Shown: positions 1-64,000 of the stretch, in pieces
Layout of the letters: every line of letters starts with the position of its first letter
Numbering within the stretch: position 1 is the stretch's first letter
Assembly: GCA_020853235.1 (NCBI GenBank)
Contig: JADYZG010000029.1
Location: 1-64,000 of the forward strand
Direction of reading: 5' to 3'
Source of the DNA: a bacterium
GTDB taxonomy: Bacteria; Patescibacteriota; Dojkabacteria; GCA-002793355
DNA: 64,000 nt
Made by a program: the position numbers and the translations under genes
Notes under the pieces: generated by a model
Databases searched by the model: none
What the model saw: only the letters and a program-made list of their open reading frames with translations
Told to the model about the DNA's origin: nothing

Positions 1-3000
1 GGATTACCGCTTTCAGAAATTCCAGTTTTTAACCCAGAATTCGATTCACCGTTATTTCTACTCTTGTACTGTCAATCTAGACAAAAACGAATTCGGAAAA
101 AGCCAGAGAGGGAGAGTTTCCGTGGCCATGAAGGATTCTCCTCCGTATTCGAAGATTTTACAGAGTATCTATTAGATAACATTGTGACGGAGCTAGGAAT
201 AGGTGCAAGTCAGATAAAAGGCATCTGGAACAAAATCATTAAAGGATTCGCCTCGGAAATGGTTCACTCCAGAAACTACAAAGACAGGATAAGCTCACAT
301 AAGGCAAAAAAAATAGCCAAAGATAATTTGCCTAGCAGTGTTGATCCGTCACAGTTTTTGAGTGCACTCGAACATCACCACCTTATTATAAAGATGCCTC
401 GTTTCGGGAATAATGGCAACGTTAGTGGTTACGATTATCGATTTAGCTATCAGCGTTTCAGCGATCACCTAATCACGCGGTATTTACTCAATCAATATCC
501 CCAAAAAGATGGTACACAAAGATTATCAAGAGCGCTCTCGAAAAAGGGAGCTATTGGAAAACACTTATTAGAATACGAGTACAAAGGACTTATCGAGGCT
601 CTTTCCATCGAGATTCCAGAACGATATGGTGGTACTGAACTGATGTCTCTATGCCCCTGGGCGAGATCGTTCATAAAAAACGAGTTTCTAACAAGCATTA
701 TCTGGAGAAACCCCAAAGCATTTAATTTTGGAAAAGTAAGAGATTTAATCAACAAAGAAATTATTCCTTACGAAGAGGAGTACCAGCAGTTTATTTTGAC
801 TATTCTGAATGTTGCAAGTATCCCCAAACATCCATTCAACGCAGATCTGTTACACCAATATCTTTTCAAGTTAAGGATGCCCAAAAGAGACGGAACCTGG
901 TCTGTTTTTGTTGGTCGAGACTATCGAGATAAAGATGATGGACCAATTGCAAGAATTTTTCACTGGATCTTTTCTATATTGCCTCAAGTTAATATTTCCT
1001 ACGAACAAAAACGGCTTTTGGCGATTGTTATTACCTGGTTACTTACAACTTCTAATCGTGCTGTTAGAGATCGATCAACACGGGCTTTGTTAACTTTGTT
1101 AGATCAATCGGCCGACCTTATTCTTGAAGTGAATATGTTATTTCAAGATGTTGATGATCCCTATGTCGTCGAGCGCCTTTTTGCCACGACTTATGGCGCT
1201 TTATTACGCTCTCCGACCATGAACGATCCAAATCTCAAAGACCTTGGGGATATCGTCTATAAAAAAGTATTTTTAAAGCCAAACTCATTTACCTCTCACA
1301 TACTGATCAGAGACTATGCCAAAAGTATTATTGAGCTTTTAGTGACCAGAAATATCTACACTGTTCCTAGCGGTAAGAAAATTACTTCTACGTGTGGATT
1401 GAAATGGCCCTCTAGGATTCCAAGCCTAGGAGTACTAAGAAAGCGTTTCTACCCTTCACAGTTCAATTGGGAAAAATCTCCACTCCAAGAAAGAGGGGTT
1501 ATGAGTATATGGAACTCACTAGATGGAGGAATTCCTGACTTTTACAACTACATCATCAAACCTGCTATCAGGCATTGGTCAAAATACCGCATCGGAGCCA
1601 CCTTGCCTTTGTCCGCTCCACAAATTGAGAAGAAGTTTATTAGCACGTTGTCGCGACATCAATATCGCATCTATAAAAAACTAACCTCGATTCCTCCTAC
1701 AATCAATATTACCTTCACCTCAGATGAAACCCCAATGCTCAAAGAATTAGGAATAGATATTGAGGGACAAAATGACCGTAGACAAGAATATATCAAGTAC
1801 TATCAGAAGTTTATCAATACACTTGATCGCGAGCAAAATACTGATTATAAATTATTATCTTCACTAACAAGGAAAAAGGTTTCTGGGTGGCAGTGGTTTG
1901 ACCCCGAAATAGCCAAGAGGTGGATACTCAGTCAAACTTTCAAATATTATAATAAAAGTCTTCATGGAAGTTTTGATGGCGCATTAAAAAGTTTTTCTAG
2001 AGACTACCGTCAGGTAAATATACTAGAAAGACTTGGGAAAAAATATGAGTGGATTTCATTTCACCAACTATTAGGACTTCTCGCAGATAACTACCATTTC
2101 TCTGAATACTCCTATCAACAGGAAGAGTCTCAGTATAAGGGTGCTTGGCAGGTTGGCATACGAGATATTGACCCTACATGTATATTAGCGTCAAAGCCCA
2201 TTCCGACAATAAATATATTCTCAAAGCCACCTACCCGATTAGTGCCAAACCCCAAATGGATACGGTTAATAAGCGACCTCCCTGATCCAAAAATATTGCT
2301 TAGCCTAACAGATCAGTCAAATAAAGAATGGTATCTACTTCATAGTTACTTTTCTTGGAGAGATAAGCTCGACGAAGAAACAAGCAAGAAGGAGATTACC
2401 TACTTTATGCATGCTTTCATTACCCCACGAGCAGGAAGTGTTGCGTTCGCTCGTAAATTAAACACCTATCCTATCCAATCAGATTGGAATTCCTATTTGC
2501 AGACGAGTCGATTGTACGAAGATTGTTTCCTACGAGAGTACCCATACTCCAGTGTTTACGAATCCGTGTATTCAGATGAAGCTCAAGGTATCTCACCTTG
2601 GATCAAGGATTTTGGCGAAAGGCATAAGCTTCCTTGCCCTGTTGTTAAAACTGCATTTGAATACTCTTCATCACTAGCTTCTAGAGACAACTCTACCGAT
2701 GAAAACTTCAGTATATTTATTCCAAGCCCTGGAATAATCAAACTACTAGGATTGAGTCACTCCACTAAAGACGGACTTTGGGCTGATAGTAACGGCGATA
2801 TTGTTTGTACTGATCTATCGGTCACGAAATGTGGACCAAGTTCATTAGCAATTAACAAAAGTACCTTGCTTGCGTACCTAGTAGAAAAAGATTTAGCTGT
2901 AGTATGGTCCTTTTATGGAGAAAAAATGCTATTAAGCAATACTTCCAACGCCATCGGGGAATTCATCGGTAGTTATATATTAACAGGAGATGGCATAATT

Positions 3001-3036
3001 TCGGGGAAATTTCACAGAGTAAAAAGGTCAGATTAG
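1..3036 (+). CDS. Large STAND/NACHT-like NTPase, C-terminal part (probable antiphage sensor)
   Basis: Frame 1 is open from the first base, so the N-terminus and any Walker A/B core lie left of the window; 1011 residues are visible. The first residues include NPEFDSPLFLLLYCQ (bases 31-75), resembling the NPLFLxLxC motif that follows the NTPase core in large Avs/NACHT-type defence proteins. RFSYQRFSDHLI (from base 439) also fits that family. The rest is a long, mostly helical region without recognisable catalytic motifs, as expected for a target-sensing C-terminal half. It ends 9 bases inside the convergent XRE gene. Family membership is from recalled motif similarity; the exact subfamily and partner genes cannot be judged here. 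Confidence 0.65.
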   Translation, partial: GLPLSEIPVFNPEFDSPLFLLLYCQSRQKRIRKKPERESFRGHEGFSSVFEDFTEYLLDNIVTELGIGASQIKGIWNKIIKGFASEMVHSRNYKDRISSHKAKKIAKDNLPSSVDPSQFLSALEHHHLIIKMPRFGNNGNVSGYDYRFSYQRFSDHLITRYLLNQYPQKDGTQRLSRALSKKGAIGKHLLEYEYKGLIEALSIEIPERYGGTELMSLCPWARSFIKNEFLTSIIWRNPKAFNFGKVRDLINKEIIPYEEEYQQFILTILNVASIPKHPFNADLLHQYLFKLRMPKRDGTWSVFVGRDYRDKDDGPIARIFHWIFSILPQVNISYEQKRLLAIVITWLLTTSNRAVRDRSTRALLTLLDQSADLILEVNMLFQDVDDPYVVERLFATTYGALLRSPTMNDPNLKDLGDIVYKKVFLKPNSFTSHILIRDYAKSIIELLVTRNIYTVPSGKKITSTCGLKWPSRIPSLGVLRKRFYPSQFNWEKSPLQERGVMSIWNSLDGGIPDFYNYIIKPAIRHWSKYRIGATLPLSAPQIEKKFISTLSRHQYRIYKKLTSIPPTINITFTSDETPMLKELGIDIEGQNDRRQEYIKYYQKFINTLDREQNTDYKLLSSLTRKKVSGWQWFDPEIAKRWILSQTFKYYNKSLHGSFDGALKSFSRDYRQVNILERLGKKYEWISFHQLLGLLADNYHFSEYSYQQEESQYKGAWQVGIRDIDPTCILASKPIPTINIFSKPPTRLVPNPKWIRLISDLPDPKILLSLTDQSNKEWYLLHSYFSWRDKLDEETSKKEITYFMHAFITPRAGSVAFARKLNTYPIQSDWNSYLQTSRLYEDCFLREYPYSSVYESVYSDEAQGISPWIKDFGERHKLPCPVVKTAFEYSSSLASRDNSTDENFSIFIPSPGIIKLLGLSHSTKDGLWADSNGDIVCTDLSVTKCGPSSLAINKSTLLAYLVEKDLAVVWSFYGEKMLLSNTSNAIGEFIGSYILTGDGIISGKFHRVKRSD

Positions 3037-3246
3037 ATCATCTACCTTTACCTTATATAATATTGCTAATTCTTTGAGTAATACCACATCCACCCTACGT
3101 TGCCCTGATTCGACTTTCGAAATAAACGACTGAGTTCTTCCAATACTCTGTGCAACCTGCTTCTGTGTTAATCCAGCTTTTTCACGAGCCTTAACTAGCT
3201 TCTCAACAACTTGAGAGTGTTCGCTTGAATAGATAGTTTTCTTCAT
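3028..3246 (-). CDS. XRE/HTH_3 family transcriptional repressor, small
   Basis: A 72-residue protein that is almost entirely a Cro/C1-type helix-turn-helix: LVKAREKAGLTQKQVAQSIG then RTQSFISKVESGQRR, followed by VDVVLLKELAILYKVKVDDLI, the classic fifth helix. Such proteins act as dimers on palindromic operators. A set of GGAATA/TATTCC palindromes lies directly upstream (3251-3317), between this gene and the divergent DUF4352 gene, so autoregulation and control of the rightward genes is likely. Its 3' end overlaps the end of the convergent STAND gene by 9 bases. A role as island repressor is inferred from position. Confidence 0.85.
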   Translation of the reverse strand: MKKTIYSSEHSQVVEKLVKAREKAGLTQKQVAQSIGRTQSFISKVESGQRRVDVVLLKELAILYKVKVDDLI

Positions 3247-3250
3247 AATT

Positions 3251-3317
3251 TTGGAATATTGACTTCCTCTGGATTTATATTAATATTCCAATATGGGATA
3301 TTCCAAATGGAATACCC
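3251..3317. promoter_or_regulatory. Palindromic operator array for the XRE repressor
   Basis: In the divergent intergenic region TTGGAATATT (3251-3260) and AATATTCCAA (3282-3291) form a perfect 10-base inverted pair. Immediately right, GGGATATTCC (3295-3304), AAAT, GGAATACCC (3309-3317) form a second palindrome with one extra base. The shared half-site is GGAATA. Binding by the adjacent XRE protein is inferred. Confidence 0.65.
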
Positions 3318-3347
3318 GATTAGTTAAAATTACATAAACATCCTTAT

Positions 3348-3941
3348 ATGGATCAATCACAAACACCTCCCAAAAAGAGGAACCCTATCATTACTATCCT
3401 TGTTGTACTTGGAGCAATTTTTGCTTTATGTGCAATATCTGGATTAGCGGGAATAGGAGGAGTAGCTAATCAAGTATCAAAGAACGCCGAGGAAACAAAA
3501 AGTAAAGATCAAACTGCTTGGGAGAATCCAGCAAAACTCAAAGAGGCAGTAACCGTTAAGGATGTAACGTGGACGGTCCAAACGGCTCAGAATCTAGGAA
3601 GTAAGTTAAAAACGAAGTATCCTAGCTTCGACAAGGACTGCGTCGCGAATTCGGGCAAATTTATCAAAATCACCTTCAAAGTAAAAAACAACTATAAGGA
3701 GATGAAGTCACTAACAAACATTGATCTTGTTGATGACCAAAAGAGGTCGTATATTCGATCATCGGAAGTAAGTAACTGCGTGAGCGACGAACTTTATATA
3801 CTAGACAATATAAATCCAGGTATAGAAAAGACTTATACAGCAGTATATGAAGTTCCTTCAGACGCAAAAGGACTCAAAGCAAAGGTCGGTGATCTAGATT
3901 TGCTAGGTAATGAGTACAAGTATATAGAACTCGGCTTGTAG
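3348..3941 (+). CDS. DUF4352 domain membrane-anchored protein
   Basis: 197 residues. A proline/lysine-rich cytoplasmic start is followed by one transmembrane helix (about residues 13-38, PIITILVVLGAIFALCAISG). The outside domain (about 65-195) has the DUF4352 layout: a beta-rich immunoglobulin-like fold with KFIKITFKVKNNYKE and the terminal GDLDLLG region. Two cysteines (DKDCV and SNCV) could form a disulfide. DUF4352 proteins are small surface or lipoprotein-like proteins of unknown role, frequent on plasmids and integrated elements of Gram-positive bacteria. It is divergent from the XRE gene across the operator array. Confidence 0.7.
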   Translation: MDQSQTPPKKRNPIITILVVLGAIFALCAISGLAGIGGVANQVSKNAEETKSKDQTAWENPAKLKEAVTVKDVTWTVQTAQNLGSKLKTKYPSFDKDCVANSGKFIKITFKVKNNYKEMKSLTNIDLVDDQKRSYIRSSEVSNCVSDELYILDNINPGIEKTYTAVYEVPSDAKGLKAKVGDLDLLGNEYKYIELGL

Positions 3942-4014
3942 CATCTGTATAATATATACAGAAGGGTCGGGATTTACTTGACTTTCCGTAAAGCTTGCGT
4001 AGAATTGTACATAT

Positions 4015-4827
4015 ATGAACAGTTCTACGCAGCGACAAATTACGAAACAGATCCCCGAGAGCAAAAATCCAGGAGTAGCTGATTTCATGCGAAGTCTGAC
4101 TTACCAGCACTACTCATCTACGCTAAACTCGCATATTGGTGGAGTTAAAATCACAAGTATTAGTTATCGTCGAATTAGCCATTGGGCAAAGAAGGGCATT
4201 TTAACGTATACCCATCTGAAAAAAGAATCAGGATGGAAAACTTTTACCGCCAGAGAGCTTATTTGGATTAGAATAATCGAGGAACTCCGCAAGATGGAGG
4301 TAAGTATCCCAATGATTGGCAGAATTTACAAGGACATTTTTGGTGATCCCAAGAGAACACAGCTTTTTGACTTGTACATAATGTTCAGTCTTACTGGTAA
4401 CAGGATTCACCTTATCGTTTCCCAAAATGGGGAATGCGAATTTGCCAATGCACAAGAATTAAACCTCTACGTCGATACAGGCGACTTCCCAACGAATTAT
4501 ATCTCTATCGACTTAGGGAGTATCTCTCGACAGATACTTCAACATTCTAATAAAAAAGCCCTTCCATCTTTACTTGTCCCATTGCACGATGATGAAGCAC
4601 GCCTAGTCGAAAGCATTAATGAAATGGCAAATCAAACTATATCAGTCGAAATTGAAAATGGCGGAATAAAACGCCTTATCAAAGCTAGAGACAATGATGA
4701 ACTAAAGCAAGAAATTCAGGCTCTCGTCACCAAATACTACCCTAAGGGAGCTTGGGGAGAAATCGAAATCAAAATTAAAGAAGGACGTGCTGATCGAGTA
4801 ATTGAGAGTACGTCTAAGAAGATTTAA
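4015..4827 (+). CDS. MerR-like HTH protein of the island
   Basis: 270 residues. Residues about 40-100 look like a MerR-type winged helix: ISYRRISHWAKKGILTY, then GWKTFTARELIWIRIIEELRKM and SIPMIGRIYKDIF. The remaining 170 residues match nothing I recognise; no classical metal-binding cysteines are visible. A short basic N-terminal extension precedes the HTH. It lies just upstream of the helper ORF and serine recombinase, so it may regulate integration/excision (MerR-like folds also occur in excisionases) or element maintenance. That role is inferred from position only. Start at ATG 4015; the region before it is AT-rich with no clear Shine-Dalgarno. Confidence 0.6.
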   Translation: MNSSTQRQITKQIPESKNPGVADFMRSLTYQHYSSTLNSHIGGVKITSISYRRISHWAKKGILTYTHLKKESGWKTFTARELIWIRIIEELRKMEVSIPMIGRIYKDIFGDPKRTQLFDLYIMFSLTGNRIHLIVSQNGECEFANAQELNLYVDTGDFPTNYISIDLGSISRQILQHSNKKALPSLLVPLHDDEARLVESINEMANQTISVEIENGGIKRLIKARDNDELKQEIQALVTKYYPKGAWGEIEIKIKEGRADRVIESTSKKI

Positions 4828-4831
4828 AAGA

Positions 4832-4897
4832 CTGGAAGGACCAGCGCTTAACATACAACTAGGCGAGATAAAACCATCGGAAGGACCGAGGGCTCGC
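4832..4897 (+). promoter_or_regulatory. Twin hairpins with identical AAGGA loops upstream of the recombinase module
   Basis: CTGG (4832-4835), AAGGA loop, CCAG (4841-4844) and TCGG (4877-4880), AAGGA loop, CCGA (4886-4889) form two stem-loops. Stem sequences differ but loops are identical. The second is nested in an outer stem GCGAG (4863-4867)/CTCGC (4893-4897). ANGGA in a loop is the known CsrA/RsmA recognition pattern. Whether this organism has CsrA is unknown. Confidence 0.4.
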
Positions 4898-4914
4898 ATT
4901 TAGCAGGAGACGAT

Positions 4915-5076
4915 ATGTTATCTATAGCTAGATGTAGAGCTCTACTTAAGGAGCACAAATTAACGGATCAACAGATAGAAAAAGTACGAGACTTAATCTA
5001 TTTAATTGCCAATACAACATTGGAAACTTACTTAAACAAGAAAGAACATGCAACGCTTGAGAAGCGAACTAAATGA
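4915..5076 (+). CDS. Small helical protein upstream of and overlapping the serine recombinase gene
   Basis: A 53-residue ORF starting MLSIARCRALLKEH and ending LEKRTK. The protein is polar and predicted helical, with a TDQQIEKVRDLIYLIANTTLE core. It resembles, from memory, the short ORFs that commonly precede serine recombinases in CPR elements (pattern: helix, (S/T)DEQI, helix). AGGAG at 4904-4908 sits 6 bases before the ATG, a good Shine-Dalgarno and unlike most chromosomal genes in this window. It overlaps the recombinase start by 29 bases, so the two are probably translationally coupled. A role in integration is inferred from position. Confidence 0.55.
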   Translation: MLSIARCRALLKEHKLTDQQIEKVRDLIYLIANTTLETYLNKKEHATLEKRTK

Positions 5077-6748
5077 AACACACGCAATAATATATGCTCG
5101 TGTCTCATCAAAGCAGCAAGTCACGGAGGGGCATGGTCTAGAAAGCCAAGAACACAGATGCAGACAATATGCAGAGCAAAATGGGTATTTGGTTGAAGCG
5201 ATATTTAAAGATGATATTTCTGGTGCAGCAAGAGAAAGAGATGGCATGGGGGCACTACTAGATTACGTTGAGAAGAACGCACTGCAGAAATACGTCGTCA
5301 TTATTGATGATCTAAAGCGTTTTGCGAGAGACTTGAAAGTTCACCTGGTACTTAGAGGCATTTTAAGAAAACTGGGGGTTGAGCTAAGAAGTCCAAATTT
5401 CAATTTCGACGATAGCCCAGAAGGAGAGCTATCTGAAAATATTACAGCCTGTATGGCAGAGTACGAAAGAAAATCGAATCGCCGTCAGGTAATACAAAAA
5501 CAAAAAGCAAGGTTAGAAAGTGGCTACTGGACATTTGACTTTCCTCCAGGACTAATGTTTCAAAAGACACATTTCCACGGAAAGATATTGGTTCCTGATC
5601 CAGAGAAGATGGATGTAGTTATCCGTTTATTTGAGGGCTTCGACACGGGAAAATTCATCACACAAGCCGATTGCACTAGATATCTTAGATCGGTCGGGTT
5701 TTACCATCGAAGATTACCTAAAAAGCAATATCAACAACAGGTAAGGCGTATTCTAACTAACCCACTCTACGCAGGTTACCTGGAGTTGCCGCAATGGGGA
5801 GTTCCCTTGATGAAAGCCGCACATGACGGAATCATTCCAAAAGATTTGTTTGACCGTGTACAGAGGAAGCTTAAATACCAAGATAGACACACACCGAAGT
5901 TTAGACGAGGCTATAGAAATAACGAATTTCCGCTTCGCGGCGACTTACTATGCAAATATTGTGGCACATCTATGACAGGGAGTTTTAATACAGGACGGAA
6001 CGGTCCTGTCGCAAATTATCATTGCAAGAATCAAAACTGTCCTTACAAAGGCAAGTCGAATAATAGAGATCTGACACATAGCAGATTCCTCGACTATCTG
6101 GCTCAAATACGAGCGACTAACGACATAATTGAGTTAACAAAGGCAATAGCACTTGACGCTTTTAATACTAAGAAGAACATGCTCGATTTAGAAGGTAATT
6201 CGCTCAAAACAAAGCTAGAAAAACTGGAGGAAGCGAAATCTCAGCTGATGGCAAAGTATCGAATTACTAATAACCCGATTCTCATCAAAGAGCTTGAGTA
6301 TGAAATTGAAAAAGTAGTTAATGAAATGAATGGACTTAAAGATAACCTAGAGGAACAGAAAGAAGAATTTGAGCAAATTGATATTGGAACCGCGCTCACT
6401 GAAATACTAGAATTTGTTAGAGATCCCGCAAATGCGTGGTCTTCTGGTGACTATCAGAAGAAAAAGGCCGTCACCGCACTAGTCTTTGAGGTCCCTCCGA
6501 CATACGAGCGTGAAAACGGTATTGGAACCGCTACATTAAGCCCATTATTCGAGCTTATGCAGACATTAAAAACTGGAAATGTACAGCAAGTGGAGGTGAG
6601 GGGAATCGAACCCCTGTTCAGCTATTTTCTAAAAGAAGTTTCTCCCAAGACAGCCCAGGTTGCATACTGGAATTCGCCTAAAATCCGGACGAAAAAGCGA
6701 AAACCGCCTCCACATGTACAATGTCATCATCTCAGAAGAACTAGATGA
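5048..6748 (+). CDS. Large serine recombinase (integrase) whose 3' end runs into antisense ssrA
   Basis: 566 residues. The resolvase domain (about 13-155) has YARVSSKQQ with the nucleophilic Ser20 and downstream arginines (DDLKRFARDL). A Recombinase domain follows (about 165-290), then a zinc ribbon (LLCKYCGTSM, HCKNQNCPYKG) and a coiled coil (about 385-450), the standard large-serine-integrase layout. The last about 52 residues (from QVEVRGIEPL) are translated from the antisense strand of the tmRNA gene, so the natural C-terminus in the excised element probably differs. The enzyme presumably catalysed insertion at ssrA. The start at ATG 5048 overlaps the 53-residue ORF. Confidence 0.9.
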   Translation: MQRLRSELNETHAIIYARVSSKQQVTEGHGLESQEHRCRQYAEQNGYLVEAIFKDDISGAARERDGMGALLDYVEKNALQKYVVIIDDLKRFARDLKVHLVLRGILRKLGVELRSPNFNFDDSPEGELSENITACMAEYERKSNRRQVIQKQKARLESGYWTFDFPPGLMFQKTHFHGKILVPDPEKMDVVIRLFEGFDTGKFITQADCTRYLRSVGFYHRRLPKKQYQQQVRRILTNPLYAGYLELPQWGVPLMKAAHDGIIPKDLFDRVQRKLKYQDRHTPKFRRGYRNNEFPLRGDLLCKYCGTSMTGSFNTGRNGPVANYHCKNQNCPYKGKSNNRDLTHSRFLDYLAQIRATNDIIELTKAIALDAFNTKKNMLDLEGNSLKTKLEKLEEAKSQLMAKYRITNNPILIKELEYEIEKVVNEMNGLKDNLEEQKEEFEQIDIGTALTEILEFVRDPANAWSSGDYQKKKAVTALVFEVPPTYERENGIGTATLSPLFELMQTLKTGNVQQVEVRGIEPLFSYFLKEVSPKTAQVAYWNSPKIRTKKRKPPPHVQCHHLRRTR

Positions 6749-7012
6749 TAAATCGGCATGCACCTTATTACTCCTGACTCTTCGCTTGGCATGCAAAGGA
6801 GGAAAAGTCAGTTATGTCTATATTAGACAAATGAGAGTGCAGCCTTTGGAGTTGAAACGACTGAAGCAAAAGCCTTAATCGATCCGTTCACAAAAGATGC
6901 AAGCTTCTCAGAAAGGTTTTGTTTGGCACTTTATGTGCTTTGAGAGTTTTACGGGATATCAGCCCGCTTGGCTACTTCTTTCAACGAACAACCGTCTAAA
7001 CCGATCACCCCC
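6591..7012 (-). ncRNA. ssrA: tmRNA (transfer-messenger RNA)
   Basis: The 5' end GGGGGTG (7012-7006) pairs over 7 bases with CACCTCC (6598-6592), followed by discriminator A (6591); CCA is not encoded. The 5' part GATCGGTTTAGACGG and the T-arm CAGGGGTTCGATTCCCCT are typical of the tRNA-like domain. By comparison with the conserved region before known resume codons, the tag frame begins GCC AAA CAA AAC (A-K-Q-N) and stays open for 34 codons to TAA, ending AALSFV. A pseudoknot-like pairing CTGACT/AGTCAG follows directly. tmRNA with SmpB rescues stalled ribosomes. The 422-nt length is slightly above average. Two rightward ORFs over this region are shadows. Confidence 0.92.
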
Positions 7013-7038
7013 TTTAAAGTTTGGTCGGAGACAATGTA

Positions 7039-7068
7039 ATTATACCATTTTTATGCCAAAAACTTCAA
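7039..7068 (-). promoter_or_regulatory. ssrA promoter
   Basis: Minus strand: TTGAAG (7068-7063), 18 bases, then extended -10 TGG-TATAAT (7047-7039). Transcription would start about 20 bases before the mature tmRNA 5' end at 7012. A divergent extended -10, TGG-TATAAT (7075-7083, plus), serves the ZIP gene. Confidence 0.7.
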
Positions 7069-7109
7069 TCTACGTGGTATAATGAAGCATTAATTAATCC
7101 GTAAATTCC

Positions 7110-7850
7110 GTGTCAAACTTTATTCAGGCAATTCTTGGTGTTCTCGCAGTGAGTAGTATTCCACTTGTTGGTTTATTGAGTTTAGCAGTCTCGAAGAAAA
7201 AGTTAGATAATTATAGCCATTGGTTAGTAAGTTTTGCGGTAGGTGCTTTACTTGGTAATGCGCTTCTTCATCTGATTCCTGAGGTATTTGAAGAATCTAC
7301 AACGCCAACGTTATCTGGCGCCCTAATTATCCTAGGTGTCCTGTTGTTTTATGCATTAGAACAGTTTCTTCGTTGGCATCATAGTCACGATGCTGCTGAT
7401 ACAAAGAAGCCAGTCGCGGTTATGAGTATTATTGGGGATTCTGTACACAATTTCTTGGATGGTTTATTGATTGCAGGAAGTTTTTTGGTAAATCCAGCGA
7501 TTGGTTGGACAACAGTTATTGCGGTTATCCTCCACGAAATACCTCAAGAAATTGCAGATTTCAGTATTCTTTTACATGCAGCATGGCCGATAGGCAAGAT
7601 TGTCCTTGTTAATGTTCTTTCGGGAATGCTTGCACTTCTTGGAGTAGTGGTTGGTTTTGTAATCAATGCAAACTTTGAAAGTTTTGCTCTTGTTTCTCTT
7701 TCAATAACCGCGGGAGGGTTTATTTATATCGCTTGTGCAGACTTGATTCCAAATTTGCACAAGAAAGGAGGCGGGAACGTGAAGCAGGGAATTACACAAC
7801 TTATTATTATTGGATTGGGTGTTTTAGTCTCAGCAATTGGGACACTATAA
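7110..7850 (+). CDS. ZIP family divalent metal (zinc/iron) transporter
   Basis: 246 residues with about 7-8 hydrophobic helices. The two metal-site helices are intact: HNFLDGLLIAG (TM4) and HEIPQEIADFSIL (TM5), the HNxxD and HExPxE signatures of ZIP proteins. A histidine-rich cytoplasmic loop (RWHHSHDAADTKK, about residue 90) sits between TM3 and TM4 as in the family. It moves Zn2+ or similar metals into the cytosol. Start is GTG 7110; the preceding in-frame codon run is closed by TAA at 7095-7097. The extended -10 at 7075-7083 gives a roughly 20-base leader. It overlaps the convergent UbiA gene by 6 bases. Confidence 0.88.
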   Translation: MSNFIQAILGVLAVSSIPLVGLLSLAVSKKKLDNYSHWLVSFAVGALLGNALLHLIPEVFEESTTPTLSGALIILGVLLFYALEQFLRWHHSHDAADTKKPVAVMSIIGDSVHNFLDGLLIAGSFLVNPAIGWTTVIAVILHEIPQEIADFSILLHAAWPIGKIVLVNVLSGMLALLGVVVGFVINANFESFALVSLSITAGGFIYIACADLIPNLHKKGGGNVKQGITQLIIIGLGVLVSAIGTL

Positions 7851-8651
7851 TTTGCTAAACCACTTTTGATAAGAGAAAAATGCGGTCCTAAACCCGTCAT
7901 GTAACTCAAGTAATACGATAAAGAATACGAGACTTGAAAGGAATATCATTGCAGGTAATAGGATGGACGTTGTTGAAATTAAAAGCGTATATATTGCTAA
8001 TAGAAGAAGGAAGAAGCGTATCTTTTTGAGTACTTTTAGAGAAGGATGGTTCTTACCTGGTTCGACTGCATGCTGATGGTATAGTAAGAGTCCAATTTTT
8101 TTGTTACATTGAAGTACCGCAACTATCGCATAAAAGAATAGTCCAATAATACTTTCTTCAAGTGTTAAGCGCATCGTCGTTGTTGCGAGTACTCCTACAA
8201 AAAATTTCCCGATATGCGAAGTAGACATGAGCAAAAAATCAATATACATAAAGTTTTTCAGGATAGTGACATAGAAGAAATTTAAAAGAACGAGTAATAG
8301 CAGCCAAATGAGAATGCGAGAATCGATCAAAGTTAAGAGTATCGTACTTGAAACTCCGATTGTTACGGCCAGAAGTATGACATCTTTTTTACGAACAAGT
8401 CCTTGTGCAAGTGGCCGGTGATTTCTTACAGGATCTTGCTTATCTCGCTCTATATCAAATACTTCATTCATTCGATAAACTGCTGAATAGAAAAATAGGA
8501 AAGTGATAAACGTGATCACAATATGTAACCATGATGAAGTTCTTTCTTCGTAGGTAACAAGAAAACCGCCAATAAATGGCAACATTCCTGATAGATGATT
8601 AAAGGGTTTTCCTGTCTGGATGAGTGCAATTGTTTTGTGTAGCTTCGACAT
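7845..8651 (-). CDS. UbiA-superfamily prenyltransferase (DPPR-synthase-like)
   Basis: 268 residues, about 8 membrane helices. The first aspartate-rich site reads NEVFDIERDKQDPVRNHRPL (about residues 61-80), followed by AQG, close to the NDxxDxExDxxHPxKxxRPxAxG pattern of decaprenyl-phosphate phosphoribosyltransferase-type UbiA enzymes. The second Asp motif is weak. Such enzymes move a prenyl or prenyl-phosphate group, here possibly onto phosphoribose diphosphate for cell-envelope sugar donors. Substrate is inferred from the motif only; menaquinone-type or heme-type UbiA activity cannot be excluded. It is divergent from the membrane protein gene at 8697. Confidence 0.75.
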   Translation of the reverse strand: MSKLHKTIALIQTGKPFNHLSGMLPFIGGFLVTYEERTSSWLHIVITFITFLFFYSAVYRMNEVFDIERDKQDPVRNHRPLAQGLVRKKDVILLAVTIGVSSTILLTLIDSRILIWLLLLVLLNFFYVTILKNFMYIDFLLMSTSHIGKFFVGVLATTTMRLTLEESIIGLFFYAIVAVLQCNKKIGLLLYHQHAVEPGKNHPSLKVLKKIRFFLLLLAIYTLLISTTSILLPAMIFLSSLVFFIVLLELHDGFRTAFFSYQKWFSKL

Positions 8652-8696
8652 ATGCCTAGTTGTGTTTATTTTATCATTTTCTTGTTACACTGTTGT

Positions 8697-9758
8697 ATGA
8701 ATACCATACTCAATATTTTTCGATGGGTCGTTGGCCTGTGCGTTGCGCTGGTCATGTTCGGGTTAGTTATTTTCTTGGTTCCATTATCTGTGGTTGGAAA
8801 ACAAATCTTTGTGAAAGAAACAGGAATGGCGATTATTACAAGTTTTGCAGGCAATGAGCATTTAGTATCAGCGACACTTGATGGTGTCTTTGACGGAGCT
8901 ATTAACTCAAATATGATTGAAGATCCTGGTCTTCTCAATATGGTAAAACTAACTGCCGATGATAACTCTCCACTGGGTGCTGCGTTCAGAAAGGTTGTAA
9001 CAACAGAATCACTTAAAGTTGCATTAATTGAAAACGGCAGTCTTTTTTATGATTGGTTAGCAAGTGATTCAACAAAGCTTAACATGAAATATGTACTTGG
9101 CGGAACTGACAAAGACAAAATTGCATTACTGAGTGTTTTTATGAGAACTCGTTACGATGCTCTTGATAAATGTACGGCTGCGCAAAGGACTGAAATTGGA
9201 AGAGTGGATGCAGATAAAGTGCTTGTTATCCCTTGCTCTGTTGGTGCAATTGCAACGAGTACATTCGATGCCGCAGCAAAAAAGATGTTGGGAGATAAAG
9301 AAGCTAAAGAAATCTTGAATAAAGGAATTCCGTTATTAAGCTACGAGGAGAATTCAAAAGAGGCAGCTGATATGAAAGCAAATATTAAAAAAGTCCAGCA
9401 ATCAATATCGTCTGGTCCGCTGGTAACATGGGTAGTTATTGCACTCTCTGCAATGCTGATGTCTCTACTCTTTACCCCAAGCGGTATGAATTTCATAGCA
9501 ACGGGCTTTGTGTTAAGTTTGACGGGTATGGTCATTTATAGGATGAGTAGAGTTGTTCTTTATGGAAGCACAGATTCGGTGTTGGTTAAGTCGATTGGCG
9601 AGCCGATTTCGGCTCAAGGAGCATATATTGCACTTGTGTCACTTGTATTCGTTGGATTGGGCATTTGGCAATTAACAAAAAAAGAAGACAAGGTGAAAAC
9701 ACCAACAGACGAAACTGCCCGCAAGGCTGAACAAATATTAGAAAGAGTAAAAAACTAG
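8697..9758 (+). CDS. Membrane protein of unknown function
   Basis: 353 residues, not recognised. One transmembrane helix near the N-terminus (about 8-30) precedes a roughly 210-residue extracytoplasmic region with two cysteines (DKCTAAQ, VIPCSVG). Three further helices follow (about 245-330) and a basic cytoplasmic tail. A longer upstream frame exists, but extended -10 TGT-TACACT (8683-8691) lies inside it, 5 bases before ATG 8697, so the shorter start is preferred and the mRNA is probably leaderless. It precedes murD by 69 bases, and murD has its own promoter, so functional linkage is uncertain. Confidence 0.65.
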   Translation: MNTILNIFRWVVGLCVALVMFGLVIFLVPLSVVGKQIFVKETGMAIITSFAGNEHLVSATLDGVFDGAINSNMIEDPGLLNMVKLTADDNSPLGAAFRKVVTTESLKVALIENGSLFYDWLASDSTKLNMKYVLGGTDKDKIALLSVFMRTRYDALDKCTAAQRTEIGRVDADKVLVIPCSVGAIATSTFDAAAKKMLGDKEAKEILNKGIPLLSYEENSKEAADMKANIKKVQQSISSGPLVTWVVIALSAMLMSLLFTPSGMNFIATGFVLSLTGMVIYRMSRVVLYGSTDSVLVKSIGEPISAQGAYIALVSLVFVGLGIWQLTKKEDKVKTPTDETARKAEQILERVKN

Positions 9759-9811
9759 TTCTAAAAGTGTTTAGTTTCTGAAAGATTTAAGCTGGGGGAT
9801 CTTGGATATTT

Positions 9812-9820
9812 TGGTATAAT
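9812..9820 (+). promoter_or_regulatory. Leaderless murD promoter (extended -10)
   Basis: TGG-TATAAT (9812-9820) is followed by 7 bases and the GTG start at 9828, so the predicted transcription start coincides with the start codon. This is the clearest example of the window-wide pattern. Confidence 0.75.
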
Positions 9821-9827
9821 TCACACA

Positions 9828-11192
9828 GTGGAGTCAATTCTCGAAAATTTTTTTGCAGGAAAAAGGATTCTTGTTATTGGAATTGGGTACAGCAATGTCG
9901 ATCTTATTAAGCAAATCAAAAAAGCTGGTCCAAAATCGCTGATTGCTACAGATTCTATGAGTGATCCTACAGAATTAGCAAAATTAAAAGTAAATATTGA
10001 AAGCGTAAAAGAAATCTACCCAGAGTGTCGATTTGTTTTGGGAAATCATGACATTGATTTGAAGTATATAGATCTTGCTATAAAAAGTCCGAGTGTTAGT
10101 GATAAATCACCGTTTATGCAAAGGGTCATTGACTCGGGCATTCCTATAGAGACCGACGTTAGTATTTTTTTCAAACTCATGGCACGCGAAAAGATAATCG
10201 GCGTTACAGGAACGAAAGGAAAATCAACAACCACAACAATTATCTATAAGATTCTTCTTGATCAAGGTGTTTCTGCGACAATCGCTGGCAATGTTGGTAT
10301 TCCTGTTATGAGAAATTTAGAAGAACACTTAAATGCAGATGTTGCGGTAGTCGAACTTTCTTCGTTTATGATTCACTCTTTGCATAAATTCAGATTAAGT
10401 CCACAAAGAATGATAGTTACCAGCCTAGGGGAAGATCACTTAGATTTCCATCAAACAGTGGAACAGTATCAAAATGACAAGCTCTCCGTGCTTTCCGATC
10501 AAGAAAAGGGGGATCTGTCGCTTGTAAATAGTGAGAACCCCAAATTAAAAAAATTGGCTCAACATTATGGAAAGCACATTACCTTTTATTCCTCAAGTGA
10601 GATGAAAGAGAGTATTGAAACTAAACTCCGAGGAGTACATTATTTAGCAAATATTGTGGCAGCATATCGTGTAAGCAAACATTTTTTGGGTAAAAACTTT
10701 AGCGAAGAAAAATTCAGGAATACAATAAAGCATTTTGAAACTCTTGACTCAAGAATGGAAACAAGATTGTTAAAAAATGGTATTGAATTTATTAATAATT
10801 CCAAAGCAACCAATCCAAGTTCTTTTTGTGCTGACTTGAGGACACTCATAGATGAAGGTCAATCAATCTATATCTTATGCGGTGGTGAAGATAAAGGTGT
10901 AGACCTCTCGGAAATGGGCGAGTACCTCTCAGATAGACACGTAAAAAAAGTTTACGTATTTAACGATGAAGGTGGAAGAAGGTTGATGACTTATTTTTCA
11001 GAGAATAAGTTAGCCGGTCGCTTTAGCAGTGTAGAAAAGGCTTTTTCTGAAGCACTTCTCGCCGCTACGACTGATATTTCTTTAAAAAGATGTATCGTGC
11101 TTATGCCTGGAACAGGGAGCTATGGTATATTTAAAAATAAGGAAGGATCGGAGTCATTTAATACTTGTGTTCAAAATCTTACAAATCTTTAA
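9828..11192 (+). CDS. murD: UDP-N-acetylmuramoylalanine--D-glutamate ligase
   Basis: 454 residues, the usual MurD length. An N-terminal Rossmann domain (KRILVIGIGYSN) binds the UDP sugar. The central ATPase has GVTGTKGKSTTTT (about 125-137) and the HLDFH region. The C-terminal domain has FINNSKATNPSS and LCGGEDKGVDLSEM, matching MurD NDSKATN and LLGGxDKGxDF. It adds D-Glu to UDP-MurNAc-L-Ala in the cytosol. GTG start fixed by the extended -10 seven bases upstream. It heads a rightward cell-wall cluster with alr two bases downstream, and Alr supplies the D-alanine used later in the pathway. Confidence 0.92.
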   Translation: MESILENFFAGKRILVIGIGYSNVDLIKQIKKAGPKSLIATDSMSDPTELAKLKVNIESVKEIYPECRFVLGNHDIDLKYIDLAIKSPSVSDKSPFMQRVIDSGIPIETDVSIFFKLMAREKIIGVTGTKGKSTTTTIIYKILLDQGVSATIAGNVGIPVMRNLEEHLNADVAVVELSSFMIHSLHKFRLSPQRMIVTSLGEDHLDFHQTVEQYQNDKLSVLSDQEKGDLSLVNSENPKLKKLAQHYGKHITFYSSSEMKESIETKLRGVHYLANIVAAYRVSKHFLGKNFSEEKFRNTIKHFETLDSRMETRLLKNGIEFINNSKATNPSSFCADLRTLIDEGQSIYILCGGEDKGVDLSEMGEYLSDRHVKKVYVFNDEGGRRLMTYFSENKLAGRFSSVEKAFSEALLAATTDISLKRCIVLMPGTGSYGIFKNKEGSESFNTCVQNLTNL

Positions 11193-11194
11193 TC

Positions 11195-12310
11195 ATGCAG
11201 GCAGTTATTGAGATTAACAGAGAGAATTTAATCCATAATGTGAAACGATTGCGTAGTAAAATGCGAAGTGAATCTCTTTTTGTTGCGGTCATAAAGGGTA
11301 ATGCATATGGTCATGGATTAAAGGAAATTGTTACATGTATAGATCAGTATGTTGATGGTTATCAAGTTGATGATGTTCTAGAATTACTTGCACTTCGAAC
11401 CGTCTCAAGGAAAGCAGCGTATGTTTTGGGATATGTAGACAATGATTCACTTTTATCTGCAATGAGTGCTCAGTGTACATTAGCAGTTATTAATACGGAT
11501 CAACTGTCTGTGATGAACAATTTTGCTGCTGCGTTAAATATTATTCAGCCAGTGCATATAAAGATAGATGCTTTAGTTGGGCGAATGGGTTTTTTTGAAG
11601 AAGATATACCTCAATTGATGGAGCTTTTTAAAGAATTGCCTCATTTACAGATTACAGGAATCTACTCACATTTTACAGGCCTAAAGGATACTATTAATAT
11701 AGAACATACTGAAAAGCAAATGGCTACATTTGCGAGATGTGTCCAAAAAATAAAGGAGGCGCATCCAGGAAAAGATTTTACAATTCATATGTCTTCTAGC
11801 GCAGGTGTATTTATTTCTGAGATCAGAGATAATGAACTTTTTTCATTGTTCCGTGTTGGAAAAGCAATGTACGGTATCTGGCCATCAAAAGAAATACCTG
11901 AAACTGTTTCTTTAAAACCTGTACTGAGTTGGAAGACGCAAATAGCACAAGTTAAAGAATTTCCTAGCGAGTATCCAATTGGATATAACGCAACAATGAA
12001 GACAAGTAAAACTATAAAGGCAGCTGTCGTACCACAAGGATATAGTGACGGATTTGATAAGAAAATGTCAGATACAGGAAATGTTCTGATAGGTGGAGTA
12101 CACTGCAAGATGATAGGTAGGGTTGCTATGAATATGTTTTTAGTTGATGTATCGGAAGTTCCTAACGTACGACAAGGGCAAGAGGTAGTTTTAATCGGTA
12201 AACAAGATGATGAGCTAATCAGCCTAGAGTCCGTTGGAAACGCAATTAACGCGACAAGTTGCGAAATGTTAGTTAGAATATCACCACTTATTCCTAGAGT
12301 AATAATATAA
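11195..12310 (+). CDS. alr: Alanine racemase (PLP-dependent)
   Basis: 371 residues. AVIKGNAYGHG near residue 35 carries the PLP lysine. HSSSAGVF, GKAMYGIWPS and PQGYSDGF are the other PLP-barrel signatures, and GYNATMKT holds the catalytic tyrosine region of the C-terminal beta domain. It converts L- to D-alanine for peptidoglycan. Start is ATG 11195, two bases after murD; the longer frame from 11165 would overlap murD and adds no family-like residues. No Shine-Dalgarno is visible, so translation probably depends on coupling to murD. Confidence 0.93.
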   Translation: MQAVIEINRENLIHNVKRLRSKMRSESLFVAVIKGNAYGHGLKEIVTCIDQYVDGYQVDDVLELLALRTVSRKAAYVLGYVDNDSLLSAMSAQCTLAVINTDQLSVMNNFAAALNIIQPVHIKIDALVGRMGFFEEDIPQLMELFKELPHLQITGIYSHFTGLKDTINIEHTEKQMATFARCVQKIKEAHPGKDFTIHMSSSAGVFISEIRDNELFSLFRVGKAMYGIWPSKEIPETVSLKPVLSWKTQIAQVKEFPSEYPIGYNATMKTSKTIKAAVVPQGYSDGFDKKMSDTGNVLIGGVHCKMIGRVAMNMFLVDVSEVPNVRQGQEVVLIGKQDDELISLESVGNAINATSCEMLVRISPLIPRVII

Positions 12311-12321
12311 ATCGTATTGCA

Positions 12322-13959
12322 ATGTTTAATGATGTACAAAAAGTAACTATAATTGGAATTGGTGGTGGTGCCGCTTATTATGTTGCTAAATTTTTCTCGT
12401 TATTAAATGTTACGGTTAAAGGGTTTGATGTTAAAGGATCGGAGCATACCAAAGAGTTGACTGGATTGGGAATAGTAATTGATTTAAAAAATCCAGAAAG
12501 ATGGAACTTTACAGATTCTGATCTTATCATTTATACCAATGCTCTGCCAAAAGAATACCAAAGGCTACTGTTTGCATCGAATGTAGGAAAAAGGATTATC
12601 GACGCAGGTACCTACTATGAAGAGGTGGTGAAGTACTATCAAAACCACAGGAATGAGAAGAATCGTATAGTCAATGCTATTAGGGTATCAGATATCGCCC
12701 CATTATATGATATTGATTTTAGAGATATTATTCTTGTAGGTGTCACAGGAAGTAAGGGTAAAACAACAACCTCACAAGTACTCTATGATGCGCTACATTT
12801 TTTGGGGGCTAAGGTGAGTCTTGTTAACACTATCGGGGGCAAAATCCTTGGTGAGAGTGTTGAGACAGGACTCCACACAAGTACGCCTTCTGCTCAAGAA
12901 TTAGCGCCATTGTTTAGAAAAATGATTGAGAAAGGAAGTAAAATAATCATTGTTGAGGCGTCTTCTCATGCCATAGCGACGGGGCGTATTGCGGGACTTA
13001 AGTTTGATTATGCTGTATTAACGAATTTACAACCGGAACACTTAGACTTTCATAAAACTGTTGCTCATGTTATTGAAACAAAAAAACAGTTAGTTACAAC
13101 ATACTTAAAGAAGAAATCTCGTGTTCTTTTAAACATTGATGATGACAACATCAGGGAGTTGGTTTATCCTGATGTTCAAAAATATACTAAGAATATTTCT
13201 ACAATTTCATTATTAAATAAATCGTTAGTCGGTGCAGATTCTTATTTTGCACAAAATCTGTTTGAAAAAGAATCCTCAATTGACTACGATCTTGTTAATC
13301 ATAACACCAATGAGTGTGAACATTTCGAAGTGCCTTTCGCAGGTAAATTCAATGCTGTTAATGTATTCGCGTCAATTATCATTGCTCGAGAATTAGGTTA
13401 TGCAAATATAGACAAAGCTATACTTCAGTTACCTCCCGTTTCTGGAAGAAATGAAATTGTTCAGGCAGCTCCATTCAAAGTCATTCTTGATTTTGCTCAT
13501 ACACCAGAATCTTTGGAGGAAATTCTTCGAGCCTATAAGGTTCAAGCTACTACGAAAAAAATTATTGTCGTTTTTGGTGCTGCTGGACAAAGAGATTCTT
13601 CTAAACGAGCCAGAATGGGTCAAGTTGCTGCGAAATATGCAGATATAACAATTCTCACAATAGAGGATCCACGAACAGAAAAAGTAAGTGATATAAATGA
13701 TCAAATAGAAATGGGTTGGCGAGAGTATGTGGCGGAACATCAATTAGGAAAGGAACGTGTACTTTATCGAAAAGAAGACATATCACTTGATGAGCAAGCG
13801 AGAGCAGAAGCAATAAGGTACGCACTATCAATAGTTCAAACAGGTGATGTAATTATCTGTGCGGGTAAAGGACCAGAAAAGAGTATGTGTATCGGTTTTG
13901 TAGAAAAGCCATGGAACGAGAGAGCTATTATCGAATCTCTTTTACGTAAAATGAAGTAA
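12322..13959 (+). CDS. Mur ligase with MurC/Mpl-like N-domain and MurE-like core
   Basis: 545 residues. The N-terminal part (1-110) has KVTIIGIGGGAAYYVAKFF and YTNALPKEY, like the Rossmann domain of MurC/Mpl rather than the usual MurE N-domain. The core reads GVTGSKGKTTT (about 140), STPSAQELAPLF, IIVEASSHAIATGR and TNLQPEHLDFH. The C-domain has GRNEIV, LDFAHTPESLEEIL and EDPRTEKVSDI. These last motifs are MurE hallmarks, with EDPR in place of DNPR; the conserved Arg favours a meso-diaminopimelate-like third residue. It likely adds the third amino acid to UDP-MurNAc-dipeptide. The hybrid build is odd. Confidence 0.8.
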   Translation: MFNDVQKVTIIGIGGGAAYYVAKFFSLLNVTVKGFDVKGSEHTKELTGLGIVIDLKNPERWNFTDSDLIIYTNALPKEYQRLLFASNVGKRIIDAGTYYEEVVKYYQNHRNEKNRIVNAIRVSDIAPLYDIDFRDIILVGVTGSKGKTTTSQVLYDALHFLGAKVSLVNTIGGKILGESVETGLHTSTPSAQELAPLFRKMIEKGSKIIIVEASSHAIATGRIAGLKFDYAVLTNLQPEHLDFHKTVAHVIETKKQLVTTYLKKKSRVLLNIDDDNIRELVYPDVQKYTKNISTISLLNKSLVGADSYFAQNLFEKESSIDYDLVNHNTNECEHFEVPFAGKFNAVNVFASIIIARELGYANIDKAILQLPPVSGRNEIVQAAPFKVILDFAHTPESLEEILRAYKVQATTKKIIVVFGAAGQRDSSKRARMGQVAAKYADITILTIEDPRTEKVSDINDQIEMGWREYVAEHQLGKERVLYRKEDISLDEQARAEAIRYALSIVQTGDVIICAGKGPEKSMCIGFVEKPWNERAIIESLLRKMK

Positions 13960-13965
13960 CCAAAT

Positions 13966-16269
13966 ATGGCACAAATAAGTATTAGCCATAAGACGAAAGC
14001 GGAAGTGCTTTCTGTTTACAAAGAGGTAGTAAAAGAATCGATAATTGACCCTCTCTACTTTTTTACGGTTGCAATGTGGAATAGAGATAGAGATGCAATA
14101 CTTAGGGATATTCAAGAACGATTTTATAAAAAAATTGTTGTGAGAAGTGCTTCTGTACTTGAAGATCAAAATACACATTCTAATGCAGGAAAGTTTGCGA
14201 GTATTCTCAATGTTATGGCTTATGACAAGAATGAGGTGCAAATTGCAATAAATAAGGTGGTTGCGTCATATAGAAAAGGTAAAGACTTGTCCGAGGACTC
14301 GCAAATACTTATACAAGAACAACTAGAGAACTCTATTTTAAGTGGGGTAGTTTTTACTGCAAATCCAAAAAATGGAGCACCTTATTATTTAATAAATTAT
14401 GATGAGGAGAATCAGGGAACAGACTCCATTACTTCAGGAAAGGGCGGACAACAGTTGCGTATCTAGAAAGAGGTTGGTAGTAATAAAATACCACAAAAAT
14501 GGGAAAAACTTATTAATTCAGTCAAAGAAATTGAACGGTTAACCAGCCCGCAGCGGTTAGATATTGAGTTTGCGATTGATGAAGAAGAAAAAGTGCATAT
14601 TTTTCAGGTCAGAAAATTAGTTATAAAAAAAAATATTGAGTTTCGCAAGAAACAGTTCAAAAAAGCGCTAAGCAAATTGAAGAAAGGCCATAAAAATGAT
14701 TTATGTTACAGTAATATGGCTTTTTGGAACCCTGCGGAAATTGTCGGAGAGCATCCATATCCACTAGCTGCTTCTTTATATAGTGAGATTGTTCTAAAAA
14801 GAAGTTGGAATGTGGGGATTACACAGTTAGGTTATACGGATATCAAGGAAAAATTATATGTTTCGATACTTGGGCGAATCTATATTAATGTAAATAATGC
14901 TTTCCTAAGTTTATTACCTCAGTGTCTCCCCATCACACTAAAGAAAAGATTAGTGAAGACATATGTAAAGCGCTTAGAAAATGATCCATCTTTGCACGAC
15001 AAAGTGGAATTCGAAATTATCCCTAACTGTTTCAATTTTTCTTTTGATACGGAATTTTCAAAAAATGATTATAGTGAATATTCTTCAGAAGAATTACAGC
15101 GAGTTAAACAATCTATACAGGACCAGACAATCGCTATTCTGAGAAAATGGCGGGAGTACATTAAAACCGCACAGCAGATTTGTGAACGTGAAATTCCAGA
15201 GCTACAAAAGAATTATAGTGACCTGTCATCTCAAGAGAAAATCCGTATTGCCCTAGACTTATTTACAAATTGTAGTAACACAGATATCCCTCATTTTGCT
15301 GCTGCTGCGAGGATGACATTCATCAGCAGATCAATTTTGTTATCCTTAAAACGTGAACATTTGTTAACAAAACAGGAATACTTGTCAATTGTCTCAAGCA
15401 TAACGACCTTCGCACCCGTGAGTCAGAAGATAAAGTCGATTCTAGGAGATAGGGGACATCTTCGTACTGGAACTTATGATATTACACAGCTGCCTTATGC
15501 GAAAAATCGGGTAATTGGTGATAATCCTGTTCGAGTAAAAGCCTTAAAGAGTTCAATTATATCAAAGAAATTGATGGTAAAAATTGAAGAAATTGTTCAG
15601 AAATACCAACTTACAGTTACTGCAACAGAGTTTCTTGATTTCTTGATAACAGTCTCTTCGAAGCGTGAGTATTTCAAATTTCTTTTTACAAGACAAATAA
15701 GTTTTGGACTCGAACTTCTTGCAGATGCTGGAAAAGAATGGGGAATTGAACGTAATGACTTAGCTTTCTTGACAATAAATGATCTGAGAAAAATAACTAG
15801 TCTGCCTGCAGATGAGATCTATGCTTATGTAGAGAAAAGAGTTGCAGTACTTAAGAGAAAACGTCTATTTCATAAATTATTTAGTTTTCCCGATTGTCTT
15901 TTCTCTAAAAAAGATTACGAGATAGTTCCTATTTTTGCGAGTAAACCTAACTTTATTACAAATAAGAAAATTGCATCTCCAATAGTGGTATTGACTAATA
16001 AAAACAAAGTTATCGCTAACACATTACTTAAAGGAAAAATCGTTTTAGTAGAAAGTACTGATCCAGGTTTTGACTGGATTTTCGAGCAACAAATCGTAGG
16101 GTTAGTTACTAAATATGGTGGAGTTGGCTCACATATGGCGATTAGATGTAATGAGTACGGTATTCCCGCAGCTTTAGGGTGTGGTTCTGTTCTTTACGAC
16201 CAGCTTATCAATGCAAAAAGCATATTACTAGATTGTGAGAGAAAAACAGTTTTCCCTATGCTACACTAG
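13966..16269 (+). pseudogene. Rifampin-phosphotransferase/PEP-synthase-like enzyme, interrupted by in-frame TAG
   Basis: One frame of 768 codons, broken only by TAG at 14464-14466 (codon 167). Before it: VVRSASVLEDQNTHSNAGKF and SGVVFTANPKNG of the PPDK-type ATP-binding domain. After it, in the same frame: DIEFAIDEEEKVHIFQVRK, which completes that domain; then a roughly 420-residue variable domain (NPAEIVGEHPYPL, LHDKVEFEI); then a swivelling His domain GGVGSHMAIRCNEYGIPAALG. No C-terminal PEP/pyruvate TIM barrel is present, so the order matches rifampin phosphotransferase (ATP domain, substrate domain, His domain). It sits 6 bases after the MurE-like gene. The stop may be real, a strain variant or an error; the flanking frame shows no other decay. 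Confidence 0.75.
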
Positions 16270-16273
16270 GCAC

Positions 16274-17419
16274 ATGGTTAGTACAGAAAAGAAAAAAGTC
16301 CTGATTATGTTTGGCGGAGTCTCCCCTGAGCATGAAGTTTCGGTTATTTCTGGACTTCAAATTGTAGAAACAATTGATCGTACTAGATATTCTCCTGTTG
16401 CCTTATTTGTATCAAAAAAAGGAGAATTTCACTATCTTGGTGACATGAAAAGTCGAAAAGAGTTTCTGAAAAAACGCCGTGACTCAGTAACTTTTGGTCG
16501 AGATATCAAAGGTGGATACATTCAATTAAGTGGGATCTTTGGACAGAAGATTTATGTAGATATTGCTTACTTGGCATTTCATGGTGGATTAGGTGAAGGT
16601 GGAGCAGTGCAAGGAATGCTCGAAGTTATGGGGGTTCCCTTTACTTCGACTGGTCAAGAAGGATCAGTTATTACAATGAACAAGCAGTTAACTAAGGAAA
16701 TTGTTGAGAAAGAGGGAATAAAAGTTGTACCGAGTGTCTGCTTCTCTTCATGCAATATGAAGGAGTACCATGAGAAATACGCACAAGAGGCAGTAAAAAA
16801 ACTTAAACTTCCTATAATCGTGAAGCCAGTTCATCTTGGATCGAGTATTGGAATTCATGTTGCACGTACCCAGACTGAGTTAGAGCAATATTTGCTTGAA
16901 GCATCATATTTAGACACAGAGATCTTGGTTGAGAAGTTTATTCCAAAATTCGTTGAATATAACTGTTCTGTTCGTACTGTGAATGGAATTCTCGAGGCGA
17001 GTGAAGTAGAGCGTCCAATTGGTAAAGACGAAATCCTGAGTTTTGCTGACAAATACGAAAGAGGTGCTAAAAAAACAGGTGGTAGTGGAATGGCGTCACT
17101 TGATCGAGAATTGCCAGCTAAAATTCCTGCAAAAGAGAGAAACCGCATCCAAGAACTTGCTAAAAAAGCTTATCGGGCTTGTCGCTGTAAAGGACTCGTG
17201 AGAATCGACTTTATGTGTACTCCAAAAGGCGAATTATGCCTGACAGAAATTAATCCAATTCCTGGTTCACTTTCATTTTATCTATGGGAAGCGACTGGAG
17301 TTACTTTCAGACAACAGATTACAGATTCTTTAGAGCAAGCAGTTACTGATGCTCAGGCAAAAAGAAGTTTGGAAATGGATTACTCTTCGGATATTGTCGA
17401 AAAATTTGTGAAATCGTAA
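16274..17419 (+). CDS. ddl: D-alanine--D-alanine ligase
   Basis: 381 residues. The N-terminal domain has VLIMFGGVSPEHEVSVISG; the ATP-grasp domain has IIVKPVHLGSSIGIHVA, EKFIPKFVEYNCSV, RIDFMCTPKGELCLTEINPIPG and the terminal SLSFYLWEATG, all Ddl signatures. It joins two D-Ala for the MurF step. The frame extends 13 codons upstream into the preceding gene, but TGC-TACACT (16259-16267) lies 6 bases before ATG 16274, which supports this start and a separate leaderless promoter inside the end of the interrupted gene. Ddl can therefore be expressed even though the upstream gene is broken. Confidence 0.93.
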   Translation: MVSTEKKKVLIMFGGVSPEHEVSVISGLQIVETIDRTRYSPVALFVSKKGEFHYLGDMKSRKEFLKKRRDSVTFGRDIKGGYIQLSGIFGQKIYVDIAYLAFHGGLGEGGAVQGMLEVMGVPFTSTGQEGSVITMNKQLTKEIVEKEGIKVVPSVCFSSCNMKEYHEKYAQEAVKKLKLPIIVKPVHLGSSIGIHVARTQTELEQYLLEASYLDTEILVEKFIPKFVEYNCSVRTVNGILEASEVERPIGKDEILSFADKYERGAKKTGGSGMASLDRELPAKIPAKERNRIQELAKKAYRACRCKGLVRIDFMCTPKGELCLTEINPIPGSLSFYLWEATGVTFRQQITDSLEQAVTDAQAKRSLEMDYSSDIVEKFVKS

Positions 17420-17461
17420 AAAGCACAAATCTATAAAATTACCAGTTGTCTTAGGAACCAT

Positions 17462-18829
17462 TTAGTAGTAGAGATCATTTAATTCAGGCTGCAAGAGTAA
17501 TACCCAATCTTCATTTTTGAAGTTTTTTGTTTCTTCTTTGATAAACGTTTGGAGGTCTGGAGTAATTTCCACACTATTTTTATTCGAAAATCCTGACGCA
17601 ATCTCTTTTGCAAACATCGTCCCTAAGATGATTGTAAAGTCTGCAGATTTTTCTAAAATTTCGCCTAGCTCATGATTTTTATTTTTGTGTAAAGTGGATA
17701 ACTCTGGTATACCCCCAGTAATAACAAGGAGCTTTTTCTTCTTGGTTTTTGCTAGTGCAAATGCCGTTTTGATACCTGATTTTGCGGTTGAAAAGCTGAT
17801 GTTATAAGAATCGTCGACACCTTGATATCCAAGTACAGTTCCTTGGTGCTGTCTTCGCTCAGGAAGTTCGAGTTTTTTGACGATATTTGCAACAAAGGAT
17901 TCTTTGATTGAAAGTGCACTTGCAACCTCTAATGCAAACTGAAGATTGATTATATTGGAAATAGACAATTGCTCTGCTTTTACTTTCTTTCCCTGATATG
18001 ACAGTTCTTTGATGTCATCTTCGATAGTTATAACAGTATCTTGATGTAAAATTTTATTTTTTGTGTTCATGGTAGTGATCTTGACACAATTCTGCTTAGA
18101 ATGCGTGAATACCTCGCTAAGTGCGAGTGCTAATCGCTCTTCATTTCCATGACGTTCGAGATGTTGGTCTCCGACATTTGTAAGCACTGCAATATCTGGC
18201 CGAAGCATGTCACAGCTGCTTGCAATCTCTCCGATTTGATAAGTATCTACTTCCGCGATGAGAATTTCTGTATCTGATTTAAGATCTGCCTGTATCCAAT
18301 TCGCAATACCAAGTGGTGTATTAATATTTCCTGGAATCATCTGTGTTTTATATGAAGAATGAATGAGTTGTTGAATGAAATTTTTGACAGTAGTCTTGCC
18401 GTAACTCCCTGCGACAGCAATCACTTTTACTTTTCCGTGTGTAGCAATTTTCTGTGTTGCTCGAGCCAGGACTTTCTTCTTTGCAATTTCTGCATAAATT
18501 GATACAAGAATATTTGCAAGTAAGACAATGATTGGGGCGAATAATGAAATCACAAGAATCCACAGTAAGGCGATGGAGATAGAGCTTACGAAATAGAGCC
18601 CAGAGAGTAAAATCATTCCCCAAATCAAAAAGCAAATACCCAGCGTTAGCAACACTCTAGACGTAAACTTCAAGTGATCTCGTCTTTGTATATTTCTGCG
18701 AAAGAAAAATCGCGGTAACCATTTGAGTAGCCGTTTTGTTGAGTACTCTTCAAGTTGGAGAATATAAAGAAAGTCCGGAAATGGTAAAAATATGTCAAAG
18801 AGTTTGAAGAAAGTTTTTAATTTTTCCAT
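17462..18829 (-). CDS. murF: MurF-like ligase with N-terminal membrane segment
   Basis: 455 residues. Residues 1-60 are basic/amphipathic; about 62-115 form two membrane helices (LTLGICFLIWGMILLSG and a second). The Mur ligase core starts near 135: AVAGSYGKTTVKNFIQ, IPGNINTPLGIANWI, LIAEVDTYQIGEI, LTNVGDQHLERHG; the C-domain has DDSYNISFSTAKSGI and VITGGIPEL. Core motifs fit UDP-MurNAc-tripeptide:D-Ala-D-Ala ligase. The usual N-terminal substrate domain is absent and replaced by the membrane anchor. It is transcribed towards ddl (convergent) and overlaps the upstream hydrolase by 35 bases. MurT-type amide-ligase partner function is a less likely alternative. Confidence 0.8.
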   Translation of the reverse strand: MEKLKTFFKLFDIFLPFPDFLYILQLEEYSTKRLLKWLPRFFFRRNIQRRDHLKFTSRVLLTLGICFLIWGMILLSGLYFVSSISIALLWILVISLFAPIIVLLANILVSIYAEIAKKKVLARATQKIATHGKVKVIAVAGSYGKTTVKNFIQQLIHSSYKTQMIPGNINTPLGIANWIQADLKSDTEILIAEVDTYQIGEIASSCDMLRPDIAVLTNVGDQHLERHGNEERLALALSEVFTHSKQNCVKITTMNTKNKILHQDTVITIEDDIKELSYQGKKVKAEQLSISNIINLQFALEVASALSIKESFVANIVKKLELPERRQHQGTVLGYQGVDDSYNISFSTAKSGIKTAFALAKTKKKKLLVITGGIPELSTLHKNKNHELGEILEKSADFTIILGTMFAKEIASGFSNKNSVEITPDLQTFIKEETKNFKNEDWVLLLQPELNDLYY

Positions 18830-19463
18830 AGAAAATATATTGATTAAAGATATGTAAATTGTGTCCCGCGTTTTCGATAATTTCTAGTGTACTATTCGGT
18901 ATGAGTAGGTGCATTTCTTTTGCAAGTTCTGGACTGGCTTCGATGTCTTGATTTCCCCAGAGAAGGAGTGTCGGAACAGTAATTTTTGGAAGTAATAATG
19001 TTTGATCAGAGAGAATAGCATTACGGTAGATTTTTCCCATGCCTTTTGCATCGGCTTCGAGTAATTCTGCATTTCTGCTCAACTTTTTGCTAAACCCAAG
19101 TTTTTTGGCTATTTTTGCAATCTTAGTGAGGGCTTTTACTTTCAGTGAAGGTCTGTAAATTGATGGTGAACCATAGAGCACGAGACCTTTCAACCATGGT
19201 GGCTGTGAACTCGCAATATACGAGGCAATTCGACCACCAAAGGAATGTCCGAGTAAGACAATATCTTGCTTGCCTAGTTCTTGTATCTTGTTAAGAACGT
19301 AGTCTGCATATTCAGGAATACTCCAATTCTCATCAACAAGTGGCGTTTTTCCAAATCCTGGGAGTTCGATAATGACAACTTTGTAATCAGAAAAGGGAGT
19401 CTTCATGTGTTCCCAATCGCCCAGCGTTTGTTCCCAACCAGGGACCATAACTAATGTTGTCAT
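18795..19463 (-). CDS. Alpha/beta hydrolase
   Basis: 222 residues. Start TTLVMVPGWEQTLGDWEHM contains the oxyanion strand-loop; nucleophile elbow GHSFGG (about residues 72-77); acid LLWGNQDIEAS; base NAGHNLHIFN. All three triad residues are visible. Substrate unknown; the compact build is like BioH/MhpC-type esterases. ATG 19463 follows TAAAAT with a 6-base gap, so probably leaderless. The 3' end overlaps murF by 35 bases, so the two are likely co-transcribed; whether the hydrolase works on envelope lipids or peptides is only a guess from context. Confidence 0.82.
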   Translation of the reverse strand: MTTLVMVPGWEQTLGDWEHMKTPFSDYKVVIIELPGFGKTPLVDENWSIPEYADYVLNKIQELGKQDIVLLGHSFGGRIASYIASSQPPWLKGLVLYGSPSIYRPSLKVKALTKIAKIAKKLGFSKKLSRNAELLEADAKGMGKIYRNAILSDQTLLLPKITVPTLLLWGNQDIEASPELAKEMHLLIPNSTLEIIENAGHNLHIFNQYIFYGKIKNFLQTL

Positions 19464-19472
19464 GTACCTATT

Positions 19473-20282
19473 TTACACGACTGTGAGAATATCGGTACTT
19501 CTTTCTTTGAGCAAACCTTCTCTGATGAGATCTTGGGCAACTTTTTTAATATTTTTCTGTGTGTATCCGGGAAGAATAACTTTGGTGGTATCAAGTTTCT
19601 TGAGGAGAAGAGTTTCTCTGAGTAGGTATCCTCTAACAAAACGCTCAGATCCTTTAAAAGGTTTTTGTTTTGTGTAACTTTTTTGTTTATGGAAGTAATC
19701 GATTCCTTCAGATTTGAGCCAATTTCCGTAGTCCATGAGTGCGTAGTACCAACTGCGCGGATCGGTTTTGTCTATTACTTTTGCAAGTACTGTTTTAATT
19801 TGTTGATCCCTGATTTTTTCGACAGAGTCTTTAAAAAAATGATGAAGTACGACAGTACGGATATTTGTTTCTACGACAATGGTTGATTGATTGTAAGCGA
19901 ATGCGAGTATCGCATTCGCCGTATATTCACCTATTCCTGGTAATTTGCGAAGCTCGATAAAAGTTGCCGGTATCCTCCCTTGCAATTCACTTTCAATATA
20001 TTTTCCTGCTTCCCACAGAAACTTTCCCCGGCGATTGTATCCAAGTCCATTCCATGCAAGGAGAATTTCTGAGAGTGAGGCGTTCGCGAGCTTCTTTGTC
20101 GTGGGAAATTTTTTTAGCCAATCCAAGTATTTAGGAATAACACGGAGGGTTTGCGTTTGTTGAAGCATAATTTCAGAGACCATAATTTCGTATGGATTTT
20201 GAGTTTCTCTCCAAGGGAAAGTACGATGATTCTTCTCGAAGAAATCATAAATCAGTTTTTGAAACTCACTTGTGCGCATCAT
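19473..20282 (-). CDS. MutY-like A/G-specific DNA glycosylase lacking the Fe-S cluster
   Basis: 269 residues. The HhH-GPD fold is clear: FPWRETQNPYEIMVSEIMLQQTQ with the first catalytic Glu, WNGLGYNRR, and helix-hairpin-helix LPGIGEYTANAI. The catalytic Asp position (MutY LDGNV) reads VVETNIRTV, that is Glu. The C-terminal loop that normally carries four Fe-S cysteines (ALMDYGNWLKSEG onwards) has none, and the MutT-like 8-oxoG domain is missing. The family removes A opposite 8-oxoG. TATAAT ends 5 bases before the ATG ATG start pair. Activity with Glu instead of Asp is uncertain. Confidence 0.8.
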   Translation of the reverse strand: MMRTSEFQKLIYDFFEKNHRTFPWRETQNPYEIMVSEIMLQQTQTLRVIPKYLDWLKKFPTTKKLANASLSEILLAWNGLGYNRRGKFLWEAGKYIESELQGRIPATFIELRKLPGIGEYTANAILAFAYNQSTIVVETNIRTVVLHHFFKDSVEKIRDQQIKTVLAKVIDKTDPRSWYYALMDYGNWLKSEGIDYFHKQKSYTKQKPFKGSERFVRGYLLRETLLLKKLDTTKVILPGYTQKNIKKVAQDLIREGLLKERSTDILTVV

Positions 20283-20327
20283 TTCAAATTATAGCGGATG
20301 AAACGCGTCTTATAGAAAATGTAATTT

Positions 20328-20537
20328 GTGTCTGGACTTTCTCGAAAAGATAGTAGTACAAGATATAAAGATATACAACTTTACGAGTCTGACGGGCTAG
20401 AAATACTAAGACGAGGCGCAAATCCAGAAATTACACTGCTTGCGTTTGAGCATAATACAGGGGGTGCTCAAACTGTGTACAGCAGAATGCTTCGAATAGA
20501 ATCAGAACATAGACCCAAAGCTTCCAAATACTATTAG
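20328..20537 (+). CDS. Small ORF, doubtful
   Basis: 69 codons from GTG 20328 in the 285-base gap between the divergent mutY-like start and the groEL end. The product is polar (RKDSSTRYKDIQLYESDG, ending PKASKYY) and matches nothing known. No Shine-Dalgarno and no well-placed -10 were found. It overlaps no other gene, which is the main argument for it. Confidence 0.25.
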   Translation: MSGLSRKDSSTRYKDIQLYESDGLEILRRGANPEITLLAFEHNTGGAQTVYSRMLRIESEHRPKASKYY

Positions 20538-20568
20538 TCGATACTTCGGCGTTTTGTCCTAGTGAATC

Positions 20569-22261
<1,693 letters not shown>

Positions 22262-22262
22262 G

Positions 22263-22291
22263 ATTATAGAAATTGAAATGTGAAATGTCAA
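22263..22291 (-). promoter_or_regulatory. groEL sigma-70 promoter
   Basis: Minus strand TTGACA (22291-22286), 17-base spacer, TATAAT (22268-22263): both hexamers are perfect consensus with ideal spacing. Confidence 0.93.
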
Positions 22292-22303
22292 GTTTCAAGC
22301 TGA

Positions 22304-23221
22304 TTACTTGGCATTCAAAAACCCTAGTATCCTTTCTTCTGAAAATACTTTCTTGTAATCTTTAAAGTCTTTCACGACTAGCGGAGCATGACCTTTTAAA
22401 GTTATTTTTTCCCATTCAATAGAAGTATAGACTTGCGAAAACATTTTTTGTTGATTTTTTAGTGGAAAGAATTGGTCGTGTGGTGAATAAAACGCGAGCA
22501 TGGGGATTGTAAGTTTGCCTGAAGGTCCAAATTTCGTTAAGTATTGTGCGACTGTGGAAAAGTGAATTTTCCAGTCTCCACTGTGAAGCAAAAATTTTTC
22601 GAATTCTACGAACTCTTGTTGTGTTTCTACAGGTAGATGACTTAAGTGCCGTTTTTTAATCATATATTTTGTATAGATGCTAACGAGTAATTCTTTAGAG
22701 AGTGCCCAATTTACAAACTTTGATCCAGGGTCTGTGACAATCACTTTACAAAAAGCTAAGATAAATAATTTTTTTAATTTTGAGAAACCAAAAGTGTCTT
22801 TGCCCAGAAGTCCAACAACAGAAATTATTTTTTGCACACGTTTTTGAACTTTTGAACTTGCAAGTAACGCTTCTGTTGTAAACCAAAATCCTGCAGAAGC
22901 AGCCACAATAATAATATTCTTTTCCTTAACAACTGTATCAAGAAATACGGCAATTTCGTCACCTAGTGATTTGATTGTCGCAGGGGCGCCTGGGTTACGT
23001 TTCGCGACCCCCATTCCTGGAATTTCATAACCATAGGTATGGTAAAACTGAGCGAAATATTCTGACATTGGAAAGAATCTTTCTAATGGAGATTTTTGAC
23101 CTGCAATAAAAAATATTGCAGTATTCTTGTCTAGCGAATTTTTAGATGGAATATCAGAATAACGAACGGTACTGCTAAGGATTTGTACTTCTTTAATCAG
23201 CTCTTTCGGCAGTTCGATCAT
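22304..23221 (-). CDS. Alpha/beta hydrolase fold protein
   Basis: 305 residues, no signal peptide. The N-terminal FFIAGQKSPLERFFPM is an oxyanion-type loop; AASAGFWF (about 105-112) is the nucleophile elbow; AFYSPHDQFFPL supplies the acid and LKGHAPLVVK the histidine. The lid region (about 150-215) is long and basic. Substrate unknown. The ATG overlaps the stop of the ATP-grasp gene (ATGA), so the pair is translationally coupled. A ligase and a hydrolase together could build and recycle a small peptide or amide, but this is inference from coupling. Confidence 0.75.
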   Translation of the reverse strand: MIELPKELIKEVQILSSTVRYSDIPSKNSLDKNTAIFFIAGQKSPLERFFPMSEYFAQFYHTYGYEIPGMGVAKRNPGAPATIKSLGDEIAVFLDTVVKEKNIIIVAASAGFWFTTEALLASSKVQKRVQKIISVVGLLGKDTFGFSKLKKLFILAFCKVIVTDPGSKFVNWALSKELLVSIYTKYMIKKRHLSHLPVETQQEFVEFEKFLLHSGDWKIHFSTVAQYLTKFGPSGKLTIPMLAFYSPHDQFFPLKNQQKMFSQVYTSIEWEKITLKGHAPLVVKDFKDYKKVFSEERILGFLNAK

Positions 23222-24180
23222 AATTCATAAATTGCGGACATTATTATTTTTGCAACATTTCGTTGTGCACCTTTTTCTGTTTTGTAGTGGATTCTCATGC
23301 CTGGTGCGGCGTTTGCTTCAATGACAAACACTGCCTTGTTTGGTTCTGTTAAATCCTCGGCAATAATATCAATCCCAGCGAATCGTAAGCCAAGAACCTT
23401 TGTGACTTTTATTGCAATTTCTTTGTAGGATTGATCGCAAGTTTCTGTAACATCATCAACTGTTCCACCGAGTGAAAGATTCGCGGTTAATCGTAAAAAA
23501 ATGCTTTTTCCTATAGGGAGAATGCTTGATTTATCGAATCCCTGTGCGGTAATAATACCCCATGTATACTCAGAATCTGGAACTTGAGGTAGTCCCTGTG
23601 TTTTATTCTCCATATTAAGGTCCGCGAATAAAGTTTGAATGTCTGTAATTCCATCACCAATAATTGTTGGTGGTCGTCTTAGTGAGATTGCAAGAACTTC
23701 ATTGTCAAGGACAAGAAATCGGTAATTTTCACCAACTACATAGGTTTCGGCTAAAACAATTGGCGATTCTCTGTGTGCACGGAAGTATGCTGCTTCTAAA
23801 TTATCTACCTCCGGTAAAACAGTAACGCCTTTCCCTCCGTGAGAATCAGCAGGTTTTACAACTATGTTTTTGTTTTGTGCAAAGAAAGATATAAGATCTT
23901 TTTGAATATTTTTTACACGAATTTGTTTCGGAACTGGAATATTTAGCGGTTCTAGTAGTCTGTGAACTTCGAGCTTGTTTTTTGATACTGTCACTGCAGC
24001 CTGTCTATTGAGTGGCGTTGATGCTTTATAGCAAAAAACGGCAGCACCATTCTTTGTTTTGAGGTGAAGTCTTCGCGTTTTTAAGTCTAGAAAATAAGGA
24101 ATGCCTAATTCATCACAGGCCGTTGCGTAGTAACGAATATGAACATTTTTGATTTGCCCAGTGGTGATAGGCTGACTCAT
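23218..24180 (-). CDS. ATP-grasp ligase, cyanophycin-synthetase/glutathione-synthetase-like
   Basis: 320 residues. After an N-terminal pre-ATP domain, NKNIVVKPADSHGGKGVTVL (about 115-134) is the ATP-grasp glycine loop; GENYRFLVLDNEVLAISLRR and PPTIIGDGITDIQTL closely follow the ATP-grasp segment of cyanophycin synthetase/GshF; FAGIDIIAEDL and FVIEANAAPGMRIHY carry the Mg-binding acids and Asn. It should ligate a carboxylate to an amine via acyl phosphate. There is no Mur-like second domain, so it is not full cyanophycin synthetase. ATG start is set by TGT-TATAAT 5 bases upstream. First gene of a two-gene unit with the hydrolase. Confidence 0.82.
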   Translation of the reverse strand: MSQPITTGQIKNVHIRYYATACDELGIPYFLDLKTRRLHLKTKNGAAVFCYKASTPLNRQAAVTVSKNKLEVHRLLEPLNIPVPKQIRVKNIQKDLISFFAQNKNIVVKPADSHGGKGVTVLPEVDNLEAAYFRAHRESPIVLAETYVVGENYRFLVLDNEVLAISLRRPPTIIGDGITDIQTLFADLNMENKTQGLPQVPDSEYTWGIITAQGFDKSSILPIGKSIFLRLTANLSLGGTVDDVTETCDQSYKEIAIKVTKVLGLRFAGIDIIAEDLTEPNKAVFVIEANAAPGMRIHYKTEKGAQRNVAKIIMSAIYEL

Positions 24181-24195
24181 GGTGGATTATAACAG

Positions 24196-25275
24196 CTATT
24201 TTGCGAGAGTTTTCATAAAATTCAGGTACCACCAAACATTGTGAAGGGACGCCAACGTGTAGCCGACAGGATTTTTCTTTTTCTGTAGAAACCTAATGTA
24301 TGAACGAGTGTAATTCTTACACGTCGGACAATCGCAGTTTTTGTCGATAGGAGCCATATCGGTCTCGTATTTTTGAGAGCCAATTCTTACTAAATCAAAG
24401 GTTCTTCCTGCAGTTTCACCATTTCCCTTATTAACAAAAAGTGATCCATGTCGAGCATTTCGTGTCGGAATAACGCAATCGAAAATAGTCATGCCAATTT
24501 GATAACAAGTTTCAATATCGTCGGGAGTTCCCACACCCATCCCATAAGTAATACTACCTTCTGGAACTGAATTTACAAACGCTTCGGCAATTTTCGTATT
24601 AAAAATACCATTTTCATCGAGTGGCCAACCCCCGAATCCATATAAATCAAAGCCGATAGAAGAAAGCTGTTTTCCAGATTCTGCTCGGAGTTCTAAATTG
24701 TTTCCACCTTGAATAACCGCACAGAGGAGTGGACGAGAAAATTCCAGTTTGTTTTTAGAGAGTTTCATGTCAGATGCTGTGTTGCCCGTTAGTTCTGTGA
24801 ATTTCAATTTTGCTCTTTCTGCCCATCGAGTCGTTCTGTCCATTGCCTCAACCGTTGTTTTTCGATCTTCTGTACCCATGAGTGGTACGTCAAGAACGAC
24901 ACGAATATCGCTCCCGATTGCTGCTTGGATTTCTTGTGACCTTTCAGGGGTAAGTAGGTGTTTCTTTTTGGGGGATTCTGGAAGTTTAAATACAGCGCCA
25001 TCTTCGATTATTTTGCCGAGCTTATGCTTATGGATTAATGAAAGAATTTGAAATCCACCACTATCAGAAAGAATAATTTTGTCTTCTGGAAATTTCGCGA
25101 GGTTTCGGTAATTTTGCCCAGCTTTTTCTGCTAACTCGATTATACCGATTAGTTCCATATGCAATGTTGTAACAACAATGCCTGTTAATTTTTCTTGCAC
25201 TTCATGGAAAGGCAGGCTATGAATCGAGGCATAAGTCGCATCGGGGAAAAACGCTGGTAACGGAAGAGTTTTCAT
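24196..25275 (-). CDS. tgt: tRNA-guanine transglycosylase family protein
   Basis: 359 residues. ILSDSGGFQILSL carries the substrate-binding Asp; VLDVPL, DLYGFGGWPLDENG, GMGVGTPDDI and the nucleophile segment FDCVIPTRNARHG are all Tgt signatures. The zinc site is CDCPTC plus His in ASLHN near the end. Bacterial Tgt exchanges G34 for preQ1 in GUN-anticodon tRNAs. No queuosine synthesis genes accompany it, so salvage of queuine or preQ1 is possible. It follows the zinc-ribbon gene by 4 bases, with AAAGGG about 8 bases before the ATG. Confidence 0.9.
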   Translation of the reverse strand: MKTLPLPAFFPDATYASIHSLPFHEVQEKLTGIVVTTLHMELIGIIELAEKAGQNYRNLAKFPEDKIILSDSGGFQILSLIHKHKLGKIIEDGAVFKLPESPKKKHLLTPERSQEIQAAIGSDIRVVLDVPLMGTEDRKTTVEAMDRTTRWAERAKLKFTELTGNTASDMKLSKNKLEFSRPLLCAVIQGGNNLELRAESGKQLSSIGFDLYGFGGWPLDENGIFNTKIAEAFVNSVPEGSITYGMGVGTPDDIETCYQIGMTIFDCVIPTRNARHGSLFVNKGNGETAGRTFDLVRIGSQKYETDMAPIDKNCDCPTCKNYTRSYIRFLQKKKNPVGYTLASLHNVWWYLNFMKTLAK

Positions 25276-25279
25276 AGCA

Positions 25280-25663
25280 TTACCCTTTGCTCTTTAGATT
25301 TTTCTTCTGTTTGCCGATTAGTTCGAGAAGATCTTCATGCGTTTTTACCTTGGTTAGTTTTTTGCGTAAAGCGAGTAATTCATCCGAAGAAATGGGTCCC
25401 AACAAGTAGTATGGATGGAGCATCGCGGGAACAATGTCTAAACGGATTGGAATTTTTTTAGTCATCTGTAACGGTTTAATCACGTGAGCCATGTAAATGC
25501 CCTTGCAATTATCGCATTGCGCCTGTATAATGACCGAAGCGTTTGATTCACTAACGATATCTATATTATCGGGCTTATACGCAGTGCCACATTTATCACA
25601 AAATTTTGAAACATTATCAATAAAGAATGCGCGGAATGATTCTGCGTTATTAGTATTATCCAT
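25280..25663 (-). CDS. Zinc-ribbon protein of unknown function
   Basis: 127 residues. FCDKCGTAY (about 17-25) and AQCDNCKGIY (about 48-57) form a CxxC...CxxC zinc ribbon. The C-terminal half has LGPISSDELLALRKKLTKV and a helical tail ending LKSKG. Not recognised. TATAAT with an extended TG lies 7 bases before ATG 25663, so leaderless; this promoter sits back-to-back with that of rpoD. It is followed at 4 bases by tgt, so the two are one operon, and an RNA-related role is conceivable. Confidence 0.65.
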   Translation of the reverse strand: MDNTNNAESFRAFFIDNVSKFCDKCGTAYKPDNIDIVSESNASVIIQAQCDNCKGIYMAHVIKPLQMTKKIPIRLDIVPAMLHPYYLLGPISSDELLALRKKLTKVKTHEDLLELIGKQKKNLKSKG

Positions 25664-25684
25664 AATTTCAATTATAACACGCTA

Positions 25685-27196
25685 ATGAAGGATATTCTCT
25701 CACGTAAGAAGGTTCAGGCACTTTTAGCAAAAGGCCAGACACAGGGATTTTTGACGGAAAGTGATATTTTAGTAGTATTCCCAAATCCTGAAGTTGACTT
25801 GGAGTCTTTAGAAACTTTTCTTGCTATTTTAGAAAAAGAGAATGTTGAGGTTTTGTATGCCGATGATATGCCGAACAAGCCGGTGAAGATGTCGTTGGAA
25901 GAAAAGATCAAAATCCTTGAGAGCATTCAAGCCTCGGTAACAGGGAATCCGTTGCGTTCGTATTTACAAGAAATTGGAAAAATTCCTTTATTGATTCAAG
26001 ATGAGGAACAATTACTTGCAGAACGGAAGGATTTCGGCGTTGTTATTGAGTTCTATCAAATTCTTTTATTCTTCCAGGCATGGTTTACAGAAGTACAGAA
26101 ATTTAAGGGTGCAATTTTAGAGGAAGCAGTAGAAAAACTAGTAAAGCAACTTAAAGACGAGCTGCCGTTAACAAAGCCATCGGGAGGGCTTTCATTCAAG
26201 CCTTTGTATAACAGTGAAGGAATGACCAACTATCTTGAAGTGTTCATGGAGGATCTTAAGCTCAAAGGCATTGGAGAATTCACAAGTTTTGTGAAAGAGG
26301 GATTAAAAAACAAGCCAATCGAAGAACTTACTGTCGCATTACCTCGTTTGGAGGCAGAATGGAATGTCGCTGTTGGTCGTTTTCATTCGGATATTTTCAC
26401 AAAAATTCCAAAACTAACACCAAAGGCAGAACGAGAGATGTCGAAGTATCTTGTCGAAGGTGAAAAAGCAAAGGCATTGTTAACTCTTGCAAACCTCCGT
26501 TTAGTGGTTAGTGTCGCAAAACGTTATGCACGAAAAGGATTAGATTTTCTTGATTTGATTCAAGAGGGAAATATTGGTCTTATGAAGGCAGTGAACAAGT
26601 TCGACCGTCGTAAAGGATTTAAATTTTCAACGTATGCGACTTGGTGGATTCGACAATCTATTACCCGTGCAATTGCCGACCAAGGACGAACAATTCGTAT
26701 TCCAGTACACATGCACGAAACCATTAACAAACTACGAAAAGTTAAAACGCAACTTGCATCGAAACTCGGTCGAACGCCAACGGTTCCTGAGCTTGCACGA
26801 GCGATGGAAATGGATCGAGAAAAACTTGAATATATTGATCAGATTTCGCAACACCCAACTTCATTAACAGGGGAGAGATCTTCATCGAGTGGCGAGGAAG
26901 ATGATGTACAATTGGCAGAAATAGTTGCTGATACAAGGATCGAAGGTCCAGAAGAAGAAGCTGCGCGGGAAATCTTACACAAGGAGCTTATTGATCTCTT
27001 GCGAGATTTGCCCGAACGCGAACGACGAGTCCTTGAGCTACGTTTTGGCCTAGTTGACGGAGTTGTTCGAACTCTTGAGGAAGTAGGTAAGGAGTTTAAA
27101 GTTACTCGAGAAAGGATTCGACAAATTGAAGCGAAGGCGTTATATCGTTTGCGTGAAATTGCGGAAGAGAAGAGACTGTCGACATACATTAACTAA
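25685..27196 (+). CDS. rpoD: Primary RNA polymerase sigma factor
   Basis: 503 residues. An N-terminal region 1.1-like part (1-90) precedes region 1.2 ([18 protein letters not shown]). A poorly conserved insertion follows (about 125-250). Region 2 ([50 protein letters not shown]) recognises the -10 box; region 3 has [11 protein letters not shown]; region 4 ([37 protein letters not shown]) recognises -35. The intact region 2.4/3.0 fits the many extended -10 promoters in this window. TATAAC ends 6 bases before the ATG, so the gene itself is probably leaderless. Confidence 0.95.
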
Positions 27197-27270
27197 AACG
27201 ACAGTTAAAGGTTAGAAATTACTGGTTATGACCTCTTTACCGTTTATCCTTTATCCTTTATACTGAGGTA

Positions 27271-27816
27271 ATGTCTGCCCAGAAATCGTCAATAAATTTG
27301 TTGGTTGCTGAGATTCACCCTCAAGGGAAGTGGGATCGAATTTACTCTTGGACCGCAAATACCGCAAAATATATCATTATTGTTACAGAATTAATGGTTC
27401 TTGGCGCAATTGGTTTCCGTTTTGTTATTGATGGTCGTATTGCAGCTATGGAAGAACAAATCGTGTTACAAAAACAACTTTTAGATGCTCGTGCAACTGA
27501 AGAAACCGAACTTCGACAGCTTTTAACGGGTATGCGAAGCATACAAGCCATGGAAACAAGTAAGTATTCTCTCTCCTCTTTTTATGAGCAAATTCAGGTG
27601 TTGATTCCTCCAAGCGTGATTGTTCAGTCGTTGAGTATTGATATTAATTCATCATCTATTGCTGGCCAGGTTAATTCTTATGACACGTTGCTTCTTCTCG
27701 AGAACAATTTGAAAAACTCGTCGATACTTTCTAACGTTTCGATGTCTGCAAATCAAAGCGCAGGTGGGGCAATTAACTTTTCTGTTACCTTTAACTTGAA
27801 GTTGGAGGTTCAATAA
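27271..27816 (+). CDS. pilN: Type IV pilus inner-membrane assembly protein PilN-like
   Basis: 181 residues: a short cytoplasmic start with INLLVAEI (PilN INLLP-like motif binding PilM), one membrane helix (about 35-52), a coiled coil (DGRIAAMEEQIVLQKQLLDA) and a periplasmic-type ferredoxin-like domain (about 95-180). It forms the alignment subcomplex with PilO. TATACT ends 6 bases before ATG 27271. The stop overlaps the first base region of pilO (shared position 27816), giving tight coupling. No pilM, pilB, pilT or pilin gene is in the window. Confidence 0.78.
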   Translation: MSAQKSSINLLVAEIHPQGKWDRIYSWTANTAKYIIIVTELMVLGAIGFRFVIDGRIAAMEEQIVLQKQLLDARATEETELRQLLTGMRSIQAMETSKYSLSSFYEQIQVLIPPSVIVQSLSIDINSSSIAGQVNSYDTLLLLENNLKNSSILSNVSMSANQSAGGAINFSVTFNLKLEVQ

Positions 27817-28436
27817 TGGCACAGCTTGCAGGAACTCGAAATGTTTCTAACATTCTTCGAACGAGTCAACAAAAAGCGATTTCGACGGGGCTGCTAACCT
27901 TTGCTTTAGTTGTTGCACTATTGTGGGGATCTTTTAGACCGACAATGATAACAATCATTGAAACTAATCGTAAATATGCAGAAAAAGAGGCAACACTGGC
28001 GAAACTCGAGCAGCAAAATTCGAATATTACTTCATTACTAAAAGATCGTTTGGATCAGGATGAAAAACTAGCAATGCTCGACTACTACTTTCCTGTAGAC
28101 GGTGATTTTTCACTTTATATTGTTAATATGAATCATATTGCAAAAAAGTATGGGTTAACAATGGATAGTGTTAGTTTTTCTGCGAATTATTTTAGACAAG
28201 TGGAGAAAATCGAAGCATTGCAATTTCAAGAAATGACGCCCGTTACTTTCCAAGCATCACTAACCGGTGACCCTAGTAATCTTTCCCCGTTTCTCTCGTA
28301 TATTGAGAACACTCCTTTTTTACCAAAGGTTCTAAGTATTGGCTATTCCCCTAATCGTAATAATTCAGCGAAGACGACAATGTCTGTAACATTTTTATTG
28401 TATAAATTGAGTATTCCAGCTGCAAATCATGAATAA
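27816..28436 (+). CDS. pilO: Type IV pilus assembly protein PilO-like
   Basis: 206 residues. One membrane helix (about 23-44), a coiled coil (about 47-75, RKYAEKEATLAKLEQQNSNI), then a PilO-like ferredoxin-fold domain with MNHIAKKYGLTMDSVSF and the SNLSPFLSYIENTPFLPKVL segment typical of PilO. It pairs with PilN. It is coupled by overlap to pilN before it and overlaps the next small gene by 8 bases. Confidence 0.78.
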   Translation: MAQLAGTRNVSNILRTSQQKAISTGLLTFALVVALLWGSFRPTMITIIETNRKYAEKEATLAKLEQQNSNITSLLKDRLDQDEKLAMLDYYFPVDGDFSLYIVNMNHIAKKYGLTMDSVSFSANYFRQVEKIEALQFQEMTPVTFQASLTGDPSNLSPFLSYIENTPFLPKVLSIGYSPNRNNSAKTTMSVTFLLYKLSIPAANHE

Positions 28437-28707
28437 TGCGAAATTTTTTATTGCCTTTGCTTTAATGCTCGCAGCAGTGGGGGCTTTTTCAGAAATTTTT
28501 TATGTATTTTTTAGTAAGAAATCTGCGGAAAGTGGGATTACTGCAGATAGTATTGCTATACTTCCGGAGCATTTGAATGTTGAGCAATTAGAGGCATTTA
28601 CTCAGCGAGCAGAGAAGTATTTACTTGTAACTGGTCAACAATTTGAAGAAGGTGTCAATCCAGAAACAGTACTTACACCAACGCCTACTCCAACGGGTTC
28701 ATTGTAA
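28429..28707 (+). CDS. Small membrane protein of the pilN/pilO operon
   Basis: 92 residues: one N-terminal membrane helix (FFIAFALMLAAVGAFSEIFYVFF) and an extracytoplasmic tail rich in acidic residues ending in a short Pro-Thr stretch (TPTPTPTGSL). Not recognised. It overlaps pilO by 8 bases, so it is probably a third part of the pilus alignment complex, in the place that PilP holds in Proteobacteria; it shows no PilP sequence features. Confidence 0.6.
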   Translation: MNNAKFFIAFALMLAAVGAFSEIFYVFFSKKSAESGITADSIAILPEHLNVEQLEAFTQRAEKYLLVTGQQFEEGVNPETVLTPTPTPTGSL

Positions 28708-28724
28708 ATTTGGTACAATTATGT

Positions 28725-29066
28725 ATGGAAAGACTTTTTGTTGATGACTGCATCTTTTGTCAAATAATTCAGAATAAGGCATCATGTACTAAAGTTTGGG
28801 AAAATGACGAATATCTCGCAATTAAAAATAAGTTTCCTGAGGCACCAATTGATATTTTGGTTATGCCAAAATGGCATATAGAAAAAGCAGATACTCGAAA
28901 ATCCCCAGAGATTTTTTGGAATGATTTTATGAAAGCAATTTGGGAAATTACTGCACTTCAAAAACTAGATGAAGATGGGTATGTTTTACAAAATAACGGT
29001 GCTGGGTATAACCACCTTGAACATGAACATACTCATATTTTAAGTGGAATGCCAAAACTGCACTAA
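28725..29066 (+). CDS. HIT-family nucleotide-binding hydrolase
   Basis: 113 residues. CIFCQII near the start and HLEHEHTHIL near the end give the HIT zinc cysteines and the histidine triad (HxHxHxx). HIT proteins hydrolyse adenosine phosphoramidates or dinucleotides. An upstream TTG at 28710 is in frame, but the extended -10 TGG-TACAAT (28711-28719) lies over it and ends 5 bases before ATG 28725, so the ATG is preferred. Confidence 0.88.
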   Translation: MERLFVDDCIFCQIIQNKASCTKVWENDEYLAIKNKFPEAPIDILVMPKWHIEKADTRKSPEIFWNDFMKAIWEITALQKLDEDGYVLQNNGAGYNHLEHEHTHILSGMPKLH

Positions 29067-29097
29067 CATTAATGAAAAAAAACTAGTACAATGAGTT

Positions 29098-30159
29098 ATG
29101 ATTGAGAAATATCGCAACAAAACATATTTTTACGTATTTTTGCTGCTTGTTATTGGACTGGGTCTTATTGTACTTTGGCCATTAAGAGACATGCTTTTGC
29201 TAGCACTCGTAATCACAACACTTTTTAGACCAATTTACGAATTATTATTAAGAAAACTTAAATTTCCAAAAGTCCTCGCAACCGCAACAACAGTTTTGAC
29301 AGTACTTTTTACGGTACTTGTTCCTGTTTCTATTTTTATTAACCTCTCCATAGCGCAATTTCAAGTTTTCTATAGAGATATTAATCAGTTTTTGAAAGGT
29401 GGTAGTAGCGTTTATGATGTTGTTGTTGAAATCTTCAATAAAATTAACATACTTTTGGCTCAAATTCCTTATGTAGAGTACAAACTTTCAATCGATAGTA
29501 TCCGAGTACTTATTCAGCAAAATGTTACTCCGTTAGCAAATGCTATATTGAGTTACTCAGTCGATATCGGTGTTTCTTTTGCACAAAGTTTCCCATTAAT
29601 TATTGTTATGGCTTACTTACTCTGGTACGGGTTTCCCGAATACGAGAGGATGGTGCATTTTGTTAAAAGGCTTAGTCCTTTGTCAGAGAACTTAGATAAT
29701 CTTTACATCGATAGAATGACCGCGATGGTTAAAGGAATTGCGAAGGGAACCTTTACGGTTGCATTGATACAAGGTGCAATCGCGGCAATTTCGTTTTGGA
29801 TTGCCGGAGTTCCTTATGTTTTCTTTTGGTTTTTAACCTTGGTTGTTTTCTCAATTCTTCCACTGGGGTCCTCGTTCATTACAATCCCAGCCGCAGTCAT
29901 AATGTTTCTTATGGGCAACTACTGGCAAGCGATTTTCCTACTGATGGTGCAATTCTTGTTTACTTCGACAATTGATAACATACTCAGGCCATACCTTGTT
30001 CCAAAAGAAGCAGAACTTCATCCAGTACTACTTTTACTGAGCTTTATTGGCGGTATCCAAGTCTTTGGAATTTGGGGTTTTGTTTACGGTCCCGTGATTA
30101 TGGTGATGATGATGACAACATTAGAAGTCTACCAGAAGTATTATAAAGCAAAAGAATAG
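29098..30159 (+). CDS. AI-2E family transporter (UPF0118)
   Basis: 353 residues, about 8 membrane helices in the AI-2E layout: two helices at the N-terminus, a soluble loop (about 85-150), then a C-terminal bundle containing KGIAKGTFTVALIQGAIAAI, LPLGSSFITIPAAVIMFL and DNILRPYLVPK, all recurrent in the family. Members export small molecules or act as Na+/H+ antiporters; the substrate here is unknown. TACAAT ends 5 bases before ATG 29098, so leaderless. Confidence 0.88.
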   Translation: MIEKYRNKTYFYVFLLLVIGLGLIVLWPLRDMLLLALVITTLFRPIYELLLRKLKFPKVLATATTVLTVLFTVLVPVSIFINLSIAQFQVFYRDINQFLKGGSSVYDVVVEIFNKINILLAQIPYVEYKLSIDSIRVLIQQNVTPLANAILSYSVDIGVSFAQSFPLIIVMAYLLWYGFPEYERMVHFVKRLSPLSENLDNLYIDRMTAMVKGIAKGTFTVALIQGAIAAISFWIAGVPYVFFWFLTLVVFSILPLGSSFITIPAAVIMFLMGNYWQAIFLLMVQFLFTSTIDNILRPYLVPKEAELHPVLLLLSFIGGIQVFGIWGFVYGPVIMVMMMTTLEVYQKYYKAKE

Positions 30160-30190
30160 TAGAGAGTATACACCTTGCTTAATATTTTGA

Positions 30191-30291
30191 TATAATTTAT
30201 TATTACGCCCCGCGATTTTCAATAAATCGACTCGCGAATGCGGGAAGTTTTACAATTCTGACCGAATTGGTCGGCATATTAAAACTGGGGC
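30191..30291 (+). ncRNA. Strongly foldable leader or small RNA upstream of the HAD gene
   Basis: After a TATAAT (30191-30196), the segment 30207-30291 can fold into a closed multi-stem structure: GCCCC (30207-30211) with GGGGC (30287-30291); CGATTT (30213-30218) with AAATCG (30224-30229); AGTTTTA (30246-30252) with TAAAACT (30280-30286); and inside this CTGACC (30258-30263) with GGTCGG (30269-30274). CCCGC (30209-30213) could instead pair with GCGGG (30240-30244), excluding the outer stem. It is not a tRNA: no T-loop or D-loop consensus. No known RNA family was recognised. Confidence 0.5.
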
Positions 30292-30314
30292 ACACTAAAA
30301 TTTTTGTACAATTT

Positions 30315-31025
30315 ATGTTTAAAGCCCTCCTCATGGATTTAGACGATACACTTATCAAAAGCTCAAAGATGTATGACCGTGCTTTAGAATTTGCATCGTA
30401 TTATCTTGCTGAAAAAAATAATCTGAAACTGACGGAGTTTTTCCCGATTGTTAAACGAAAAGACACGTTAATTCGTAAAAACTTTCCAACAGTTCATACT
30501 AGGCATAGTCGAATTTTAGTTTACCGTCATGCACTTGAAGAAGCAGGTGTAAATTACTCCTTGTCTGATCTTCCAACCGCAGAAGATATTTATTGGGAAT
30601 TTTTTGATGAAAATGTTAGTTTATATGATGGCGTCTTTGACGCATTAAAAACTATACGTACCGAAGGAGTTAAGATAGCAGTTGTTTCAGACGGTGATCT
30701 TCGTGGACGTATTCGCAAGATTGAAGCAGTTGGTTTACTCCCTTACATCGATCAAGTGTTTGCGTCTGAAGAGACAATTTTTGAAAAACCTTTCTCTGCA
30801 ATCTTTACCCTTGCTCTATCAAGACTAAAGGTAACTGCAGGAGAGAGTATCATGGTTGGGAATAATTACAAAAATGATATTCAGGGCGCGCAATTAGTTG
30901 GAATTAAGGGTGCAATTTTTAATCCATCGGAAGATGGACACGTTGAAGGACAGGATCCTGAGGTCGTTGCAGATTACGAATTTGCCCATTACGATGAATT
31001 ACCAGAGATTATTTTGAGAAGTTGA
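30315..31025 (+). CDS. HAD-superfamily hydrolase
   Basis: 236 residues from ATG 30315. MDLDDTLI is motif I with the nucleophilic Asp; VVSDGDL is motif II; EKPFSAIF gives the motif III Lys; MVGNNYKNDIQGA is motif IV, with Asn in the usual first Asp place but ND kept. The helical cap lies between motifs I and II (about 20-110). Likely a phosphatase of a small metabolite. An upstream in-frame GTG at 30267 lies in the foldable RNA and gives no family-like residues. The 3' end overlaps the convergent peptidase by 27 bases. Confidence 0.83.
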   Translation: MFKALLMDLDDTLIKSSKMYDRALEFASYYLAEKNNLKLTEFFPIVKRKDTLIRKNFPTVHTRHSRILVYRHALEEAGVNYSLSDLPTAEDIYWEFFDENVSLYDGVFDALKTIRTEGVKIAVVSDGDLRGRIRKIEAVGLLPYIDQVFASEETIFEKPFSAIFTLALSRLKVTAGESIMVGNNYKNDIQGAQLVGIKGAIFNPSEDGHVEGQDPEVVADYEFAHYDELPEIILRS

Positions 31026-32921
31026 TTGTTTCTGAGTAAATTCAATCGCATCAATACCAATTTTTTGCAGCTCTTCTAGGCATTGACTAATGTCTTTGGT
31101 TAAAATGAGCTCTCCATAATTTTCAGTTGCATGATTTCTCCCCGTTTCTAGAAGAAGCCAGTAGAGCAATATTCGTGCATCTTGAGTATCGATCCATTTT
31201 TCTCCAAATCTCTTTGTAAAAGCTTCTTTCATTGATAGCTTTTCTTTTTTTGTACCGAGTTTACCTATCTTTTCTGGAAGGATAAATCGTTTCATGTACA
31301 CAAGTCCATCGTATGGAGCGATAGGAGAGAACCACATAAAGGGGTCAACTGTCGTCTGTTGGAATCCCAATTGCTTATCCCACCATTTATACATTTTTTG
31401 TATGTATTTTGTCCGTAATGCTAGTAGCATTTCACCTGTTATTTCTGTGACATTTTCTTTAAAGAGTTTTTCGAAATATTCTCGAATCTCTATTTGAATG
31501 AGCCCATAAGGAGCTTGCCAACGGGAGCTGGTAGATTGGGATAAAGATGCAAAGTATTTTCCAGGTTTGCTTATTACTTGTTTTTCCGATGAATTTTTGA
31601 ATTGTCCTTCTACAAGTTGTGAAAAATCCTCCAAAACTCCTGTGGGTACTTGTCCTACCTGTTGTCTAGTCAAAATACCGAAATCAGCACCGCGATTGAG
31701 GATAATTGAATGAATTGCATGAGTTGTTTCATGTGCCAATGTTTCTAAATAATCGTGCTCGCTATCTGTCGTTGGTGTCATCACGGTAATATTGACGACC
31801 TGCTTATTCCTATTCTGGGTTTGAGATTGATATGCCCTTTTTACTGCAAACGGGTGAAGAGCATTGAAAAGTAATTGTCGCGGACTTTCTTCACTAGAGA
31901 TAGGAAAGTATCTTTTTATAATATTTTTACATCGATCGATCATCTCTATCGTTTGTCGTTCTGTTCTGAGCTTCTTTGGATATTCGTAGATCTTAGCTTC
32001 TTCTTGTGTAATATCAATTTGCGATACGAATCCATATTTTTTTAGTTGCTTGTATGAATTTGGGCGTTCATATTTTAAGTGCTGATGAATTTCTTTCGTG
32101 ATTTTTTTGTTGTAGAGAACATCATTGAGTCGTTTTTTGGTGGTTTTCGCGTTCGGATATCCAAGCAATTCTAAATAGACATCGATAGTTATTCCGTGAT
32201 CGTACAGTTCCTTCCAAATTTTAAATCCCAATCTGATTCTTAAATCTGAAAGAGTAAAGTCGCTTTGAGCAATTTTGCGATAAGTAGAAAATATGTTTTT
32301 AAATTCATCCGAGAATTGACAGGTAAAGACATATTCACTGAGTCGAGCAAGATCGTGTTGGCAAACTTCAAGAAGCGTTCGTTTTATTTCAGTTGAGTTT
32401 TTTTTGAGTTCCTGTGCAGTTAGTAAGCAATTGTATTCGAAGTTAGCTTTCTGAACTTCGGTAATGTACATATTTCCACGTGACCTCATCTCTGGAGTAA
32501 TGGCCAAGTAAGTATCTTTTATCGTCATAAAATCTTTATTGTAACGAGAATGCAGTATGCCTTTGATGATTTGTGAAAGTGAAAGTTTGATTTGTGATTG
32601 TATTTCTTTGTCGATACCTTTTTCCTTCGTTAACACTATACTAAACTGCAATACCTCAAGCGTTCTTTGATACACCTGATTAGTATCCCATGTTCGCCAT
32701 TCGGGGATGCTAATTTGGAAAGGCTCTCTTTCTGGGTGTGCAGTGAACTCACGCCACGCTTTGTCTGATTTTACTAGGTCATACTGCATTGTTGGTATAT
32801 CCCAGTTGTAGTCAGCATATATTCCTAGTTCTTCCAAGAATGCTAGCCATTTTGCATAGTTGTTGGCTCCTTGATAGTGAGAAAGTTCAGTAGAGAAGTT
32901 TTTGAACGTTGATTTCCGCAT
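30999..32921 (-). CDS. M3-like zinc metallopeptidase
   Basis: 640 residues, mostly helical. LETLAHETTHAIHSIIL (about 415-431) is an HExxH site of the M3 type (HExxHAIH), followed about 25 residues later by GVLEDFSQLVEG with the likely third Glu ligand. No signal peptide, so cytosolic. It probably trims oligopeptides; similarity to oligoendopeptidase F is confined to the active-site region as far as I can see. The frame extends 5 codons upstream, but TATAAT (32933-32928) ends 6 bases before ATG 32921, which decides the start. Confidence 0.72.
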   Translation of the reverse strand: MRKSTFKNFSTELSHYQGANNYAKWLAFLEELGIYADYNWDIPTMQYDLVKSDKAWREFTAHPEREPFQISIPEWRTWDTNQVYQRTLEVLQFSIVLTKEKGIDKEIQSQIKLSLSQIIKGILHSRYNKDFMTIKDTYLAITPEMRSRGNMYITEVQKANFEYNCLLTAQELKKNSTEIKRTLLEVCQHDLARLSEYVFTCQFSDEFKNIFSTYRKIAQSDFTLSDLRIRLGFKIWKELYDHGITIDVYLELLGYPNAKTTKKRLNDVLYNKKITKEIHQHLKYERPNSYKQLKKYGFVSQIDITQEEAKIYEYPKKLRTERQTIEMIDRCKNIIKRYFPISSEESPRQLLFNALHPFAVKRAYQSQTQNRNKQVVNITVMTPTTDSEHDYLETLAHETTHAIHSIILNRGADFGILTRQQVGQVPTGVLEDFSQLVEGQFKNSSEKQVISKPGKYFASLSQSTSSRWQAPYGLIQIEIREYFEKLFKENVTEITGEMLLALRTKYIQKMYKWWDKQLGFQQTTVDPFMWFSPIAPYDGLVYMKRFILPEKIGKLGTKKEKLSMKEAFTKRFGEKWIDTQDARILLYWLLLETGRNHATENYGELILTKDISQCLEELQKIGIDAIEFTQKQSTSQNNLW

Positions 32922-33033
32922 AATCTTATTATACAAGACAGAGATAGTTGAAGGGCTTTCTAATAAACGCAGAAAACTTGAAAAAGCAATAACAATAATT
33001 CGACAAATAATGGAATCAGGTTAAAATAGATTC

Positions 33034-33954
33034 ATGGTAAGCAAACTTACTCCGGCAGAATCACGAATTATTATCGACAAAGGAACAGAGCCACCATTTA
33101 CGGGGCAATATGAAAAATTCTTTGAAGAAGGTATCTTTGTGTGTCGTCAATGTGGGTTACCACTATTTGATGCTCAGGCGAAATTTGATGCGAATTGTGG
33201 CTGGCCAGCTTTCGAAGAAACATTCCCATTAGCAGTAAAAGAGACTTTAGATACTGATGGAAGTCGAACCGAAATCACCTGTGCACGTTGTGGTGGACAT
33301 TTGGGGCATGTGTTTCGCGGTGAGCAATTTACAGAGAAAGATACAAGGCATTGCGTAAATTCGTTATCAATTCGTTTCGTTCCAAAATCGAGACAAGAAG
33401 AATATATGCTAAAAGAGGAGAATCAATTGCACAGTAGAGAAATTATTCTTAGAGGAGGATGCTTTTGGTGCATCGAAGCAGCAATAATAAGAGTTCCTGG
33501 AGTTTTAAACGTTATCTCGGGTTATGCAGGAGGCGAAACTGGAAATCCATCATATGAAGAAGTTTGTAGCGGAGAAACTGGTCACGCAGAAGTAGTCAAA
33601 GTAATTTTTGACGGAGGAACTTTGCCGCGGGAGAAGGTACTCGATATGTTTTTTAAAATTCACGACCCAACAACAAAAGATCGGCAAGGTAATGATTTTG
33701 GAACACAATATCGCTCAATCATCTTTTACGAAAGTGATACAGAAAAAGACGAAATAACAGGATATGTAAAGAAGAAGCAGGAGGAGTACGATGAACCAAT
33801 CGTTACAGAAATTAAGAAACTAGAAAAGTTCTACGAAGCCGAAAAATATCATCAACGCTATTTTGAAAAGAATCCGCATGCAGGGTATTGTCAAGCTGTT
33901 GTTCGTCCGAAAGTAGAGAAAATTTTACGCGAGATCTCTGTATCTAAAGCATGA
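33034..33954 (+). CDS. msrBA: Fused methionine sulfoxide reductase B/A
   Basis: 306 residues. The N-terminal MsrB domain (1-130) has zinc pairs CRQC and CARC, GWPAF and the catalytic RHCVNSLSIRF. The C-terminal MsrA domain (about 140-300) has GGCFWCIEAA with the catalytic Cys, GYAGGETGNPSYEEVCSG and GTQYRSIIFY. The protein repairs R- and S-methionine sulfoxide. The B-A order is common in Firmicutes and CPR. No signal peptide, so it acts in the cytosol. TAAAAT ends 6 bases before the ATG. Overlaps convergent tag by 30 bases. Confidence 0.95.
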   Translation: MVSKLTPAESRIIIDKGTEPPFTGQYEKFFEEGIFVCRQCGLPLFDAQAKFDANCGWPAFEETFPLAVKETLDTDGSRTEITCARCGGHLGHVFRGEQFTEKDTRHCVNSLSIRFVPKSRQEEYMLKEENQLHSREIILRGGCFWCIEAAIIRVPGVLNVISGYAGGETGNPSYEEVCSGETGHAEVVKVIFDGGTLPREKVLDMFFKIHDPTTKDRQGNDFGTQYRSIIFYESDTEKDEITGYVKKKQEEYDEPIVTEIKKLEKFYEAEKYHQRYFEKNPHAGYCQAVVRPKVEKILREISVSKA

Positions 33955-34497
33955 GGTTACGTGATCGTTTACCAGTCCCATTGCCTGTAGGTGGGCATAC
34001 ATAACTGTACTCCCGAGAAATTTGAATCCTCGTTTTTTCAAGTCTTTACTGAGTTCGTTTGATTCTGAAGTGGTTGCTGGAATTTCATCAAGTACTTTTG
34101 GACTACGAACGATTGGCTCATTCCTGACAAAGGACCAAATATACGTATCAAATGTGCCGAATTCTCTTTGAATTGTTAAAAATCTTTGAGCGTTATTGAT
34201 AGCTGCGATAATTTTTTGTCTATTACGAATAATTCCCGGGTTTTGGAGTAACGTTTCTATATCTTGAGTAGTAAATTTTGCAACTATTTCTGGGACAAAA
34301 TTTGCAAAAGCTTTTCTATAGTTTTCTCGTTTGTTTAAAACAGTTAACCAACTTAGTCCTGCCTGAGCGGATTCAAGTACAAGAAACTCGAAATGCTTCT
34401 GATCGTCGTGATTAGGGACTCCCCACTCTTTGTCGTGATATTCGATGTAGAGCGGCGTTTTGAGACACCAAGAGCAGCGATGCTTTGTTGCGTGCAT
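33925..34497 (-). CDS. tag: DNA-3-methyladenine glycosylase I
   Basis: 190 residues, standard length. RCSWCLKTP, YIEYHDKEWGVP, FEFLVLESAQAGLSWLTVL (with the base-binding Glu) and YAHLQAMGLVNDHVTSC define Tag; the Cys and His residues at both ends form the zinc snap. It removes 3-methyladenine from alkylated DNA. TATAAT (minus strand) ends 5 bases before the ATG, so leaderless. It is paired tail-to-tail with msrBA, another damage-repair gene, with a 30-base overlap. Confidence 0.93.
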   Translation of the reverse strand: MHATKHRCSWCLKTPLYIEYHDKEWGVPNHDDQKHFEFLVLESAQAGLSWLTVLNKRENYRKAFANFVPEIVAKFTTQDIETLLQNPGIIRNRQKIIAAINNAQRFLTIQREFGTFDTYIWSFVRNEPIVRSPKVLDEIPATTSESNELSKDLKKRGFKFLGSTVMYAHLQAMGLVNDHVTSCFRYRDLA

Positions 34498-34531
34498 GTG
34501 AAATTATACCCTAGGTATAGAAGCGGTTGCG

Positions 34532-36241
34532 TTATTGTGTTCCGAGGTAATGTTTGACATCTGCAGCTTTAACTCTTGGATCCATTTTGAAAATTTTTAG
34601 TAAAGTTTTTGCTCTGTCTTCTGGTCCGTTTAATACTAAAGCCGGAGTAAAGGTTTGATATTCGCTATCGTATCCAGTCCAACCCATTGGTGGAAGAAGG
34701 TACTCTGTATCGCTATTAGGGTGTGTCACAATCGTACTCGCAGTTGAAATGGTTACACGATTGCCAATGATTTCGTAACCAGTAATCCCGCTGAACTTAG
34801 GTAAATATGATTCGATGACTGATTCAGCAGTATCTTCGGGTACGTTGTATTCAATAACCAAAGTACCCTCGTCATGCGGTGCAGCGAATGACGCATTAAC
34901 TTCTGTAGTATTCGATTTAATTTGATTAAAATTAGTTTGTCTGTACAGCTCTGCTTCGGTAACGATACCTGGAAGTTTTGGAGTAAGTCTGTCACCAGGA
35001 CAGGCCGTTTGATTTGGTCCCCAACTATCAGAGGACGCATACCAACGATAGGATGTTCTGTGTCCGAAAACAGTATAACTGCGGTCGCTCCACTTGGAAG
35101 TTCCCCCATCAGAATATTTTAACGAGAATCCGTAGAATGCTGCTTTTTCTGCCATAAGTTTGATCAATGCACTGCGTTGTGCTGTTGTTGGTTCCTTGCT
35201 AGTGAAATCTCCAATAAGTGCAATGCCGATACTTATTCTATTTGCTGAGCCAAACGCATGGTACCCTTGAGTCTCATCCCCGCCTAGTTTGCCTTGATAG
35301 ATATTCCCATTTTTATCTATAAGAAAATTGTATCCAATATCACCCCAACCCCCATCTTTTATGTATGCATGATATAGATAGATACTTCGTACAACTGACC
35401 CAGGAGTCGAAGTTGATGAGTCCGTTACCGTGTGGTGGACAATGATTCTCGCTGCTTTGTAATAGACTGGATACCAGGTTAACCGTGATTCATTATCGAT
35501 ATTAGCACTAGAATTTGAATCCCAAGTTGATGCATTTGGCCCACCCCATACGTCGCGAGTTATGATTGGTTGAGACGTATAACTTGCCCCAGAGTCAAAG
35601 TTGTAAATACCTGTGACACCGGACTGAATACTGAAGGAATCAGGATTATCAGAAGGACGTATCAAGGAAACAGTAAGAAGGTTTAGGTTTGAATTGGGAT
35701 AGATATAGACGATTTTGTTCTGTGGAATTGCCAATAATCCAGAATATCGCTCATTTTCATAATCAAGAGATTCATCATCGATTGGAAGTTGCGTTAAGTC
35801 TTGAAAAGTTACCTTGTTCTCGAATGACCAATAGAGAGTGACCCCAACGGGCCAGGAAAAAACCATTGATTCTGCTTCAAAATGGGAGAGGTCGATTTTA
35901 TAAAAGGTGTTTTTCTTTAATTCCTTATACTCGAGTGTTGTCACTGTCCCAGCTTTTGTCGATACTAGTTTTGGTTGTTTTGCATTAAGAAAGGGTGCTG
36001 TCGTTGGAACGAGTTTCTGTGGTGGCGATTTCTCCTCGTTATTTCCAGTTTCTAAACCTGTTGTTGGCGTCGATATCGATATTTCAATCGAAGAAGGAGT
36101 AGGACTGTTTGTTGGAATACTCGTGACAGATTCGCCTAAAACTTCTTGTTGCGCAGATGGTTTAACTGATTTCCAAACAACTAACATTCCTGTAAGAAGA
36201 GCACTTGCGATGACAGTAATAATAACAGTATCCCTTCTCAT
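34532..36241 (-). CDS. Secreted N-acetylmuramoyl-L-alanine amidase (PGRP/amidase_2 type)
   Basis: About 569 residues. An N-terminal membrane anchor (about 4-24) is followed by a Ser/Thr/Pro linker, a beta-rich domain (about 95-215) of unknown role, and the amidase domain (about 255-440): RIIVHHTVTDSS (zinc His), GWGDIGYNFLIDKNGNIYQG, HAFGSANRISIGIALIGDF, GHRTSYRW, TACPGDRL. The catalytic set looks complete. A C-terminal domain of about 130 residues follows. It would cleave peptidoglycan stem peptides outside the membrane. TACAAT overlaps the first in-frame ATG (36250) and lies 7 bases before ATG 36241, hence the later start. Confidence 0.88.
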   Translation of the reverse strand: MRRDTVIITVIASALLTGMLVVWKSVKPSAQQEVLGESVTSIPTNSPTPSSIEISISTPTTGLETGNNEEKSPPQKLVPTTAPFLNAKQPKLVSTKAGTVTTLEYKELKKNTFYKIDLSHFEAESMVFSWPVGVTLYWSFENKVTFQDLTQLPIDDESLDYENERYSGLLAIPQNKIVYIYPNSNLNLLTVSLIRPSDNPDSFSIQSGVTGIYNFDSGASYTSQPIITRDVWGGPNASTWDSNSSANIDNESRLTWYPVYYKAARIIVHHTVTDSSTSTPGSVVRSIYLYHAYIKDGGWGDIGYNFLIDKNGNIYQGKLGGDETQGYHAFGSANRISIGIALIGDFTSKEPTTAQRSALIKLMAEKAAFYGFSLKYSDGGTSKWSDRSYTVFGHRTSYRWYASSDSWGPNQTACPGDRLTPKLPGIVTEAELYRQTNFNQIKSNTTEVNASFAAPHDEGTLVIEYNVPEDTAESVIESYLPKFSGITGYEIIGNRVTISTASTIVTHPNSDTEYLLPPMGWTGYDSEYQTFTPALVLNGPEDRAKTLLKIFKMDPRVKAADVKHYLGTQ

Positions 36242-36308
36242 ATAGTTCATTGTAGCAGATGGGTGTTCGCTAAATGGGCAGAAAACAGACGTAATATGTT
36301 ATACTGAG

Positions 36309-38345
36309 ATGGTGAGATTGTTCTTGAAAATCATAGTAATAACCCTAGTTATTGGCATTTTCTTTTTCTTTGCGTCTATGACGACAAAAACAGCTACCGT
36401 TACTGCAAAACCACGTTACGCAAGGGTTACGCAATTACTCGAAGAAGCCAAAAAGAATTCTACTGAGAAAATTCCAGAAACATCCAAAATTTTGAAGACG
36501 GCAAAGAAGACAAAGACTCGAGTCTTGAGTTTTACAGAGAAACTTACTGAAGAGCAAATTAAAGAAATTGAATCAAAATACGGTGTAAAGTTCTTATCAA
36601 AGAAATCTCGACATGGGAGGTATGTTGTAACGCCAGATAATGAGAGAAAATTGGAGGACCTCAAGAAAGACATGAACGTAGAAGGAATAAGTAATAATGA
36701 TACCTATACAACTACGGCACAGGAGATAGGGTGGGGTGTCAACAAAATTAATGCGCCAGCAGCGTGGTCATATTTATTACCAACAACGGGTGCATCCGTC
36801 GTTGTCGCCGTTATTGATACGGGGGTTCAATTGAATCATCCTGATTTGGTAGATGCTATTCAGTCGGGTGGTTATGACTATGTTGACGACGATGCTGTTC
36901 CCGAAGATGATAATGGTCACGGCACACATGTTGCTGGGATAATTGCTGCAACCAATAATTCTATTGGAGTGGTGGGTGTGGCACCAGGGGCGAAAATTCT
37001 TCCAATGAGAGTTTGTTCAACAAATGGAGGGACGACTTCTTGTAGTTCTATCGCAATTGCTGATGCGATTCAGGATTCTATATCCGCAGGAGTTGATATT
37101 ATAAATCTCAGTCTAGGTGGCAGTGCCAATGAACTTATTCAATCAGCAATTAATGATGCTACTGAAGCTGGAATTATTGTTGTCGCTGCTGCAGGAAACG
37201 GTAATAGTGGAGGTTGTCTGTACCCTGCAGCGTATGAAAATGTTGTTTGTGTGGGGGCGGTAACAGAAGAAGATGCAAGAGCTCCTTTCAGTAATTACGG
37301 TATTGGCTTGGATGTTGTTGCTCCGGGGGTTGAAATTGAGTCGCTTGGATTGTCGAGCACCTATACAACACTGAGTGGAACCAGTATGGCTACTGCCTAT
37401 TACTCTGGAGCGGCGACGCTAGTGAAATCGATGCTTAAAAATATTTGTACTTCTGAACCGTCAAGTTCTTTTTGCTCCGATTTACGAGGTACAACGCAGG
37501 TTCTCCTTAATGATACTTCGATTCGTGATATTGGGTTACCGGGTACAGATTCGCAATTTGGAAAAGGTGCCATTGATGTATCACAGCTATTTAGCGAAGT
37601 TACCCAAAACCATACTTCACCTACAACACTGATAACTAAAGGAGCAAGTTATAACCAGCCTATTACAGTAACTAACAATAATTCATATGGGATCTCTTTG
37701 TCTTCTTGTACTGTATTATCGGATAATTTGAACAGAACTCAGACCGTTCCTGCTTTCACCATCTCTACTTTAACTCAGGGTGGCAGTTCATATTCACCTC
37801 CGATTCGTACTGGATTGTATGCAAAATTCAACTTTACAACTCCCGTTTTATTGGCTCCTGGGGCAACAATGGTTTTTAATTATACTTATTCTCTGTCCTC
37901 TGAAACTTCTCCTAACGACAATATAAACTATGATTTTGTTTGTGATTTTGATCGTACCGATACAGGAATAGTTGAGAATTATCGATCGAAATCTGTAATA
38001 AGAACGACAAAAGTTGATCTGCCAACGACGCTAAAAAATGTGTATATTACTTTCGGAAAATTGAGATACAACAGGTTAGTTTCTAATGGAACTTTAAGGG
38101 CGGGAGACACGATGTATCTAAAAAATTACGATCCTAAGAAGCTAAAACTATTGCAAGTATTTTTGTACGATTTTAACAAACACGGGAATCAAGGATTTAA
38201 AACCAGTAGAATAACAACATATTCTCGTTTTGTGAGGACAAGTTACAATCTTGTATCTGGTCGGCAGTATGCCTACGTTGCAAAATTCCAAGATAGAGCC
38301 ACAGGAATTATTGTTACGAAATACTTTGTATTCCGTGTTAGATAA
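36309..38345 (+). CDS. Secreted subtilisin-like serine protease (S8)
   Basis: 678 residues. Signal anchor (about 4-22), propeptide-like region (about 45-125, with LTEEQIKEIESKYGVKFL), then the S8 domain: VVAVIDTGVQLNHPDL (Asp), NGHGTHVAGI (His), AAAGNGNSGG (oxyanion Asn region) and LSGTSMATAYYSGAA (Ser). The usual Pro after SMA(T) is Ala here. About 260 C-terminal residues form beta-rich domains likely used for surface binding. Paired cysteines (VCSTNGGTTSC, CLYPAAYENVVC) suggest disulfides outside the cell. TATACT lies 3 bases before the ATG. Confidence 0.9.
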   Translation: MVRLFLKIIVITLVIGIFFFFASMTTKTATVTAKPRYARVTQLLEEAKKNSTEKIPETSKILKTAKKTKTRVLSFTEKLTEEQIKEIESKYGVKFLSKKSRHGRYVVTPDNERKLEDLKKDMNVEGISNNDTYTTTAQEIGWGVNKINAPAAWSYLLPTTGASVVVAVIDTGVQLNHPDLVDAIQSGGYDYVDDDAVPEDDNGHGTHVAGIIAATNNSIGVVGVAPGAKILPMRVCSTNGGTTSCSSIAIADAIQDSISAGVDIINLSLGGSANELIQSAINDATEAGIIVVAAAGNGNSGGCLYPAAYENVVCVGAVTEEDARAPFSNYGIGLDVVAPGVEIESLGLSSTYTTLSGTSMATAYYSGAATLVKSMLKNICTSEPSSSFCSDLRGTTQVLLNDTSIRDIGLPGTDSQFGKGAIDVSQLFSEVTQNHTSPTTLITKGASYNQPITVTNNNSYGISLSSCTVLSDNLNRTQTVPAFTISTLTQGGSSYSPPIRTGLYAKFNFTTPVLLAPGATMVFNYTYSLSSETSPNDNINYDFVCDFDRTDTGIVENYRSKSVIRTTKVDLPTTLKNVYITFGKLRYNRLVSNGTLRAGDTMYLKNYDPKKLKLLQVFLYDFNKHGNQGFKTSRITTYSRFVRTSYNLVSGRQYAYVAKFQDRATGIIVTKYFVFRVR

Positions 38346-38389
38346 TCTTTGAAAGTAACCCACCATACAAGAAAGGAGTATAATTCGGA

Positions 38390-39373
38390 ATGGGGCAGAA
38401 TATTGGAGAATTCGCAAAAAAAATCAGAGCAGGAGAATTAGTAGCATTTCCAACAGAAACTGTTTATGGAGTTGGTGCGAACGCTTTTGATCCAATTGCT
38501 GTTGCGAAAATCTTTGCAATTAAAGGTCGCCCGTCTGATAATCCGCTGATAGTCCATATCCCTTCGATTGCAAAACTTGATACCGTTTCTTCTGGCGTTA
38601 ATAATCTCGCGAGGCAAGTGTTAGAAAAATTCGCTCCCGGTCCGATTACGGTTCTTGTGCCAAAGCATCAAGATCTTCCTACAATTACGACTGCTGGTTC
38701 TCCGTATGTCGGCGTAAGGATACCAAATCACCCAGTAGCATTGGAGTTTTTACAGCTTGCCGATGTTCCTGTTGCTGCTCCATCTGCTAATAAATCTGGT
38801 AAACCGAGTGGAACCCATCATAGACATGTTCAGGAAGCATTTGGCGATGAGTTACCAAATGTCATAGAAGGTGGACAGTCGGCTTTTGGATTAGAGTCAA
38901 CGGTAGTATTTCCAAGAGATAACCAAATAGAAATACTCCGTCAAGGATCAATTTCTTTAGAAGAATTGCAACAAGCATTTCCTGAGTATCATGTTTATTT
39001 GAGTCAAGAAAATAATTCTGAGCGTGTTATTGCCCCAGGAACAAAATATAAACACTATGCGCCAAATGGGGCGATTACGATCCTCCCATTGAATGGGAGT
39101 ATCGTAGAAATTGAAAATGAATTTATAAAGCATCCAACCGAGAGAATTATTTTGCTTTGTTCTGAAGAAATGAAGAGAAAATTATCTTTGGTAGTCCCTA
39201 CGATTTTACTCGGGAGTGAGGTAAACCTGATTACAATTGCACAGAATCTTTACGGTGCCTTACTAGCGTGTGATCGACAAAATTATTCAAAAATATTAAT
39301 ACAATCTTTTCCCGAAATAGGTATTGGGCGTACGATTATGGAACGAATTAGGAGAGCAGCAGACAGTACATAG
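38390..39373 (+). CDS. L-threonylcarbamoyladenylate synthase (Sua5 form)
   Basis: 327 residues. The YrdC domain (1-200) has FPTETVYGVGANAF, KGRPSDNPLIVHI (the KxR and SxN nucleotide-binding motif), VGVRIPNHP and APSANKSGKPSGT. The C-terminal Sua5 domain begins at the linker APGTKYKHYAPN. It makes threonylcarbamoyl-AMP for t6A37 of ANN-decoding tRNAs. TATAAT ends 5 bases before ATG 38390. TsaB, TsaD and TsaE genes are not in the window. Confidence 0.93.
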   Translation: MGQNIGEFAKKIRAGELVAFPTETVYGVGANAFDPIAVAKIFAIKGRPSDNPLIVHIPSIAKLDTVSSGVNNLARQVLEKFAPGPITVLVPKHQDLPTITTAGSPYVGVRIPNHPVALEFLQLADVPVAAPSANKSGKPSGTHHRHVQEAFGDELPNVIEGGQSAFGLESTVVFPRDNQIEILRQGSISLEELQQAFPEYHVYLSQENNSERVIAPGTKYKHYAPNGAITILPLNGSIVEIENEFIKHPTERIILLCSEEMKRKLSLVVPTILLGSEVNLITIAQNLYGALLACDRQNYSKILIQSFPEIGIGRTIMERIRRAADST

Positions 39374-39446
39374 AAATCGAAGCGGCAGCACTCAAGAAAT
39401 AGATGTTACAATAAGGTATTACTCTCTTGGTAATGCCTAGCGAAAA

Positions 39447-40322
39447 ATGCTCAATCCACTATTCAAAAACATTCTTGTCGCATCACTCTGGACTTTTTTG
39501 GGTATTGGTACGCTCATATATTTTACAAGTAATGGTATAGTCAAGTATTTACAAGAATCGAGGGTTTCTAGAATTGAAACAACTTCTCAGGTGAGTGTTG
39601 CGCCAAATGTTACTACTTCCGAAGTTCTGGTAAGTATCCCTGTAACTCCTGAGACTACCGTAGTTGCAACAGTAAACCCAACAATAGCAGTAACAGCTTC
39701 ACCGAAAATCACGCCGAAACCAACAATTTCTCTGAAAGTTACCCAAACAACGACACCAACTCCGCAACCGTCCGTAAACTACTCCAAACCCCGGATAGTT
39801 GCTCCTAATTGCCCGATGACCACAAAAAAATGTGTTCCGTGTACCGCTGGAGGGGATTGTCGATTTGAACCACAAAAGAAAAATGGATTTAAAGGGTGGG
39901 CATGTCAAAATAATAATCCTGGAAATATTAGAAATGCCTCGACCGTTATGGCAACAGACTCAAAAAATAAAATGATTGTGAAAAATGGTGGACAAGCAGC
40001 TTGCGGAGTAAGATACGACAGCCGTGGGGGAAGTTATTTTGTATTCGTAACATATGATATTGGGAAAACTGCGTTACAAGCCTATGTGAAAGCAATTAAC
40101 AATGGCGAACATTCGGCGTATCAAGGTTCGGGTTGGAAGTGCGGGAACTGCACTCTAACGCAGTTCTTTAGTAAGTATGCTCCTGGTGACCCAAACTATG
40201 CAAATGACGTTGCGGGGTGGATTGGTGAGTCATCATCACAATCATTGCAGGTTATTGTCTCGACTAAGCTAGATGCTTTTGTCGATGCAATTGAAAGAAA
40301 GGAAGGTTTTTTTGTGCAATAA
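39447..40322 (+). CDS. Anchored peptidoglycan-hydrolase-like protein with NNPGNIR domain
   Basis: 291 residues: membrane anchor (about 10-30), a Thr/Pro/Val-rich stalk (about 45-115), then a cysteine-rich segment (CPMTTKKCVPCTAGGDCRF) and a domain starting NNNPGNIR with YDIGKTALQAYVKAI, TLTQFFSKYAPGDPNYANDV. The NPGNIR...YAP pattern occurs in phage-type muramidase/structural proteins. Enzymatic activity is not certain because I cannot place a catalytic Glu with confidence. Start ATG 39447 is the only good candidate; no -10 at the leaderless distance. Confidence 0.6.
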   Translation: MLNPLFKNILVASLWTFLGIGTLIYFTSNGIVKYLQESRVSRIETTSQVSVAPNVTTSEVLVSIPVTPETTVVATVNPTIAVTASPKITPKPTISLKVTQTTTPTPQPSVNYSKPRIVAPNCPMTTKKCVPCTAGGDCRFEPQKKNGFKGWACQNNNPGNIRNASTVMATDSKNKMIVKNGGQAACGVRYDSRGGSYFVFVTYDIGKTALQAYVKAINNGEHSAYQGSGWKCGNCTLTQFFSKYAPGDPNYANDVAGWIGESSSQSLQVIVSTKLDAFVDAIERKEGFFVQ

Positions 40323-40345
40323 TAGAGTAATAGTATCCGATGTCA

Positions 40346-41296
40346 TCAGGGCAGTATTAAAATGTCAGGGTATTGCCAGAGCGCTCTTTTGTTATGACGA
40401 ATGTCATCGAAATAAATATAATCCATAGCGCCTTCACTTAATACATAATAGAAATGCATGATTGCTTCAGCCTTCTTTTGTAGTACGGGATCCTGCTCGA
40501 GACGCTTATAAAATGCGCGATTGCCGGTAAGAAGCATTTCGGCAATGGTGGCTCCGTCTTCATTTACATTCCACTGTCCATAGCAACTTGCAAAACCAAC
40601 GGGAACTTCGGTGCAGTCCATAATAAACCCATAAGGGGTATCAGTTTTATAAGACAAGCCCGCATCGTTAGTGATGTTTATGAGTGTCGTATCAATATTT
40701 TCGAGAGTTATATTTTGTCCAAAGTGAATTGATATATGATCAGTTATCGCATGGTGGAGCTCGTGATCAATTGTAGAAAGTGGTTGCCAAATATTAATCA
40801 GTATTATTGATGCATCATCTGCGTGTTTGGTAACTCCGGCTGCTGGTGTCCACCAGTCAAATTCCGGAGAGTATACTGACAGTTCACCGGTAAATTGCAT
40901 TTGGAGCCGTAATCCGGCGAGGTTTTTGAAAAAAGCTGGAGGATATTTAGAAAGGGAAGGAATTACACGTTCTTTAAGCAAGAATTGAGCATATTCATTT
41001 TCACTATCGGAAATTCCAATAGAACGTACATCATCAAAATGATATAGACCATAACCAGAATCATCAGCTTCGATAATATCAAGAACGGGAAATCCAGATT
41101 CGACGTACTGTCTATTTTCTGGTGTCAGCAGAGCATAGGCAATTGGAGATGCCTCAGGATTCCATTTAGCCTCTGGCTTGTCTGCAGTGATAAGGTTAAT
41201 ACCTTTAAGTGCTCCCGCAACAACTGCAGCTACTAGTATTGCCTTCGGCCAACCCGATTTCCTTCTAGTGTTATTCTTATTAAGATTCTTTGACAC
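40346..41296 (-). CDS. Membrane-anchored HExxH protein (putative metallopeptidase)
   Basis: 316 residues from GTG 41296. A lysine/arginine-rich start and one membrane helix (about 17-37) imply an outside-facing enzyme. STIDHELHHAITDHIS (about 175-190) is an HExxH zinc site; candidate third ligands are NEDGATIAEMLL about 65 residues later. Four cysteines occur only in MDCTEVPVGFASC and none elsewhere near the site. Not recognised as a known peptidase family. It is convergent with the NPGNIR-domain gene. Confidence 0.55.
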   Translation of the reverse strand: MSKNLNKNNTRRKSGWPKAILVAAVVAGALKGINLITADKPEAKWNPEASPIAYALLTPENRQYVESGFPVLDIIEADDSGYGLYHFDDVRSIGISDSENEYAQFLLKERVIPSLSKYPPAFFKNLAGLRLQMQFTGELSVYSPEFDWWTPAAGVTKHADDASIILINIWQPLSTIDHELHHAITDHISIHFGQNITLENIDTTLINITNDAGLSYKTDTPYGFIMDCTEVPVGFASCYGQWNVNEDGATIAEMLLTGNRAFYKRLEQDPVLQKKAEAIMHFYYVLSEGAMDYIYFDDIRHNKRALWQYPDILILP

Positions 41297-41371
41297 AGGA
41301 CAGATATATAATTAAACAGTGATTATATCCTATATTAATAACTTTCGCAATATATTGTGTTACACTATGTA

Positions 41372-42337
41372 ATGAACGCAGAACAACCACTGGTAACCGT
41401 CAGTATGCCTGCATACAACACCGCAAACACATTAGAAGAAGCGGTTAATTCAATACTCAACCAAACATATAAGAATATTGAAATTATCCTTACGGCGAAC
41501 CCTTCTTTAGACAATACCGTTGAGGTAGCGAAGCGTTTAGCCTCAGAGCATTCTCAAATTACTGTACAGCTACTAAAAGAACGGATGAACCCAGGGGCGT
41601 CACGAAATCAAGGTTTTGAAGTCGCAGAGGGAAAATATATTGCAATTATGGATTGTGACGACATTGCATTCCCTGATCGAATAAAAAAAGAAGTTGCGTA
41701 TTTAGAAACTCATCCAGAAGTTTATTTAGTTGGTGCGGGGTCGATAATTATTGATAGTAAAGGAAATAAACAGAATGAAGTAAAGGTGCAAGCCACCGAC
41801 CCTAAAAGCATTGCTGAGCTTTTGCCAAATAGTAATCCGTTTATTAACTCAACTTTATTGTTTCGTAATGAAGGTTATCGATATCGAGAGAAATTTAGTA
41901 CTTCTCAAGACTATGATATTTTGCTGAGATTTTTGACAGATGGAAAAGTCATGGTTAACCTTGATGAGCCGCTTGTCTATTACCGCTTGTCTGATTCTTC
42001 AAATTCGATTGTTGGGGTTTCTGATGCTGGTCATGCAGCAATTAGAGAAAAAATTAAAGACCTTTATCGGCAACGACGTGATACAGGAAAAGATAACTAC
42101 GAAGAAGATCAAATGCAGGAGATAAACACCATAATGGAGATCGAAACCGAGAAGCAGAAAGCGTGGAGAGAAGTACGTACCTATATTCGTTCGGGAAACC
42201 TTGGAGAAGTAAGAAAATTAAGTAAATCATATTTTATGAAATATAAAGATGTGAAAGGATTTCTTGCTTACTTTTACTCGTTGTTACCGGATAATTTAGC
42301 GAGATTCCTATTGAATCAGCGCAAACGGCTGACCTAA
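41372..42337 (+). CDS. GT2 family glycosyltransferase
   Basis: 321 residues. GT-A domain: VTVSMPAYNTANTLEEAVNS, ILNQTYKNIEIILTANPSLD, GASRNQGFEVAEGKYIAIMDCDDI (DxD metal site). The C-terminal part is amphipathic, ending SLLPDNLARFLLNQRKRLT. It has no transmembrane helices; it would add a sugar to a lipid-linked or peptide acceptor at the inner face of the membrane. Start ATG 41372, not the upstream GTG at 41357, because TGT-TACACT (41358-41366) ends 5 bases before it. Its last codons lie inside direct-repeat copy 1. Confidence 0.88.
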   Translation: MNAEQPLVTVSMPAYNTANTLEEAVNSILNQTYKNIEIILTANPSLDNTVEVAKRLASEHSQITVQLLKERMNPGASRNQGFEVAEGKYIAIMDCDDIAFPDRIKKEVAYLETHPEVYLVGAGSIIIDSKGNKQNEVKVQATDPKSIAELLPNSNPFINSTLLFRNEGYRYREKFSTSQDYDILLRFLTDGKVMVNLDEPLVYYRLSDSSNSIVGVSDAGHAAIREKIKDLYRQRRDTGKDNYEEDQMQEINTIMEIETEKQKAWREVRTYIRSGNLGEVRKLSKSYFMKYKDVKGFLAYFYSLLPDNLARFLLNQRKRLT

Positions 42338-42367
42338 ATACCAGCCATTCATTTTTTGGAGTTTTTT
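42327..42367. repeat. 41 bp direct repeat, copy 1
   Basis: Identical over 41 bases to 46299-46339. Begins GGCTGACCTAAATACCAGCC and ends GGAGTTTTTT. It contains the last codons and stops of both convergent genes (GT2 on plus, GH18 on minus) and a GGCTG/CAGCC stem (42327-42331 with 42342-42346) near T-runs, possibly a terminator. Confidence 0.9.
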
Positions 42368-43908
42368 AAGATCACCTCAATTTCTTCTTGCGATAGTGCA
42401 ATCCAAGGGGATCCTGCCGAATTTTCTGTAGAGGCAGCAGGGCTATCGCCCTGAGACCACCATTTCGCTCGGTAGGGGGTTCCTTCAAAAAGGACCATAT
42501 CTCCAGTGTTATATTGTTTTTTTCCTGACCATTCTTTAAACGTATCTTTCGATAGTGTAGGTAGTTTAAGAGGTTTTTCTCCTGGTAGAACTGGTCCGAT
42601 AAGCTTCCATGGGGTTTGCCAAGATTGCAACACTGGATTATCCGGAAGATCGCCCTGGGTCCACCACTTCGCTTGATAAACGGTCCTGTGCCATACAATT
42701 TTTGTTCCTTCAAAATAGGTACTATTTTCGTTCCAGATAGGATAGGGACTGTTTTCTGGGAAATCTAGAATTTCTTCTTCCTGCGCTGTGTCATTTGTTG
42801 TGGTTTTACCTGCGTTAGAATTTAGGTCGCCAGTAAAACTCGCGCTCAACGCGGTGGTATAATCAAATTTACTTTGCTCCACTCCGCTACAGGAATCTGA
42901 CACGATAGCCAAATTAACATAGTTTTCGCCACATTGTATATCTCGATTTATAGACCACATCGATAAGCGGAGTATACCCTGTGCTTTTGCGTATTTATTT
43001 AGATTTAAAGCGTCTTTTAGTAAAAAAACCTCTGTCGAAAGATCATTCTGTCCAATCATTGGCGTTGCTCCAAGCTTTGCCCATATGGATGCAGAAGTCA
43101 ACTTAATTCCTGCTTGTGAGTAGAGTATACCGAGTTGTCTATGTGTTTCAAGTAACGCCGATTTTGATGCTTCGAACATTGAATCATGCTTTTGCTTGCT
43201 TTCACCATAATTCATTGTCATTATATTTACACCTGCAATATCTACTTTTGCTTTTAACATTTGTGCTATAAGTGTTGTTCCTTCTGGTGTCAATCCTTGT
43301 GGAGTAACGGGAAGGGTTATCCAGATTGCTAAGTTTTTTCTGTCTTTCTTGCGATTCTCCTGTAGCTTGGCCATTACTTCTGCTCTCCGAATGATTGACG
43401 GCATATTCTTCATACTCTCACCTTCTATGTCGAGGTCAATTGTGTTTACTTGATATTTCTCAACTACGGTCGTGTAGGCCGTTAACAATTTGCTATCATC
43501 GGTGCATTTTATGGAAAGCTCATCATTTATTTGTCCTCCAAAAGAAATTGCTATATTTCCTCCCTGTTGACGAAGTCGAGCGATACGCCTATCAAGATCG
43601 AGTTGTGTGCCTGCTTTTTCGAGCGTATAAACCTTGCCCCATGAGGGGATACAGGCATCGTTCTCAGAAGAGACAATGAAAGAAAGCACCAAGTTCTGTG
43701 CTTTTACTGGAGTTGATTGCTCGAAGTCGTATCTTGGAGTTGCCGTAATATCAACATATGCTGCAAACCAAGGCTTCGCATTTTCACCGATAATTCTATT
43801 GTCTTTCCATCTCTCCCATTCGGAATGTACTCCGTATCCTGTAATAAACAGAATAGATAGAGCAATAATTAGGCGGAGAATAGATAGTTTTCGACCTGAT
43901 CTTTTCAT
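42349..43908 (-). CDS. Secreted GH18 chitinase-like hydrolase with two chitin-binding (CBM5/12) modules
   Basis: 519 residues. Membrane anchor (about 10-28); GH18 barrel (about 48-350) with FAAYVDITA, LSFIVSS, IAISFGGQ and the catalytic NTIDLDIEGE (DxDxE, about 158-162, the acid Glu present), VNIMTMNYG and the late LSMWSINRD strand. Two CBM5/12 repeats follow: PYPIWNENSTYFEGTKIVW with YQAKWWTQGDLP (about 390-440) and WSGKKQYNTGDMVLF with YRAKWWSQGDSP (about 465-515). Substrate is probably a GlcNAc polymer. ATG overlaps the stop of the GT2 synthase gene (ATGA), so the two are coupled. The stop codon lies in repeat copy 1. Confidence 0.88.
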   Translation of the reverse strand: MKRSGRKLSILRLIIALSILFITGYGVHSEWERWKDNRIIGENAKPWFAAYVDITATPRYDFEQSTPVKAQNLVLSFIVSSENDACIPSWGKVYTLEKAGTQLDLDRRIARLRQQGGNIAISFGGQINDELSIKCTDDSKLLTAYTTVVEKYQVNTIDLDIEGESMKNMPSIIRRAEVMAKLQENRKKDRKNLAIWITLPVTPQGLTPEGTTLIAQMLKAKVDIAGVNIMTMNYGESKQKHDSMFEASKSALLETHRQLGILYSQAGIKLTSASIWAKLGATPMIGQNDLSTEVFLLKDALNLNKYAKAQGILRLSMWSINRDIQCGENYVNLAIVSDSCSGVEQSKFDYTTALSASFTGDLNSNAGKTTTNDTAQEEEILDFPENSPYPIWNENSTYFEGTKIVWHRTVYQAKWWTQGDLPDNPVLQSWQTPWKLIGPVLPGEKPLKLPTLSKDTFKEWSGKKQYNTGDMVLFEGTPYRAKWWSQGDSPAASTENSAGSPWIALSQEEIEVILKNSKK

Positions 43909-46208
43909 GAATGTTTTGTATTATTTATTTTTTGGTCCTCTGCTATGTTTCTGAGAGATGAATGAGGAACAATTCCACTTTTTTCTCCATAATACAATAC
44001 GACTTTCCAGTCTATATTTTCGGTTAAAGGACCTATTTTTTTCTTTGTCGTTCGTTTACTCTCAACGAAGAGCCAGTCGGTTATACCGATCCAAATATCA
44101 ATAAGTAAGCTATCAATCCCGATATAAGCAACAATTGCCCATGTAGCAGTAAAAGCGTTAAATCCTGCGAATAGTGCGTTACCTATATTATGATCTATGA
44201 TATTCATCCATAAAATATAGAGAGAAAACAGGACAATACCAATAGGAATTATGACGAATTCTAATGATGTAGAGGTACGATTATTCACCTTTGGTGTTCT
44301 CGCAAATGGTATTTTCTTCCCCGTGATTGCTTGCTCGATTGATTTTATGACACCGGCAAGGTTTACCGGTAAAAGAATTAAATTAAATCCGTAAATAGAA
44401 AAAATATCTGAATACTTGTACCCATTATATTTGAGGTCATTAGCTTGAGCAATAAAATAAGGAAGTGCGGTGAGTAAAACAAGAGGGCTGAGTAAATGAC
44501 CATTAAATGGATAGGCTAGTAAAAATATTAATCCAAAACTCGCCCATGCAATTGATGCCATATAGTTAATGCGAAGCATGATCTCAAAAGGTGAAACTAA
44601 CTCATTTTTGTTTTTCTTGCGACGTAAGTAAGATAGGAATTTTGGTAGAATCAAAAGTCCCCCATTTGCCCACCTCCTCCGTTGAATTACCAATGATCCA
44701 AAGTCTGGTGGAGTCGCACTATAACTTAATCGTTCTGGATAGTTAACCAAGGTCCATCCATGCAGCGCCAAGTCGATACTTGATTCTGTGTCTTCGATAA
44801 CTGTTCTATCTTGAATATATCGTTTGATCTCAAAACCGCCGACCCACTCTTTTTCGACGATTTTTTCGATTGCTTGTTTGCGAATTATCGCATTTGCTCC
44901 AACCCAAAAAGTCGCCCCATAATGCGTCATCCCTTGGTGAAGAATATGTTGGATATCGGTTGTTGCACCAGACAGTCGCTCAATTCTCGTATAAGCACCG
45001 CGGAATGACGAATATGGTGTTTGTGTTACGGCTACGCGTTCATTACCTGGTTGCTGTAAGAAATAAACAAGTCGCAAACAATAATCGCGAAGTAGGATGG
45101 AGTCAGCGTCTAGAGTTAGTAGAAACTCACTATCTGGAATGTGGATCAAGTCTTGTGTCTTTTCTTGAGTTTGGACTAAAATTGGTCCTTCTGGTGTTTG
45201 TTCTTGTATATAAGTTCCCCCCATTAAACCAATGTACGAGTTTAGGTTCATAGCTTTATTAAATTCCTTTGAAAGAGAAGCATATCGCTTTCGTTCAAAG
45301 TATGAAACCTCTGCTTTAAAAATCCAAATCAATCGTTGGTATAGTTGGGAAATTCGGTCAATTGATAACAATGCACGAGCTTTTACAGATTGATTTAATG
45401 CTGTACCAACAAGTTCCAGATCGTTTGCAAGTCCAAGGAGCACTTGTTCTGTAAAAAAAACGTCGACGTGGTCAGATATTGTTTCTCTTTCAGCGAGCTC
45501 GGCAAGGTATGTTGCTGCCCATGAATATTGATCTGCAAGTTTCTGAGTTATTTCTGGCGTAATAATTTTATTCGTAGCAATTTGATTTTGGAAACTCTCA
45601 AAAGCTACCTGTGTTTTTTTATGGGGGATAGCTAACAATTCATTGATTTCATTTGTAATGTTACGCGTTGCTATTAGTTTTTTTGAAACTTCGGGGTCTG
45701 TTGGATTAGGGTTGTCGTCGATTAAAAGTACTATACGCATACTGGGATATTCCTGGAGAGCCGCAGAGAGTAGTGTTTTACGAATTACAGCTGGTTCCTC
45801 GTTATAAGAAGGAATGAGCGCAGTGATTGCCGATCTGGTCTCATAAAAATGTTTTTCGAGAACGGAGTGCGGTACGCGGACGTGTTTACTGAATCTCTCG
45901 TAGGCACCTTGACGTGCAATTAAATACATTAATGCCGAAAAACTTAGAAAAGTGATTACGAGTGCATAGCTGAAGGCCTCAATTGTAAAGTTATAACTTT
46001 GAGGTCCGTCGATTAATTGTCGAATTATGATTGAGAGAATATAAAGAACCCAGAATGTAATACTTGCAACTATTGCTATTCGATTCCACGCTAATTTGCT
46101 TGTGGTAGGTTTATCATGAAGCCAAGGCAAGGGAGTTGTATTTTTCTCACTTCCGAACTGTCTCTTTTTGGTGGATTTTATTCGATCTTTTGGAATTCTT
46201 GTGTTCAC
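43905..46208 (-). CDS. Processive GT2 polysaccharide synthase (cellulose/chitin-synthase-like)
   Basis: 767 residues. Two N-terminal membrane helices (about 45-100); GT-A domain beginning ALIPSYNEEPAVIRKTLLSA and VLLIDDN; an unusual helical insertion of about 150 residues (starting near 185) before LLTLDADSILL (second Asp motif); EDTESSIDLALHGW (catalytic ED); and QRRRWANGG (QxxRW) typical of processive enzymes. At least five C-terminal helices form the export channel. It would polymerise a UDP-sugar and push the chain out. GTG 46208 follows TATATT by 5 bases. The coupled GH18/CBM5 partner suggests a GlcNAc-type product, by analogy with PgaC/PgaB and BcsA/BcsZ pairs. Confidence 0.88.
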   Translation of the reverse strand: MNTRIPKDRIKSTKKRQFGSEKNTTPLPWLHDKPTTSKLAWNRIAIVASITFWVLYILSIIIRQLIDGPQSYNFTIEAFSYALVITFLSFSALMYLIARQGAYERFSKHVRVPHSVLEKHFYETRSAITALIPSYNEEPAVIRKTLLSAALQEYPSMRIVLLIDDNPNPTDPEVSKKLIATRNITNEINELLAIPHKKTQVAFESFQNQIATNKIITPEITQKLADQYSWAATYLAELAERETISDHVDVFFTEQVLLGLANDLELVGTALNQSVKARALLSIDRISQLYQRLIWIFKAEVSYFERKRYASLSKEFNKAMNLNSYIGLMGGTYIQEQTPEGPILVQTQEKTQDLIHIPDSEFLLTLDADSILLRDYCLRLVYFLQQPGNERVAVTQTPYSSFRGAYTRIERLSGATTDIQHILHQGMTHYGATFWVGANAIIRKQAIEKIVEKEWVGGFEIKRYIQDRTVIEDTESSIDLALHGWTLVNYPERLSYSATPPDFGSLVIQRRRWANGGLLILPKFLSYLRRKKNKNELVSPFEIMLRINYMASIAWASFGLIFLLAYPFNGHLLSPLVLLTALPYFIAQANDLKYNGYKYSDIFSIYGFNLILLPVNLAGVIKSIEQAITGKKIPFARTPKVNNRTSTSLEFVIIPIGIVLFSLYILWMNIIDHNIGNALFAGFNAFTATWAIVAYIGIDSLLIDIWIGITDWLFVESKRTTKKKIGPLTENIDWKVVLYYGEKSGIVPHSSLRNIAEDQKINNTKHS

Positions 46209-46298
46209 AGTAAAATATATAAAATAACTGATGGGGTGTTAAGTAAATTTTCTTACTCACGCGTATTATACACGATTTGGACGCACAAGTGGATGCTT

Positions 46299-46339
46299 GG
46301 CTGACCTAAATACCAGCCATTCATTTTTTGGAGTTTTTT
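46299..46339. repeat. 41 bp direct repeat, copy 2
   Basis: Second identical copy, upstream of the acyltransferase promoter. Here no gene ends in it, so its sequence looks borrowed from the gene-end context of copy 1. One frame before it reads DAQVDAWLT then stop, sharing WLT/LT-stop with the GT2 end at copy 1. Confidence 0.9.
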
Positions 46340-46368
46340 TCCCAAGACGCTGTGGTATAACTATTACT

Positions 46369-47349
46369 ATGGGAAGGGAAAAGAATTTGGGTATTGAGTT
46401 GCTAAGAATACTGAGTGTTATGTATATTGTAGGGTTTTGGCACATGGTAAGTTACACAGCATCTAGTTACCCTTTAGGCGAAAGTGTTTTTTTTGATCGC
46501 CTAACAAATATATTACTTGGGAGTTTTGTTTTTATTTCAGGCTACTTCCTCGGAGCGAGAGATGTACAATTTACCGTTAGAGATATTCGGAGTTTTTATA
46601 CAAAGCGATTTATTCGTCTGTATCCGCTATATCTAGTCGCCTTGCTTGTATTTCAATTTGTTGGATTGAATAAAACGATTACCACTACAAAGGCAGTTTT
46701 TCTCTCCGCTATTATGGTACAACCGGCACCTCTAACGCTATGGTTTGTAACCATGTTACTTTTATTTACGCTGCTTGCACCGTTCTTTATTGTTCTATTG
46801 AGGAATTGGAATAGTAAGGTGTTTTGGCTCTTTGTGGCGCTCTTGCTTGGTGGTCTCTATCTGTACAATTCAGTAACTCAGAGAATTGATGTCAGAATGA
46901 TGCTATATTTGCCAGTTTTTTTATACGGAATGGCTGTTTCGGTGAATGGGTTTAGTAAGAACTGGAAGAAGTGGGCGACCGGATTCTTTTTACTCGGGGT
47001 GCTGGTGACTAGTCTGACAAGCCTTGTTGGAAGTTTGTCGCGGAATAATGAATTTATACTCCAGATTCCACTTATACTCGGCGCTGCACCAATTCTATTC
47101 CATATATTTTCAGGCATACCTATAAGTAGTCCTAGGTTGATTTCTTGGGTTACCACCCTCGGGTATACGTGTTACTGCACTTATTTATTTCATCGTATAA
47201 TTTACCAGGGGTTACTTACGGTATATTCTCCAGTGTATGTTTGGCAACAAGTCATTTACGTGGTTGTCGTTGGATTACCGATGACTGTACTTTTAAGTTA
47301 TGGAATCCAGAGAAGTTACGATTGGTTAGTTAGATCAGTAGGCCGATAA
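46369..47349 (+). CDS. Acyltransferase 3 (OafA/AT3 family membrane protein)
   Basis: 326 residues, about 10 membrane helices. NLGIELLRILSVMYIVGFWHM is the AT3 start with the catalytic-type His after the first helix; GSFVFISGYFLGARDV and FYTKRFIRLYPLYLVAL (RxxRL...P motif) are also diagnostic. Such enzymes O-acetylate or otherwise acylate surface glycans. TGG-TATAAC (46353-46361) lies 7 bases before ATG 46369, fixing the start; a longer frame from 46297 would run through repeat copy 2. Being next to the glycan cassette suggests it decorates the same or a related polysaccharide. Confidence 0.88.
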   Translation: MGREKNLGIELLRILSVMYIVGFWHMVSYTASSYPLGESVFFDRLTNILLGSFVFISGYFLGARDVQFTVRDIRSFYTKRFIRLYPLYLVALLVFQFVGLNKTITTTKAVFLSAIMVQPAPLTLWFVTMLLLFTLLAPFFIVLLRNWNSKVFWLFVALLLGGLYLYNSVTQRIDVRMMLYLPVFLYGMAVSVNGFSKNWKKWATGFFLLGVLVTSLTSLVGSLSRNNEFILQIPLILGAAPILFHIFSGIPISSPRLISWVTTLGYTCYCTYLFHRIIYQGLLTVYSPVYVWQQVIYVVVVGLPMTVLLSYGIQRSYDWLVRSVGR

Positions 47350-47385
47350 ACTTGCAGTATCTCGGCGTAGATGGCACACTAAGAG

Positions 47386-47661
47386 ATGAAACTTTTAGAA
47401 TTATTCTTCTTTCCTGGTTTGGTCATCGCGTACGGCATCTATTTACTTTACTTCGTTCCTAAAAATGGAAACTTTGCGGACATTGCTGGGGCAATTATGG
47501 TAATGCTTGGTGGTGGTGGGTTGTTACTCGCAGCGATGCTGTGGTTTGTTGCAAAAAAACTCAATTGGCCAAATAAGACGTATATTCGCCTTTTTCTTGG
47601 GCTTCTAGGGTTAGTACTATCATACGTTATTTTATTGCTTTATGTGAGCATGGTAGGGTGA
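47386..47661 (+). CDS. Small membrane protein, three helices
   Basis: 91 residues, nearly all hydrophobic: helices at about 2-22, 31-54 and 66-89, with KKLNWPNKTYIR in the last loop. Not recognised. A weak TGG-CACACT ends 5 bases before the ATG. Downstream gene follows after 4 bases. Confidence 0.6.
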   Translation: MKLLELFFFPGLVIAYGIYLLYFVPKNGNFADIAGAIMVMLGGGGLLLAAMLWFVAKKLNWPNKTYIRLFLGLLGLVLSYVILLLYVSMVG

Positions 47662-47665
47662 TTAT

Positions 47666-48253
47666 ATGAATAACACTCAGAGGTTCTATTTTATCGGTGG
47701 AGCACCGTTGACTGGGAAATCGACTTTAGCAGAAAGACTTAATGGATATTTAAAAATTGGAACTGATGATATCAAAATTTACCTCCAAAAAGTACTCAAG
47801 CAAGAGGAATATCCCGAACTTTTCTATGATTATGAACTTGATGCGATTGCATTTTATGAAAAATATAAAGACGCCGAAACTGTTTTTCGACTCGAAAGAG
47901 AACAGGCAGATACCTGTCAGAATGGAGTAAGCGCGTACCTTGCTACCGACTTTGGGTTTGGTAATATGGTTTTTGAGGGTATTGCGATAACGCCAAAGTA
48001 CGTAAGTCAATTACTCTCTCGTGGAGATTTACATATGAACTATATTTTCTTACATGACTCCAACGAACAGCGAGTTCGTGAACGTATTTTTGCAAGAGGT
48101 CTCTATGATGATTCGGATAAGTATCCTGATTGGATTAAAGAAATTGAAGTAAAGTGGGTGGTTATGTACAATTATTTTTACAAAACAGAGTGTGAAAAAT
48201 ACGGTTTGAAACTTTATGAAGTTGAGGATAGTAATTTAATTGCACTAGAGTAA
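47666..48253 (+). CDS. P-loop kinase-like protein
   Basis: 195 residues. FIGGAPLTGKSTLAERL (about 6-22) is a Walker A loop of the small-molecule kinase type; IGTDDIK follows as in nucleoside or 2-phosphoglycerate kinases; RVRERIFARGLYD resembles the lid arginines. The acceptor is unknown. A GGGTGA stretch lies about 5 bases before ATG 47666, one of few Shine-Dalgarno-like sites on the chromosome part. It is followed after 1 base by the S51-like gene, so the two form an operon. Confidence 0.7.
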   Translation: MNNTQRFYFIGGAPLTGKSTLAERLNGYLKIGTDDIKIYLQKVLKQEEYPELFYDYELDAIAFYEKYKDAETVFRLEREQADTCQNGVSAYLATDFGFGNMVFEGIAITPKYVSQLLSRGDLHMNYIFLHDSNEQRVRERIFARGLYDDSDKYPDWIKEIEVKWVVMYNYFYKTECEKYGLKLYEVEDSNLIALE

Positions 48254-48254
48254 T

Positions 48255-48983
48255 ATGTCGTACACGAAATTTAAAAAGAAGTCAGAATTTAAAGAGATTT
48301 TTTATGTTGACGCACAAATTCAAGAGTTCATGCCATATCCTAATCATGGGTTGAATGTCATTTTGCCGTCTGAGCATTTGTTTAAATCTCTAAAACCTAT
48401 TTTAGAAAAAGTGCTTGGAGGAGACCTCGATAATAAAAAAGTTGTTCTTATTCCAAATGGTGGAATAAACGAAGATCGTGCGCATATGAGTTATGTATAT
48501 CTTCAGCAATTTACGACAATTAACAACATGTACCTCAAACAGTTAGATATTGAAAATTGGCCGAAAAAAATTATTCTCGATGCATTACAAGATGCAGATG
48601 TCTTGGTTGTAAGTGGTGGACTAGTTTCGAGATTATTACGTTCTATCGACAAAGCAAATATTCGATCCGAAATAGTCCAGATGATTAAACTCGGAAAACC
48701 TTTTGTCGGCTTTAGTGCTGGAGCAATGTGCTTATCTGAAACAACTCATTTTGCAGAAAATTTTATTGGTGAAAGTGACCCAGAAGTCATTACTGAGAAT
48801 CCCCTTGGTGTTATTGATTTTGAGATATACCCACATTTTGAAGATAATCTGTATTCTAGAGTCGAGGAATTGCTTCCTAAAAATATAAGAGGATTTGCAG
48901 TACGACCAACTGATGCTGTTATCATTACCGAAGGTAAGCTCTTACTTGCAGGCGCCCCAATACCAATCAATTTTCAAAAGTAA
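48255..48983 (+). CDS. Peptidase S51 (dipeptidase E-like) family protein
   Basis: 242 residues. VLVVSGGLVSRLLRSI, then GKPFVGFSAGAMCLSET with the nucleophilic Ser in GxSAGA, and a later IYPHFEDN with the His, match the S51/class I amidotransferase-like fold (YgaJ, cyanophycinase relatives). It probably hydrolyses a peptide with an acidic N-terminal residue. Directly downstream of the P-loop kinase gene. Confidence 0.78.
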   Translation: MSYTKFKKKSEFKEIFYVDAQIQEFMPYPNHGLNVILPSEHLFKSLKPILEKVLGGDLDNKKVVLIPNGGINEDRAHMSYVYLQQFTTINNMYLKQLDIENWPKKIILDALQDADVLVVSGGLVSRLLRSIDKANIRSEIVQMIKLGKPFVGFSAGAMCLSETTHFAENFIGESDPEVITENPLGVIDFEIYPHFEDNLYSRVEELLPKNIRGFAVRPTDAVIITEGKLLLAGAPIPINFQK

Positions 48984-49005
48984 AAATAGCTGAAATACCT
49001 GTAGC

Positions 49006-49539
49006 TTATTCTGGATCCAAAAGAATTCCTTTGTTCGAGACATACTGAACAGTACATTCTCTTGTGTTAAAACAACAAGGTCGTCGATTGCCTGCGTTTA
49101 GTTTTGAAAGTGCGACTGTAATCCGTTTGCTTCTAGTGTCTTGATTCTTGGTTCCATTTATCCAACGGGTCCATTCCCAGCGAGCCATTGGTGTGATATC
49201 TTTCCATGTGATTTGTGCTTTTTCAGTTGAAGCACTGAGCGCCACCTGCAGATCTTTCGGAATTGACGGTTCTGGCCACTCTTTTACTTGCTCAAGTTCT
49301 AAGTCGAGGGTGTCTCCAACTTTAATGCCTACGGTTTTGCGCATTGCTTCTTCGATCATAAACCAATGGCCACCTTTCCCATCTGGTTCGAGTGCCGTTT
49401 GAAAACGATGCCCATTAATTGTTCCTGCAACCATAACAAGTCCTCTGGAAGAAAGTCTTTGGCTGGATTCTTTGTCGAGAATAACAACAGTCGAATCGTT
49501 AATTTTAGCGAGTTTTGTTTTGAATTTTATAGTTGGCAT
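49006..49539 (-). CDS. DUF1905 plus YdeI/OmpD-associated domain protein
   Basis: 177 residues. The N-terminal DUF1905 beta barrel (1-95) has FKTKLAKINDSTVVILD, VAGTINGHRFQTAL, KGGHWFMI and VGDTLDLELE. The C-terminal YdeI segment has PKDLQVALSASTEKAQITWKD, MARWEWTRWI and NAGNRRPCCFNTRECT. Function unknown; YdeI-type proteins have been linked to resistance to antimicrobial peptides. TATAAT ends 5 bases before the ATG, inside the 3' end of recX. Confidence 0.82.
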   Translation of the reverse strand: MPTIKFKTKLAKINDSTVVILDKESSQRLSSRGLVMVAGTINGHRFQTALEPDGKGGHWFMIEEAMRKTVGIKVGDTLDLELEQVKEWPEPSIPKDLQVALSASTEKAQITWKDITPMARWEWTRWINGTKNQDTRSKRITVALSKLNAGNRRPCCFNTRECTVQYVSNKGILLDPE

Positions 49540-49545
49540 TAGTTA

Positions 49546-50187
49546 TTATAGCAATTTCTTAAGCACTTCTTTGATATTTGCGTATATAAATCCCCGAGAG
49601 AGAAGTCTGCTGATCAATTTTGATTTCCTGTCATAGTGATCTTTCGCTTTTATTGTAGGGAGAATTTTTCGTGCAAATTCCTCTAGTTTTGTGAGCTGAT
49701 CGTCTTTAAAACCTTCTTGTTTGGTGAGTTTTTCGAGAACAATATCGATAATTTTTTTGTCGACTCGCTTTTTGAAAAGTTCTGTCTTTATTTTGTTAAC
49801 TCCATGAACTCCAGAACCTAGTTTGTAGTCAATATACCAGTGGGCAAATTTTTCATCATTCAAAATTTCTTTTTCTTTGAGCGATGAAATGATGTGTTCT
49901 GCTTCATCACCGTCAATTTTGTTGCGTAGGGTCAGATATTCTCTCACTTCACTGGAAGATCGAGGTCGGAGCTGCGTGAATCGGATGGCTTTCTCGAGTA
50001 ACTTCCCTTTTACCGAAGTGCTTTCAATTTCTTCTTTTTCGAGTTGCGTTAATTCACAACCAGTAGTTAGTCGAAGTTTAATGAGGTCGTTCTTACTAAG
50101 ACTTATCCAAAATCTGTTATCGAGAAAGAGGTTAACCCGTTCTGTATTTTTAATTGCTTGAACAATTTGAGTAATATGATGAGACAC
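49546..50187 (-). CDS. recX: RecX-like recombination regulator
   Basis: 213 residues. FTQLRPRSSSEVREYLTLR, IISSLKEKEILNDEKFAHWYI and GVHGVNKIKTELFKKRVDKKII are the three-helix RecX repeats. RecX modulates RecA filaments. The protein starts with about 60 non-RecX residues. GTG 50187 follows TATACT by 5 bases, so leaderless. recA is not in the window. Confidence 0.85.
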   Translation of the reverse strand: MSHHITQIVQAIKNTERVNLFLDNRFWISLSKNDLIKLRLTTGCELTQLEKEEIESTSVKGKLLEKAIRFTQLRPRSSSEVREYLTLRNKIDGDEAEHIISSLKEKEILNDEKFAHWYIDYKLGSGVHGVNKIKTELFKKRVDKKIIDIVLEKLTKQEGFKDDQLTKLEEFARKILPTIKAKDHYDRKSKLISRLLSRGFIYANIKEVLKKLL

Positions 50188-50257
50188 AGAGTAGTATAAC
50201 TGAATTTTTCTGATATTGACTAATGAGATATACTTATTATTTAATCAACCTGTCGCA

Positions 50258-51691
50258 ATGAAAAACCAAGATAAAAAGCGTTTTGCTGGTGCCAGAATTT
50301 TGATAGTACATTATCGAGTTGGTAGGTCTGATGGTGTCTCTCTTGAAATCGCAAGTTGGAAAAAAATGTTCGAGGAGGATGATGCAGTGGTTGCATTAGT
50401 TGGCGGGACAGAATCCTTGAATGCAGAGTACATAATAAATGATCTGGAATATCATCACAACACAGAAATGCGAAGATTAGACGAACTCGCTTTCGGCAAA
50501 CAACTCACAAAAGAAGAAGAAAGACAATTCATCGAGGATTTTACAAGTAAGCAACGTAAAATAAGCAAAGAGATAGCGACGCTTCTTGAAGATTTTCATC
50601 CAACGCATATTATTATTTCAAATATTTTTTCAGTCGGACTTGGTTTACCAATAGCTGGCGGTATTTTGACTGTACTCGATCAAGTAAAAATCCCAACGAT
50701 ACTTGTAAATCACGACTATTATTGGGAGACTACTCGAAGTAAAGCTTCTACTGTGAAGCATATTCAATCTTATATGGAAAAGAACTTGCCTCCAAGTCGG
50801 CCGTATATACGAAATTTTTCAATAAATCGGCTTCTCTCGTGTGAATTATTTGAGAAAAAAGGTATTTCATCTGATGTCTTGCATGATAGCTTCGATTTCG
50901 GTTTACCAAAATTTCGTAAAAAAAGGCACAGTAGTGAACTCTTGGTAGAGAACGGCGTTTCTAACAGCGACATCGTGTTATTGCAGGCAACACGAATCGT
51001 AAGGCGAAAAAACATCGAGGGATCTATCGCATTCGCAAGAGAATTACAAAGTCAGAAGGCGCTTTTGTGTGGCGAGTTATACAACGGGAAGCAGTTTACT
51101 ATGTCATCTAAAATACATCTTGTCTTGTCTGGCTATATTGATGCAGGTTCCGAGAATTATTATGAGCAACTAGTCCAACTTGCAAAAGAATCATCTGTGA
51201 ATCTAATTTATCTAGGAAGAGATGTTGATAGACGATATCAGCTGTTCGACATATATCCATTTGCGGATATTATTATGTATCCTAGTATCAGTGAAGGCTT
51301 TGGTAATCAATTGTTAGAGTCTCTTTTCGCGCGGAAAATACAAGTTGCTTTTGAGTATCCCGTTTTCAAAAGTGATATAAAAGAAACTGGAATAAGCTAT
51401 ATTTCCCTTGGTGAAGAAACAATTCAGGGTGAAAATGGACTGCATATACTTCCAACGAAAACAGTTAGAAATGCGATTTCTTCAGCGATTAAAACGCTAA
51501 GATCATCCGACCTATATAATCAATGGATACAGAAAAACTTTTATATTGGAAGGAAGCACTTTGATATTTCTCAGGCAAGAAATATCTTCGCTCTTAATTT
51601 TGACCGATTATCGAAGCAAAAGGAAATAAACTCCACTCACTTTGCAGAGGCAAATCCATTAAGATTCAACAGTTTTCTTGCTCCAGAGTGA
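50258..51691 (+). CDS. GT4-family glycosyltransferase
   Basis: 477 residues from ATG 50258; an in-frame TTG at 50216 is less likely. GT-B layout: N-terminal ARILIVHYRVGRSDGVSLEIASW (glycine-rich acceptor loop), C-terminal QATRIVRRKNIEGSIAFARE and YPSISEGFGNQLLESLFA (the Ex7E-type sugar-nucleotide site). The region between (about 60-115) is charged and helical. Retaining transferase, donor unknown. Its 3' end overlaps the convergent DsbB-like gene by 33 bases. Confidence 0.82.
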   Translation: MKNQDKKRFAGARILIVHYRVGRSDGVSLEIASWKKMFEEDDAVVALVGGTESLNAEYIINDLEYHHNTEMRRLDELAFGKQLTKEEERQFIEDFTSKQRKISKEIATLLEDFHPTHIIISNIFSVGLGLPIAGGILTVLDQVKIPTILVNHDYYWETTRSKASTVKHIQSYMEKNLPPSRPYIRNFSINRLLSCELFEKKGISSDVLHDSFDFGLPKFRKKRHSSELLVENGVSNSDIVLLQATRIVRRKNIEGSIAFARELQSQKALLCGELYNGKQFTMSSKIHLVLSGYIDAGSENYYEQLVQLAKESSVNLIYLGRDVDRRYQLFDIYPFADIIMYPSISEGFGNQLLESLFARKIQVAFEYPVFKSDIKETGISYISLGEETIQGENGLHILPTKTVRNAISSAIKTLRSSDLYNQWIQKNFYIGRKHFDISQARNIFALNFDRLSKQKEINSTHFAEANPLRFNSFLAPE

Positions 51692-52093
51692 TTTCAAGCA
51701 AATTGCCACGACGACAAAAGCAGTTAGGCATAAGGTCGCCTGAGAAATAAACCCAAAAAAGTTGAAAAATTTTGTACTACAAACGAACCCTGTGGCGCAC
51801 GAAATTGAGTTAACCTTAATAATATCCCAGTGAACGAGTTGCTGGTAAACCGCTAATGGCACCCCTATCAGAACAAAAGGCAATGCATAAAATTTTGAAT
51901 TTGTATCTCGTTTTATCACATCAATAGTTGTTACAAGAAAGACACCAAAAATCAACATTCTTTGAATCCAACAGAGTGTCGCAATAGGATTCCCTTGGAT
52001 TTCAAAAAAGTAAACACTCGCTAGACTTGCCAGTAAGGACATTGTCCAGGCTATTAATATGGGAGTATTTATTTTTGCTATAGAAACACGCAT
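51659..52093 (-). CDS. DsbB/BdbC-like disulfide-forming membrane protein with one redox Cys lost
   Basis: 144 residues, four membrane helices. IATLCWIQRMLIF aligns with the BdbC signature CxLCWYQR, but the first Cys is Ala (GCG codon), leaving AxxC. The second pair, SCATGFVCSTKF (about 98-109), is intact. Ordinary enzymes use both pairs to pass electrons from a DsbA-like thiol protein to quinone. Reduced or altered activity is likely. Many neighbours encode cysteine-rich secreted proteins, which would need such a system. No DsbA/thioredoxin-like partner is nearby. Confidence 0.72.
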   Translation of the reverse strand: MRVSIAKINTPILIAWTMSLLASLASVYFFEIQGNPIATLCWIQRMLIFGVFLVTTIDVIKRDTNSKFYALPFVLIGVPLAVYQQLVHWDIIKVNSISCATGFVCSTKFFNFFGFISQATLCLTAFVVVAICLKSLWSKKTVES

Positions 52094-52316
52094 AGTTATT
52101 ACACAAAATTTATAGATATATCTGATTCGAATGAATTAGCACATTGTACTACTAATGGACGAGATCTTACAGTCTTTTTTTTGCTCTCGGCAATTTTTTT
52201 AAAAGTATGTTAACGCAGAAGAAAACAAGATAATCATACCTACTTCAACTATATAACTGTTACCACCGAATACTTTAGTAGTTAGGTATTCGCGATTATT
52301 CTCCTGCTGCGAGATT

Positions 52317-52338
52317 GGCGGGAGCGAGCGCTCCCGTC
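52317..52338. terminator. Strong 9 bp hairpin, candidate terminator of the surface-protein cluster
   Basis: GGCGGGAGC (52317-52325), loop GAGC, GCTCCCGTC (52330-52338): nine pairs with one G-T. It lies 5 bases after the end of the leftward cysteine-rich gene. There is no T-run on either side, so intrinsic termination is uncertain. The rest of 52094-52316 shows no gene. Confidence 0.45.
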
Positions 52339-52342
52339 AAAT

Positions 52343-52927
52343 CTACCGTTTAGGCTTTAAGATATTTTTGGTGTGTCTACCAAAGACAAATGCCATTACT
52401 CCGATTGCATAGAGACCGATGCCAATGTAAAAGATGATTGAATCATTGTACCCTGTGTCTCGAGGTTTGTGGGTTGGTGTAGGTGTTGGAGTAGGCGTGT
52501 GGGTTGGAGTTGGAGTTGGGGTAGGTGTTGGAGTTGGTGTAGGTGTTGGAGTAGGAGTAGGTGTTGGTGTAGGAGTAGGTGTTGGAGTAGGAGTAGGTGT
52601 TGGTGTAGGTGTTGGAGTAGGTTCAATGTCTACAACACAGAAGTAGCTACAGTTACCACATCCATAGTCAGAAGATCCTGTGTCCTTACAATTTCCGTTA
52701 CATTTCGCATCGTAACAACATCCCTTTACTGCGCCTTTGTCGTTTTGAGAGCATTTTACATACCCTTTGTTCGCTTTTGGTTTACAGTTAACGCAGGTTC
52801 CTTTACATGTGTATGCTTCACCAGCACCAACGCTGGTAATTGGATACTGCACAGTAATGTACGAGTAAATTGCCATAGAAATAATGGCAGTGAATATACT
52901 CACGAGGAGTAGTCTAAAACGTTTCAT
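52343..52927 (-). CDS. Cysteine-rich surface protein with PT-repeat stalk and C-terminal membrane anchor
   Basis: 194 residues. Signal peptide/anchor (about 5-25); a compact region (about 38-100) with 12 or more cysteines in CxxxC/CxxC spacing ([32 protein letters not shown]); a Pro-Thr repeat (about 103-152); a membrane helix (about 165-184) and basic tail. Likely a disulfide-locked head on a flexible stalk exposed outside. Not a known family. It overlaps the upstream 483-residue gene by 14 bases. Confidence 0.7.
52470..52622. repeat. Low-complexity hexamer repeat coding the PT stalk
   Basis: Imperfect tandem units of 6 bases (GGTGTA/GGAGTA/GGTGTT on plus) encode Pro-Thr pairs on the minus strand. 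Such tracts change length easily by slippage in multiples of 6, keeping the frame. Confidence 0.85.
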
Positions 52928-54365
52928 ATAAATATAATAAAATTAATGTATTGAGCAGTGATCCCCATTCAATATGTTCTTGTTGTTGTTGCTGTAACGG
53001 TTCAATATTTTTTTGTCTTGCAGTAGTTATGGCGAGGTCGAGTAAGAGAGGGGAAGAGTATGGTGAAAATGCGTCCATTTCGTATACTAAACGCTCAATG
53101 GTCGATTTGTCGTATGAGATATTCCAGCCACTTTGTATTGAGTATATCGTGAAGTACAGTGTCACAAATTTCTTTTTTTGTTCTGTGCTCAGTTTATTAT
53201 AGAGTGCCTGCGAGCAAAGGTAATCAACTTCTCCGATGTAGTCTGTGTCCCACCCCCCAAGTTCTGTCCATTTAGTTTTTGGGTTTGCGGCAAGGAAGTC
53301 ATCAACTGGTCGTGTTAATAACTCGTATTTTTCTAAAACTTTAGCGTACTTAAGGAACATTTCCGAATTCTCATTTTGTTTCCCCGTTATTACTTCGGCA
53401 ATTGGACAAACAGAGTAATTATAGACTGAGAATATTTTCCATGGTGTTACGCTGCCGACCCACACTCGTTTTGGTTCTTTAGGGTATACAGGGTTAAATG
53501 GATAAAGTTCTTCTGTGAGTAGTTTTTGAAGAATTGAATAATCACTCTTATTTGAATAGTAAAGTCCATAAACATAGGAAATCGCCTTTTCCGACGGATT
53601 TTCTGAATATTCCCATGTGCAAGCGGTCAATTTAGAGCATTTTTGGTTTGTTGGTTCGAAGAATGCTCTGAGTTTGTATAGTTTTTCTTGAGGTTTCTTT
53701 GTTTCAACGACTTGATTAAAGATCGATTCTTTCATGAATTTATTCATGCGAATTCTCCAAAGTTGTGTATAAAGTGCTTTTTGATCAATGGTGGTCTGAT
53801 CTAGTCTTTTAACTTCGACTGAGGTAGCCTTTGTTGTTAAGAAGGATTCCTTCCCAGTAAATAAGGTAGTGTAATGAGAGAGCATCGAAATAACGTTTCG
53901 CTTCGGTCTCTCACTTCTGCCTTTGATTGTTAACGAAATTGGGATTGTTTCGCCTTTTGGCTTGTTTTCAAAATCTTCGGAAAGTAAAAGGCTCTCGTTT
54001 GAGATCGCCGATCGCTCAATAATAAGTTTTACATCGTTTTCTGTATTAGTCTGATCTTCGGTACTATTACCTGTGATCATGTCGCAGGTGAGCGTTATTG
54101 TTTCTGTAGTATAGGTTACCAATCTCAGTCGACAGTATTCTGTCGTATAGCTGAATAAATTTTTCTCTTGCCCCTGGAGTAATTGAAGTTTTGATCTAAT
54201 GTTCACATTGTTATCGGGTACCTGAATTGTTTTACTGCTCCAAGATGATGAATTGTCCCAATAAGAATGAACCGATAAGATACTAAATAGTGAAAGTAGA
54301 CAGATAAGAACCACAAAAAACAGGGCAATAAAAATATTTTTGTTTGTTCTTATAAAGAAAAACAT
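52914..54365 (-). CDS. Secreted/anchored protein of unknown function
   Basis: 483 residues. Basic start and a membrane helix (about 9-33); the rest is predicted outside. Cysteines pair locally (EYCRLRL...LTCDM; NQKCSKLTACTW; SVCPIAEV...DYLCSQAL). The C-terminal part is helical and ends with a Gln run (EPLQQQQQEH) and a hydrophobic stretch. No catalytic motif recognised. TATAAT ends 5 bases before ATG 54365. First gene of a pair with the cysteine-rich stalk protein. Confidence 0.6.
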   Translation of the reverse strand: MFFFIRTNKNIFIALFFVVLICLLSLFSILSVHSYWDNSSSWSSKTIQVPDNNVNIRSKLQLLQGQEKNLFSYTTEYCRLRLVTYTTETITLTCDMITGNSTEDQTNTENDVKLIIERSAISNESLLLSEDFENKPKGETIPISLTIKGRSERPKRNVISMLSHYTTLFTGKESFLTTKATSVEVKRLDQTTIDQKALYTQLWRIRMNKFMKESIFNQVVETKKPQEKLYKLRAFFEPTNQKCSKLTACTWEYSENPSEKAISYVYGLYYSNKSDYSILQKLLTEELYPFNPVYPKEPKRVWVGSVTPWKIFSVYNYSVCPIAEVITGKQNENSEMFLKYAKVLEKYELLTRPVDDFLAANPKTKWTELGGWDTDYIGEVDYLCSQALYNKLSTEQKKKFVTLYFTIYSIQSGWNISYDKSTIERLVYEMDAFSPYSSPLLLDLAITTARQKNIEPLQQQQQEHIEWGSLLNTLILLYLYETF

Positions 54366-54429
54366 ACGTAATTATATAATACTATCGGATAGTATTCAAG
54401 TTTGGTCAAACCTTGCATTGTCACCTGCT

Positions 54430-55472
54430 CTAGTCGATAAGAATACACTCCTTGCCAACGAGTTTCAGTAGATCGAGAGTTGGCATGCTATTTGCACGAC
54501 ATTGGTCGATAATAGTGTCTGGCGGAATCTTGTTTTTAAAGGGATTAATCCCATATAAATTGTTAGTTACAGCACTTAAAAAACCTTTACCATTTTTGTA
54601 CCTAATGTCTGAAAGAAAGGCAGAATTTTTTGATAGATCATCTAGGTCAGAAATCCATGCTATCGCTGCGTCTGTAATTTGCTGTTGGTATTGCTCGTAA
54701 TTGAAACAAAAGCCAAGTAGTTCTTCTTCTGTAATTCCTTCTGCTTCCATTGCACGGACGAAGTCTGAGACTGAGTAAATGAATTTTTTACCATCAATAC
54801 GGTACTTTATTTCGAAAAGATACCTGTCATTTATATAAGGATTCCTGCCAGAAAGTAAATAGGCAGAAAGACTCGCTCTAAGTTCGCCAATATTCGCGGT
54901 CGGTGAATCGTTTTCGAGAATATGCGTTGCTTCGTGAGCAATTAAACTATAATCTTGCATGAGGTATCGTTCTGATCGTGGAAAACACGTGATTCGTCTT
55001 TTTATTGAATCTACTTCGCAAAACTTGTTTGGTTCGACACCACGAAATCTCGCCGTAATAGGGGTTCCTATATCGGAAATGACACCCAATTCACCTAGTC
55101 TGATTCTCAGCGCATTTGCTATTTGTTCTGCTTCTTCGGGGGTTTCAACTGGTGCCGTGGGATCTTTTAACACATAAGATTCTGCGGTAAGGAAATAGGG
55201 GTCACTTATTTCATTTATGTTTTCTTCAGTGGCTAATGATGGTATACCTGGGGCAGTAATCACAACGGGAGAAAGATTTTGTTTTTCAGTCACAGGCTTT
55301 CCTCCAGTCCTTAACGATTGAGCACTGTTTTTTGAAAATAGGGTAATTATTCTTGCTGGAAGCACATCAATCTTTGCCTGGCAAGAAGAGAGAAATAGTG
55401 CTGCAGTAAGAAGGATCCTTTTGTACGATGATAAAAGCGGCTTTTCTCGCCTTTATGTTCTAGCTCTGTCAT
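54430..55472 (-). pseudogene. Lipoprotein with HExxH site, split by a one-base frameshift near its signal peptide
   Basis: The main frame (54430-55365) encodes about 311 residues with LIAHEATHILEND and GELRAS, a gluzincin-like HExxH plus Glu. Reading further upstream in that frame gives KRILLTAALFLSSCQAKID, a lipoprotein signal with lipobox LSSC, but no start codon before a stop. In another frame, TATAAT (55484-55479) lies 6 bases before ATG 55472, which reads MTELEHKGEKSRFYHRTK. One extra base in the A4 run (TTTT 55419-55422 on plus) would join both into a standard lipoprotein. So a -1 frameshift, a deletion or an assembly error is likely. Confidence 0.7.
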
Positions 55473-55514
55473 TAGTGAATTATATAGAAACAAATACGCT
55501 TTGTCAGGGTACTT

Positions 55515-57257
55515 CTAGCTGAGTTTACTGACAAAATACCAGGTAACTATCCCAAGAACACTGATAAAACTAATGACAATTATGGCAACTGTTTTACTCG
55601 ATAATTTTGGTTGCGAAGTACTTTGGGTTACTGGTGGCACGGTAACAGAATTGGTTGGAGTACTGGTTACTTCAACGCCAAACGGGGCTTCTTCGGTAGA
55701 ATCAATGCTACTTGGTGTGTCGGTAATTGAATCTGTTGGAGTGGCTGTCGGTGTAGCAGTTGGTGTAGCGGTTGGAGAAGCGGTTGGTGTAGCGGTTGGA
55801 GAAGCAGTTGGTGTAGCGGTTGGAGAAGCAGTTGGTGTAGCGGTTGGAGAAGCAGTTGGTGTAGCGGTTGGAGAAGCAGTTGGTGTAGCAGTTGGTGTAG
55901 CGGTTGGAGTAGCGGTTGGAGTAGCGGTTGGTTCATCCTCATCAGTAGAAAATGAAATAACATCACCGTACGAAGTCCCCACGCCATTGGTTGCAAAGGC
56001 TCGTGCATAGTAAAGTGTATTACTCGTTAGTGATGTCAAGGTTACTGTGTGCTCTCCCAAGTCAAGAGAGTCTGAATCTTCAACAGAATCATCATCGACA
56101 GTTGGTGTTGTTGCAGAGTCTGAATAAACAACGCCGGCGGCAGTAATTGATGAACCGCTGTCGCTAACAATATCGATAACAACGGTCGCAGAGGTCTGGT
56201 CATCTGCTGTCGCTGAAGTCGTATCAACTAATGGGGTGTCTGGATCGCCTCCACCTGTAGTGAATGTTATTACATCACCATACGAGGTACCGTCTCCATT
56301 CGTTGCATACGCACGAACATGGTAATCTACATCGCTTTCTAACCCAGATAGGTTGATAGTATGTTCTCCAAAGTCAAGGTTGTCTGCATCTTCGACAGAG
56401 TCATCGTCGATATTTGGTGTTGTTGATGAATTAGAATAGACGACACCGGCAGCAGTAATGGTTGATCCGTTATCGTCAATAATGTCGATGACGACAGTCC
56501 CGGCAGTTTCCCCGTCAGCGACCGCTGACATTGTATCAACACTTGGAACATCGGTAATCAACTTGGCATTCTCTAGAGTAATCGCAAAAATACGGACATC
56601 CCCATCAATGGCAGGAAGCTCTATACTTTCGAGCGTTTTTTGATCATTAAGTGGGATTGAGAAGTGATAAATATGAGGATCAGTATTTGCGTCTGGTCCA
56701 GAGGGTGTGTTGATGTGATCTTGTGTATATGCAATAGTTTCTCCATACGTAGGCGTGGTATTTGTCCAAAGCGAGACGCCAAAATTTGTTGTAGCACTTG
56801 TTGCGTCAGTGTAGTGGATGGTGAAAGGAAGGTCTGGGGTGTCCTCGTATCCCTCTGCTGCAAGGAATTGTAATGATGTTGCATTGTTCGCGGGTAATGG
56901 GATTGTCTGTCCATTCGCACCGACACTGTTTGCACTTCCATCAGTAGTTGGTCCGGTATCAAAATCTACTGTATTTACTGTTATTGTTGCAGGAAAAGTG
57001 TCTGCTGAGTAGGTGTTGCCATCGTAATTGAAGTTTCCATCGGTTGGATTAGCATCAAAACTAATACCATCGTTATCGAAGTAGGTACTTAAGTCAACCT
57101 GAACATTCCCAAGATCTGTTATGCCAAGAACTGCCTGCTTCTTTATTGTGAACAGCCCAGAGATCCCTAAAAGAAATCCCAACAAAAAAGAAATTGAAAA
57201 TACTGCTGCTATTTGTAGCCTTTTCTTTAATATCGAATTGTTACTTAAATTTTCCAT
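55515..57257 (-). CDS. Surface protein with two repeated beta domains, PTAT stalk and C-terminal anchor
   Basis: 580 residues. N-terminal membrane helix (about 11-33); an acidic beta-rich region (about 45-235); two near-identical domains of about 100 residues (SATADxxTxxTVVIDI, ITAAGVVYS, HVRAYATNGDGTSYGDVITF and its copy), which look like fibronectin-III-like modules; a Pro-Thr-Ala/Ser stalk (about 442-505); and a C-terminal helix (about 556-575) with a short tail. Probably an adhesin-like cell-surface protein. It overlaps no neighbour and is the first leftward gene of the surface cluster. Confidence 0.75.
   Translation of the reverse strand: MENLSNNSILKKRLQIAAVFSISFLLGFLLGISGLFTIKKQAVLGITDLGNVQVDLSTYFDNDGISFDANPTDGNFNYDGNTYSADTFPATITVNTVDFDTGPTTDGSANSVGANGQTIPLPANNATSLQFLAAEGYEDTPDLPFTIHYTDATSATTNFGVSLWTNTTPTYGETIAYTQDHINTPSGPDANTDPHIYHFSIPLNDQKTLESIELPAIDGDVRIFAITLENAKLITDVPSVDTMSAVADGETAGTVVIDIIDDNGSTITAAGVVYSNSSTTPNIDDDSVEDADNLDFGEHTINLSGLESDVDYHVRAYATNGDGTSYGDVITFTTGGGDPDTPLVDTTSATADDQTSATVVIDIVSDSGSSITAAGVVYSDSATTPTVDDDSVEDSDSLDLGEHTVTLTSLTSNTLYYARAFATNGVGTSYGDVISFSTDEDEPTATPTATPTATPTATPTASPTATPTASPTATPTASPTATPTASPTATPTASPTATPTATPTATPTDSITDTPSSIDSTEEAPFGVEVTSTPTNSVTVPPVTQSTSQPKLSSKTVAIIVISFISVLGIVTWYFVSKLS
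55739..55931. repeat. Tandem repeat coding the PTAT/PTAS stalk
   Basis: 24-base units alternating GTAGCGGTTGGA and GAAGCAGTTGGT (plus strand) repeat about eight times. They encode PTATPTAS on the minus strand; unit copy number could vary without breaking the frame. Confidence 0.88.
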
Positions 57258-57398
57258 CTTTATAATCTGTGTATTTTCGACTCTACCAGCTTGATTAAAT
57301 TTTGTCGAGATATGCGAAGAAATAATCGCGTATTATTAGTGGTTTATATCTTGTCGCGTGATGGCAATCAATTATCAATGATTATGATAGAATAATGT

Positions 57399-57899
57399 AT
57401 GAGCAGATTAATCGCCTGTATTTGGTTAGCGAATAATAATGGTGAAGAAGCAGTCAAGTATTATATTGACACATTTAACTCGGCCCCCGGTAATCATGAA
57501 GGAAAACTTGGAGATATCACTAAATCACCTAAAGCTTCTGAAGAAATTTCTGGTAGACCTGCGGGTTCGGTTCTGACAGCAGAATGTGACCTTGACGGTG
57601 TTAGTTTTATGCTTCTTAATGGTGGTCCAGTGGATCAATTCAAGCTGACTGGAGGTACATCGTTTATTGTCGAGTGTGAAACTCAAGAAGAAATTGATTA
57701 CTTTTGGACAAAGCTTTCGGCTGTTCCCGAAGCAGAACAGTGTGGTTGGTGTACGGATAAATTCGGTATTACTTGGCAAATCGTTCCAAGAATTCTAGAT
57801 GAAATGATGAGAGATCCTGCAAAAGCTGAGGCTGTTACTGCGGTCTTTATGCCGATGAGGAAACTTGATCTCGAGGCAATTCGAAAGGCAGGGGAGTAG
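57399..57899 (+). CDS. PhnB-like VOC-fold protein
   Basis: 166 residues: LIACIWLANNNGEEAVKYYIDTF, VLTAECDLDGVSFMLLNGGP, FIVECETQEEIDYFWTKLS and GWCTDKFGITWQIVP are the PhnB (DUF1338-unrelated, 3-demethylubiquinone-methyltransferase-like) signature of the vicinal oxygen chelate fold. Biochemical role unknown. TGA-TAGAAT ends 5 bases before ATG 57399. Confidence 0.85.
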   Translation: MSRLIACIWLANNNGEEAVKYYIDTFNSAPGNHEGKLGDITKSPKASEEISGRPAGSVLTAECDLDGVSFMLLNGGPVDQFKLTGGTSFIVECETQEEIDYFWTKLSAVPEAEQCGWCTDKFGITWQIVPRILDEMMRDPAKAEAVTAVFMPMRKLDLEAIRKAGE

Positions 57900-57984
57900 A
57901 ATCTGAAACCCTAAAGTTTTTATTGTTAGGCAGTATAGCGTAGACCAGTATTTGTTAAAGTTGACTTGTGTTACAGTAAGGGTA

Positions 57985-58533
57985 ATGTTACCAGAAATAG
58001 TCGACGGGCCATCAATCAAACCCAAGGTTATTGAAGCTGCCTCTAAGCGTGGTAGGTTTTGTCATCTTGAATTCCATACTTCGGATTTTTCTAAAATTAA
58101 GCAACCAAGAAATGTCAATGGTTTTGCTATAGACAGCGATGGGAAATTACTTCTCGTTAAAACACGTGATGGAATGTGGGGACCGCCAGGTGGAAGAATT
58201 GAAGAAGGAGAAACTCCTGAACAAGCGTTGGTAAGGGAATTGAATGAAGAAGGAGCAGTTACAATTTCTTCTGATAACATTGAGGGACTTTTTTATACCG
58301 AAACTTTTGTTGATGAACCCGTTGGCACGTGGAAATATCTTGGTGCACGACTTAGATATGTTTGTAAGATTCAAAGGAAAGATACTTTTTTAGAAGATCC
58401 TGATGGTGATATTGTTGAGCAAGTGTATTGTGATATACAAGACTTGGGAAAATATATCGATTGGGGGGAAACGACTCAATTTCTGATTACTGCGCTGACT
58501 GCATATGCAAGAAATTCAGATAATAAAGAATAG
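57985..58533 (+). CDS. Nudix hydrolase
   Basis: 182 residues from ATG 57985. The Nudix box is complete: GGRIEEGETPEQALVRELNEEGAV (GX5EX7REUXEEXGU, written here only in part by its pattern). An N-terminal extension of about 45 residues precedes the core (FAIDSDGKLLLVKTRDGMWGPP). Substrate unknown. TGT-TACAGT ends 7 bases before this ATG, which argues against an upstream ATG at 57952. Confidence 0.85.
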   Translation: MLPEIVDGPSIKPKVIEAASKRGRFCHLEFHTSDFSKIKQPRNVNGFAIDSDGKLLLVKTRDGMWGPPGGRIEEGETPEQALVRELNEEGAVTISSDNIEGLFYTETFVDEPVGTWKYLGARLRYVCKIQRKDTFLEDPDGDIVEQVYCDIQDLGKYIDWGETTQFLITALTAYARNSDNKE

Positions 58534-58625
58534 GTGGATTGACTGTTATTTTTGTAAGTTTACTCGGGGCGGGTTGCATAGTTGGAGGAGTGGAAGATTG
58601 GTTGTGTCTTATAGTATAATTACTC

Positions 58626-60161
58626 ATGGGAAATACATCTGCAAGTGCAGCTGATCAAGAAAAGGCAACATCACTTCGAGAGAAGTTTAAGTCCGAAGGA
58701 ATGCGATTGGCAACCACATACTATAATGAAGCGCCAGAAGTTGTAAATGGAATATTGAATTTTACGAGCTGTTTCCCTCCAACCGTAAGACGGTCTTGTG
58801 TATTGTTGAATCAACATTTAAAGCCATTAGACAAGCTGTCTTCGGAAATTCGCAAATTGGCAATTGATTTACGCGTAGATGAACACCTAAAGAGGCTTAA
58901 AGAGTTGTCTATGCAGACACTGGAACAAGAGTATTGGGATCAACATAAACCTGAATATATTGCACGAATTAACGCAATGATTAAACAGTTGCCACAGGAA
59001 GAAGTGAAAGAATTGAATGAAAGCGTACAAATTGTCGTGATACCTGCAATGAATGAAACAAATCTGGATAAAACACTCGAGGTGTTAGATGGATCACTAT
59101 ATCCAACAAAATTAGATAAGAAATTTGATAAAGTAATAAAACCGATTGAGGTAGTTGTATATTTCAATCACAAGGAATCTCCTGAAGATGTTCCTGAAGA
59201 GGTGCAGCAGTCGCTTCGAATGGCGCAAAAGAAGTATAAAAATATTCGACTGCATATTGTGAGAGAACGGGTGCCACCTGACAATACTGTGCAAGATTCG
59301 AAAAAAGTTGCACTCGATTTGGCACTTATGGCAAAAGGTAATGGAAGAGATATACCAATTCTTATGCTTGACGCAGATATAAGTGAGATAAGTCATGGGA
59401 CTATTCGTAAAACGACCAGGGCATTAAACATTAATCCTTGGCTGCCACGTGCAATTTCAACTGATTATGATATCCCAAGATCCCTGTTACGAGATCATCC
59501 AGCAATGTATTATTATTTAAAAATTTACGATGCTGTTGAGGAAGTAGGTATGCTAGAAAGTCCTGCCATGATACAAAAAATATATGGAGGATTTGTACTC
59601 TCGATGGCAAAAGTATACTTGGCTGCAGGTGGTCTAGTGCCTTACAGAAATACTTTTGAGGATTCACTCTTTATGCAGCAACTGCTCTGCCTGATGAATG
59701 GAAATTTAGATACACTGGCTTTTGTGCCAATTAATTCGGTTAAGGAATTCGACGAGACAGCGCAAATCGCACCAAACCATCTTCGAGAAATTGCTGCTGT
59801 TACGGGTGGAGAGTCGGCATATGTTCGGTGGGGAAGTATCTATGAAACGCAAAGGCAAAATGTAGAAGCAGGAAGCATTAGAAAAAGTACGATAGAGAAC
59901 ACGCACCCGTTGTTAAGAAGGTATGATACAAAACAAGAATTGTACCAAGTATTAGAGACTGCGATTATATATTTCTTGGAAAATGAATATAAGGATAGTT
60001 TTCATGATTATGGAGTTCAAGCAGTTGTCTTTAATGTTTTTGTTAAAATAGCAGAAAATGCGGGATTATCAAGAACTTCAATAAATGAGATTTGGGAAAA
60101 GATTAGTCCAATGTTCCATGAAAATATGATTAAGGGGAAATTGATTAGTATGTCGATATAG
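58626..60161 (+). CDS. GT-A fold glycosyltransferase-like protein
   Basis: 511 residues. An N-terminal helical region (1-130); then IVVIPAMNETNLDKTLEVL (like the GT2 P-YNE start), IEVVVYFNHKE, and PILMLDADISEISHG with a DxD metal site (about 245). YGGFVLSMAKVYLAAGGLVP and NTFEDSLFMQQLL carry the later ED acids. The C-terminal 100 residues are helical. No membrane helix. It resembles cytosolic GT2-type transferases; donor and acceptor unknown. TATAAT ends 5 bases before the ATG. Confidence 0.65.
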   Translation: MGNTSASAADQEKATSLREKFKSEGMRLATTYYNEAPEVVNGILNFTSCFPPTVRRSCVLLNQHLKPLDKLSSEIRKLAIDLRVDEHLKRLKELSMQTLEQEYWDQHKPEYIARINAMIKQLPQEEVKELNESVQIVVIPAMNETNLDKTLEVLDGSLYPTKLDKKFDKVIKPIEVVVYFNHKESPEDVPEEVQQSLRMAQKKYKNIRLHIVRERVPPDNTVQDSKKVALDLALMAKGNGRDIPILMLDADISEISHGTIRKTTRALNINPWLPRAISTDYDIPRSLLRDHPAMYYYLKIYDAVEEVGMLESPAMIQKIYGGFVLSMAKVYLAAGGLVPYRNTFEDSLFMQQLLCLMNGNLDTLAFVPINSVKEFDETAQIAPNHLREIAAVTGGESAYVRWGSIYETQRQNVEAGSIRKSTIENTHPLLRRYDTKQELYQVLETAIIYFLENEYKDSFHDYGVQAVVFNVFVKIAENAGLSRTSINEIWEKISPMFHENMIKGKLISMSI

Positions 60162-60293
60162 GTAATTTAAGTGTATTGACATATTTAGAAGCAGAATCAC
60201 CGAGGTTGCTATGGAAGTCTTTTTAAGTGAGTGACATATAGGCCGGCAAATGCTACAATACTATAGGATTAATATTATTTGCCTGAGAAAATT

Positions 60294-61601
60294 ATGGGTA
60301 AAGATTTCGAAAATAGTCCCCAAAAGGAAGGTATAGATAGTCTTATTAACCCACTTATTACTTACATTTCAGGAATCGTGGTGGGGAGAGAACAAGAAGT
60401 GTGTGAGTCTCCAAAATTTCAACGAAATCTTCGGGAGCTTTTACTCACCGGAGCGACCATTTTTGAGAGTAATCAGTTTGTCGAACAGTCATTAGTCAAG
60501 CAAATGGTCCGAAATTCGAGAGAGTTCCTGCGTGAACCAGGGGATAGACGCGGTTTGGAAAAAGAACTGCGGAGAATGATAACCCCCGAAGTAGCTCGTG
60601 AGTATCAAAAAAACGGAATTTCAAGATTGGTAACACCGTTAGGAGTTATTTCATTTGAGCAGGATGCGCTGCATCTAAACCCAGTTAATTACAGAGAAAC
60701 AATTGCTTCGTCTGATAATGCGGTCAAGTTGGAGTTGCTTCCAACAACGGATGCTGCAAAAAGTCATGGTGCAGGTAAGGAATTGACCACTGCTGCTATA
60801 GAATCTAGACGGCCAGAGATGCCTGACAAGGGGGGAAATAGACAACAAGCAACAAGTCGAACGGTGTTTTCTGCCGCCTTTAGCGCCGTTTTTGGGTTCG
60901 TTAGTCTAACTACACAGGTGCCTGCATTATCGAATAGCGGTATGGTGTGTCCGAGTGATCTAAGAAACCTACCGGCCAATGTATTGATTATCCCAGAATT
61001 GCCCTTGGGTGTTACCGCATGCAAGATTTACAACCCAATTATTGATGAAAATGGAGCAATTATTGGCTACGAGCCCAACAATGGCACCTTAGAAATTCAC
61101 ATAGACGAGGGAAAGGCAGTTGATATTCTGGAGCTTTGTAGTTTGACACAGCAAAGTAACCCGGAGTTAGTAGATATGTGTGTAGCAGCCATTAGACGTG
61201 GTTCTCAGGATGGATTGGTTTCTAATAAATATGCTGCAGGTGCTACAACGATTTCGTTAGAGTTTACGGATGGTGAAATAACAATTGGAAAATCCGGTTT
61301 TCTCCAATTATTCGGAGAAAAAGTTGTAATTTCACCTGATTTCCTACTTGCGGGAATTAGGTATATTGGGACGTTAGATGAACAGCAAATAAAGGCAATA
61401 ATTCAAAATCCACTTCATACACCAACGCCTTTCAGTCAAAATACTCAAACTTTGTCACCAGAGGATGAAGCTGAATACTCCGGGAATACGCCAGAAGAAA
61501 TTAAGCGTTCAAATGATATGGCGATGGGCGTCTTGACGTTAATAATTTCTGCATTGATACTCATACCGTGGTACAACGAAAGACGGGGTAAAAAGAAGTG
61601 A
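60294..61601 (+). CDS. Two-helix membrane protein of unknown function
   Basis: 435 residues from ATG 60294. A cytoplasmic helical part (about 1-185) is followed by a membrane helix (about 192-212), a roughly 190-residue outside domain with cysteines (MVCPSDL, VTACKIY, LELCSL, DMCVAAI), a linker and a C-terminal helix (about 410-430, AMGVLTLIISALILIPWY) with a basic tail. Not recognised. TGC-TACAAT (60251-60259) would give a leader of about 28 bases. An in-frame TTG at 60279 is also possible as start. Confidence 0.6.
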   Translation: MGKDFENSPQKEGIDSLINPLITYISGIVVGREQEVCESPKFQRNLRELLLTGATIFESNQFVEQSLVKQMVRNSREFLREPGDRRGLEKELRRMITPEVAREYQKNGISRLVTPLGVISFEQDALHLNPVNYRETIASSDNAVKLELLPTTDAAKSHGAGKELTTAAIESRRPEMPDKGGNRQQATSRTVFSAAFSAVFGFVSLTTQVPALSNSGMVCPSDLRNLPANVLIIPELPLGVTACKIYNPIIDENGAIIGYEPNNGTLEIHIDEGKAVDILELCSLTQQSNPELVDMCVAAIRRGSQDGLVSNKYAAGATTISLEFTDGEITIGKSGFLQLFGEKVVISPDFLLAGIRYIGTLDEQQIKAIIQNPLHTPTPFSQNTQTLSPEDEAEYSGNTPEEIKRSNDMAMGVLTLIISALILIPWYNERRGKKK

Positions 61602-61650
61602 GCACACCTCTCAAAACTGCGAAGAGTGCCTTGCAATGAGGACAACAGTG

Positions 61651-61677
61651 GGTGAGGTATTGACCTTGTTGCTCACC
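61651..61677 (+). terminator. Weak hairpin after the 60294 gene
   Basis: GGTGAG (61651-61656) can pair with CTCACC (61672-61677), followed by a T-rich stretch (TATGTTTCTTC). Shared by convergent genes; only moderately stable. Confidence 0.35.
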
Positions 61678-61687
61678 TATGTTTCTT

Positions 61688-62896
61688 CTATTTATCGTCA
61701 TCGTACAAAATAACCCCCATTCTTTTTATTGCGACTAGCTTTTCGCCTTTGTTCGCGACTTTTAACTTTCTTCTAAGCCTTGAAATTACTTTGTCTTGCG
61801 CCCAAAGTGAAAACTTCTCATAATTATCTTTCCAAAGAACCTTTTGAATATCCTCTTTTGGTACAAGCGCATTTTTTCTTGATTTCAAGAACTCGTATAA
61901 TTGTAATTCCCTGCCCGTAAATAAGCTAATACCGCTTTGTGCAATATAATCATCTGGGAGGCTCTTGCAGTAATCGAAGAATATTTTGGAATATATTTGC
62001 AGATATCCAAGAATAGGGACGTCGGTTCTAGGTATCTTCCCTTTTGCATATTTGAGTATTAGTCGTTGGTTCTCTAGACTGAAAGTTTTTCGATATTCTT
62101 CTAAATACTCAGTAATTAACGGATTGTTTGCGAGAACTTTCTGCCAACCTTTTTTAAATCCAGTGTCTTGCAATATTAAGAACGCGTCATATATTAGTGA
62201 ATAGTTGCCGCCGCAATAGGTGTAAATATCTTTTCGCATTTTTTTGTTAAGTATTAATTTGTAACGATCTGTAAATACCTCAATCCAATAGTCGGTTTCT
62301 TCTTGATTTAAATCGGGGAAATAAAGTAGTGTTTCGCAGAGAGGGTAAGTCAATTTTTGTAAAAAGCGTGACGGTGAATGTTCCATCGGATCGATGTCGT
62401 CAAGTAAAAACCAGAACGAACACGCAGGTGAAGTAACGATCTTTCGAGTTCTGTATAGGGCCATAAGAGATTCTGCTGCGATTGCTGGAATATCTTTAAG
62501 CCGGTCAATTTTATAAAAAATAATGACGAGGCGTCTCCCTGCATCTGATAGTGTGGTAATGTATTGTTGTAGTGATCCAAGTAGTACCGCGGTATCATCA
62601 GTCACAATGTGTTTATATTCTTTATCGGTTTGCGAAATTGAGATACTTAATTGGTGAAGCCAATAATAAGGATTGTCGGATATCAATGGTGTTGGCTCAA
62701 AGAAAACAATTACGGCGTTGCGAGGTAGGTATTTATTAAATACATCTCTTTTTCCAAGAACATACATCAAGAGGCCAGATTTGATTGACTTGTAAGTACC
62801 AATAATACTTCCTGATTTACCTATAGATAATTCGTTAAAGAAGGGAGTAAGTCTTTTGAGTATGTCTTTTTGTGGTAGCGGTTGATGCTTCGTCAC
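61688..62896 (-). CDS. AAA-like ATPase fused to an OmpR-type winged helix (transcription regulator)
   Basis: 402 residues from GTG 62896. The N-terminal part (about 20-230) has ELSIGKSGSIIGTY in the place of a Walker A loop, without the canonical GxxGxGKS, and RLVIIFYKIDRL in the place of Walker B, so it is an Orc/STAND-like ATPase with degenerate nucleotide motifs. A helical bundle follows, then a C-terminal winged helix: LFTGRELQLYEFLKSRKNAL, EDIQKVLW, VISRLRRKL. It likely binds DNA through this end. TGA-TATACT (62908-62900) overlaps the upstream ATG frame and ends 5 bases... before GTG (VTKHQPLPQKD), so the GTG is preferred. Confidence 0.7.
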   Translation of the reverse strand: MTKHQPLPQKDILKRLTPFFNELSIGKSGSIIGTYKSIKSGLLMYVLGKRDVFNKYLPRNAVIVFFEPTPLISDNPYYWLHQLSISISQTDKEYKHIVTDDTAVLLGSLQQYITTLSDAGRRLVIIFYKIDRLKDIPAIAAESLMALYRTRKIVTSPACSFWFLLDDIDPMEHSPSRFLQKLTYPLCETLLYFPDLNQEETDYWIEVFTDRYKLILNKKMRKDIYTYCGGNYSLIYDAFLILQDTGFKKGWQKVLANNPLITEYLEEYRKTFSLENQRLILKYAKGKIPRTDVPILGYLQIYSKIFFDYCKSLPDDYIAQSGISLFTGRELQLYEFLKSRKNALVPKEDIQKVLWKDNYEKFSLWAQDKVISRLRRKLKVANKGEKLVAIKRMGVILYDDDK

Positions 62897-62973
62897 GGCT
62901 AAGTATATCATAAATGTCAGAAACGGTCAGGGTGGTGTCAAGTATCCCATAGTCGGTACTGGTATATTTACCC

Positions 62974-63453
62974 ATGATAGAGAAAAATTTCGATAAAGAA
63001 TACATAAAAAAGTGTATTAGCCTCGCGAATCAGGCGTATAATGTAGATAAGGATGTTCCGTTTGCCTGCATAATCGTTAGGAAGGATGAAATTGTAGCAA
63101 TCGCAAAAAATCGCGCTACAAAGGGCGACATTACCAGACATGCTGAAATTCTAGCAATACAGGAAGCTCAAAAAATACTTGATTCATCAGATTTAAGTGA
63201 ATGTACGTTATACAGTAATGTAGAGCCTTGCCCCATGTGTTCGTTTATGATTCGCGAATCAAGAATAGCAAAGGTGTGTTTTTCTTTGTCCTCTCCTAAA
63301 ATGGGGGGGTATTCTAAATGGCCAATATTACAAGATGAGGCGTTGGGGCATATTTATCCTTTTAGCAAACCACCAAAAATAGTAAAGGGTATTTTGAAGC
63401 ATGAAGCAAAACGTGATTTCGAAAAACTTGGGTGGGTAGTTTTTAGTGAGTAA
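62974..63453 (+). CDS. Zinc nucleoside/nucleotide deaminase family protein
   Basis: 159 residues. RHAEILAIQEA (HAE: zinc His and catalytic Glu) and NVEPCPMCSFMI (PCxxC zinc cysteines) define the CDA/TadA superfamily; FSLSSPKMGGYSKW follows where TadA-type and guanine deaminases differ. The length and the lack of a TadA-like C-terminus suggest guanine or cytosine deaminase-like activity. TGG-TATATT ends 5 bases before ATG 62974. Confidence 0.85.
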   Translation: MIEKNFDKEYIKKCISLANQAYNVDKDVPFACIIVRKDEIVAIAKNRATKGDITRHAEILAIQEAQKILDSSDLSECTLYSNVEPCPMCSFMIRESRIAKVCFSLSSPKMGGYSKWPILQDEALGHIYPFSKPPKIVKGILKHEAKRDFEKLGWVVFSE

Positions 63454-63711
63454 AATGGAAATTTTATGCGTAGTTGATGTTATACGAAGCATAGAAGACT
63501 CGTCTATACGAGTGTTGAAATACTCAATTTCTTGTTTTAACTCTAGTAGATAAGTTTATTTTTTGTATTTTCGTGTTCTGTTATTACGTGATATTTTGTT
63601 AATTCTTCTATTCGAGTCGCAGCGGGAATTTATGAAAAACTGTGGGTAGGCCCATAATGGGTCCAACGGCGGGGGGAGTAATGAACCTGCTGATATAGAG
63701 TTTGTAGATTG
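63454..63711. other. Intergenic region without a recognised gene
   Basis: AT-rich with a hairpin ACTCGT (63498-63503)/ACGAGT (63508-63513) shortly after the deaminase gene, which may help stop transcription, and a GC-richer patch near 63640-63690 (GGGTAGGCCCATAATGGGTC). No promoter, RNA family or reading frame was recognised. Confidence 0.4.
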
Positions 63712-64000
63712 TTATTCCCTTGGTGTAAACCCTATTTTTGTGTAATGGAGATAGTGCAAATTCACCAGACCTCCGCATCGTAACTCCCTATAGTTGGTAT
63801 CATTAGTCCAATCCATTTCATAAGATAATCGCAAGGGGATCCTAATTTGTATTGGTGGAGTAGTGTCGATGTATACATACCTGAACGCAAAACGGTATTT
63901 TTTTATTCCTCCACCTATTGAACATCCTCCTGTGTAGTTATGTAACCCTTCACGTAAATCTTTGTATGCATTTATAGGTTGCAAAAGTACAAAAATACTT
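63712..64000 (-). CDS. Partial ORF at the right edge, unknown
   Basis: The leftward frame is open from the window edge to the stop at 63712, about 95 codons, so the N-terminus may lie outside. Contents include GGCSIGGGIKKYRFAFRYVY and TTPPIQIRIPLRLSYEMDW, with beta-strand-like alternation. Internal TTG 63984 could also be a start. No family recognised. Confidence 0.35.
   Translation of the reverse strand, partial: SIFVLLQPINAYKDLREGLHNYTGGCSIGGGIKKYRFAFRYVYIDTTPPIQIRIPLRLSYEMDWTNDTNYRELRCGGLVNLHYLHYTKIGFTPRE

Follow-up and report, generated by a model that had tools for sequence, protein, structure and literature searches.

Defence systems are often said to be scarce in the streamlined Patescibacteria, and little is known of the route by which these bacteria acquire the ones they have. 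The locus analysed here, at the left edge of a contig from the genome of an uncultured, ultra-small member of the Dojkabacteria, raises a simple question: is the cluster of genes that abuts ssrA, the gene for tmRNA, a mobile defence island, and how did it come to lie there? The genome (G000) is a metagenome-type draft of 0.84 Mb in 33 contigs, 95% complete with 6% estimated contamination, and the window covers the initial 64 kb of its contig C29, whose edge cuts the cluster on its left. An initial annotation had proposed that a large serine integrase inserted into the ssrA 3′ end in a CPR-like genome, with a STAND protein as cargo. This proposal is supported by the gene families, by sister genomes that lack the genes and by independent islands with direct repeats, but the history of the site proves complex, with an inversion and att-like remnants. 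Our analyses make it very probable that an island of ~7.9 kb, equipped with its own large serine integrase, has inserted at the ssrA 3′ end, that Avs2 is its main cargo and that ssrA is a phylum-wide site of defence exchange. The features are collected in Table 1.

Table 1. Features of the island and its borders (window positions unless a contig or locus is named)
Feature	Coordinates	Strand	Evidence or remark
NUDIX hydrolase gene	C31:19907-20338 / L043:1904-2338		between 992-aa gene and island
Avs2 (AVAST type 2), C-terminal 1011 aa	1..3036	+	PADLOC PDLC02164, NF041813, PDB 9o4e
Small HTH_3 regulator, 72 aa	3028..3246	-	PF01381 E 3.2e-12
DUF4352 protein, 197 aa, N-terminal hydrophobic segment, cargo	3348..3941	+	PF11611 E 1.5e-8; phrog_806 E 2.7e-16
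MerR-like DNA-binding protein, 270 aa	4015..4827	+	PF13411 E 2.2e-5
53-aa conserved small ORF overlapping integrase start	4915..5076	+	homologous small ORFs in ~20 elements
Large serine integrase, 566 aa	5048..6748	+	PF00239, PF07508, zinc ribbon; phrog_95; tree
Integrase/ssrA junction, putative att site at ssrA 3′ end	6585..6614		tmRNA 3′ end position; core compared with other islands
ssrA (tmRNA), target gene	6588..7012	-	Rfam RF00023, 83.6 bits, cut-off 47

The frame next to ssrA has the domains, the full length and the size (within ~450–600 aa) of a large serine integrase: it contains Resolvase (PF00239, 9e-26), Recombinase (PF07508, 9e-9) and zinc-ribbon domains as well as a YARVSS motif, and its product matches the phage integrase family phrog_95 (E 5.8e-71). 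From ~6588 onward, over its last ~50 codons, the frame is antisense to the tmRNA, which is the only full-length one that Rfam finds in G000, although ARAGORN failed to detect it. The same overlap is present in many homologues and thus does not reflect chance; together with the Rfam match and the domains of the frame, it confirms the initial reading of a serine recombinase frame that enters antisense tmRNA. Judged from this overlap, the integrase residues from ~515 on are a target-derived tail encoded by ssrA antisense DNA. The integrases of three other genomes (G034, G035 and G046) end in a similar tail, roughly VExxGxEP, because the antisense strand of the ssrA acceptor and T-arm is open in that frame. 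When 3′ ends are compared, the ssrA of the window encodes CCTCCACTT rather than CCTCCACCA; the gene ends in CACTT in both G000 and its sister genome G001, in CATTT in a second sister, G002, and in CACCA in the more distant family members G003, G004 and G007. To the right of the tmRNA, the genes for a ZIP transporter, UbiA and a MurD-like protein have homologues in the sister genomes, whereas those left of 6591 are indeed accessory, as had been suggested.

The left continuation of the island is carried by another contig of the same genome, C31 (21,898 bp). The Avs2 gene is divided between the two contigs: a profile search of G000 places a match to positions 173-498 of the PADLOC Avs2 profile at C31:20922-21893, five bases before the contig end, and profile positions 498 and 503 fall at the facing ends of C31 and C29. 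The ends do not overlap; the reading frames demand a gap of 1 mod 3 bases, and its length is estimated from the profile and the PDB alignment of Avs2 at ~4–10 nt. The island would consist of window positions 1-6588 and the last ~1.3 kb of C31. To the left of Avs2, C31 carries what we take, from a reading of the proteins, to be uvrB, tyrS, uvrA and uvrC, followed by a gene for a 992-aa protein and a NUDIX gene, whose name was not assigned in this way. The NUDIX gene, a possible piece of cargo, lies outside the inferred island boundary and has no match in G001 or G002 at E <= 1e-8. In both of these genomes, which belong to the same genus, uvrA-uvrC-(992 aa)-ZIP-ssrA are contiguous, with neither Avs2 nor the integrase, and this gene order supports the adjacency of C31 and C29. 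The estimated contamination of 6%, the 33 contigs and an inversion that sets the gene order of G000 apart from that of its sisters could be taken to mean that the two contigs are joined by chance only, through misassembly or misbinning, and that the island stems from another organism. This is very improbable, however, since integrase-ssrA-ZIP-UbiA is unbroken within C29 and 992 aa-NUDIX-Avs2 is unbroken within C31, the 992-aa gene and ZIP/ssrA adjoin each other in both sisters, and G+C is uniform, no contrast between island and core having been found in G000.

Positions 1-3036, the giant STAND/NACHT-like protein of the initial annotation, encode the C-terminal part of Avs2, which matches positions 503-1475 of PADLOC PDLC02164 (E 2.8e-208) and 327-1313 of NCBIfam NF041813 (E 4.6e-191). 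C31 carries the N-terminal part, which includes the Walker motifs; the gene starts there at 20901, and C31:20901-21896 (332 aa) spans positions 1-320 of NF041813 and 174-498 of the PADLOC profile. The NTPase and sensor regions are matched and are complete relative to NF041813, although the two parts score 207 + 638 bits and do not reach its curated cut-off of 1000. The protein thus has the whole NTPase and C-terminal sensor of known Avs2 proteins (NF041813, PDB 9o4e), but it lacks their N-terminal effector of ~165 aa: the match to the solved Avs2 structure (9o4e, 1484 aa; E 3e-83) aligns only from residue 169, and the plasmid-borne Avs2 genes that we checked, two of which have N termini that look nuclease-like by eye, begin 163-187 residues further upstream. 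Sensitive tblastn found no effector relic upstream of the Avs2 start, and there is no nuclease ORF in the interval from the distal att core to the start codon, which is only 300 bp long. Among the 380 genomes sampled from the phylum, Avs2 was found in one.

Avs1-4 are described as proteins whose nuclease effectors respond to a phage protein, be it terminase, portal or another (PMC12931631). By homology, the Avs2 of the island would be a STAND NTPase of a family whose members recognise phage proteins, among them the large terminase, and switch on an effector in response, and it may likewise serve in phage sensing. Because the effector domain of its relatives is missing, its activity is doubtful, and the gene would be either crippled or served by an effector in trans. 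That it works without a fused nuclease, through an island or host protein in trans or as a sensor or decoy only, is what its late start relative to the PDB and plasmid-borne proteins, the short upstream interval and the completeness of NTPase and sensor would suggest. However, the island offers no partner with a known effector domain, just the DUF4352, HTH and MerR-like proteins, and the assembly might be wrong near the start codon, even though this lies 1 kb from the contig end. On balance we regard a functional Avs2 of this kind as unlikely.

If the island inserted into ssrA, a duplicated tmRNA 3′ end should lie to its left and related genomes should show an empty site, as the initial annotation had anticipated. 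A search of the whole of G000 for the 25-nt ssrA 3′ end, with up to 3 mismatches, returned the known copy and no second one, so that a full T-arm plus acceptor duplicate is absent; what is found instead is a ~7-bp core, TGGTGGA, at C31:20590 (+), beside a homologous flank. The homology is to G002, in which a perfect 17-bp copy of the ssrA 3′ end occurs 137 bp downstream of ssrA and retains the native CCACCA terminus. The ~120 bp that follow this displaced copy have their counterpart in C31:20598-20476 (alignment score 40, against 34 for the best of 1000 shuffles), a stretch whose first letters, TCCACCA, are the core read on the other strand. The core shared by the distal junction on C31 and the present ssrA end of G000 is GTGGA only, and the direct repeat in G000, at 5-7 bp, is not significant taken alone. 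Nonetheless, the native ssrA end and the old flank appear to have been displaced ~7.9 kb from ssrA to a position just 5′ of Avs2, which is what integration into ssrA should leave, though the shared core is short. As for relatives, G001 and G002 lack the island, but neither site is a pristine empty one, there being a ~150-bp scar in G002 and another gene in G001. The scar (L045:10380-10650), which lies 3′ of ssrA with the perfect 17-bp repeat and has a hairpin-rich segment outside it, may be the remnant of a former island. In G001 (L044:6694-7752), a gene for a 352-aa protein starts at the ssrA 3′ end and shows a weak match (2e-7) to the PD-T7-5 defence family.

Compared with both sisters, G000 has the block of ZIP, ssrA and island in inverted orientation (window 7110-7850 versus C31:19903), a change that could have been mediated by inverted att copies. 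G000 contains further att-like pieces, at C31:20364 (direct) and C31:20485 (inverted), and these ssrA-like pieces point to earlier events at the site. Because of them and of the inversion, the left boundary is uncertain. Two other candidates for the attachment repeat were set aside. One, an 11-bp match TTGGAACCGCT (C31:20612 and window 6522), lies ~66 bp from the ssrA end, whereas the other islands use the acceptor end. The second, the copy of GAGGTTCGGGGAAT at C31:20364, is weak in itself, its similarity being matched by 24 of 2000 shuffles with a short query and 187 of 1000 with a longer one; its sole support is 55-bp homology to G002, and it is outside the segment that marks the boundary. 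These features also bear on whether the cluster is still mobile. A short repeat, an inverted ZIP-ssrA block, extra att-like remnants in C31:20364-20500 and an Avs2 without its effector would all suit an old, decayed island that is stuck at ssrA with a broken Avs2, and truncated integrases at ssrA in G035 and G024 show that such decay occurs. Against this, the frames of the integrase (566 aa) and of Avs2 (332+1011 aa) are uninterrupted, and this favours selection in the recent past or a recent arrival; we consider decay an unlikely alternative.

Two of the remaining genes connect the island to others of its kind. The MerR-like protein is common to three ssrA islands: G034 (E 1.8e-6) and G179 (E 3e-4) encode homologues 5′ of their integrases. 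Homologues of the 53-aa ORF precede the integrase in ~20 elements of the family, and most of them stop no more than 50 nt from where the integrase begins; six of these were used to build its profile. The directionality factors known for serine integrases are small, and the genes of some lie near that of the integrase; on this basis the ORF is a candidate recombination directionality factor or integrase partner.

Independent islands of the same integrase family occur elsewhere. Within the class, the integrase adjoins the ssrA 3′ end in a fixed orientation in G000, G034, G046 and G035 and, truncated, in G024; related integrase loci in Candidatus Dojkabacteria include DDXN01000001.1, WJKM01000001.1 and JAFGFJ010000006.1. 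Five other ssrA islands of 6-12 kb are bounded by 10-15 bp repeats of the ssrA 3′ end. That of G046 (15 bp repeat, 8.3 kb) carries a restriction-modification system, made up of an EcoO109I-like endonuclease and a methyltransferase, with a SocA-type antitoxin; that of G024 (11 bp, 12.2 kb), with the truncated integrase, a second restriction-modification pair of endonuclease and methyltransferase; that of G177 (10 bp, 10.3 kb) an OLD/AriA-like ATPase; and that at the Parcubacteria locus L088 (11 bp, 6.4 kb) AbiV, while no defence gene was recognised among the proteins scanned in the island of G179 (13 bp, 8.0 kb). Although single matches of 10-11 bp could be fortuitous, the recurrence at the tmRNA terminus and the orientation argue against chance for the set. 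In G177, islands stand in tandem at ssrA (L199:6600-7670 and 16420-18027), and the older integrase, which has internal stops, ends at the att copy of its intact neighbour. No defence gene was recognised among the proteins scanned in the island of G034; a 708-aa cargo protein there (L069:5705-7831) contains eight DUF4379 treble-clef zinc finger stretches.

The family extends well beyond the class. A scan of genome contigs with a single-sequence query gave no integrase homologue, but an alignment query succeeded, finding one in 85 of 380 genomes sampled from the phylum (E <= 1e-40). In 45 of 51 loci, which were picked by score and not at random, the 3′ end of the integrase gene abuts that of a tRNA or tmRNA gene (tmRNA in 19, tRNA-Ala in 7, others in fewer); for the window and three other loci, tmRNA was assigned from Rfam positions. 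The tree places the integrase of the window within a supported set of 35 whose predominant target is tmRNA, and a side branch in the Alphaproteobacteria uses tRNA-Thr and tRNA-Arg. The integrases of L167 and L168 are 87% identical over 486 aa, yet the first is at tRNA-Ala and the second at tmRNA; the two RNAs end in the same acceptor motif, in keeping with the resemblance of the tmRNA end to that of alanine tRNA.

Precedents exist for islands at ssrA, for serine integrases whose att lies in their own 3′ end and for defence islands. In the ssrA islands and prophages of enterobacteria and other bacteria, the known integrases are tyrosine recombinases, whereas a serine-integrase family acts here, with 10-15 bp repeats. 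What the two share is integration at the ssrA 3′ end that restores the gene, use of the site by many unrelated elements, and tandem arrays ('Traffic at the tmRNA gene', cited in PMC9580842). In Mycobacterium abscessus, attB sites at tRNA/tmRNA genes are reported for Int-Y and none for Int-S (PMC10654092). The serine-integrase ICEs at rumA in streptococci likewise have short att repeats, of 2-21 bp, one of which is inside the integrase 3′ end, and their integration swaps the 3′ parts of integrase and target (PMC4701971); however, they are conjugative and target a protein gene, whereas the present family targets tmRNA or tRNA and forms delimited islands of 6-12 kb, with no conjugation genes recognised in the island cargo examined. 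The site-specific recombinases in a survey of 6,207 serine recombinases have the same Resolvase, Recombinase and zinc-ribbon domains, but protein-coding targets are described and the main text makes no mention of tRNA or tmRNA, whereas the family here is devoted to RNA 3′ ends (PMC10083194). A study of Patescibacteria islands reports restriction-modification cargo, with no integrase or tRNA analysis (PMC12455944). We did not find the integrase family described in openly searchable papers; cases may exist in subscription papers and in the TIGER database.

The anatomy is evident from the sequence, and from it we infer recombination itself. The integrase would recombine an attP at the 3′ end of its own gene with an attB at the acceptor/T-arm end of ssrA, the shared core being ~TGGTGGA. 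On integration, ssrA would stay functional through a substitute 3′ end, now CACTT, its native CCACCA terminus would be carried to the opposite border of the island, and the integrase would gain its C-terminal tail, read from ssrA antisense. The predicted attP is the integrase 3′ end joined to the sequence upstream of Avs2, and the predicted empty ssrA is CTCCACCA followed by the C31:20598-20476 flank. The directionality factor would most likely be the 53-aa ORF coupled to the integrase. Mobility and anti-phage activity of the island are likewise inferred. Since different defence genes occupy this position in other islands of the integrase family, ssrA probably acts as a phylum-wide exchange site for small defence islands. 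A broader and more tentative reading, possible but less probable than not in our estimation, is that these integrases are specialised on tmRNA/tRNA 3′ ends across the Patescibacteria, have moved between ssrA and tRNA-Ala by way of the alanine-tRNA-like end of tmRNA, employ their own small directionality factor, and make ssrA a slot for single defence modules, including an Avs2 with a separate effector.

A recurrent integrase-ssrA slot with interchangeable defence cargo would be a concrete route by which these bacteria acquire defence, and it yields a search rule: inspect the ssrA 3′ end. In addition, the family is a source of serine integrases whose RNA-gene targets are conserved and universally present, and many of these integrases are accompanied by a candidate directionality factor. 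Moreover, the switch between ssrA and tRNA-Ala by integrases that are so nearly identical would make the evolution of site specificity directly testable.
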